Assembly: GCA_017412585.1 (NCBI GenBank) | Contig: JAFPXK010000040.1 | Location: 1 to 35,844 of the forward strand | Length of the DNA: 35,844 nucleotides | DNA from: Oscillospiraceae bacterium | GTDB taxonomy: Bacteria; Bacillota; Clostridia; Oscillospirales; Oscillospiraceae | Direction of reading: 5' to 3' | Shown here: positions 1 to 35,844 of the stretch, in pieces | Numbering within the stretch: position 1 is the stretch's first letter | How the letters are laid out: every line of letters begins with the position of its first letter | Position numbers and translations under genes: made by a program | Notes under the pieces: generated by a model | Seen by the model: only the letters and a program-made list of their open reading frames with translations | The model's database searches: none | What the model was told of the DNA's origin: nothing

Positions 1-1
1 A

Positions 2-1582
2 AACGACATCCTGGCCGCCAAGCTCAACGAGCAGGCCGAGGCCCAGACGGCGGTGGACGCCACCCCCGCCTCCGAGGAATATTCCCTCAACGACGACCGC
101 CGTGTCAAGGTGCTGTCCCCCGGCGCCATGGTGGCCAAGCGCTTCTTCCGCAACCGCATCGCCGTGGTGGGCTTGGTGATTCTCTCCGTCATGTTCCTGT
201 TCTCCTTCCTGGGCGGCGTTATCTCCCCCTACGAGGAGGATCAGCTCTTCTACACCGAGACCATCCAGAAGAAGGAGTACGCCGGTGCCGTCCGGAATAA
301 CGACTTCCGCTTCCTGGCCTCCGGCGACGCCAAGTTTGACTCCGCCATCCAGGCCCAGGTGGTGCTGGCCGTCACCACCGGCCAGGACTCTGTCACCTAC
401 CGTGACACCACCTACTACGTCAACCGTGAGGGCGAGGATTTCTATTCCGTCACCACCGACGGCCAGGCCACGCTGGTGGGCATCGCCTACAAGGACGTGG
501 TCACCTCCAGCGTGGAGGGCCAGAAGCTGCCCTTCAATCTGGTGAGCGCCGCGCTGAAGGCCTACACCAACGGCGAGACCGCCTTTGCGCTGGACGCCGA
601 GGCCTACACCATCGCCGAGGGCGGCGTGGTGGAGAAGGACGGCAGGGAAGTGGCCTTCGTCAGCCGCTACGTCATCAACCCCATCTCCCCCGACATCTTC
701 CTCAGCCGCGACTTCCAGGAGCAGCTCGTTATCGCCCTGGAGAGCGGCGCGGATAAGTTTACCTTCACCGATGAAAACGGCGAGAGCGAGTTTTTCATCG
801 ACTATAAGCCCGACGTGAAGAACTGGGTGGTGCGCCAGGAGACCGCCACCCGCACCTATGACCGTTACGCCGCCCCCTCCGCCAAGCACTGGCTGGGCAC
901 CGACCGCAACGGCATGGATATGCTGACCCGCCTGATGTACGGCGGCCGTGTGTCCCTGGTCATCGGCTTCATCGTGGAGCTGATCGCGCTGATCATCGGC
1001 GTGATTTTGGGCGGCCTTGCCGGCTACTTCGGCAAGTGGGTGGACTTCCTCATCATGCGTATCGTGGATATTTTCTACTGCATCCCCTCCACCCCCATCA
1101 TCATCATTCTGGGCGCCGCCATGGACACCATGGGCGTCGATCCCCAGATCCGTATGCTGTACCTGATGCTGATCCTGGGCTTCCTGGGCTGGCCCGGCAT
1201 GGCCCGCCTGGTCCGCGGCCAGATCCTGGGCCTGCGTGAGCAGGAGTTCATGGTGGCCACCGAGTCCAGCGGCCTCCGTGTGTCCCGCCGCATCTTCAAG
1301 CACCTGGTGCCCAACGTCATCCCCCAGCTCATCGTGTCCTGCACCATGGGCATCGGCAGCACCATCCTCATCGAGGCCACCCTCAGCTTCCTGGGCCTGG
1401 GCGTCAAGTTCCCCTTCGCCTCCTGGGGCAATATCATCAACGACGTGAATAACACCTTCGTGCTGCAGAACTACTGGTTCATCTGGATTCCCGCCGGTAT
1501 CTGCATCCTGCTGACGGTGCTGGCGTTCAACCTGGTGGGCGACGGCCTCCGGGACGCCTTCGACCCCAAGATGAAGCGATAA
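2..1582 (+). CDS. Peptide ABC transporter permease, OppC/DppC type (5' end outside window)
   Basis: Inner-membrane permease subunit of a peptide/nickel-type ABC importer. The reading frame is open to the left edge, so the true start lies upstream; the GTG at 53 is only the first start-like codon in the window. A cytoplasmic N-terminus is followed by a first membrane segment (about nt 155-225), then an unusually long hydrophilic insertion of roughly 215 residues (nt 230-880). The binding-protein-dependent transport core follows (nt 885-1570), with the OppC hallmark HWLGTDRNGMDML, several membrane helices and an EAA-like coupling loop (EFMVATESSGL). Canonical OppC proteins are near 300 residues; the excess is this external loop, presumably outside the membrane near the binding protein. 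oppD follows after 13 bp, so this is one operon. The family call is secure, the substrate is not. Confidence 0.93.
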   Translation, partial: NDILAAKLNEQAEAQTAVDATPASEEYSLNDDRRVKVLSPGAMVAKRFFRNRIAVVGLVILSVMFLFSFLGGVISPYEEDQLFYTETIQKKEYAGAVRNNDFRFLASGDAKFDSAIQAQVVLAVTTGQDSVTYRDTTYYVNREGEDFYSVTTDGQATLVGIAYKDVVTSSVEGQKLPFNLVSAALKAYTNGETAFALDAEAYTIAEGGVVEKDGREVAFVSRYVINPISPDIFLSRDFQEQLVIALESGADKFTFTDENGESEFFIDYKPDVKNWVVRQETATRTYDRYAAPSAKHWLGTDRNGMDMLTRLMYGGRVSLVIGFIVELIALIIGVILGGLAGYFGKWVDFLIMRIVDIFYCIPSTPIIIILGAAMDTMGVDPQIRMLYLMLILGFLGWPGMARLVRGQILGLREQEFMVATESSGLRVSRRIFKHLVPNVIPQLIVSCTMGIGSTILIEATLSFLGLGVKFPFASWGNIINDVNNTFVLQNYWFIWIPAGICILLTVLAFNLVGDGLRDAFDPKMKR

Positions 1583-1595
1583 GGAGGTACGCGAA

Positions 1596-2744
1596 ATGGC
1601 TAAGAAAAAGAATGACGGTTATCTCTCCGCAAAAGAGTCCCGGCGTATCTCCCGCGAGAACCGCAAGATCACCAACGCCTACGAAAAGGCCCGCAAGCGC
1701 AAGAACGTGCCCGAGTCCGAGTATCTCACCACGATGCACGACCCCAATAACGCCGTAGAGTTCGATAATCTCCACAGCTACTTCTTCACCGACACCGGCG
1801 TGGTCCGCGCCGTGGACGGCGTCAGCTTCAACGTGCCCATCGGCAAGACCGTGGGCGTGGTGGGCGAGTCCGGCTGCGGCAAGAGCGTCACCAGCCTGTC
1901 CCTGATGCAGCTGCTGCAGCGGCCCCAGGGCCAGACCGTGGAGGGCGAGATTCGCCTCAACATCGGCGGCAACAAGGCCTACGACGTCACCAAGGCCCCC
2001 AACTCCGTCATGCAGAAGCTGCGTGGCAACTATGTGTCCATGATCTTCCAGGAGCCCATGACCGCCCTCAACCCCGTGTTCCGCATCGGCGAGCAGATCG
2101 AGGAGGTGCTGAAGCTCCACGACGACGACCACCGCACCGAGGAGCAGTTCAAGGCCCGCACCATCGAGCTTTTGGAGATGGTGGGCATCGCCAACAGTGA
2201 GGGCGTGTACCGCATGTACCCCCACGAGCTGTCCGGCGGTATGCGTCAGCGGGTGGTCATCGCCATGGCCCTGGCCTGCAACCCCCGCATCATCATCGCC
2301 GACGAGCCCACCACCGCCCTGGACGTGACCATCCAGGCCCAGATTCTGGACCTGCTCCGTCAGCTGAAGAATAAGACCAACTCCTCCATCATGTTCATCA
2401 CCCACGACCTGGGCGTCATCGCCGAGATGGCGGACTACGTGGTGGTCATGTACGCCGGCCGCGTGGTGGAAAAGGGCACCGCGGAGGATATCTTCTATCA
2501 TCCCGCCCATCCCTACACCATCGGCCTGATGAACTCCAAGCCCGTGGTGGGCAAGAAGGTGGATGAGCTCTATTCCATCCCCGGCAAGGTGCCCAACCCC
2601 ATCAACATGCCCAAGTACTGCTACTTCCGCGACCGCTGCGAGATGTGCGTGGAGCAGTGCAGCGGCGAATATCCCAAGGAGATTCAGATTTCCGACACCC
2701 ACTTTGTCAGCTGCTATCGTTTTGACGGGAAGGAGGCCAAGTGA
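1596..2744 (+). CDS. oppD: Oligopeptide/dipeptide ABC transporter ATP-binding protein OppD
   Basis: Cytoplasmic ATPase that powers the peptide importer with OppF. The 382-residue protein has Walker [10 protein letters not shown]-loop [11 protein letters not shown], signature LSGGMRQR, Walker [13 protein letters not shown] and switch His in FITHDLGV. The C-terminus has the oligopeptide-transporter extension with a Cys cluster ([14 protein letters not shown]); in the structurally studied DppD of a thermophilic relative such Cys bind a 4Fe-4S cluster, so the same is possible here. The first 50 residues are a Lys/Arg-rich extension ([17 protein letters not shown]) not needed for the fold. An AAGGAGG site just before the ATG fixes the start. 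The next gene overlaps its stop or begins 2 bp after it. Confidence 0.95.
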
Positions 2745-2746
2745 CC

Positions 2747-3844
2747 ATGTCCAACACCAATCAGAATGACCTCCGTGAGAACCAGGCCATCCCCACCGTG
2801 GACGGCGAGGATTATTTGCTGGAAGTGAAGAACCTGGTAAAATACTTCCCCATCAAGGGCGGTTTCTTCGGCCGCACCGTGGGCCAGGTGAAGGCGGTGG
2901 ACGGCGTCAGCTTCCACATCAAGCGGGGCACCACCATGGGCCTGGTGGGCGAGTCCGGCTGCGGCAAGAGCACCATCGGCCGCACCATCCTCCGCCTCCA
3001 CGACAAGACCTCCGGCCAGGTGCTGTTCAACGGCCAGGACATCTTCTCCCTCAGCAGCAGCGAGCTGCGCAAGCTGCGCCCCAAGCTGCAAATCATCTTC
3101 CAGGACCCCTATTCCAGCCTGTCTCCCCGCCTGCCCGTGGGCGAGATCATCGGCGAGGCCGTCCGTGAGCACAATATCGTCCCCGCCGCGGAGTTTGACG
3201 ATTATATCACCGATATCATGAAGCAGTGCGGCCTCCAGGAGTTCCACAAGGACCGCTATCCCCACGAGTTCTCCGGCGGCCAGCGCCAGCGCATCTGCAT
3301 CGCCCGGGCCCTGGCGCTGAAGCCCGAGTTCATCCTGTGCGATGAGCCCGTGTCCGCCCTGGACGTGTCCATCCAGGCCCAGATCATCAACCTGCTCCGG
3401 GAGCTGCAAAAGAACTTCGGCCTCACCTACCTCTTCATCTCCCACGACCTGTCCGTGGTGGAGCATATCTCCGACACCGTGGGCGTCATGTACCTGGGCA
3501 ATATGGTGGAGTTTGCCGAGACGGAGAAGATTTTCGACCATCCCCTCCACCCCTACACCCAGGCCCTGTTCTCCGCCATCCCGGTGCCCGATCCCAACTA
3601 TAAGATGGACCGCATCGTGCTGGAGGGCAGCATCCCCTCTCCCGCCAATCCCCCTGCCGGCTGCAAGTTCCATACCCGCTGCAGCAAGTGCATGGAGGTG
3701 TGCAAGTACGCCGTCCCCAACTGGAAAGAGGTGGAGCCCGGCCATTTCTGCGCCTGCCACCTGTATAACGACGCCCAGGAGCAGGCCGAGGCCGAGCAGG
3801 CCATCCCCGCCCAGGCCCCCGCGGCTGACGGCAAAAAGGCGTAA
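2747..3844 (+). CDS. oppF: Oligopeptide/dipeptide ABC transporter ATP-binding protein OppF
   Basis: Second ATPase of the peptide importer. It has Walker [10 protein letters not shown]-loop IFQDPYSSLSPR, signature FSGGQRQR, Walker B FILCDEPVSALD and switch His in FISHDLSV, then the OppF C-terminal domain with Cys residues (CKFHTRCSKCMEVC). The tail after about residue 345 is Ala/Gln/Pro-rich and probably disordered. Two starts are possible: GTG at 2741, overlapping the oppD stop by 4 bp, or ATG at 2747. The AGGAGG at 2731-2736 lies 4 nt from the GTG and 10 nt from the ATG, so I prefer the ATG, giving 365 residues. Either way translation is coupled to oppD. Confidence 0.93.
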   Translation: MSNTNQNDLRENQAIPTVDGEDYLLEVKNLVKYFPIKGGFFGRTVGQVKAVDGVSFHIKRGTTMGLVGESGCGKSTIGRTILRLHDKTSGQVLFNGQDIFSLSSSELRKLRPKLQIIFQDPYSSLSPRLPVGEIIGEAVREHNIVPAAEFDDYITDIMKQCGLQEFHKDRYPHEFSGGQRQRICIARALALKPEFILCDEPVSALDVSIQAQIINLLRELQKNFGLTYLFISHDLSVVEHISDTVGVMYLGNMVEFAETEKIFDHPLHPYTQALFSAIPVPDPNYKMDRIVLEGSIPSPANPPAGCKFHTRCSKCMEVCKYAVPNWKEVEPGHFCACHLYNDAQEQAEAEQAIPAQAPAADGKKA

Positions 3845-3847
3845 CCC

Positions 3848-4093
3848 ATGGCCCGCCAGAAGCCCGAACTGCCCGAGGACGACGGCCGCACCTTCGCGGA
3901 GATGAACGTGGAGGGCATGCCCTGGTACAACCCCTCCAAGGGGGAGCGCCCCACAGGCGAAAAGCTGGACCTGACCCCCTCCCAGCGCCGCCGGATGATA
4001 TGGGGCGTGCTGTCCGCCGTGGGGGTCATCACCCTGGTGTTCGCCTTGGTGTTCTTCCTGGTGATACTGGGCATGGACCTCGCCTGGTCATAA
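3848..4093 (+). CDS. Small hypothetical protein with one C-terminal membrane segment
   Basis: An 81-residue protein starting 3 bp after the oppF stop and therefore probably co-transcribed and translationally coupled. The first 50 residues are polar with acidic and basic stretches; the last 28 form one hydrophobic helix (about residues 54-78), suggesting a tail-anchored or single-pass protein facing the cytoplasm. A strong hairpin terminator follows, so it is the last gene of the peptide importer operon. I recognise no domain. The clear operon position and codon use like the neighbours support it being a real gene; its role is unknown. Confidence 0.7.
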   Translation: MARQKPELPEDDGRTFAEMNVEGMPWYNPSKGERPTGEKLDLTPSQRRRMIWGVLSAVGVITLVFALVFFLVILGMDLAWS

Positions 4094-4100
4094 ACCAATA

Positions 4101-4134
4101 AAAAAGCTCTCCCGGCTTTCCGGGAGAGCTTTTA
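4101..4134. terminator. Bidirectional rho-independent terminator between convergent genes
   Basis: A near-perfect hairpin with 14-bp arms (AAAGCTCTCCCGG, loop CTTT) is flanked by A-rich sequence on the left and T-rich on the right. It can end the peptide importer operon on the plus strand and the racemase operon arriving on the minus strand. Confidence 0.9.
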
Positions 4135-4149
4135 TTCATCAAAAACGCC

Positions 4150-4560
4150 TTAAAAATGGCTGTCCACGTAGCGGTTGAACTTCTGGCTGTCCATCACGTC
4201 CTTGAAGCTGTTGCGGAACCGCTGCACTGTCAGGCTGTTGAACTGCACCACCTTCCGATACCGCAGGCAGCCCAGCCCCAGGCCGAAGGCCAGGCAGATG
4301 AAGCCGAAGGGGGGCACCTTTGCGGCGGCGAACACCAGCGCACCCACCACGATTGCCGTCACCACCACGCCGCCCACCTGCTTGCCGGGGTACAGCCGCT
4401 TCACTTCCTCCTCCGGCACCACGCCCTCCTCCACCATCACCTTGGCAAAGGTCTTCTGCACGCCGAACAGGGAAACAGCGTTCAACAGCACCGGCGCCGC
4501 CACGAAAAAGGAGAAAAACGTAATCACTGCGTTGATAATCAGCACTTTCATATCAGACAT
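4150..4560 (-). CDS. Small integral membrane protein, unknown function
   Basis: A 136-residue protein with an N-terminal hydrophobic helix (about residues 7-28), a polar middle (VEEGVVPEEEVKRLYPGK) and two closely spaced hydrophobic segments (about 61-81 and 84-100), followed by a basic and polar tail (FRNSFKDVMDSQKFNRY). It begins 14 bp after the racemase stop on the minus strand, so the two are probably one operon. I do not recognise the family. Length, membrane pattern and gene order make it a real gene; function cannot be inferred beyond a possible link to the racemase. Confidence 0.75.
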   Translation of the reverse strand: MSDMKVLIINAVITFFSFFVAAPVLLNAVSLFGVQKTFAKVMVEEGVVPEEEVKRLYPGKQVGGVVVTAIVVGALVFAAAKVPPFGFICLAFGLGLGCLRYRKVVQFNSLTVQRFRNSFKDVMDSQKFNRYVDSHF

Positions 4561-4574
4561 AATGAATCCTCCCG

Positions 4575-5669
4575 TCAGTCCGCCACAAATTCCTTGCGCA
4601 CGTCACCTCTGTCGGTGGCATACAGCATATGGCTGTAGCATAGATGAAATTCCACAATATCCCCCACCTGCAGGGGGCGGCAATGGGTGGCGTCCACAAT
4701 GCAGTGGTCAGAGCTGCCGCCGATGACGTTCATCCCCGCCTCGCAGCAGATGAGGCTCTCCACGTCCCCCACGTCGGCCCGTCCGAAGCCGATAAGGGCC
4801 CGGATCTGGGGCCCCTTGTCCACGTACACCGGCTTGTGGCCGAAGGCGTCAATGGCAAATTCCCCCTGGGGATAGCTGGGCTTGCGCCGGATCTCCAGCA
4901 CCTCGCCGTGGAGGGTAAAGGTGTCCATCCGCAGGTAGTCCATGTCGGTGATGCCCCAGTCCACCTGTAAATCCTTGGCCAGGAGGATGCCCTCGCCGAT
5001 GCGCAGGTGGTTGATGCCCGCCGGCATGGTGCCGTCATGCACCAGCCGATAGGAGCTGGTGGCCCCGCCGGACACCACCTCCAGCTTCCGCCCGATGCGG
5101 CCCTCCACATCCCGGGCGATGGCAAGCAGCGCCTCCATCTTCTCCGGTGTGGGTTTGATGGAGCCGTAGCATCCCAGGTTCACGCCCACGCCCTTGAGAT
5201 GCAGGTGGGGCAGGTCCCGCTCCACGTGGACGCAGCATTCCGCCATCTCCTCCCTGTCCCAGAAGCCCTCCCGCAGGTCCCCCAGGTCCGCCATGATGAT
5301 GACGTTATGGGTCCTGCCCTGCCGGGCGCACTCCTGTTCCAGAGCGTCCAAGGTGGCCCGCTCCGACTGGAGGGAGGTCTCGCACAGCGCCGCCACGCCG
5401 CCCAGCTCCGTCAGCCCCGGCACCCGCAGCAGGAGATAGGGCCCCGGGATGCCCGCCTCCCGGCAGGCCGCCACCTGCTCCAGGCGGCTGGTGCCGATCT
5501 CATCGGCTCCCGCCTCCCGGAACAGCCTGGCCACCTCCGGCAATCCGCCGCAGCCCTTGATAACGCCGCACACGCTCACGCCCATTTCGTGGCACCGGGA
5601 GACCACCTCCCGGGCGTTCTGCCCCAGTCGCGCCGTGTGTATTTTCACGCAGGGGTATTGCCGTTCCAT
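4575..5669 (-). CDS. PLP-dependent alanine/ornithine-type racemase
   Basis: A 364-residue fold-type III PLP enzyme of the alanine racemase N-terminal family, closest in layout to the alanine/ornithine racemase group (Orr/YhfX-like). The predicted PLP lysine is K38 in GVIKGCGG, replacing the usual alanine racemase K-A-Y-G. Later landmarks are IIMADLGDLREGFW, the strand VVSGGATSSY that holds the PLP phosphate, and LRIGEGIL. The C-terminal part is a beta domain. Such enzymes interconvert L- and D-amino acids, for example ornithine in clostridial amino acid fermentation; the substrate here is not proven. A GGGAGGG site precedes the ATG, and a TATACT -10 box lies at 5703-5708 (minus). A small membrane protein gene follows 14 bp downstream. 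Confidence 0.85.
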   Translation of the reverse strand: MERQYPCVKIHTARLGQNAREVVSRCHEMGVSVCGVIKGCGGLPEVARLFREAGADEIGTSRLEQVAACREAGIPGPYLLLRVPGLTELGGVAALCETSLQSERATLDALEQECARQGRTHNVIIMADLGDLREGFWDREEMAECCVHVERDLPHLHLKGVGVNLGCYGSIKPTPEKMEALLAIARDVEGRIGRKLEVVSGGATSSYRLVHDGTMPAGINHLRIGEGILLAKDLQVDWGITDMDYLRMDTFTLHGEVLEIRRKPSYPQGEFAIDAFGHKPVYVDKGPQIRALIGFGRADVGDVESLICCEAGMNVIGGSSDHCIVDATHCRPLQVGDIVEFHLCYSHMLYATDRGDVRKEFVAD

Positions 5670-5755
5670 GCCGATCCCTCCCGCCGTTTATCTCTGCCCA
5701 TCAGTATACCACACTTTCCACCGCCCCGCCACCCTATTTTTCCCGGGAAAAGCGG

Positions 5756-5783
5756 TTGCACTTTTTCCGCTAAAGGGTATAAT
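5756..5783 (+). promoter_or_regulatory. Sigma-A promoter for the DHHW lipoprotein gene
   Basis: TTGCAC (5756-5761) and a perfect TATAAT (5778-5783) are separated by 16 bp. The start codon lies about 36 nt after the expected transcription start, with GAGG at 5814-5817 as ribosome binding site. The -10 is ideal, the -35 weak. Confidence 0.75.
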
Positions 5784-5825
5784 GGTCGTATACACGCGCC
5801 AAAGCGTTTTTATGAGGTAATGACC

Positions 5826-7157
5826 ATGAAAAAAATCCTTTCTTTCGTATTTGCGGCGGCCCTGGCCCTGAGCCTCACCGCCTGCCATAAGCACACCCCC
5901 GGCCCCGAGGCCACCTGCACCACCGACCAGGTTTGCACCGAGTGCGGCGAGGTCATCGTGGCGGCCCTGGGCCATGAGCCGGGCCCCGAGGCCACCTGCC
6001 TTGCCGCCCAGGTCTGCCTGCGCTGCGGTGAGGAGTTGTCCCCCATCCTGCCCCATACCCCCAGCGGCCCGGTAAGCTGCACCGTGGATCAGACCTGCAC
6101 CGTCTGCGGCACGGTGCTCCACCGCAACCAGGGCCACCGGGTAGGGGAGGACGGCGTCTGCGCCGTCTGCGGAGAGCAGGTGGTCCCCGCCGGGCGGAAC
6201 TACGTCGCCCCCGGCATGGGTGACGCCCAGTCCGACACCCCCGACGGCGTGGTGGCGGAGACCGTCCCCTCCGGCCACTACACCAACGACCTGGCCTCCT
6301 ACTATGCCGGCGCCGTGCTGATCTGCGGCGACTACGGCGTGGAGTATTTCACCCCCGACCCCACCGGCAGCTCCGGCTACGCCCAGATCGTCAACGATTT
6401 CGCCGCCAAATACCCCGCCCTCAACGTGACGGCCCTGCTGGTGCCCAAGTGCTGCGCCTTTGAGAGCCCCGCCGACCGCACCGACGCCCACGACAGCATC
6501 CGCGACTTCATCCGCAGCACCTACGCCATGATGGACGCCTCCGTCCATACCGCCGACTGCTTCGGCGCCATGGAGCCCCACGCCGGCGAGTATATGTTCT
6601 ACCGCACCGACCACCACTGGACGTCTCTGGGCGCCTACTACGCCTCCCAGGCCTACTGTGAGGCCAACGGCATCGAATGCCGCCCCCTGGAGAGCTATGA
6701 AACCGTCTACCGCGGCGACGTCACCGGCACCCTCTATATGTACGGCAACCACGACGCCAACCTGAAGCGCAACGCCGACTATACCGCCTGCCATTTCCCC
6801 GCCACGGGCTACTCCATGCGCTGCTATAACGGCGGCTGGTACAACGCCCTGGCCATCAACCCCAAGTACCACGACTACGCCTCCGTCTTCATCAACGGCG
6901 ACAACCCCCTCACCGAGATCACCACCGACAATAAGAACGGCAAAACCCTACTGGTGTTCAAGGAGTCCTACGGCAACGCCTTTGTCCCCTATATGATCGA
7001 CTACTATGAGCAGATCATCGTGGTGGACATCCGCTCCAATACCGACAGTGTGGCCGACCTCATCAGCCGCTACCATGTCACCGACGCCCTGTTCATCAAC
7101 AACTGCCAGGCCGCCATCGGCTTCCAGAGCGACATCCGCAGCCAGTGCATGAGCTGA
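5826..7157 (+). CDS. DHHW-family lipoprotein with N-terminal Cys-rich repeats
   Basis: A 443-residue predicted lipoprotein. The signal peptide ends in the lipobox LTAC with Cys20. Residues about 25-120 hold four imperfect repeats of the form GPEATC...QxCxxCGxxL...H, each offering a Cys pair and often a His, like miniature zinc ribbons. The rest is a catalytic-type domain with the DHHW motif (residues 262-265) that names the family, and KESYGNAF (about 379-386) near the C-terminus. DHHW proteins are related to the SGNH/AlgX-like fold, whose members act on acyl groups of surface polysaccharides; activity here is inferred. The GAGG is 2 nt from the ATG at 5820 but 8 nt from the ATG at 5826, so I choose the latter. 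The frame is open far upstream, but that part overlaps the racemase antisense and is not coding. Confidence 0.85.
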   Translation: MKKILSFVFAAALALSLTACHKHTPGPEATCTTDQVCTECGEVIVAALGHEPGPEATCLAAQVCLRCGEELSPILPHTPSGPVSCTVDQTCTVCGTVLHRNQGHRVGEDGVCAVCGEQVVPAGRNYVAPGMGDAQSDTPDGVVAETVPSGHYTNDLASYYAGAVLICGDYGVEYFTPDPTGSSGYAQIVNDFAAKYPALNVTALLVPKCCAFESPADRTDAHDSIRDFIRSTYAMMDASVHTADCFGAMEPHAGEYMFYRTDHHWTSLGAYYASQAYCEANGIECRPLESYETVYRGDVTGTLYMYGNHDANLKRNADYTACHFPATGYSMRCYNGGWYNALAINPKYHDYASVFINGDNPLTEITTDNKNGKTLLVFKESYGNAFVPYMIDYYEQIIVVDIRSNTDSVADLISRYHVTDALFINNCQAAIGFQSDIRSQCMS

Positions 7158-7193
7158 CCCCATTCCCCGCAAAATAAAAAAAGGGAGAAGGAT

Positions 7194-8372
7194 ATGTATT
7201 ATAATCACGTCTGCGGACACGACCTGTCCGCCCTGGGCTTCGGCCTGATGCGCCTGCCCACCGCCCCCGACGGGGCCATCGACAAGGCCCGGCTGCAGGC
7301 CATGGTGGACTGCGCCATGGCCTCCGGCATCAACTACTTCGACACCGCCTGGCCCTACCACGCCGGCAAGTCGGAGACCGCCATCCGTGACGCCCTGGCC
7401 CAGTACCCCCGGAAGAGCTATTTCCTGGCGGACAAGTTCCCCGGCCACCAGATTGCCGACAGCTACGACCCCGCCGCCGTCTTCGAGAAGCAGCTGAAAA
7501 AATGCGGCGTGGACTATTTCGACTTCTACCTGCTCCACAACGTCAACGAGACCTCCCTGGGCGTCTATCTGGACCAGCGCTGGGGCATCATCCCCTACTT
7601 CCTGGAGCAGCGCCGCCTGGGCCGCATCCGCCATCTGGGCTTTTCCTGCCACGGCCGCCTGCCCCTGCTGCGGGAATTTCTGGACAAGTGGGGCCATGAG
7701 ATGGAATTCTGCCAGATTCAGCTGAACTATCTGGACTGGACGCTTCAGGACGCCAAGGCAAAGTATGAATTGCTGACCGAGCGCAATATCCCCGTCTGGG
7801 TCATGGAGCCGGTGCGGGGCGGCCGCCTGGCCAACCTGGCGCCGGAGGACGCCCAGACCCTGTCCCGCCTCCGCCCCGGCGACAGCGCCGCCTCCTGGTG
7901 CTTCCGCTGGCTCCAGGGCCTTGACAACGTGAAGATGATATTAAGCGGCATGACCACCCTCCCCCAGATGGAGGACAACATCGCCACCTTCGCCGACCGC
8001 CGCCCCACCACCGCCGAGGAAAACCAGGTCCTGGCCGCCATCGCCGAGAAGCTGAGCCATGCCGTGCCCTGCACCGCCTGCCGCTACTGCTGCGACGGCT
8101 GCCCGGTGGCGCTGAATATCCCCATGCTTATCAATATGTATAACGACCTGTCCGTCAACGCCAGCACCAACGTCACCATGCTGCTGGACGCCATGGATAA
8201 GGACAAATGGCCCTCGGCCTGCATCGGCTGCGGCCAGTGCGCCGCCATCTGCCCCCAGGGCATCGACGTGCCCGGCACCATGACCGCCCTCTCGGAGAAG
8301 GTGGCCTCCATGCCCACCTGGGCGGAAATCAGCCGCCAGCGCGCCCTGGAGGCCGCCCAAAATCCCGATTGA
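7194..8372 (+). CDS. Aldo/keto reductase with C-terminal ferredoxin domain
   Basis: A 392-residue oxidoreductase. Residues 1-270 form an aldo/keto reductase barrel with the expected tetrad: Asp and Tyr in FDTAWPYHAGKSE, Lys in LADKFPG and His in YLLHNV. The C-terminal 110 residues carry two Cys clusters, CTACRYCCDGCP and CIGCGQCAAICPQ, typical of two 4Fe-4S sites. This fused form is common in anaerobic Firmicutes and probably lets ferredoxin-type electrons reach the barrel, though natural substrates are unknown. A GGGAGAAGG site lies 5-10 nt before the ATG. It starts 36 bp after the lipoprotein gene and probably shares its transcript, with the membrane protease gene 29 bp downstream. Confidence 0.93.
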   Translation: MYYNHVCGHDLSALGFGLMRLPTAPDGAIDKARLQAMVDCAMASGINYFDTAWPYHAGKSETAIRDALAQYPRKSYFLADKFPGHQIADSYDPAAVFEKQLKKCGVDYFDFYLLHNVNETSLGVYLDQRWGIIPYFLEQRRLGRIRHLGFSCHGRLPLLREFLDKWGHEMEFCQIQLNYLDWTLQDAKAKYELLTERNIPVWVMEPVRGGRLANLAPEDAQTLSRLRPGDSAASWCFRWLQGLDNVKMILSGMTTLPQMEDNIATFADRRPTTAEENQVLAAIAEKLSHAVPCTACRYCCDGCPVALNIPMLINMYNDLSVNASTNVTMLLDAMDKDKWPSACIGCGQCAAICPQGIDVPGTMTALSEKVASMPTWAEISRQRALEAAQNPD

Positions 8373-8401
8373 TTTCCCAAATGCCAAGGAAGTGAAGAAA
8401 A

Positions 8402-9142
8402 ATGCTCCGCTATTTGTTTGACACCAACCCCATTCTGATTATTGCCGCCGTGGTGCCCGCCGTGTTGCTGCTGGTGCAGATCTACCGTGCCGACCGGCTG
8501 GAAAAGGAGCCCCGTGGCCTGCTGGTGAAGCTGCTGCTGATGGGCCTGCTGTCCACCGGCCTTGCCGCCGTCACCGAGCAGATCGGGGAGGGGCTGCTGG
8601 TTTCCTGGCTGGACCCCGACTCTCTGGCCCACCGCTTTTTGCTGTTCTTCGTGGTGGTGGCGGTGTCGGAGGAGGGGTTCAAGTACCTGCTGCTCCGCCG
8701 TGTCACCTGGCGGCACCCCGCCTTCAACTGCCAGTTTGACGGCGTGGTCTATGCGGTGTTCGTGTCCCTGGGCTTCGCCCTGTGGGAGAACATCGGCTAC
8801 GTAGCCATCTACGGCTTCTCCACGGCCCTGGTCCGGGCGGTCACCGCCGTGCCGGGCCACGCCTGCTTCGGCGTGTTCATGGGCGCGTGGTACGGCCAGG
8901 CCAAGCGCTACGACCTCCGGGGCGACGAGGCCGCCTCCCGCCGCAGCCGCCACAAGGCCCTGTGGCTCCCCATGCTGCTCCACGGCACCTACGACTTCGT
9001 GGCCTCCTCGGGCAGCGAGCTGTCCGCCCTCGTCTTTCTGGCGTTCATCGTCATCCTATACGTGGTGGCCATCCGCAAGGTCCGTCGCCTGTCCCGGGAA
9101 GACGACTATATCACCCCGCCGGAAAACGACTGGCTGGTGTGA
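8402..9142 (+). CDS. PrsW-family intramembrane metalloprotease
   Basis: A 246-residue polytopic membrane protein with the PrsW/CAAX-type signature motifs: SEEGFK (E90, E91, K94), FALWEN (E129), GHACFG (H153) and HGTYDF (H194, D198). These conserved residues lie in or near membrane helices and are proposed to hold metal and catalyse intramembrane cleavage. In Bacillus subtilis PrsW cleaves the anti-sigma factor RsiW; no sigma/anti-sigma pair is visible here, so the target is unknown. About seven hydrophobic segments are visible. A weak AAGGAAG site precedes the ATG. A strong terminator follows 14 bp after the stop, closing the unit that begins at the DHHW gene. Confidence 0.92.
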   Translation: MLRYLFDTNPILIIAAVVPAVLLLVQIYRADRLEKEPRGLLVKLLLMGLLSTGLAAVTEQIGEGLLVSWLDPDSLAHRFLLFFVVVAVSEEGFKYLLLRRVTWRHPAFNCQFDGVVYAVFVSLGFALWENIGYVAIYGFSTALVRAVTAVPGHACFGVFMGAWYGQAKRYDLRGDEAASRRSRHKALWLPMLLHGTYDFVASSGSELSALVFLAFIVILYVVAIRKVRRLSREDDYITPPENDWLV

Positions 9143-9155
9143 GTGCCGCCATATC

Positions 9156-9189
9156 AAAAAAGAGCTGCCCCCAAGGGCAGCTCTTTTTT
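9156..9189. terminator. Bidirectional terminator between PrsW gene and msrA
   Basis: A perfect hairpin (AAGAGCTGCCC, short loop, GGGCAGCTCTT) is flanked by A-runs on the left and a T-run on the right. It serves the protease unit on plus and msrA on minus. Confidence 0.92.
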
Positions 9190-9204
9190 GCGTAAAAATG
9201 GGCG

Positions 9205-9750
9205 TTATTCCCCCAAAAGTACCTTGGCGGGCCGGTCGTACACGCCCTCGTGATACCGAAACGCCGCCACCTTCGCCATTTCCATAGGGGACACATGGCA
9301 GTAGCCCCCCGGGTTCTTCTCCAGATACCGCTGGTGGTATTCCTCCGCCGGGTAGAAATTCTCCAACGGCTTCAATTCCACCATAAAGGCCGCCGCCCCC
9401 GCCTTTTCCATGGCCGCGATGCGCAAAATCTCCTCCCGGTCGCCCTCGTCGCTCCAGTAGATGCCGGTCTGGTACTGGTCGCCCACGTCGCCGCCCTGGC
9501 GCTTCGCCACCGTCACGTCCACCACCGCGAAAAAGGCCAGCAGAATCTGCCCCAGGGGCAGCCGTTCCGGGTCGTAGCGCAGCTGCACCGCCTCCCGGAA
9601 GCCGGTGGCCCCGCCGCATACGGTGGGGTAGTTGGCGTGTTCGGCGCTGTCGCCGTTGGCGTAGCCCACGGTCACGTCCTCCGCCCCCAGGGCGCGATAC
9701 AGCTTCTCCATGCCCCAAAAGCAGCCCCCGGCCAGCGTGATGGTCTTCAT
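9205..9750 (-). CDS. msrA: Peptide methionine sulfoxide reductase MsrA
   Basis: Reduces the S-epimer of methionine sulfoxide in proteins, a repair function. The 181-residue protein starts MKTITLAGGCFWG, with the catalytic Cys10 in the invariant GCFWG. Further family marks are VTVGYANG, CGGATGFREAV, GDQYQTGIYW and YLEKNPGGYCH; the last holds a candidate resolving Cys. The start is set by AGGAGG about 8 nt before the ATG; an upstream in-frame ATG at 9792 would add 14 unlike residues and has no ribosome site. The gene stands alone on the minus strand and shares a terminator with the protease gene. Confidence 0.96.
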   Translation of the reverse strand: MKTITLAGGCFWGMEKLYRALGAEDVTVGYANGDSAEHANYPTVCGGATGFREAVQLRYDPERLPLGQILLAFFAVVDVTVAKRQGGDVGDQYQTGIYWSDEGDREEILRIAAMEKAGAAAFMVELKPLENFYPAEEYHQRYLEKNPGGYCHVSPMEMAKVAAFRYHEGVYDRPAKVLLGE

Positions 9751-9942
9751 AGTCCCGTCCTCCTGCGTCTCATTTTTGCCATCATACCACATATTTTAAC
9801 AGGTGGCAATCGGGGCGGGGGAGAGGCTGAAAAATCTTAAAAAGTTTTTTGCTTTTTTCAGTTTCCGTTAAGGTATGCCGGGTAATATACAGCCATCGAA
9901 AGGGAAACACCCCTTCGCAAACGACGAAAGGAGGAGCCAAAC

Positions 9943-10680
9943 ATGAAGCGCTCTGCCAACATCTTCCAGCGTGTGGAAAAGAAATACCTGCTCACCCGTG
10001 AGCAGCAGGACGCCCTGATGGCGCGCATCGGCGGCTATCTGGCTCCCGACCCCTTCCCCCATGCCACCATCTGCAGCCTGTATTTAGACACGCCCGACCA
10101 CCGCATCATCCGCCATTCCCGGGAGGCGGTGGATTATAAAGAGAAGCTGCGCCTTCGCAGCTACGGCACCCCCAACGATGACAGCACCGTGTTCCTGGAG
10201 CTGAAAAAGAAGTTCGGCGGCGTGGTGTATAAGCGCCGGGAGGCCATGCCCCTCCGTGAGGCCCTCCAATACCTCTCCGGCGGCCCCGCCCCCCGGGACA
10301 CCCAGATCATGCACGAGCTGGACTACGCCATGCAGTTTTACAACCAGCCCGCCCCGGCCATGTTCATCGCCTACGAGCGGGACGCCTGGTTCGCCCGTGA
10401 AGACGAGCAGATCCGCATCACCTTTGACAGCAACGCCCGCTACCGCTCCGCGGGGTTAGACCTCCGCGCTGGCTCCGGCGGCACGGCCCTCCTGCCCGAG
10501 GGCACCGTGATTTTGGAGGTCAAGACCATCGGGGCCATGCCCCTGTGGCTGGCAGACGCCCTTTGCGATTGCCACATCCTCCCCGGTTCCTTTTCCAAAT
10601 ACGGCGCCGCCTACGAGCGCACCCAGCGCCGAGCCATCACAATGACACAAGGAGAGTACGATCATGTCAGCAATTTTTAA
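9943..10680 (+). CDS. VTC-domain polyphosphate polymerase-like protein
   Basis: A 245-residue soluble protein made of a VTC domain, the tunnel fold of yeast Vtc4 that makes polyphosphate from ATP. Charged tunnel strands can be read in order: VEKKYLLT, SLYLDTPDH, YKEKLRLRSYG, VFLELKKKFGGVVYKRR, FRITFD-like IRITFDSNARY and VILEVKT. Basic and acidic residues on these strands match those binding phosphate and metal in the family. It lacks its own membrane helices; the overlapping next gene encodes a DUF4956 membrane protein that could anchor it. An AAAGGAGGAG site precedes the ATG. First gene of a three-gene overlapping operon. Polymerase activity is inferred from the family. Confidence 0.9.
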   Translation: MKRSANIFQRVEKKYLLTREQQDALMARIGGYLAPDPFPHATICSLYLDTPDHRIIRHSREAVDYKEKLRLRSYGTPNDDSTVFLELKKKFGGVVYKRREAMPLREALQYLSGGPAPRDTQIMHELDYAMQFYNQPAPAMFIAYERDAWFAREDEQIRITFDSNARYRSAGLDLRAGSGGTALLPEGTVILEVKTIGAMPLWLADALCDCHILPGSFSKYGAAYERTQRRAITMTQGEYDHVSNF

Positions 10681-11332
10681 TTCCATCCTCACCACCGAGG
10701 TCACCCTGGCCACCTTCCTCACCGCCCTGGGCGTGTCCGCCGCCTGCGGCGTGCTGACGGCCCTGGCCAGCAGCTATAAAAACCGCGTTTCCCGCAGCTT
10801 TTTCATCTCCCTCATCGTCCTGCCCATGGTGGTGGCCACCGTCATCATGATGGTCAACGGCAACGTGGGCACCGGCGTGGCCGTGGCGGGCGCCTTCTCC
10901 CTGGTGCGCTTCCGCAGCGCCGCCGGCCGGGCCAGCGACATCACCGCCATCTTCCTGGCCATGGCCGCGGGCCTTGCCTGCGCCGCCGGGTACGTGGCCA
11001 TCGCCCTGCTGTTCACCGTCATCGTCTGCGCCGTGCTGCTGGTGCTGAACCGCCTCCCCTTGGGCAGCGACGCCCCCATGGAGCTGCACATCACCGTCCC
11101 GGAGGATCTGGAGTATGCCGGGGCCTTCAACGATCTCTTTGACAAATACACCCGCCAGTGCCGTCTGGTAAAGGCCAAAACCTCCAACATGGGCAGCCTC
11201 TACAAGCTGACCTACCGTGTGGATTTGAAGGACACCGCCCAGATGCAGGCATTCATCGACGCCCTCCGCTGCCGCAACGGCAACCTGGAGGTGGCCATCA
11301 GTGAAGCCTTGGAAGGAGCTGATACACTGTGA
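10664..11332 (+). CDS. DUF4956 family membrane protein
   Basis: A 222-residue protein with about four membrane helices in its first 135 residues (GVSAACGVLTALASS; FFISLIVLPMVVATVIMMV; AGAFSLVRFRSA; AIFLAMAAGLACAAGYVAIALLF) and a cytoplasmic alpha/beta tail of about 85 residues (LHITVPEDLEYAGAF). The conserved AGAFSLVRFRSA segment is the DUF4956 hallmark. Its start lies 17 bp inside the VTC gene, with GGAG just upstream, and its stop overlaps the next gene's GTG by 4 bp, so the three proteins are translationally coupled. In related bacteria DUF4956 proteins sit beside VTC genes; the function is not established. A plausible role is membrane anchor or exporter for the VTC product. Confidence 0.9.
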   Translation: MSAIFNSILTTEVTLATFLTALGVSAACGVLTALASSYKNRVSRSFFISLIVLPMVVATVIMMVNGNVGTGVAVAGAFSLVRFRSAAGRASDITAIFLAMAAGLACAAGYVAIALLFTVIVCAVLLVLNRLPLGSDAPMELHITVPEDLEYAGAFNDLFDKYTRQCRLVKAKTSNMGSLYKLTYRVDLKDTAQMQAFIDALRCRNGNLEVAISEALEGADTL

Positions 11333-13098
11333 AAAACCGTAAAGTAACCGCCTTCGTGGCGCTGACCCTGGCCGCCGCCCTGGCCTTCACCGGCTGCGGC
11401 GCCGCCCAGAGCGATACCACCGACACCCCCACCGTCACCGCCGTGGAGATTGTCTCCGACGACAGCGATACCGCCAAAACCGTCTCCACCGTGGACAGCG
11501 TCTACGACCTGGAGATCTCCGACCGTGACGCTTCCGGCGACTACGACGCCGCCTCCGCCGTCACCCTGGACCCCAGCGGCGACCTGACCATCACCGCCGC
11601 CGGCACCTATATTCTTTCCGGCACGTATAGCGGCACCATCGTGGTAGCCGCCCCGGAGGACGCCAAGGTGCAGCTGGTGCTGTCCGACGCCACCGTCGCC
11701 GTGTCCGACGGCTCCGCCATCTACGTCCAGTCCGCCGACAAGGTGTTCCTTACCGCCGCCGACGGCACCGTCAATACCATCTCCGACGGCAGCGCCTACA
11801 CCTATACCGACGGCGACACCGATGTAGACGCCGCCGTGTTCAGCAAGGCCGATTTGACCGTCAACGGTTCCGGCAAGCTGACCGTCACCGGCAACGCCAA
11901 GCACGCCATCGTCTCCAAGGACGACCTGGTCGTCACCGCCGCCAACCTCACCGTCACCGCCGCCAACGTGGCCCTGAATGGCAAGGACAGCGTGAAGATC
12001 GTGAACGCCGCCGTCACCGCCACCGCAGGCAGCGACGCCGTCCGCTCCGACAACGACGAGGATACCGCCCGTGGCTATATCTACGTGGCGGGCAGCACCC
12101 TGACCCTCACCGCGCTCAGCGACGCCCTCCAGGCCCAGACGGGCATCGTCCTGGTGGATGCCACCATCGACGCCACCGCCGCCGGGGGCCATACCTCCCG
12201 CAGCGACGAGTCCGGCAAGGGCCTGAAGGCCGGGGCCGATATCACCATCGCCGGCGGCAGCTACACCTTCGACACCCTGGGCGACGCCGTCCACGCCGAC
12301 GGCAGCGTCACCGTCACCGATGGCCAGCTGACCATCGCCACCGCCGACGACGGCATCCACGCCGACAATACCGTTACCATCGCCGGCGGCACCGTCACCG
12401 TCACCACCAGCAACGAGGCCATCGAGGGCGTCAACGTCACCCTCTCCGGCGGCACCACCTACCTCACCTCCTCTGATGACGCGGTCAACGCCACCTCCGG
12501 CGGCACCCTTACCGTCTCCGGCGGCTACCACGTCCTCACCTGCGGCGGCGACGGCCTGGACGCCAACGGCACCATCAACGTCACCGGCGGCGTTACCCTC
12601 ATCAGCGGCCCCACCAACAACGGCAACGGCAGCCTGGACTACGACGCCACCGCCACCGTCACCGGCGGCGTGGTCATCGCCCTGGGCAGCACCGGCATGG
12701 CCATGAGCTTCTCCTCCGCCGAGGGTCAGGGCGCCATCCTGGCCTCCGTGGGCAGCCAGTCCGCCGGCACCAGCTTCGCCGTGGTGGACGAGAGCGGCAA
12801 CGTGGTGGCCTCCTTCACCTCCGCCGTAAGCTACGCCTGCGCCCTGGTCACCGCCCCCGGCATCCAGTCCGGCAGCACCTACACCCTGGTGTGCGGCGGC
12901 GCGGTGTCCGATGCCGACGATAACGGCTTCGCCACCTCCGGCACCGTCTCCGGCGGCACCACCGTCGCCACCGTGGACATGACCTCCAACCTCTACGCCA
13001 CCTCCGGCCTCTCCATGGGCGGCCAGATGGGCGGCATGGGTCAGATGGGACAGATGAGCGGCCAGATGGGCGGCTTCGGCGGCCCGGGCCACAACTGA
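11329..13098 (+). CDS. Large beta-helix lipoprotein, Cthe_2159-type carbohydrate-binding family
   Basis: A 589-residue secreted lipoprotein: signal peptide with Cys23 in the lipobox FTGC, then a Thr/Asp linker, then about 430 residues of regular repeats rich in short Val/Ile strands and Gly-Gly-Thr turns (ADGTVNTISDGSAY, GGTVTVTTSNEAIEGVNVTL, GGTLTVSGGYHVL). This is the pattern of a right-handed beta-helix, as in Clostridium thermocellum Cthe_2159, which binds cellulose and pectin-like polymers. The C-terminal 30 residues are a Gly/Met/Gln repeat (MGGQMGGMGQMGQM). Translation starts at a GTG overlapping the DUF4956 stop. Pairing with a VTC polymerase suggests a surface function, perhaps binding or display linked to phosphate polymers; that link is inference. 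Confidence 0.88.
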   Translation: MKNRKVTAFVALTLAAALAFTGCGAAQSDTTDTPTVTAVEIVSDDSDTAKTVSTVDSVYDLEISDRDASGDYDAASAVTLDPSGDLTITAAGTYILSGTYSGTIVVAAPEDAKVQLVLSDATVAVSDGSAIYVQSADKVFLTAADGTVNTISDGSAYTYTDGDTDVDAAVFSKADLTVNGSGKLTVTGNAKHAIVSKDDLVVTAANLTVTAANVALNGKDSVKIVNAAVTATAGSDAVRSDNDEDTARGYIYVAGSTLTLTALSDALQAQTGIVLVDATIDATAAGGHTSRSDESGKGLKAGADITIAGGSYTFDTLGDAVHADGSVTVTDGQLTIATADDGIHADNTVTIAGGTVTVTTSNEAIEGVNVTLSGGTTYLTSSDDAVNATSGGTLTVSGGYHVLTCGGDGLDANGTINVTGGVTLISGPTNNGNGSLDYDATATVTGGVVIALGSTGMAMSFSSAEGQGAILASVGSQSAGTSFAVVDESGNVVASFTSAVSYACALVTAPGIQSGSTYTLVCGGAVSDADDNGFATSGTVSGGTTVATVDMTSNLYATSGLSMGGQMGGMGQMGQMSGQMGGFGGPGHN

Positions 13099-13107
13099 TA
13101 CACCTAT

Positions 13108-13140
13108 AAAAAAGAACCGCCCAAGGGGCGGTTCTTTTTT
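13108..13140 (+). terminator. Terminator of the VTC/DUF4956/beta-helix operon
   Basis: Perfect 9-bp GC stem GAACCGCCC with loop AAG and a T6 run, flanked by A6 on the left so it could also work in reverse. Confidence 0.92.
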
Positions 13141-13187
13141 ATGCCCGGAAAAAATTTGCCATTTACCGGGACAAGGGCAGGGGAATG

Positions 13188-13196
13188 TGCTATACT
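13188..13196 (+). promoter_or_regulatory. Extended -10 promoter for yhaM
   Basis: TG-C-TATACT forms an extended -10 element about 30 bp before the start codon. No good -35 box is seen at the right distance (a TTGCCA at 13156 is too far), which fits extended -10 promoters. Confidence 0.6.
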
Positions 13197-13226
13197 GAAA
13201 AAAACACCCCAACGGGAGGAACGAGT

Positions 13227-14180
13227 ATGATCTGCAACGCCCCCATTTCCACCTGGCGCAAGGGCGACGAGGTGGAGGGCTTCTACCTGCTGTCCGACGC
13301 CGCCCTCAAGACCTCCAACGCCGGCAAGCCCTTTCTGAGCGCCAATCTCCGTGACGGCACCTCCGCCATTGCCCTGAAGGCGTGGGACTACGCCGGGCCC
13401 ATCGGTGAGCAGGACAACGGCGCCGTGGTGAAGGTCCGGGGCCGGGTCCAGGACTATAAGGGCACGCTGCAATTTGTGGCGGACAGACTCCGCCTGGCCG
13501 AGCCCACCGACGACTATGACCTGAGCAGCCTGGTCCCCACCGCCCCCATCGACCGGGAGGCCGCCTGGCAGCAGGTCTGCGACCTGGTGGATACCATGGC
13601 CGACCCGGACTTTCGGGCTGTGTCCCGGGAGATGCTGCGCCGCCACGAGGCCACCTTCCGCACCATTCCCGCCGCCAAGTCGGTGCATCACGGCTTCGTA
13701 GGCGGCCTGCTGATGCACACCTCCCGCATGCTGTCCATCGCCGACTATCTCACCCGCCTCTATCCCGGCGTGGTGAACCGGGACCTGGTGCTGACGGGCA
13801 CCCTCTGCCACGACATGGCCAAGGATGCCGAGTTCGCCTTCTCCCCGGCGGGCCTGGTGACGGACTACACCATCCCCGGCCGCCTGCTGGGCCACTCCGT
13901 CATGGAGGCCCGGGAGATTGCCGAATTGTGCGAAGCGCTGTCCGTCCCGGCGGAAAAATCCGTGCTGCTGCAGCACCTGATCCTGTCCCACCACGGCCAG
14001 CCGGAGTTCGGCGCGGCGGTGATCCCCCAGTGCGCCGAGGCGGAGCTGCTGCACCACATCGACCTCATCGACAGCCGCATGGAGATCTACGCCGAGGAGC
14101 TCTCCCGCCTGGACAGGGGCGGCGTCAGCGGCCGCGTCTACGCCCTGGACAAGCGCATCTACCGTCCCGACCTGGACTGA
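13227..14180 (+). CDS. yhaM: 3'-5' exoribonuclease YhaM family
   Basis: A 317-residue protein with an N-terminal OB-fold for nucleic acid binding (residues about 10-90, including GKPFLSANLRDGTSAI and VKVRGRVQDYKGTLQF) and an HD phosphohydrolase domain. Metal ligands are visible in HHGFVGGLLMHT, the HD pair in TLCHDMAKD, LGHSVMEAREI and LILSHHGQPEFG. B. subtilis YhaM degrades RNA and some single-stranded DNA from the 3' end with manganese. GGGAGG at 13214-13219 lies 7 nt before the chosen ATG; an in-frame ATG at 13185 would lie inside the promoter. It is flanked by its own promoter and terminator, so it is monocistronic. Confidence 0.93.
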   Translation: MICNAPISTWRKGDEVEGFYLLSDAALKTSNAGKPFLSANLRDGTSAIALKAWDYAGPIGEQDNGAVVKVRGRVQDYKGTLQFVADRLRLAEPTDDYDLSSLVPTAPIDREAAWQQVCDLVDTMADPDFRAVSREMLRRHEATFRTIPAAKSVHHGFVGGLLMHTSRMLSIADYLTRLYPGVVNRDLVLTGTLCHDMAKDAEFAFSPAGLVTDYTIPGRLLGHSVMEAREIAELCEALSVPAEKSVLLQHLILSHHGQPEFGAAVIPQCAEAELLHHIDLIDSRMEIYAEELSRLDRGGVSGRVYALDKRIYRPDLD

Positions 14181-14207
14181 CGCGCCCCAGTTTTTCACGC
14201 CATCGGA

Positions 14208-14238
14208 AAAAAGCATCGGCAGTTAGCCGATGCTTTTT
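14208..14238 (+). terminator. Terminator of yhaM
   Basis: A 13-bp perfect stem (AAAAAGCATCGGC) with loop AGTTA and a T5 tail, 28 bp after the stop codon. Confidence 0.92.
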
Positions 14239-14260
14239 CAAAATATTGTGCCAACCCCCA

Positions 14261-14289
14261 TTGACAACCCCTTTATTCGGTGCTACATT
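14261..14289 (+). promoter_or_regulatory. Promoter of the anaerobic ribonucleotide reductase operon
   Basis: A consensus TTGACA (14261-14266), 17-bp spacer and TACATT (14284-14289) preceded by an extended TG at 14281. The nrdD start codon lies about 57 nt after the expected transcription start. Confidence 0.85.
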
Positions 14290-14328
14290 TAGTGTTAGAT
14301 GCGATAAATTGCACACAAGATATTGATT
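14280..14328 (+). promoter_or_regulatory. Candidate pair of NrdR boxes
   Basis: ACACAAGATATTGATT (14313-14328) agrees with the NrdR box consensus ACACWATATATWGTGT at 13 of 16 positions. A weaker box at 14280-14295 (11 of 16, with an intact TTTAGTGT right half) covers the -10 element. Box starts are 33 bp apart, close to the 31-32 bp usual for NrdR pairs. NrdR is the repressor of bacterial ribonucleotide reductase genes; its gene is not in this window. The pairing and promoter overlap fit repression. Confidence 0.6.
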
Positions 14329-14352
14329 ATATACGAAGGAGAGGAACCGACC

Positions 14353-16632
14353 ATGATTCAGTTGATCGTCAAGCGTGACGGCCGCGTGGTGCCCTATGAC
14401 CGTGAGAAGATTGCCCTTGCCGTGCTGACTGCCATGAAGGCCGCCGCTGAGGGTACGGTGGCGGACGCCGCCCGTGTGGCCGAGTCGGTGGAGCAGGCGC
14501 TGGAGAGCCGCTGCGGCGCCGAGCCGCCTCAGATCGAGCTGATTCAGGACATGGTGGAGCAGGAGCTGATGCAGCGGGAGTTCCACTCCGCCGCCAAGGC
14601 CTATATCCTCTATCGCGCCAAGCGCACCCGTGCCCGTGAGTCCAACACCACCTTGATGAAGACCATCGACGAGATCGCCAGCAAGGACGCCCGCCTCTCC
14701 GACCTCAAGCGCGACAACGCCAACATCGACGGCAACACCGCCATGGGCGCCATGCTGCAGATCGGCTCCGCCGGCGCCAAGGCCTACAACGAGGCCTACC
14801 TTCTGCGGCCCGAGCACGCCAAGGCCCACCGGGAGGGCGACATCCACATCCACGATTTCGACTTCTACGCCCTCACCACCACCTGCACCCAGATCGACAT
14901 CATCCGCCTGTTCAAGGACGGCTTCTCCACCGGCCACGGCTTCCTGCGTGAGCCCCAGTCCATCATGAGCTACGCCGCCCTGGCCGCCATCGCCATCCAG
15001 TCCAACCAGAACGACCAGCACGGCGGCCAGTCCATCCCCAACTTCGACTACGGCATGGCCATCGGCGTGGGCAAGACCTTCCGCAAGCAGTACGTGAAAA
15101 AGCTCACCGACATTGTGGAGGACGCCCTGGACGCCGAGGATTTGGCCGATAAGGTAAAGGACATCGTGGCTGCCGCCGTGGCCGACAAGGGCGAAAACGG
15201 CCTGGAGCCCCCTGCCGGCTTTGACGACGCCGTGGCCGCCCGCCTGGCTGCCCATCTGGATATGGATTCCGCCCAGGCCGCCCATCTGGTGGCCCGTGCC
15301 CGCCGCCGGGCCGAGGCCCAGACCCAGCGGGAGACCTACCAGGCCATGGAGGGCTTCGTCCACAATCTGAACACCATGCACTCCCGCGCCGGCGCCCAGA
15401 CGCCTTTTTCCTCCATCAACTACGGCACCGACACCACCCCCGAGGGCCGCATGGTCATCCGCAATATCCTCATGGCCCTGGATGCGGGCCTGGGCCACGG
15501 CGAGACCTGCATCTTCCCCATCCACATCTTCAAGGTCAAGGAGGGGGTCAACTATAACGAGGGCGACCCCAACTACGACCTGTTCCGCCTGAGCTGCCAG
15601 GTGTCCGCCAAGCGGCTGTTCCCCAACTACGTGTTCCTGGACAGCCCCTATAACCTGCAATACTACAAGCCCGGCCATCCCGAGACCGAGGTAGCCACCA
15701 TGGGCTGCCGCACCCGTGTCATCGGCAACGTCTATGACCCCTCCCAGCAGATTTCCTACTCCCGGGGCAACCTGTCCTTCACCTCCATCAACCTGCCCCG
15801 CATCGCCATCGAGAGCCACGGCGACGAGGCGGTGTTCTACCGCAAGCTGGACGAGATGCTGGAGCTGGTGGCCCAGCAGCTGATGGACCGCTTCGAGATT
15901 CAGGCCAAGAAGCGGGTGTACAACTATCCCTTCCTCATGGGCCAGGGCGTGTGGCTGGACAGCGACAAGCTGGGCCCCTACGATGAGGTCCGTGAGGTGC
16001 TCAAGCACGGCACCCTGTCCATCGGCTTCATCGGCCTTGCCGAGACCCTGACAGCCCTCTACGGCAAAAACCACGCCCAGGACCCCGCCATCCAGGAGAA
16101 GGGCCTGGCCATCATCAGCCACATGCGCCAATTCTGCGACGACCGCTCCCAGCAGGTGAAGATGAACTACACCCTGCTGGCCACCCCCGCCGAGGGCCTG
16201 TCCGGCCGCTTCACCCGGGTGGATCGCCGCCGCTACGGCAAGATCCCCGGCGTCACCGACCGGGAGTATTACACCAATTCCTTCCACGTCCCCGTGTGGT
16301 ATCCCATCGGCGCCTTCGATAAGATCCGCATCGAGGCCCCCTACCACGCCCTGTGCAACGCCGGCCACATCAGCTACGTGGAGCTGGACGGCGACACCGC
16401 CAAGAACGTGGAGGCCTTTGAGAGCGTGGTGCGCTGCATGCACGACGCCGGCATCGGCTACGGCTCCATCAACCACCCCGTGGACCGGGATCCCATCTGC
16501 GGCTACGTGGGCGTCATCGGCGACGTGTGCCCCCGCTGCGGCCGCCGGGAAGGGGAGGCCGTCTCCCACGAGCGGATGGAGGAGCTGCTGAAAAAGTTCC
16601 CCCAGATCAAGAGCTTCATCGGAATCGAATAA
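14353..16632 (+). CDS. nrdD: Anaerobic ribonucleoside-triphosphate reductase, catalytic part lacking the glycyl-radical domain
   Basis: Class III ribonucleotide reductase, which makes deoxyribonucleotides without oxygen. This 759-residue product has an N-terminal ATP-cone (residues 1-90, VKRDGRVVPYDREKI) for allosteric control and the ten-stranded barrel core. Candidate active-site cysteines are C178 (LTTTCTQIDI) and C452 (ATMGCRTRV). Near the C-terminus there is a Cys-rich segment with three cysteines, C716, C726 and C729 (ICGYVGVIGDVCPRCGR), where the family usually has a four-Cys zinc ribbon. The protein then ends at a TAA with 28 residues of other sequence, and the essential RxxGYL glycyl-radical segment is missing; it is encoded by the next gene. 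AAGGAGAGG precedes the ATG at 14353; the in-frame ATA/TTG codons upstream lie in the operator and are unlikely starts. Confidence 0.93.
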   Translation: MIQLIVKRDGRVVPYDREKIALAVLTAMKAAAEGTVADAARVAESVEQALESRCGAEPPQIELIQDMVEQELMQREFHSAAKAYILYRAKRTRARESNTTLMKTIDEIASKDARLSDLKRDNANIDGNTAMGAMLQIGSAGAKAYNEAYLLRPEHAKAHREGDIHIHDFDFYALTTTCTQIDIIRLFKDGFSTGHGFLREPQSIMSYAALAAIAIQSNQNDQHGGQSIPNFDYGMAIGVGKTFRKQYVKKLTDIVEDALDAEDLADKVKDIVAAAVADKGENGLEPPAGFDDAVAARLAAHLDMDSAQAAHLVARARRRAEAQTQRETYQAMEGFVHNLNTMHSRAGAQTPFSSINYGTDTTPEGRMVIRNILMALDAGLGHGETCIFPIHIFKVKEGVNYNEGDPNYDLFRLSCQVSAKRLFPNYVFLDSPYNLQYYKPGHPETEVATMGCRTRVIGNVYDPSQQISYSRGNLSFTSINLPRIAIESHGDEAVFYRKLDEMLELVAQQLMDRFEIQAKKRVYNYPFLMGQGVWLDSDKLGPYDEVREVLKHGTLSIGFIGLAETLTALYGKNHAQDPAIQEKGLAIISHMRQFCDDRSQQVKMNYTLLATPAEGLSGRFTRVDRRRYGKIPGVTDREYYTNSFHVPVWYPIGAFDKIRIEAPYHALCNAGHISYVELDGDTAKNVEAFESVVRCMHDAGIGYGSINHPVDRDPICGYVGVIGDVCPRCGRREGEAVSHERMEELLKKFPQIKSFIGIE

Positions 16633-16656
16633 CATAAAATAAGGAGGAAAACCACC

Positions 16657-16815
16657 ATGACAGTGGCAACGAAAGAGAGCAAAATGGGCAAGGGCGTGGG
16701 CTTCGAGCGCATCCGCCGCATCACCGGCTACCTGGTGGGCACCATGGATAAGTGGAACGACGCCAAGAAGGCCGAGGAGCGTGACCGTGTCAAGCACGGC
16801 CTCAATCAGAAATGA
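16657..16815 (+). CDS. Detached glycyl-radical domain of NrdD (52 residues)
   Basis: This small gene encodes what is normally the C-terminal end of NrdD. Residues 16-30 read FERIRRITGYLVGTM, and G24 (codon 16726-16728) aligns with the glycine that carries the radical. The following DKWNDAKKAEERDRVKH is also typical of NrdD C-termini. The first 15 residues (MTVATKESKMGKGVG) look like a new leader. It lies 24 bp after the nrdD stop with a textbook AAGGAGG 9 nt before the ATG, and its stop overlaps nrdG by 4 bp. It is in the same frame as nrdD with a single TAA between, so readthrough is a formal alternative. I infer a free radical subunit that docks on NrdD, comparable in idea to the spare domain YfiD/GrcA of pyruvate formate-lyase. 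Confidence 0.88.
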   Translation: MTVATKESKMGKGVGFERIRRITGYLVGTMDKWNDAKKAEERDRVKHGLNQK

Positions 16816-17327
16816 TGATCCGCATGGCCGGCGTGGCCGGCGACTCCATCGTGGACGGCCCCGGCATCCGCACCGCCTACTTCTGTCAGGGCTGCCCCCA
16901 CCATTGCGAGGGCTGCCACAATCCCGAAACCTGGGATTTTGCCGGCGGCACCCCTGTGGACACATCGGAGCTGGCGGACATCGCCCGCCGCAACCCCCTG
17001 TGCCGGGGCGTCACCTTCTCCGGCGGCGAGCCCTTCGCCCAGCCGGAGGGCTTCGCGGAGCTGGCCGACCTTCTGAAACAGGACGGCTACGAGATCGCCA
17101 GCTATACCGGCTATACCTTCGAGCATCTCCGGGACAGCGGCACCCCCGCCCAAAAGGAACTGCTGCGCCGCCTGGACGTGCTGATCGACGGCCCCTTCGT
17201 GCTGGCGCAGCGCAGCCTGGACCTGGTGTTCCGTGGCAGCGCCAACCAGCGCATCATCGACGTGCCCCGCAGCCTGGCCGCCGGGGAGATCGTCCCCGCC
17301 CCGCCCCGCTGGCAGGGCGAATACTAA
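16812..17327 (+). CDS. nrdG: Anaerobic ribonucleotide reductase activating protein (radical SAM)
   Basis: Radical SAM enzyme that installs the glycyl radical on the reductase. The 171-residue protein has the cluster motif CPHHCEGC (CX3CX2C) within FCQGCPHHCEGCHNPETW, the SAM-binding GGEPF (TFSGGEPFAQ) and IASYTGYTFE; length is normal for NrdG. Translation starts at an ATGATG, the first ATG overlapping the TGA of the glycyl-radical gene, so activase and radical domain are made in coupled fashion. This fits its job of acting on that domain directly. Last gene of the operon, followed by a hairpin terminator. Confidence 0.96.
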   Translation: MMIRMAGVAGDSIVDGPGIRTAYFCQGCPHHCEGCHNPETWDFAGGTPVDTSELADIARRNPLCRGVTFSGGEPFAQPEGFAELADLLKQDGYEIASYTGYTFEHLRDSGTPAQKELLRRLDVLIDGPFVLAQRSLDLVFRGSANQRIIDVPRSLAAGEIVPAPPRWQGEY

Positions 17328-17334
17328 AAATAAC

Positions 17335-17368
17335 CCCCGCTTTTGGCATTCGCCAAAAGCGGGGATTT
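17335..17368. terminator. Bidirectional terminator between nrdG and the XRE gene
   Basis: A 13-bp perfect stem (CCCCGCTTTTGGC) with loop ATTC; T-rich on the right (ATTTTC) and A-rich on the left, so usable from both sides. Confidence 0.88.
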
Positions 17369-17375
17369 TCCTGTG

Positions 17376-17618
17376 TTACCGTATTTCCTGCTCCAGCGCG
17401 TCAAACTCCGCCGTGGAGAAAAACTCCCCCAGCGTCATGTCCAGCCCGTCGCAAATCATTTTGATGGTCAGCACCTTGGGGTTCTGGCTCTTGCCATACA
17501 GGATATTCTTGATGCTGGACGGCGGCAGACCGCAGAGGGCAGCCAGCCGGTTGATACTGATGCCCCGCTGCCCGCAGAGCTGCAAAATGCGGTTCTTCAC
17601 CGCCGCAATCGTATCCAT
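17376..17618 (-). CDS. Small XRE-family helix-turn-helix regulator
   Basis: An 80-residue DNA-binding protein. The HTH is clear: VKNRILQLCGQRGISINRLA is helices 1-2, GLPPSSIKNILYGK the recognition region, and IKMICDGLDMTLGEFF the closing helix with the usual end of short Firmicutes XRE proteins. AAGGAG lies 8 nt before the ATG at 17618; the open frame upstream to 17720 has no ribosome site and overlaps the divergent gene's promoter, so I exclude it. It is divergent to a 52-residue protein gene, with shared repeats between them that probably form its operator. Confidence 0.9.
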   Translation of the reverse strand: MDTIAAVKNRILQLCGQRGISINRLAALCGLPPSSIKNILYGKSQNPKVLTIKMICDGLDMTLGEFFSTAEFDALEQEIR

Positions 17619-17665
17619 GTCCACCACTCCTTTTTCCATAAGCATACCCAAAAGGAGTGGACAAA

Positions 17666-17704
17666 ATAGGCTATGCGTGCTACTATATAGGCTATACATA
17701 GCCT
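17666..17704. promoter_or_regulatory. Repeated operator-like sites between divergent XRE and small-protein genes
   Basis: ATAGGCTAT occurs at 17666-17674 and again at 17687-17695, exactly 21 bp (two helical turns) apart. The second copy is half of the inverted repeat AGGCTATACATAGCCT (17689-17704). Three half-sites on one face of the helix in a divergent promoter region suggest binding by the adjacent XRE protein, probably with autoregulation. Confidence 0.6.
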
Positions 17705-17718
17705 TTGGAGGGGATAAC

Positions 17719-17877
17719 ATGCCGGATTACGAAAAAATGTATACCATTTTGCGGGATGCGATCGATGATGTCATTGCGATCGTGCAGGTATTTCCCCAGA
17801 CCCGCGCCCAGGGCGAGCGTTTGTGGCGAGCCCTGCGACAAGCCGAGGGGATGCAAACCGAGTTCGAGGAAGCATAA
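17719..17877 (+). CDS. 52-residue conserved-type small protein beside the XRE regulator
   Basis: A 52-residue acidic, helical protein beginning MPDYEKMYTILRDAIDDVI and ending TEFEEA. It follows TTGGAGGGG at good distance, and a strong terminator starts at its stop codon, so it is a complete transcription unit despite its size. Short proteins starting MPDYEKMY are, to my knowledge, common in Firmicutes and often annotated as hypothetical. The predicted amphipathic helices suggest a coiled coil or a protein partner. Its divergent XRE neighbour suggests co-regulation. Function unknown. Confidence 0.8.
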   Translation: MPDYEKMYTILRDAIDDVIAIVQVFPQTRAQGERLWRALRQAEGMQTEFEEA

Positions 17878-17910
17878 AAAAGAAGTACGCCGTGAGGCGT
17901 ACTTCTTTTT
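17877..17910. terminator. Bidirectional terminator between the small-protein gene and eno
   Basis: Perfect stem GAAGTACGCC with loop GTGA, flanked by A6 and T5, between convergent genes. Confidence 0.93.
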
Positions 17911-17930
17911 CAGCATAAATCAGCTTGCGC

Positions 17931-19238
<1,308 letters not shown>

Positions 19239-19291
19239 TCAATGTGAAGCGGGGGCAGGCCATAGCCATACTCCGTCAGCTTATCATGAAT

Positions 19292-19319
19292 ACTTTACCA
19301 TATTTTCGCCCGATTGCAA
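19292..19319 (-). promoter_or_regulatory. eno: Promoter of eno
   Basis: On the minus strand TTGCAA (19314-19319), 16-bp spacer, TAAAGT (19292-19297). Leader of about 65 nt before the start codon. Confidence 0.55.
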
Positions 19320-19467
19320 GGCCACATTTGCCCTCTTGAAAGAAAAAATTTCACCCGGCGTCCCGCTGTCTCCGTCATTTTCACCAAAGCCCGCCGCCCC
19401 GTCTCCGTCGCCCATTCACAATTCCCCTAAATATGCATCCACAAGAGAATATTTATTCATTATATCC

Positions 19468-19496
19468 TTGACATTCTGCATATCGTCGGGTATAGT
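19468..19496 (+). promoter_or_regulatory. Sigma-A promoter of the amino acid ABC importer
   Basis: Consensus TTGACA (19468-19473), exactly 17 bp, then TATAGT (19491-19496). One of the best promoters in the window. Confidence 0.9.
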
Positions 19497-19586
19497 ATGC
19501 ATTGTCAATCAACACAAATCGTTTTTCCCGCCCCGGCGGCGCGAAAGCCCCACGCCGGCAGCGGAAATAGAAAGGAAGTACCCCCT

Positions 19587-20417
19587 ATGAAAAAGTTTTT
19601 TGCTCTTGTGCTGGCCCTGGTCATGGTGCTGGCCCTTGCCGCCTGCGGCAGCAGCAACAACGCCGCCCCCGCTGGCGACGACGCCTCCGCCCCCTCCGTC
19701 CTGGTGATGGGCACCTCTCCCGACTATCCCCCCTATGAGTTCTACGCCGACGCCGCCCTCACCGAGTTTGCCGGCATCGACGTGGAGGTGGGCAAGTACA
19801 TCGCCGACGCCATGGGCATGGAGCTGCAGATCGAGGCCATGAACTTCGATAATCTGGTCACCTCCCTGGGCAACGGCGACTTCGACATGGTCCTGGCCGC
19901 CTGCGAGTACACCGAGGAGCGGGCCAACAGCGCCGACTTCTCCGATCCCTACTACACCGACCTGCCCCCCGTCATCCTGGTGAAGGCCGACAACGCCGCC
20001 GCCTACACCTCCGAGGATGACATCAACAAGGCCTCCGTCATTATCGGCGCCCAGAAGAACACCACCAAGGCCATGGCCGCCGCCGATAAGTTCGACGCCG
20101 CCGCCGACGGCATGGTGCTGGAGTCCGTGGTGGGCACCCTGATCACCGAGCTGAAGTCCGGCCAGATCGACCTGCTGGTGCTGGACGGCAACGTGGGCGT
20201 CAAGTACGCCGACCAGAACGATGACCTGGTGGTGCTGGAGGGCGTGGTAGACTGGGGCGAGACCGAGCCCTACCGCGTCCTGGTGCAGAAGGGCGATCCC
20301 AAGGGCCTGCTGCCCGGCATCAACGCCGCCATCGCAGAGCTGACCGCCAATGACGGCGCCAAAATCGCCGACATCGAGAACCTGGTCTCCGCCCTGGATA
20401 CCTATATCCCCGAATAA
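19587..20417 (+). CDS. Amino acid ABC transporter substrate-binding lipoprotein
   Basis: Extracellular solute receptor of the polar amino acid (family 3) type, 276 residues. The signal peptide ends in the lipobox LAAC with Cys20. The mature part shows family 3 features: MGTSPDYPPYEFYAD, FAGIDVEVGKYIADAMGMEL, VTSLGNGDFDMVLA and the TEERANSADFSDPYY segment that lines the ligand site. AAAGGAAG precedes the ATG at 19587; the frame is open upstream but that stretch is promoter and leader. Permease and ATPase genes follow, giving a full importer. The amino acid cannot be named. Confidence 0.95.
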   Translation: MKKFFALVLALVMVLALAACGSSNNAAPAGDDASAPSVLVMGTSPDYPPYEFYADAALTEFAGIDVEVGKYIADAMGMELQIEAMNFDNLVTSLGNGDFDMVLAACEYTEERANSADFSDPYYTDLPPVILVKADNAAAYTSEDDINKASVIIGAQKNTTKAMAAADKFDAAADGMVLESVVGTLITELKSGQIDLLVLDGNVGVKYADQNDDLVVLEGVVDWGETEPYRVLVQKGDPKGLLPGINAAIAELTANDGAKIADIENLVSALDTYIPE

Positions 20418-20443
20418 GCCAGCGGCCATCCCAAGCCAACCTC

Positions 20444-20471
20444 CGGTGCAGCGCCGAAAGGCGCTGCACCG
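20444..20471 (+). other. Intercistronic stem-loop after the binding-protein gene
   Basis: A perfect 12-bp stem (CGGTGCAGCGCC) with a GAAA tetraloop and no T-run lies between the receptor and permease genes. Without a T-run it is less a terminator than an RNA end-protector. In ABC importer operons such hairpins keep the binding-protein mRNA more abundant than the rest. Confidence 0.75.
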
Positions 20472-20502
20472 TTCACCCTGTTTATGAAAGGAACCAACGC
20501 CT

Positions 20503-21231
20503 ATGTGGTCCGACCTCTTTGCCAATATGGACTCGGCCTCTTTCTTCAATTTTTCCTTCCTGCCCAAGTATATCCCTGCCTTCGTCCGGGGCCTGGAATA
20601 TACGTTGCTGCTGTCGGTGGTATCGGTGGCCCTGGCGGTGATCCCCGCCCTGGTGCTGGCCATCATGCGCCTGAGCAGGAATAAAATTGTCCGGGCCATC
20701 TCCGGCGCCTATATCGCCGTCTTCCGCTCCACGCCCCTGCTGGTGCAGCTTTCCATCATCTATTTCGGCCTGTTCCACTACATCCAGCTCCCCCGGTATC
20801 TCCTCTTCGGCTTCATCGCCATCAACCGCTTCATCCCCGGCGTGGTGGCCCTGGCGCTGAACAGCTCCGCCTATGTGGCCGAGATTTTCCGGGCCGGCAT
20901 CCTGGCGGTGGACGCCGGCCAGGCGGAGGCCGCCCGGTCCCTGGGCCTGTCCTCCTGGCAGAGCATGCGCCTGGTGGTGCTGCCCCAGGCCATCAAGAAC
21001 GTGCTGCCCGCCCTGGCCAACGAGCTGGTCACCATGGTGAAGGAGTCCTCCATCTGCTCCTCTCTGGGCATGGCTGAGCTGATGTACGCCGCCCAGACCG
21101 TGTCCGGCAACAGCTATATCACCCTGGCCCCCTTCGTGCTGGCGGCCCTCATCTATTTTGCCATCAATTACCCCGCCTCCAAGGGTATCGAGGCCATTGA
21201 AAGGAGGATGCGTCGTGGCGACAAACGATAA
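20503..21231 (+). CDS. Amino acid ABC transporter permease
   Basis: A 242-residue inner-membrane subunit of the polar amino acid (HisM/GlnP) family. Residues about 22-230 form the binding-protein-dependent core with five or so helices. It has the family sequences [30 protein letters not shown] and the EAA coupling loop [19 protein letters not shown] followed by [22 protein letters not shown] precedes the ATG. The 3' end overlaps the ATPase gene by 17 bp. Single permease genes of this type usually act as homodimers. Confidence 0.95.
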
Positions 21232-21964
21232 CGTGCTCATCTCCGTGCAGCATCTGGTAAAGACCTACGGCACGGATATCCACGCCCTCAACGACTGCTC
21301 CGTGGATATCCATAAGGGCGAGGTGGTGGCCATCATCGGCCCCTCCGGTTCCGGCAAATCCACCCTCCTCCGCTCTCTGAACCTGTTGGAGACCCCCACC
21401 TCCGGCACCATCTGGTTTGACGGCGTCAATCTCACCGACAGCAAGGTGAATATCGACCTCCACCGCCAGAAAATGGGCATGGTCTTCCAGCATTTCAACC
21501 TCTTCCCCCATAAAACCGTCCTGCAAAATATCACCCTGGCCCCCGTCACGCTGCAAAAAAAGACCCAGCCCGAGGCCGACGCCCTGGCCATGGAGCTGCT
21601 GCAGCGTGTGGGCCTGGCGGATAAGGCAAACGACTATCCCGCCCAGCTCTCCGGCGGCCAGAAGCAGCGTGTGGCCATCGTCCGCGCCCTGGCCATGGAG
21701 CCGGAGGTCATGCTCTTCGATGAGCCCACCTCCGCCCTGGACCCGGAGATGGTAGGGGAGGTGCTGTCGGTCATGCGTGAGCTGGCCCGGGAAGGCATGA
21801 CCATGGCTGTGGTCACCCACGAAATGGGCTTCGCCAAAGAGGTAGCCACCCGGGTCCTCTTCATCGCCTCCGGCCAAATCCTGGAGCAGGGCACCCCCGA
21901 GGCCATCTTCCAGCACCCCCATAACCCCCGCCTCCAGGACTTCCTCAGCAAAGTGCTGATTTAA
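21215..21964 (+). CDS. Amino acid ABC transporter ATP-binding protein
   Basis: Cytoplasmic ATPase of 249 residues. Walker [11 protein letters not shown]-loop [10 protein letters not shown], signature LSGGQKQR, Walker [12 protein letters not shown] and switch His in VVTHEMGFA. These, especially [15 protein letters not shown], mark the GlnQ/HisP type. The start is a GTG at 21215, with AGGAGG (21202-21207) 7 nt before it, inside the permease gene; a longer frame from 21158 has no ribosome site. Followed at once by a terminator. Confidence 0.95.
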
Positions 21965-21980
21965 TTGAAAATGCAAAACT

Positions 21981-22008
21981 AAACCGCTCCCCAACGGGAG
22001 CGGTTTTT
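21981..22008 (+). terminator. Terminator of the amino acid importer operon
   Basis: Perfect 11-bp stem AAACCGCTCCC, loop CAAC, then T5. Confidence 0.93.
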
Positions 22009-22168
22009 CGACGTTTTAATGAATACTGAGGTCGTAAAACGGAAGGATAAAGGTATCCGTTGCGCGGATGATTTGTATAATGGGGGAGGGCAATGCTGAA
22101 CGGTCCCGGCGGTGGAGAGAATTGCCGTTTCTCCGTAGGGGCGATTCACGAATCGCCCGCCGCCTCGT

Positions 22169-22289
22169 CTTCCCCTCGGGGGGAAGGTGTCGGCGAAGCC
22201 GACGGATGAGGGGGCGACGCCCACCACCACCGGCCGAATAGAAAACGGAAACGTCATCCTCCGTAGGGGCGGACGACTCGGTCCGCCCC
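22169..22289 (+). repeat. Composite repeat unit, copy 1
   Basis: Nested hairpins CTTCCCC/GGGGAAG and GTCGGCGAAGCCGAC, then GGATGAGGGGGCGA, a GGCCGAATAGAAAAC spacer, and a GTAGGGGC hairpin. The same order recurs at 22412-22531. Confidence 0.8.
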
Positions 22290-22411
22290 GTTCCTCTGAA
22301 AACCCACCATCCTCCGTAGGGGCGGGGCTCTGCTCCGCCCACTCCCGCCACCCCGCTGCGGCAGCCACCGACGGGCCGGATAAAGGGTAAACAAAAAAAT
22401 CACCGCCCCAG

Positions 22412-22531
22412 CCTTCCCCTCGGGGGGAAGGTGTCGGCGAAGCCGACGGATGAGGGGGCGACACCCACCACCGCCGGCCGAATAGAAAACAGGAACGTCA
22501 TCCTCCGTAGGGGCGGGGCTCTGCTCCGCCC
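22412..22531 (+). repeat. Composite repeat unit, copy 2
   Basis: Nearly identical to 22169-22289 through the spacer (a few substitutions), but the terminal GTAGGGGC hairpin has a different stem sequence: GGGGCTCTGCTCC in place of GGACGACTCGGTCC. Both stems pair. Confidence 0.8.
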
Positions 22532-22775
22532 ACTCCCCGCTCCACCCGAAACCCGCCAGCTTCTCCGTAGGGGCCGCCGCCTACCCCAAGGGCACTGGTT
22601 CCGGCATCCGCTCGTACCTCGCGGGCCGTCACTGGCGCCCGGCGGCCCGTTTTGGCGGCAGATTTGCGCCGGGTATGGATGGTTGAAACGGCCCATCGAT
22701 CACAATGTAGGGGCGCTTCAAGAAGCGCCCGCCCGCACACCCGCCGCCCCGTCCGAGTCCATTCTCCACGCGCAA

Positions 22776-22809
22776 AAGAAAAGAGACACCAAACGGTGTC
22801 TCTTTTCTT
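22776..22809 (-). terminator. Terminator of the tRNA operon
   Basis: A perfect 15-bp stem (AAGAAAAGAGACACC, loop AAAC) starts directly after the tRNA-Val CCA end; on the minus strand it is T-rich after the GC part. Confidence 0.88.
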
Positions 22810-22811
22810 AT

Positions 22812-22888
22812 TGGTGGAGACTGCTGGACTCGAACCAGTGACCTCCTGCGTGTGAAGCAGGCGCTCTAACCAGCTGAGCTAAGCCTCC
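22812..22888 (-). tRNA. tRNA-Val (anticodon CAC)
   Basis: Cloverleaf readable on the minus strand: acceptor GGAGGCT with AGTCTCC (one G-U pair), D-arm GCTCAGCTGGTTAGAGC, anticodon stem CCTGC/GCAGG with loop TTCACAC giving CAC, T-arm with GGTTCGAGTCC. The CCA end is encoded. Reads GUG, the frequent Val codon in this GC-rich genome. Confidence 0.95.
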
Positions 22889-22919
22889 AGATTGTCGGCA
22901 GTCCGTCAGGGCTGCCGAA

Positions 22920-22994
22920 TGGTGACCCGTACGGGACTCGAACCCATGTTACAGCCGTGAAAGGGCCGTGTCTTAACCACTTGACAACCGGGCC
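22920..22994 (-). tRNA. tRNA-Glu (anticodon TTC)
   Basis: On the minus strand: acceptor GGCCCGG with ACGGGTC (last pair G-A mismatched, one G-U), D-arm around GTCAAGTGGTTAAGAC, anticodon loop CTTTCAC giving TTC, T-arm GGGTTCGAGTCCC, encoded CCA. The sequence is otherwise typical of bacterial tRNA-Glu. Confidence 0.93.
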
Positions 22995-23047
22995 GTCACA
23001 GTGAGCCGATCGCGGGGGTGGCGGGTGAGGCAGTGCCTCTCCCGCGA

Positions 23048-23124
23048 TGGTAGCGGCACCTGGATTTGAACCGGGGACACTGCGGGTATGAACCGCATGC
23101 TCTAGCCAACTGAGCTATGCCGCC
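23048..23124 (-). tRNA. tRNA-Met, elongator (anticodon CAT)
   Basis: On the minus strand: acceptor GGCGGCA with TGCCGCT (G1-U72), D-arm GCTCAGTTGGCTAGAGC, anticodon stem TGCGG/CCGCA with loop TTCATAC giving CAT, T-loop TTCAAAT, encoded CCA. The paired 1-72 end and GGCGGC start point to the elongator rather than the initiator; loop TTCATAC argues against tRNA-Ile2. One C-A mismatch is present in the T-stem. Confidence 0.93.
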
Positions 23125-23149
23125 GTATCACCTCGAACAGGCACGAATT

Positions 23150-23178
23150 AATATAGCATATCCCTTCCGCCTTGTCAA
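23150..23178 (-). promoter_or_regulatory. Promoter of the tRNA operon
   Basis: On the minus strand a perfect TTGACA (23173-23178), 17-bp spacer and TATATT (23150-23155) with an extended TG. It drives tRNA-Met, -Glu and -Val as one transcript. Confidence 0.9.
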
Positions 23179-23304
23179 CACTTTTTCACGGATTTTACCG
23201 GCAAAAAATAAGACAACAGCCCACGCGCCACGGACCGGCCCGTGGCGCTGATAAATGCCATAGAGCAGCGGAGAGCGGGAGGGACAGGGCCGCCTCGAAT
23301 AAAA

Positions 23305-23334
23305 TATGGGGCGCCGCCACAGCGGCGCCCCATA
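23305..23334 (-). terminator. Terminator of groESL
   Basis: A 13-bp perfect stem (TATGGGGCGCCGC) followed on the minus strand by TTTTATT, 20 bp after the groEL stop. Confidence 0.88.
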
Positions 23335-23353
23335 GGGTAATTCCAGTTTCGGC

Positions 23354-25502
<2,149 letters not shown>

Positions 25503-25515
25503 TTAATAAAAACAA

Positions 25516-25558
25516 AATCAACGTTAGCACTCAAAACGCCGGAGTGCTAACGTTGATT
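25516..25558. promoter_or_regulatory. CIRCE operator (HrcA binding site), extended
   Basis: TTAGCACTC (25524-25532), 9 bp, GAGTGCTAA (25542-25550): an exact match to the CIRCE consensus. The arms continue outward with AATCAACG/CGTTGATT, giving 17-bp perfect arms. HrcA bound here represses groESL until heat stress. hrcA is not in the window. Confidence 0.98.
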
Positions 25559-25586
25559 ATCATATCACAATTTCCTTGATTTGCAA
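25559..25586 (-). promoter_or_regulatory. Promoter of groESL
   Basis: On the minus strand TTGCAA (25581-25586), 16-bp spacer, TATGAT (25559-25564). CIRCE begins right after the -10, so HrcA would cover the transcription start. Confidence 0.8.
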
Positions 25587-25650
25587 GGGGGAAAAAGGAA
25601 AAAATCCAAAAGTTCACAAAATGATTAAATTTGCCGCCCACGCCGCCGGG

Positions 25651-25766
25651 CAGGTCAATGGAGCGCGCCGGGCAGGGCGATGGAGAGCGCCGCCATCAAT
25701 GGAAAGCGGCAGGTCAATGGAGAGCGCCGCCGTCAATGGAAAGCGGCAGGGCAATGGCGGCCCCGG
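25651..25766. repeat. Tandem 37-bp minisatellite
   Basis: Copies beginning CAGG.CAATGGAGAGCGCC start at 25673, 25710 and 25747 (period 37), with a partial copy at 25651. Each contains the inner repeat TCAATGGAAAGCGG. It sits just after the lipid kinase stop codon. Confidence 0.85.
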
Positions 25767-25770
25767 CGTC

Positions 25771-26697
25771 TCACCGGGCCGTGGCGTTGCAGTCGCACCC
25801 GGCGGGGCCGAAGAACCGCAGGGGGTGGTCCGCCAGGCGGATGGTCACGTCGTCGGAGGTGATGCACTCGCCGTCGAGACAGGTGGTGATGTCCGCCTTG
25901 TCCGACGTGATGCGGATTTCTTTGGCGTTGACGCACTGGGCGAACCGGGGGAAGCGTCGGTATTCGCCGTTGGAATAGGGGCCGATGAACCGCAGGAAGG
26001 CGGGCCGGGAGATTTTCTTCACCACCAGCGTGTTCAGCACGCCGTCGTCCATCCGGGCCTCCGCCACCGGCATAAAGCCGCCGCCGTAGTACCGCCCGTT
26101 GCACACCGCCACCACCGCGTAGTCCCCCTCGGCGGCCACGCCGTCCATCGTCACCGTCCAGTGGGAGGCGATGGACCGGAACAGGAAGTTCACCACCAGG
26201 CTGGCCACGTAGCTGCCCTTGCCGTTCAAAAGGGGGCTTTCCGAGTACTTGTGTACGTCCTGGGCCACCCGGGCGTCCAGGCCGGAGCAGGCGATGGTCA
26301 GGGCGTACCGCCCGTTGACGGAGATGGCGTCCATCTCCTGCACCGGGCTGTCCCACAGGTTCTCCGCGTCGGAGAAGAGGGCCGCGGCGTCGCCGAAATT
26401 CCGCAGGAAATCGTTGCCCGTCCCCACGGGGATTACCGTCATGGCGGCGTTGGGGAAGCCGATGACGCCGTTGGCCACCTCGTTGGCGGTGCCGTCGCCG
26501 CCGCAGGCGTAGAAGCGCAGCTCCTCCCCGCTGCGGCACAGCTCCCTTGCCAGCTCAATGGCGTGGCCCTGCCGCCGGGTGAGGATGCAGGTCACGTCCA
26601 GCCCGTGGTTTTTCCGCAGCGCCTCCGCCATGTCGTAGATCCGCCGGGTGCTGTCGGTTTTCCCGGCGTTGGGATTAATAATGAAAACGTGTTTCAT
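25771..26697 (-). CDS. Diacylglycerol kinase family lipid kinase (DagK/YegS type)
   Basis: A 308-residue cytoplasmic or membrane-associated lipid kinase. Its catalytic domain starts VFIINPNAGK and shows the nucleotide loop ACGGDGTANEVANG and PVGTGNDFLRNFG, both diagnostic. The C-terminal beta domain includes GLDARVAQDV and KGSYVASLVVNF. Such enzymes phosphorylate diacylglycerol recycled from lipoteichoic acid or related lipids; the lipid is not certain here. AGGAG lies 9 nt before the ATG, and the gene starts 13 bp after the RNA methyltransferase stop, making an operon. Confidence 0.93.
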   Translation of the reverse strand: MKHVFIINPNAGKTDSTRRIYDMAEALRKNHGLDVTCILTRRQGHAIELARELCRSGEELRFYACGGDGTANEVANGVIGFPNAAMTVIPVGTGNDFLRNFGDAAALFSDAENLWDSPVQEMDAISVNGRYALTIACSGLDARVAQDVHKYSESPLLNGKGSYVASLVVNFLFRSIASHWTVTMDGVAAEGDYAVVAVCNGRYYGGGFMPVAEARMDDGVLNTLVVKKISRPAFLRFIGPYSNGEYRRFPRFAQCVNAKEIRITSDKADITTCLDGECITSDDVTIRLADHPLRFFGPAGCDCNATAR

Positions 26698-26710
26698 GCC
26701 GCCGCTCCTC

Positions 26711-27826
26711 TCATACGTTGCCGTACATAAATAGATCGCATTTGATCATGCCGTTGTATAGCTTCCGCTTCTTTTGGGCGGGCCGCCCGAAGCTGCGCTC
26801 AAACTCCGTGTGGCTGCTGAGCACCAGCGTCCGCCAGCCCTCCGGCAGGCCCTGCCACATCCTTCCCAGGTCCCGGTACAGCGCCTCCGCCTCCTGCTTT
26901 TCCAGCAGCCGTTCGCCGTAGGGCGGGTTGGTGACAAGCTGGCCGTAGGGGCTGTCCCTGTGGAACTGCCGCATGTCCGCCACATCGAAGCGCACCGTGT
27001 CCTCCACCCCGGCCTTCACCGCGTTGGCCCGGGCGATGTCCACCGCCCGGGGGTCGATGTCGCCGCCCCAGATGTCGTACGTTCCGTGGAACTCCTTGTC
27101 CTGGGCCTCGTCGCAAGCGTCCATCCAGGCCCGGCCTGGGATAAAGCCCCAGTGCTGGGCGTCAAACCGCCGGTCAAGGCCCGGCGCCCGGTTTTTGGCA
27201 ATGAGGGCCGCCTCGATGGGAATGGTGCCGCTGCCGCAGAAGGGGTCGCAGAAGGGGTCCTTGCCCCGGAAGCGGCTGAAGGTCACCATGGCCGCCGCCA
27301 GGGTCTCCCGCAGCGGCGCCTCCACGCCCACGGCCCGGTAGCCCCGCTTGTACAGGCCCTCACCGCTGCTGTCCAGCCCAATGGAAACCCTGTCCTTGAA
27401 GATGGCGAACCGCACCTGGTATTTGGCCCCCGTCTCCGGCAGCGTCTCCATGCCGTAGGCACCGCCCAGACGGCTGGCCATGGCCTTTTTGATAATGCTC
27501 TGGCAGGCGCTGACGGCGTGGAGCTGGCTGTTGATGCTGTACCCCTTCACCGGGAAGGCGGCGTCACGGGGCAGATAGTCCTCCCAGGCCACCCCTCGGG
27601 TGCCCTGGAACAGCTCCTCAAAGGACCGGGCCTCAAATTCCGCCAGCACCACCATCACCCGCGCGCCGCAGCGCAGGTTGATGTTGAGCCGGGCGCAGTC
27701 CTCCGCCGTGCCGTGGCAGAGCACCCGTCCGTTCTCCACCTGCACGTCCCGCAGGCCCAGCCGCTTCACCTCGTCGCCCACCGGCTTTTCCAGCCCCAGC
27801 AGGCAGGGAATGTAATAGGTAAACAT
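26711..27826 (-). CDS. THUMP-domain class I RNA methyltransferase (RlmL/YpsC type)
   Basis: A 371-residue SAM-dependent methyltransferase probably acting on 23S rRNA guanine N2. Residues 1-160 form the ferredoxin-like plus THUMP RNA-binding part (YYIPCLLGLEKPVGDEVKRLG). Residues 165-371 are the catalytic Rossmann domain with DPFCGSGTIPIEAALIAKN (SAM binding), GGDIDPRAVDIARANAVKAG and the NPPYGERL catalytic motif. The GAGGTG site fixes the ATG at 27826; the frame continues upstream but that part contains the promoter. First gene of an operon with the lipid kinase. Confidence 0.94.
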   Translation of the reverse strand: MFTYYIPCLLGLEKPVGDEVKRLGLRDVQVENGRVLCHGTAEDCARLNINLRCGARVMVVLAEFEARSFEELFQGTRGVAWEDYLPRDAAFPVKGYSINSQLHAVSACQSIIKKAMASRLGGAYGMETLPETGAKYQVRFAIFKDRVSIGLDSSGEGLYKRGYRAVGVEAPLRETLAAAMVTFSRFRGKDPFCDPFCGSGTIPIEAALIAKNRAPGLDRRFDAQHWGFIPGRAWMDACDEAQDKEFHGTYDIWGGDIDPRAVDIARANAVKAGVEDTVRFDVADMRQFHRDSPYGQLVTNPPYGERLLEKQEAEALYRDLGRMWQGLPEGWRTLVLSSHTEFERSFGRPAQKKRKLYNGMIKCDLFMYGNV

Positions 27827-27855
27827 AGTTTGCACCTCGTTTTTTACTATCCCAA

Positions 27856-27884
27856 AGTATACGCAAATTCGTCCCAAAACGCAA
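27856..27884 (-). promoter_or_regulatory. Promoter of the RNA methyltransferase/lipid kinase operon
   Basis: On the minus strand TTGCGT (27879-27884), 17-bp spacer, TATACT (27856-27861). Confidence 0.7.
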
Positions 27885-27921
27885 CTGCAAAAATACGGTG
27901 GAAATCTCCGCCGCCATAGGG

Positions 27922-28062
27922 TATAATAATAGGGCAAAATCACGCCCGCAGGTCATGTAAACCTGAGGTTGCGGCGAAAAATCGCCCTCGGCAACCTCAA
28001 GTTGGTGGACGCCGGGAGAAAAAAGGCGTATTCTGTGGCCAAAGAGAAACGGAGGGAAGCAC
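27922..28062 (+). promoter_or_regulatory. Promoter -10 and structured leader before the XRE-NfeD gene
   Basis: A perfect TATAAT (27922-27927) without a clear -35 precedes a leader of about 130 nt. It can fold into successive hairpins: CAGGT/ACCTG (27949-27965) with loop CATGTAA, GAGGTTGC/GCAACCTC (27965-27998) enclosing GGCG/CGCC, and ACGCC/GGCGT (28009-28029). I do not recognise a known riboswitch. GGAGGG at 28051 is the ribosome site. Confidence 0.5.
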
Positions 28063-28905
28063 ATGGCCTTTGCCCAGCAGTTACAGGAGGTGCGCCGCGC
28101 CGCGGGCCTGACCCAGGAGGAATTTGCCGCGGCGCTGCAGGTGTCCCGCCAGTCGGTGAGCAAATGGGAGTCGGGCCGGGGCTATCCGGAGATAGAGAAG
28201 ATTCTCTATATCTGCAACCGCTTCGGCGTCACGCCCAACCAGCTCTTCGCCCAGGAGGTGCCCGGCGCATCCGGCGGCCCCCAGTCTGCGGTCCCTGACA
28301 GCCCCCCGCCCCCGGCACCGCTGCCGGACAAGTCGCTGCACCGCTCCCTCTCCGCCTTTCTCGCCAACCTGTCGCCGAAGAACAAGACCGCCATCGCCGC
28401 CGGCGTCATCGCTGCCGCGGTGCTGAGCCTGCTCATCGGCCTGTTTCTGAAAGGAGGCACCTATGACATGACTCTTTACATCTGGATCGGCCTCATCGTG
28501 GTGTTCGGCATTGCCGAGGCCGCCACGGCGGGCCTGGTGTCCATCTGGTTCGTGCTGGGCAGCGTGGCGGGTCTGGTAGCCGCGGTGTGCGGCGGCAACA
28601 TCTGGGTGCAGGTCATCGCGTTCTTCGTGGTGTCCATCGCCGCCCTCATCGCCACCCGTCCCCTGGTGAAGCGCTGGAGCCAGCGGGCCGTCCGCCCCAC
28701 CAACCTGGACCAGGTCATCGGCCAGACCGCCCGGGTCACCGAGGCCATCGACAACACCGTGCCCCGGGGGGCGGTGTACGTCCAGGGCAAGACCTGGACG
28801 GCCCGCAGCGAAAGCGGCGACCCCATCCCCGCCGACACCCTGGTCACCGTGGACCGCATGGAGGGCGTCAAGCTGTTTGTCAGTCCCCAACACATCAGTG
28901 AGTGA
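28063..28905 (+). CDS. XRE regulator fused to an NfeD-family membrane protein
   Basis: A 280-residue fusion. Residues 5-60 are an XRE helix-turn-helix (RRAAGLTQEEFAAALQVSRQ, SVSKWESGRGYPEIEKI). A Pro-rich linker (70-90) leads to a membrane helix at about 110-130. From residue 136 (MTLYIWIGLIVVFG) the sequence is a complete NfeD protein: three or so helices, then an OB-like domain (QVIGQTARVTEAIDNT, GAVYVQGKTWTARS, TLVTVDRMEGVKLFV). NfeD proteins partner with SPFH proteins, and an SPFH gene follows 19 bp downstream. Inside the fusion AAGGAGG at 28451-28457 lies 10 nt before the in-frame ATG at 28468, so a separate 145-residue NfeD may also be made. The HTH part may sense the membrane state; inference. 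Confidence 0.85.
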   Translation: MAFAQQLQEVRRAAGLTQEEFAAALQVSRQSVSKWESGRGYPEIEKILYICNRFGVTPNQLFAQEVPGASGGPQSAVPDSPPPPAPLPDKSLHRSLSAFLANLSPKNKTAIAAGVIAAAVLSLLIGLFLKGGTYDMTLYIWIGLIVVFGIAEAATAGLVSIWFVLGSVAGLVAAVCGGNIWVQVIAFFVVSIAALIATRPLVKRWSQRAVRPTNLDQVIGQTARVTEAIDNTVPRGAVYVQGKTWTARSESGDPIPADTLVTVDRMEGVKLFVSPQHISE

Positions 28906-28924
28906 ATAAAAGGAGGAAATCATT

Positions 28925-29824
28925 ATGGGTCCCATCATTGCGTTAATCGTTCTCATCGTGCTGATTCTGGTGGTTGTGGTCAGCAATATCCACGTGGTGC
29001 AGCAGTCCCGGGCCTACGTGGTGGAGCGCCTGGGCGCCTTCCACAGCGTGTGGGGCACCGGCCTCCACGTGAAGCTGCCCTTCATCGAGCGGGTGGTGAA
29101 AAAGGTGAGCCTGAAGGAGCAGGTGGCCGACTTCGACCCCCAGCCCGTTATCACCAAGGATAACGTCACCATGCAGATCGATACCGTCATCTACTTCCAG
29201 ATCACCGACCCCAAGCTGTACACCTACGGCGTGGAGTACCCCATGAACGCCATCGAGAACCTCACCGCCACCACCCTGCGTAACATCATCGGTGACATGG
29301 AGCTGGACCAGAGCCTCACCTCCCGCGACGTGATCAACGCCAAGATGCGCTCCATCCTGGACGAGGCCACCGACCCCTGGGGCATCAAGGTCAACCGCGT
29401 GGAGCTGAAGAACATCCTGCCTCCCCGGGAGATTCAGAACGCCATGGAGAAGCAGATGAAGGCCGAGCGCGAGCGCCGGGAGGCCATCCTCCAGGCCGAG
29501 GGCCAGAAGCAGAGCCAGATCCTGGTGGCCGAGGGCGAGAAGCAGTCCGCCATTTTGAAGGCCGACGCCGCCAAGCAGGCCAAGATCATGGCCGCCGAGG
29601 CCGAGGCCACCGCCATCATGAAGGTGCAGCAGGCCCTGGCCGACTCCATGAAGCTGCTGAACGAGGCCGCCCCCAACGACCAGGTCATCAAGCTGAAGGC
29701 CCTGGAGGCCATGCAGAAGGTGGCCGACGGCCAGGCCACCAAGATCATCATCCCCAGCGAGCTCCAGGGCCTTGCCGGCCTCGCCGCCTCCGCCCAGGCC
29801 CTGCTGAGCGAGGATAAGAAGTGA
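28925..29824 (+). CDS. SPFH/stomatin-like membrane protein (QmcA type)
   Basis: A 299-residue scaffold protein of membrane microdomains. An N-terminal hydrophobic helix (residues 3-22) is followed by the SPFH domain (QQSRAYVVERLGAF to about residue 185; includes TKDNVTMQIDTVIYFQITDP and LRNIIGDMELDQSLTSRD) and a long Ala/Glu/Lys/Gln coiled coil (190-255, KAERERREAILQAEGQKQSQ). AAAGGAGG precedes the ATG. Paired with NfeD upstream, the classic arrangement; the pair probably organises membrane protein quality control. A DUF6440 gene overlaps its stop. Confidence 0.95.
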   Translation: MGPIIALIVLIVLILVVVVSNIHVVQQSRAYVVERLGAFHSVWGTGLHVKLPFIERVVKKVSLKEQVADFDPQPVITKDNVTMQIDTVIYFQITDPKLYTYGVEYPMNAIENLTATTLRNIIGDMELDQSLTSRDVINAKMRSILDEATDPWGIKVNRVELKNILPPREIQNAMEKQMKAERERREAILQAEGQKQSQILVAEGEKQSAILKADAAKQAKIMAAEAEATAIMKVQQALADSMKLLNEAAPNDQVIKLKALEAMQKVADGQATKIIIPSELQGLAGLAASAQALLSEDKK

Positions 29825-30024
29825 TGGCCAGGGATAAGCGCTTCACCAAGGTCTATGCCCAGGGTGCCCTGGGTGGTCTGGAAATCTTTGTGGACACCGA
29901 GACCTCCGTCCAGTACCTCTTCATCCAGTCCGGCTACGGCGGCGGCCTGACGGTGCTGGTAGACCAGGAGGGCAAGCCCCTCCTCTACAAGCCCGACCGC
30001 CAAAAGAGCAGCCCGGAGCTTTGA
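29824..30024 (+). CDS. DUF6440 family small protein
   Basis: A 66-residue protein starting MARDKRFTKVYAQG, with DTETSVQYLFIQSGYGGGLTVLVDQEGKPLLY matching the DUF6440 pattern (RF...DxxTxVQYL...GLTxLxDxxGKP) as I know it. Its ATG overlaps the SPFH stop codon by one base (a GTG at 29821 is an alternative), so translation is coupled. Probably a small beta-rich protein; role unknown. A terminator follows. Confidence 0.82.
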   Translation: MARDKRFTKVYAQGALGGLEIFVDTETSVQYLFIQSGYGGGLTVLVDQEGKPLLYKPDRQKSSPEL

Positions 30025-30031
30025 TTCCCAT

Positions 30032-30066
30032 AAAAAAACGTCCCGCCAAACGGCGGGATGTTTTTT
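30032..30066 (+). terminator. Terminator of the XRE-NfeD/SPFH/DUF6440 operon
   Basis: Stem ACGTCCCGCC/GGCGGGATGT with loop AAAC (one G-U pair), A-run before and T6 after. Confidence 0.92.
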
Positions 30067-30459
30067 GCGCTTTTTGATAATGAAACCCAGCCTTCCCCCG
30101 CGGGGGGAAGGTGGCGGCGAAGCCGACGGATGAGGGGGCGACCCCGCACCCAACGCCGCCTTTCCTCAACCCCGCCCCCAGCAAAGGCGGGACACATAGG
30201 TCCCGCCCTACGCAAAAGAACCAACGTTTCGTCGTAGGGCGGGACGACCCCGGCCCGCCGTCCCCGGCGGCGGATTTGATAAAAGGCGCGTTGGTTGCGA
30301 ATAAGCCCCGCCCCTACGCACGCCTTGACCGCCACGGGGCAAAGGCGGCACACACAGGTGCCGCCCTACGCAAGACGCGCCCCGTCCGTAGGGCGGGACC
30401 TATGTGTCCCGCCAACCCCCGCCCTCTCGGCGGGATGCTTCTTTGCTTTTGGGAATGTT
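30067..30459. repeat. Second non-coding field of palindromic repeats
   Basis: No credible gene. It contains a CTTCCCC...GGGGAAGG element (30091-30140) like those at 22 kb, and GTAGGGCG-type hairpins in both orientations at 30186-30211, 30234-30258, 30344-30369 and 30388-30413, plus a degenerate copy near 30306. The first and last are exact reverse complements. Confidence 0.85.
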
Positions 30460-30849
30460 TTACAGCCAGCTCTGGTCAAACCCATAGGGCAGCAATTCCC
30501 GCAGGGCGAATTTCTTTGCCTCGCCCTTGCCGTTGAGGCAGATGACCTCCATCTCCGGGGCAAACTCCATCATCACCTGGCGGCAGGAGCCGCAGGGCAC
30601 GCAGTAGTCCTCCGACCGTCCCGCAATGGCGATGCGCACGAAATCCCTGTGCCCCTCGCTGACCGCCTTGACAATGGCGGTGCGCTCGGCGCAGATGGTG
30701 CAGCCGTAGGCGGCGTTTTCAATGTTGCACCCGGTAAACACGGTGCCGTCGCTGCATTCCAGCGCGGCCCCCACCGGGAAATGGGAATAGGGGATGTAGG
30801 CCATGTCCAGCATGTCGACGGCCTTCTGGCAAAGCTCTTTTTCCGTCAT
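30460..30849 (-). CDS. cdd: Cytidine deaminase
   Basis: Zinc enzyme converting cytidine and deoxycytidine to uridine forms in pyrimidine salvage. The 129-residue protein is the small homotetrameric type: zinc site C53-A-E55 (TICAERTAIV) with E55 catalytic, and the two other ligands in VPCGSCRQ (C86, C89). N-terminal AYIPYSHFPVGAAL and TGCNIENAAYG are substrate-binding blocks. AAGGAG lies 8 nt before the ATG at 30849, whereas a GTG at 30858 would overlap it. It lies 50 bp after the ABC exporter genes, and a TACAAT at 30873-30878 (minus) could be its own -10. Confidence 0.97.
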   Translation of the reverse strand: MTEKELCQKAVDMLDMAYIPYSHFPVGAALECSDGTVFTGCNIENAAYGCTICAERTAIVKAVSEGHRDFVRIAIAGRSEDYCVPCGSCRQVMMEFAPEMEVICLNGKGEAKKFALRELLPYGFDQSWL

Positions 30850-30899
30850 GGGTACCACTCCTTCCTGTTTTCCTATTGTACGCCCTTACGCCCCGTCCG

Positions 30900-32774
30900 T
30901 CAACCCAGCTCCGCCTGTCCGGTGTACAGCTGGTAATACCGTCCCTTCTGGTCCAGCAGCGCCTGGTGGTCGCCCCGCTCGATGATGCGGCCCTGCTCCA
31001 GCACCAGGATGGCCTGGGCGTTGCGCACGGTGGACAGGCGGTGGGCGATGACGAACACCGTCCGGCCCTCCATCAGATGGTCCATGCCCTTTTCGATCAA
31101 TTTCTCCGTCCGGGTGTCGATGGAGGAGGTGGCCTCGTCCAGCACCAGCACCGGCGGGTCGCTGACCGCCGCCCGCGCGATGGCCAGCAGCTGCCGCTCG
31201 CCCTGGCTCAGGGAGCCGCCGTCGGCGGTGATTACCGTGTCATACCCCTGGGGCAGGTGTCGAATAAAGGTATCGGCGTTGGCAAGGCGCGCCGCCGCCC
31301 GGACCTCCTCGTCAGTGGCGTCCAGCTTGCCGTAGCGGATGTTGTCGGCAATGGTGCCGGTAAAGAGGTGGGTGTCCTGCAGCACCACGCCCAACGACCG
31401 CCGCAGGGAGTCCTTGTCGATCTCCCGGATGTCAATGCCGTCGTAGGTAATGGTGCCCTGCTGGATGTCGTAGAAGCGGTTGATCAGGTTGGTGATGGTG
31501 GTCTTGCCCGCGCCGGTGGAGCCCACGAAGGCGATTTTCTGCCCCGGCTCGGCCCACAGCGATACGTCGTTCAATACCATCTTTTCCGGCACGTAGCCGA
31601 ATACCACGTTGTGCAGCCGCACGTCGCCCCGCAGCTCCACCAGGCTGCCGTCGGGCCGCTTCCAGCCCCACCGCCCGGTGCGCTGGGTGGTCTCCCGCAG
31701 GGTGTCGCCACCCTTTTCCAGGCGCACGATCACCGTCTTGCCCTCGTTCTCCTCCGAGGGGGTGTCCATCACGGCGAAAACCCGCTCCGCGCCGGCGATG
31801 GCCGCCAGCATGGTGTTCACCTGCTGGCTCAGCTGGGCCACCGGCTGGCCCACCTGCCGCACGTACAGCAGGTACGCCCCCAGGGAGCCCACGTCGAACA
31901 TGCCGCCGATGGCGAGAAGCCCGCCGATGCAGCAGGTGACGGCGTAGTTGATTTTGCTCAGGTTGCCCATGGCGGGCATCATGGACCCGGCGTAGGCCTG
32001 GGCCGACACGGCGGCGTCACGGTAGGCGGTGTTCAGCTCCCGGAAGTGACGGATGGCCTTTTCCTCGTGGTTAAAGACCTTGATGACCTTCTGGCCCTCG
32101 ATCATCTCCTCGATGTAGCCGTTGAGGGCGCCCAGGGCCGCCTGCTGCCGCTGGAAATTCACACGGCTGCGCCCGCCCACGGTCTTCACCACAAAGCCCA
32201 TCATAAAGAGGAAGAAAAAGGTGATGAGGGTCAGCAGCCAGTTGAGGTACAGCATCATAGCCACCGTTGCCACAAACGTAATGGTGTTGGAGATGATGTT
32301 GGCGAAGCTGTTGTTGATCAGCTCGCTGACCGTGTCAATGTCGTTGGTGAACCGGCTCATCAGATCGCCGGACTGGTGGGTGTCGAAGTATGGCAGGGGC
32401 ATGGTCTGCAGCTTGGCAAACAGATCCTTGCGGATGGCTGCCACCGCCCGCTGGGAGATGTGCACCATGATTCGGGCGTAGGTGTAGGAGCAGATGGCGG
32501 ACAGGCCGAACAGCCCGCCCTGCAGCAGCAGCATCCGCAGTAGGCCTTTGAAGTCGCCGGGGATCACGTAGTCGTTCAAAATGGGCTTGAGCAGATAGCT
32601 GGTGGCCACGCTGGCCAGGGAGCTGACCGCCAGGCAGACCGCCACCAGCACCAGCGCCCCCTTGCTCTTCACCACGTATTGCAGCAGCCGCTTCACCGTG
32701 CCGCCCATGTCCTGGGGCCGCTGGAAGCCGTGCCGGTTGGGGCCGCCGCCCCGGGGAGCCTTATTGTCAGCCAT
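30900..32774 (-). CDS. Heterodimeric ABC exporter half-transporter with intact ATP site
   Basis: A 624-residue fused permease-ATPase of the multidrug exporter type. Six membrane helices (about residues 35-330, e.g. GALVLVAVCLAVSSLASVATSYL) precede the ATPase domain: Walker A GSTGAGKTT, Q-loop VLQDTHLFTGTI, signature LSQGERQ, Walker B VLVLDEATSSID with catalytic Glu, and switch His in VIAHRLSTV. A polar insertion (GGDTLRETTQRTGRWGWKR) lies before the ATPase domain. Its start overlaps the partner gene by 8 bp, so the two are made together and act as a heterodimer. The substrate is unknown; drugs, lipids or toxic compounds are likely for a MarR-linked pair. Confidence 0.95.
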   Translation of the reverse strand: MADNKAPRGGGPNRHGFQRPQDMGGTVKRLLQYVVKSKGALVLVAVCLAVSSLASVATSYLLKPILNDYVIPGDFKGLLRMLLLQGGLFGLSAICSYTYARIMVHISQRAVAAIRKDLFAKLQTMPLPYFDTHQSGDLMSRFTNDIDTVSELINNSFANIISNTITFVATVAMMLYLNWLLTLITFFFLFMMGFVVKTVGGRSRVNFQRQQAALGALNGYIEEMIEGQKVIKVFNHEEKAIRHFRELNTAYRDAAVSAQAYAGSMMPAMGNLSKINYAVTCCIGGLLAIGGMFDVGSLGAYLLYVRQVGQPVAQLSQQVNTMLAAIAGAERVFAVMDTPSEENEGKTVIVRLEKGGDTLRETTQRTGRWGWKRPDGSLVELRGDVRLHNVVFGYVPEKMVLNDVSLWAEPGQKIAFVGSTGAGKTTITNLINRFYDIQQGTITYDGIDIREIDKDSLRRSLGVVLQDTHLFTGTIADNIRYGKLDATDEEVRAAARLANADTFIRHLPQGYDTVITADGGSLSQGERQLLAIARAAVSDPPVLVLDEATSSIDTRTEKLIEKGMDHLMEGRTVFVIAHRLSTVRNAQAILVLEQGRIIERGDHQALLDQKGRYYQLYTGQAELG

Positions 32775-34503
32775 CGATGCTCACCCCCTCCTGTTGCGAT
32801 TGATACACTTCCTTGTAAATTGGGCAGCTTTCCAGCAATTCGCTGTGGCTGCCCAGGCCCACAATGGCGCCGTCGTCCATCACCACGATGATGTCCGCGT
32901 CCATCACGGAGTTGACCCGCTGTGCGATGATCAGCTTGGTGGTGTCCGGCAGCATGGCGCGGAAGCCCTCCCGGATCTTGGCGTCGGTGGCCGTGTCCAC
33001 GGCGGAGGTGCTGTCGTCCAGGATCAGCACTTTTGGCTTGCGGAGAATGGCCCGGGCAATGCAAAGCCGCTGCTTCTGCCCGCCGGACACATTAGTGCCG
33101 CCCTGCTCGATGTGGGTGTCGTACCCGTCGGGCATCCTGTCGATGAATTCATCGGCGCAGGCCAGGCGGCAGGCCTCCCGCAGGTCGTCGTCGGTGGCGT
33201 TTTCGTTGCCCCACCGCAGGTTTTCCGCGATGGTGCCGGAGAACAGCGTGTTCTTTTGCAGCACCATGGACACCGCGTCACGCAGCGCCTCCATGGTGTA
33301 GTCCTTCACGTTGCGCCCGCCCACGGACACGCTGCCCTCGGTGACCTCGTACAGCCGCGGGATCATGCTCACCAGGGTGGTCTTGGCGCTGCCGGTGCCG
33401 CCCAAAATGCCCACCGTGGCCCCGGAGGGGATGTGCAGGTCGATGTCCCGCAGGTTCCACCCTTCGGCGGTGGGGTGATATTTGAAGAAAACGTGGTCGA
33501 AGTCGATCTGCCCGTTTGCCACGGCAAGTCCTGCCTGGGCGTCGTCGTTGGTGATCTCCGGCTCCTCGTCCAGCACCTCCACAATGCGCCGGGCGCAGGC
33601 GATGGACCGGGTCAGCATCATCATCACCATAGACACCATCATCAGGCTCATCAAAATCTCACTGGAATAGCTGAAGAAGGCCATCAGGTCGCCGGAGAGC
33701 ATGGCGCCCTCGTACACGTAATGGCCGCCGATCCACGTCAGGGCGATGATGGTGCCTCCCATCAGCAGCATCATAATGGGCATGAAGGTCACCACGAAGC
33801 CAAAGGCCCGCTCCGCCGTCTCCCGGAGCTGGGTGTTCCGGGCGTCGAATTTCTCGATTTCCCGGTCCTCCCGCACAAAGGACTTCACCACCCGGATGGC
33901 GTTCAGGTCCTCCTGTACCACCAGGTTCACCGCGTCGGTGCTCTTTTGCAGCGCCGTGAAAAAGGGCCCCACATACCGCACCACGATCAGCACCAGCACC
34001 ACCAGAATGGGGATGCTCACCAGATACACCTGGCTCAGCTGCAGGCTGGTGCGCAGGGCCAGCACCATGGCGGTGATCAGCATCACCGGGGCCCGCACCG
34101 TAATGCGCATGCCCATAAACAGCATCATCTGCACGGCGGACACGTCGTTGGTCAGCCGGGTGATGAGGCTGGCGGTGGAAAAATGCTCGATGTTGGCGAA
34201 GCTGAAGCGCTGCACCTGCTCATATTCCGCCCCCCGGATGTTGGCGCCGAAGCCCATGGCGGCCTTGGCAGCGAACACCGCCGCCCCAATGCCGCCGGCC
34301 AGGGCCAGCAGCGAGAGGATCACCATCTTCACGCCGGTGGCCAGTATGTAGGCCCGGTCGCCGCCGGCGATGCCCACGTCCACGATGTCGCTCATGGCCC
34401 GGGGCAGCAGCAGCTCCAGCACCGCCTCCGCCACCGAGCAGGCCACACCCAACAGTATCCAGATGCGGTATCCCTTCGTATATACGGCCAGCTTGCGAAT
34501 CAT
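32767..34503 (-). CDS. Heterodimeric ABC exporter half-transporter with degenerate ATP site
   Basis: A 578-residue permease-ATPase. Six membrane helices (about residues 15-300) come first. In the ATPase domain several catalytic positions are altered: Walker A reads GGTGSAKTT (Ala for the last Gly), Walker B LILDDSTSAVD has Asp for the catalytic Glu, and the switch His is Gln (IIAQRVNSV); the signature VSGGQKQR is intact. This pattern matches the non-hydrolysing site of heterodimeric exporters such as BmrCD and TM287/288. The start at 34503 overlaps the marR stop by 4 bp; the frame is open much further upstream but only as antisense-type sequence over marR. Confidence 0.94.
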   Translation of the reverse strand: MIRKLAVYTKGYRIWILLGVACSVAEAVLELLLPRAMSDIVDVGIAGGDRAYILATGVKMVILSLLALAGGIGAAVFAAKAAMGFGANIRGAEYEQVQRFSFANIEHFSTASLITRLTNDVSAVQMMLFMGMRITVRAPVMLITAMVLALRTSLQLSQVYLVSIPILVVLVLIVVRYVGPFFTALQKSTDAVNLVVQEDLNAIRVVKSFVREDREIEKFDARNTQLRETAERAFGFVVTFMPIMMLLMGGTIIALTWIGGHYVYEGAMLSGDLMAFFSYSSEILMSLMMVSMVMMMLTRSIACARRIVEVLDEEPEITNDDAQAGLAVANGQIDFDHVFFKYHPTAEGWNLRDIDLHIPSGATVGILGGTGSAKTTLVSMIPRLYEVTEGSVSVGGRNVKDYTMEALRDAVSMVLQKNTLFSGTIAENLRWGNENATDDDLREACRLACADEFIDRMPDGYDTHIEQGGTNVSGGQKQRLCIARAILRKPKVLILDDSTSAVDTATDAKIREGFRAMLPDTTKLIIAQRVNSVMDADIIVVMDDGAIVGLGSHSELLESCPIYKEVYQSQQEGVSIDG

Positions 34504-34949
34504 TGGCCTTCCTCCTTTCCCGCCAGACGCTGCGCCAGCCGCAGCAACAGCCGCCGCAGGGTGTCCAGCTCCTCGGGCGTAAAGCCCTGTTCCATAAAGT
34601 CGTTGTTTTCCGCCACCACGGCGCAGAACACGTCGTAAAACGCCGCCCCCTGCTCCGTCAGCGTCAGAATGCGGCACCGCCCGTCGGTGGCGCTGCATTG
34701 GCGGCGCAAAAACCCCTTTTCCTCCAGCCTGGTCACGATGCCGTTCACCGTGGAGGGCTTTACGTGGAGAAATTGCTCCAGTGTCCGCTGGTTCACCGGC
34801 TCCCTGGCCTCGTGGAGAAAGGTGAGGGTGCGGCACTGTATGGGCGTCACGTCGTATTGCCGCAGGGCGTCTCCCAGCCGCTGCAAAACCCGATGGTTGC
34901 AATACCCCAACAGCGGCCCCAGGTGCTGTAAGCAGTCCTGAGCGTCCAT
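34500..34949 (-). CDS. MarR-family transcriptional regulator
   Basis: A 149-residue winged-helix repressor. The DNA-binding part is LHVKPSTVNGIVTRLEEKGF (recognition helix) with wing RQCSATDGRCRILTLTEQG; N- and C-terminal helices form the dimer region. The GGAAGGGGG lies about 9 nt before the ATG at 34949 and too close to the ATG at 34955, so the former is chosen. It is the first gene of an operon with the ABC exporter, so it probably represses its own operon and is released by a ligand, perhaps an exporter substrate. Confidence 0.93.
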   Translation of the reverse strand: MDAQDCLQHLGPLLGYCNHRVLQRLGDALRQYDVTPIQCRTLTFLHEAREPVNQRTLEQFLHVKPSTVNGIVTRLEEKGFLRRQCSATDGRCRILTLTEQGAAFYDVFCAVVAENNDFMEQGFTPEELDTLRRLLLRLAQRLAGKEEGQ

Positions 34950-35001
34950 GGCCATCCCCCTTCCGCCAAATTAGTTAGTCCGCTAAAATTTCGCGAGCTA
35001 A

Positions 35002-35030
35002 ATAATAGCACGGCCCAACTCCCCCGTCAA
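35002..35030 (-). promoter_or_regulatory. Promoter of the marR-ABC exporter operon
   Basis: On the minus strand TTGACG (35025-35030), 17-bp spacer, TATTAT (35002-35007). Just downstream (34970-35000) TTAGC occurs twice and CTAACTAA once, as overlapping imperfect inverted repeats; these would be natural MarR sites over the transcription start. Confidence 0.85.
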
Positions 35031-35057
35031 GGTGAAACAGGAGAGAGGGTGTAAACA

Positions 35058-35079
35058 AATTGTGAATACTATCACAATT
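35058..35079. promoter_or_regulatory. CRP/FNR-type palindrome
   Basis: AATTGTGA, six bases, TCACAATT: a perfect 8-bp inverted repeat that contains TGTGA-N6-TCACA, the site form bound by CRP/FNR family regulators. It lies between two divergent promoters, 28 bp upstream of the marR -35 and 3 bp upstream of the -35 of the plus-strand promoter. Confidence 0.6.
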
Positions 35080-35082
35080 CCG

Positions 35083-35111
35083 TTGACAGACCAGTTAGCC
35101 TCTGCTATCAT
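35083..35111 (+). promoter_or_regulatory. Orphan plus-strand promoter
   Basis: Perfect TTGACA (35083-35088), 17-bp spacer, TATCAT (35106-35111) with an extended TG. No credible gene follows. Confidence 0.8.
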
Positions 35112-35117
35112 CAACCC

Positions 35118-35212
35118 AGACAAGCAAACCTGCCATACTGACTTGTCCATTGTTTTTCTCTCTCTCCTTTTCAAAATGAGCGGCGGCCCACCCAACGGGG
35201 CCGCCGCTCAAA
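35118..35212 (+). ncRNA. Possible small RNA from the orphan promoter
   Basis: From the expected start near 35118 the sequence has no ribosome site with a credible reading frame, contains a small GACAAG/CTTGTC pairing and ends in a 13-bp GC hairpin (TGAGCGGCGGCCC, arms 35177-35189 and 35198-35210). The tail after the hairpin is AATTATAT rather than a T-run, so termination is not certain. About 95 nt. It could also be the remains of a decayed gene. Confidence 0.4.
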
Positions 35213-35258
35213 TTATATAAAAAATGAATACTAAATACTGAAGAATGAAGGCTGAAAA

Positions 35259-35314
35259 ATGAATACTGAAAGATGAATACTGAAAGATGAATACTGAAAG
35301 ATGAATACTGAAAA
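35259..35314. repeat. Four tandem 14-bp repeats
   Basis: ATGAATACTGAAAG repeated at 35259, 35273, 35287 and 35301 (last copy ends AA), with decayed copies before it (35224-35255). It is followed by the small hairpin ATCCGCTTCGCGGAT. A single ATGAATACTGA with a related hairpin occurs at 22019-22075. Confidence 0.9.
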
Positions 35315-35474
35315 ATGTCGGTATCCGCTTCGCGGATATTTTAATAACGCCGCCCGCCGGCCACCACCATGAACCAACGATACCTTTTATACTAATTACC
35401 GCCGGGTAACGGGCCGCACCCCAGCGGCGATTACCACCCCTCCGGTTGGTTTCAAATATCCGTCAATTCTCCCC

Positions 35475-35545
35475 GTAGGGGCGGACGACTTACCCCAAGG
35501 GCACTGGCTCCACAATCCGCTCGTGTCCTCGCGGTGTGTCGCTGG
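35475..35545. repeat. Repeat shared with the 22.6-kb region
   Basis: A GTAGGGGCGGACGACT half-hairpin joins TACCCCAAGGGCACTGG and ATCCGCTCGT, the same order as 22567-22636. The rest of 35315-35681 has no credible gene. Confidence 0.75.
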
Positions 35546-35681
35546 CTCTGCTCCGCCCTATCCCGCCGCCATCCACCACCCACGCCGGATGAACGGTAAA
35601 CGGCATCGCAATCCACCGTATCCCGCCACCAATGCCCGCCACCTCCGGCTGAATGGTACAAGAAAACAACAAACCGCCCCG

Positions 35682-35704
35682 CCTTCCCCCTGGGGGGAAG
35701 GTGG
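35682..35704. repeat. Truncated copy of the CTTCCCC palindromic element
   Basis: GCCTTCCCCC and GGGGGGAAGGTGGC match the start of the element at 30091, but the following GGCGAAGCCGAC part is absent; sequence of the insertion element begins instead. Confidence 0.8.
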
Positions 35705-35741
35705 CCAGATTATCATCTGAAGTGCAACACAAAAAAATAGA

Positions 35742-35830
35742 GACAACATAGCCTCCGAAGTGTAAAATGTAAGCGACCAAACCAACACTTTCACGGAGGA
35801 AGCTATGTTGTCCTACACACATTTTACACT
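35742..35830 (+). promoter_or_regulatory. Interleaved inverted repeats in the transposase leader
   Basis: Arm A (35742-35757, GACAACATAGCCTCCG) pairs with A' (35794-35812, CGGAGGAAGCTATGTTGTC, with a 3-nt bulge), which contains the ribosome site and ATG. Arm B (35759-35770, AGTGTAAAATGT) pairs perfectly with B' (35819-35830, ACATTTTACACT) in the coding region. The order A-B-A'-B' permits a pseudoknot or alternative folds that hide the start. Confidence 0.65.
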
Positions 35831-35844
35831 GGAAGAAAGAAAAT
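35805..35844 (+). CDS. IS30-family transposase, N-terminal fragment (runs off window)
   Basis: The first 13 codons read MLSYTHFTLEERK, matching the N-terminus of clostridial IS30-family transposases (HxTxEER start of the helix-turn-helix region). CGGAGGA lies about 5 nt before the ATG. The rest is beyond the window. The ribosome site and start codon lie within an inverted repeat with the upstream leader. Confidence 0.75.
   Translation, partial: MLSYTHFTLEERK

Follow-up and report, generated by a model that had tools for sequence, protein, structure and literature searches.

A predicted class III ribonucleotide reductase with its glycyl-radical loop encoded by a separate small gene in an Oscillospiraceae bacterium and its relatives

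Results

The end of NrdD that carries the predicted radical glycine is encoded by its own gene

The window, by which we mean the whole 35,844-nucleotide stretch of Oscillospiraceae DNA that was analysed (contig JAFPXK010000040.1 of assembly GCA_017412585.1), carries on its forward strand a run of genes related to class III ribonucleotide reductase (RNR). The first, nrdD (14353..16632, with its ATG at 14353 and its TAA at 16632), encodes a catalytic chain of 759 residues that ends in FIGIE and has no glycyl-radical loop. Residues 5-92 match the ATP-cone (PF03477), and the match to PF13597, at 610 bits, spans only model positions 1-531 of 562. Beyond the Cys-rich segment the chain runs on into a C-terminal extension, EGEAV...FIGIE (16549..16629, forward strand). 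After a gap of 24 nt, a second gene (16657..16815), preceded by an AAGGAGG ribosome binding site (16641..16647) 9 nt 5' of its ATG, encodes a stand-alone protein of 52 residues that covers the missing end of PF13597 (model positions 533-562) and whose Gly24 (codon 16726-16728) is the predicted radical glycine. The start of nrdG (16812..17327), which encodes a radical-SAM activase of 171 residues matching TIGR02491 above the cut-off, overlaps the stop of this small gene. The initial annotation had likewise described an nrdD ending in FIGIE-TAA without the radical-loop motif and, 24 bp downstream, a 52-residue gene with AAGGAGG and ATG that carries the NrdD tail, and the profile matches agree with it on both counts.

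Two hallmarks of a class III enzyme, the NRDD catalytic body with its active-site cysteines and an NrdG encoded nearby, are found at the locus; the NrdD class is also marked by a same-chain C-terminal loop that bears the radical glycine, and here this loop is a separate gene. Cys178, Cys452, Cys716, Cys726 and Cys729 of the large chain are invariant in 29 aligned rows, the window's included. In Pfam the small protein matches NRDD alone (E up to 0.01), and it does not fall into the pyruvate formate-lyase (PFL)-type glycine-radical family. In Prevotella copri NrdD (8p23) the counterpart of its Gly24 in the alignment is the glycine of RITGYLVGT, at chain position 715. The accessible part of PMC11226230 names Gly711 as the radical residue of that enzyme, and the shift of 4 fits the alignment, in which residue 1 of the window protein meets chain position 5.

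The C-terminal extension of the large chain is likely, judging from its distribution, to be a docking tail. A related tail follows the Cys-rich segment in all 80 split loci that were fetched (the best 80 of 554 relatives, described below), and it is absent from the listed fused NrdDs, in which the Cys-rich segment leads almost directly into FERIRRITGYL. When the two window chains were read as one by AlphaFold (29 rows), the model was poor, too weak to judge docking, with a mean pLDDT of 58.5 and residues 748-820 below 50. Insertion of a mobile element between the two genes was considered and dropped, as they lie only 24 nt apart.

The split arrangement is conserved among relatives

In the window the small gene is in frame with nrdD and a single TAA stands between them, so a nonsense change was a reasonable concern. 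When 21 small proteins were aligned and the alignment was used to scan a genome collection, 554 relatives emerged, and the best 80 were examined. All of these 80 loci, which come from other genomes, keep the order truncated nrdD, small gene, nrdG, and in each the 3' end of a truncated nrdD with a related tail (e.g. REGE.I..ERVEEL.K.YPEMPAFQGIE) lies upstream of the small gene; by a length rule, 74 of the 80 have a full-length truncated nrdD reading frame. The aligned nrdG start lies no more than 20 nt from the end of the small gene in 79 of the 80. In 70 of these loci, a start codon close to the aligned beginning of the small gene has a strong ribosome site in front of it, compared with 630 of 8,000 random start codons (7.9%) in a matched control, which we prefer to a more lenient one that gave 3.9% of random 17-mers. 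The split, the leader MTVATKESK and the ribosome site, whose conservation the initial annotation had proposed to look for, are conserved in relatives.

Among the same best 80 of 554, nrdD and the small gene are in register in 43 loci and out of register in 37, the gap between them ranges from 8 to 235 nt, and some gaps hold several stops; in the sister genomes G015 and G028, too, the small gene is in a different frame from nrdD. Joining of both parts into a single protein, by stop read-through or by frameshifting, would draw some support from the in-frame share, which is above one third. A 12-nt spacer is common to 14 of the 43 in-frame loci, however, so shared descent may account for part of that excess, and the out-of-frame loci, the varied gaps with their stops, the small genes' own ribosome sites and the location of the two genes on different contigs in the unlinked arrangement described below make such a fusion product very improbable.

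Between the window and three close loci (L081-L083) the differences in the small gene number 1-4 and are all synonymous, with 0 nonsynonymous, so that the 52-residue protein is identical; the nrdD frame of L083 is broken in its assembly, and this locus was left out of the full-length sets. Over a 32-codon core, excised by residue pattern from 81 sequences, mean pS is 0.583 and mean pN 0.016; selecting loci by protein similarity, as was done here, lowers pN, and this, together with the pattern-based excision, makes the comparison weak evidence for selection.

Many related anaerobes have the split form. Titles of the best 80 loci of 554 include Oscillospiraceae, Lachnospiraceae, Ruminococcaceae, Christensenella, Ruthenibacterium, Negativibacillus and Faecousia; a single record bears the title Burkholderiaceae, perhaps through a binning error. 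When split forms were sought with a model of the small protein, a class-wide sample yielded 11 among 392 genomes, confirmed by fetched DNA or by an NrdD profile search. In the window's own genus, where the initial annotation had pointed to an uninterrupted copy in close relatives as the result that would count against it, the gene was seen in 3 of 32 genomes, some of them incomplete, and all three copies are split. A protein search returned 7,726 short proteins similar to the small protein, a set that spans other lengths (candidates of 29-91 residues) and may include longer relatives and contig-end fragments. Among the 120 of these that were listed, four are named, three as 'ribonucleoside-triphosphate reductase' (P0068, P0079, P0095) and one as 'hypothetical protein' (P0093). 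We conclude that the split is no mutation but an old feature that has been conserved.

Phylogeny and genomes in which the split enzyme is the only RNR found

A careful tree was built from 49 catalytic chains cut after the Cys-rich segment, 49 of the 74 rows of a quick tree being used; near-duplicates and two distant paralogues were dropped. The window falls in a clade of 13 split forms (support 100/100). A second split clade (f5, f88 and f97) holds 7 rows (100/100) and a third (f3) 4 rows (100/95), and the split form of G490 stands apart. G150, whose NrdD stops before the loop and whose loop protein is unlinked, is sister to fused NrdD (100/100). In this reconstruction, at least three changes of state (NrdD without loop plus unlinked loop protein) are forced by supported branches; they would most simply be separate losses, in a count that treats loss and regain alike.

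The window's genome has a second nrdD, of which the first 289 residues are present at a contig end (L040, G000:C3:1-3233). This fragment matches a full-length paralogue in G028 at 98% identity. The paralogue has a glycine of its own and shares only about 28% identity with the split enzyme. The split enzyme here therefore need not be the only RNR. A class I/II RNR model found no match in the window's own genome. The initial annotation had taken a second full-length nrdD as a possible sign that the split copy is decayed; a second gene does exist, but as a distant paralogue it gives no such sign.

To cover other genomes, 43 (14 + 29) were searched with an NrdD model and with the class I/II model. 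Seventeen of the 43 have a single NrdD that is loop-less, encode the loop in a separate gene and gave no class I/II match; the small gene is linked in 13 (G353, G368, G490, G409, G868, G841, G812, G829, G821, G1024, G952, G967 and G966) and the loop protein unlinked in four (G500, G520, G383 and G150). The C-terminal ends of NrdD were inspected in all 17, whose estimated completeness is 93-100%; many genomes are split over many contigs, and in any single genome an RNR may lie outside both models or in a missing piece. Two of the 17, G952 and G966, have at the end of the large chain a worn loop remnant with a Gly-Tyr pair. G407 and G210 were left out, their NrdD pieces being short or broken.

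These results dispose of the view that a recent stop codon or frameshift disrupted an nrdD made redundant by the second copy. The single in-frame TAA and the second nrdD would suit such a broken gene, but the order is kept in 80 of 80 loci with 37 out of frame (best 80 of 554), close relatives differ in the small gene at silent sites only, and this arrangement is the only RNR found in 13 genomes. We regard nonsense mutation or decay as refuted by the out-of-frame relatives, the silent-only changes and the sole-RNR genomes, and the chance that it applies as negligible; the initial annotation had also argued against a simple nonsense mutation. Its view that a separate small subunit bears the radical glycine is strongly supported by the separate loop gene, the conserved order and the genomes in which the split enzyme is the sole RNR.

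Radical loops in other arrangements

Relatives also encode an additional protein of about 90-110 residues, with an N-terminal domain followed by the radical loop, together with a full-length NrdD. It lies between nrdD and nrdG in G253, G354, G433, G550, G419 and G442, on another contig than the full-length NrdD in G290, G456, G510, G444, G240 and G514, and about 372 kb from it in G479. Next to an intact NrdD, this protein looks like a spare part. Examples of the family include L168 (G290:C2), L165 (G419:C16) and L161 (G253:C10), and relatives P0121-P0240. With one of these proteins as the query, 4,961 proteins were retrieved; where a listed match has a name, it is 'hypothetical protein' or 'anaerobic ribonucleoside-triphosphate reductase', and its source is Oscillospiraceae or Ruminococcus. 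Longer relatives match NRDD, one of them also two other families under the cut-off; in the three 90-110-residue proteins tested in Pfam, no domain beyond the loop reached its cut-off. The AlphaFold model of P0121 (89 residues; mean pLDDT 67.4) has a weakly predicted strand-helix-strand-strand N-terminal domain. In G520, G500, G383, G371 and G150, NrdD itself ends just before the loop and the 90-110-residue protein is on another contig.

Some genomes hold more loops than catalytic chains. G397 has three stand-alone loops, and G868, G841, G829 and G1024 have two each, with one truncated NrdD apiece; the second match in each of G841 and G829 scores below the family cut-off.

In G271, G1030, G855, G1017, G952 and G966 the large chain ends in …IGYHGD…EE.DR… and keeps the Gly-Tyr pair. 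This end is apparently, from its residues, a worn remnant of a lost radical loop, and the large chains of these six genomes may have a glycine of their own. Chains with this ending are found at L185, L212, L218, L219, L382 and L384.

Stand-alone loops in viral contigs

Two scans of viral contigs gave 229 and 306 relatives, and the best 80 of each were taken, for 159 loci (L221-L379) with some contigs in both. These loci contain 153 loop reading frames, of which 137 stand alone: their fetched flanks, up to 4 kb long, contain no NrdD body. From these loop-bearing viral records, 49 of 30-258 kb, picked for length, were searched whole. In 45 of them nothing but a stand-alone loop matches NrdD, with 3 of the 45 matches below the family cut-off and none of the 49 records rated at least 90% complete; some of these contigs measure about 240-258 kb. 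The other records comprise three with a truncated NrdD and a loop and one with a fused NrdD. Ten neighbour proteins from eight viral loci were scanned, and an endolysin or a tail protein was found in three loci. In an isolate, Eggerthella phage EL753P1 (L380; OP172808.1, 3741-7200), NrdD ends without the loop, and the downstream loop region is interrupted in that record.

Discussion

With regard to what the locus encodes, its gene content and conservation make it very probable that this is a class III RNR in two chains, a catalytic chain of 759 residues and a separate radical subunit of 52 residues. The small chain would dock into the catalytic barrel where the loop of a fused enzyme sits, completing the enzyme, and the new C-terminal tail of the large chain would help to hold it there. 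In class III enzymes, NrdG generates a glycyl radical that passes to a nearby cysteine (from the accessible portion of PMC4390871); here, Gly24 of the small chain would acquire its radical through NrdG, and the small chain would then hand the radical on to Cys452 in the large one. Oxygen cleaves the chain at a glycyl radical (PMC3019208 and PMC2795772, in the parts open to us). In the split enzyme such a cut would destroy the 52-residue part only, and if fresh copies replaced the cut one, the costly catalytic chain would survive. Whether the small chain is in fact replaced after oxygen damage we judge to be evenly balanced.

Alternatively, the enzyme may be a fixed one, with a small chain that is permanent, made one-to-one with the large chain and never exchanged, such that the split has no repair role. 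This reading shares the separate radical subunit with the explanation that we favor and differs on replacement. In its favor, the genes and nrdG form a tight operon at 79 of 80 loci (best 80 of 554); the usual ratio of one small gene per large gene fits it equally well, and split class II NrdJa/NrdJb, as described in the available text of PMC9669993, is a case of an RNR gene split without a known repair role. It accounts less readily for the surplus stand-alone loops in five genomes, for those that accompany an intact NrdD and for those on viral contigs that have no NrdD body. A fixed subunit is thus possible, and we hold it to be somewhat improbable.

Exchange of the small chain after damage, which the initial annotation had proposed by analogy with YfiD, is plausible and draws indirect support from these same surplus loops, loops beside intact NrdD and viral loops without the NrdD body. 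In its broadest form, the class III RNR of gut anaerobes would run on exchangeable glycyl-radical cartridges, stand-alone radical domains being made by the host to take the place of those cut by oxygen and the built-in glycine having been abandoned in several lineages, and phages would bring cartridges of their own to keep or take over the host's supply of DNA precursors. Taken as a whole, this scenario could prove right or wrong with similar probability.

Our findings may be set beside several known systems. Compared with NrdD of class III RNR (PF13597; P. copri 8p23), the ATP-cone, NRDD body, active-site cysteines, Cys-rich segment and adjacent NrdG are alike, and the RITGYLVGT loop aligns with the loop of the window's small chain; the differences are that the loop and the part following it form a separate protein in the window and that the catalytic chain gains a conserved new tail. 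YfiD/GrcA and Y06I of phage T4 are, like the window's protein, short stand-alone glycyl-radical proteins, and they complement a PFL that has lost its own glycine, Y06I being phage-encoded (PMC8683613, seen in excerpt). In contrast to YfiD/GrcA, the window protein matches the NRDD family, and it would be obligatory instead of spare, because the main chain has no loop. Coexistence with a full-length partner, as in the YfiD type, is not seen in the window, where the partner lacks the loop, and is seen for the relatives of about 90-110 residues.

Division of RNR genes also has precedents. Split class II NrdJa/NrdJb has its catalytic gene in two, as here, but differs in RNR class and in radical chemistry (PMC9669993; see also PMC4520616). 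Phages such as phiAS4 and 949 likewise carry nrdD in more than one piece; the consulted portion of PMC3653736 presents these as fragmentation or intron insertion in single phages and describes no stand-alone radical-loop gene. The passages available from PMC9669993 and PMC11226230 treat the radical glycine as belonging to the NrdD chain. Spare parts had been shown for PFL only, and were considered a possibility for other glycyl-radical enzymes, according to the 2021 text of PMC8683613 as far as it was accessible. We found no report of an NrdD whose radical loop has a gene to itself in the full-text literature, partially viewed and with few subscription journals covered.

The split loci are a candidate spare-part system for an enzyme of DNA-precursor synthesis, in which the catalytic chain is expected to be inactive unless the separate part is present. 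Such a system makes the spare-part question directly testable and would add a subunit to a textbook enzyme. Thousands of short proteins, most of them nameless in searches, would acquire a role, and the system suggests a route by which phages may influence the nucleotide supply of their hosts.

A further kind of NrdD paralogue, with a C-terminal extension, occurs in the same genus (L024, L025, L026, L035, L036 and L042). This extension may resemble a redoxin-like domain.
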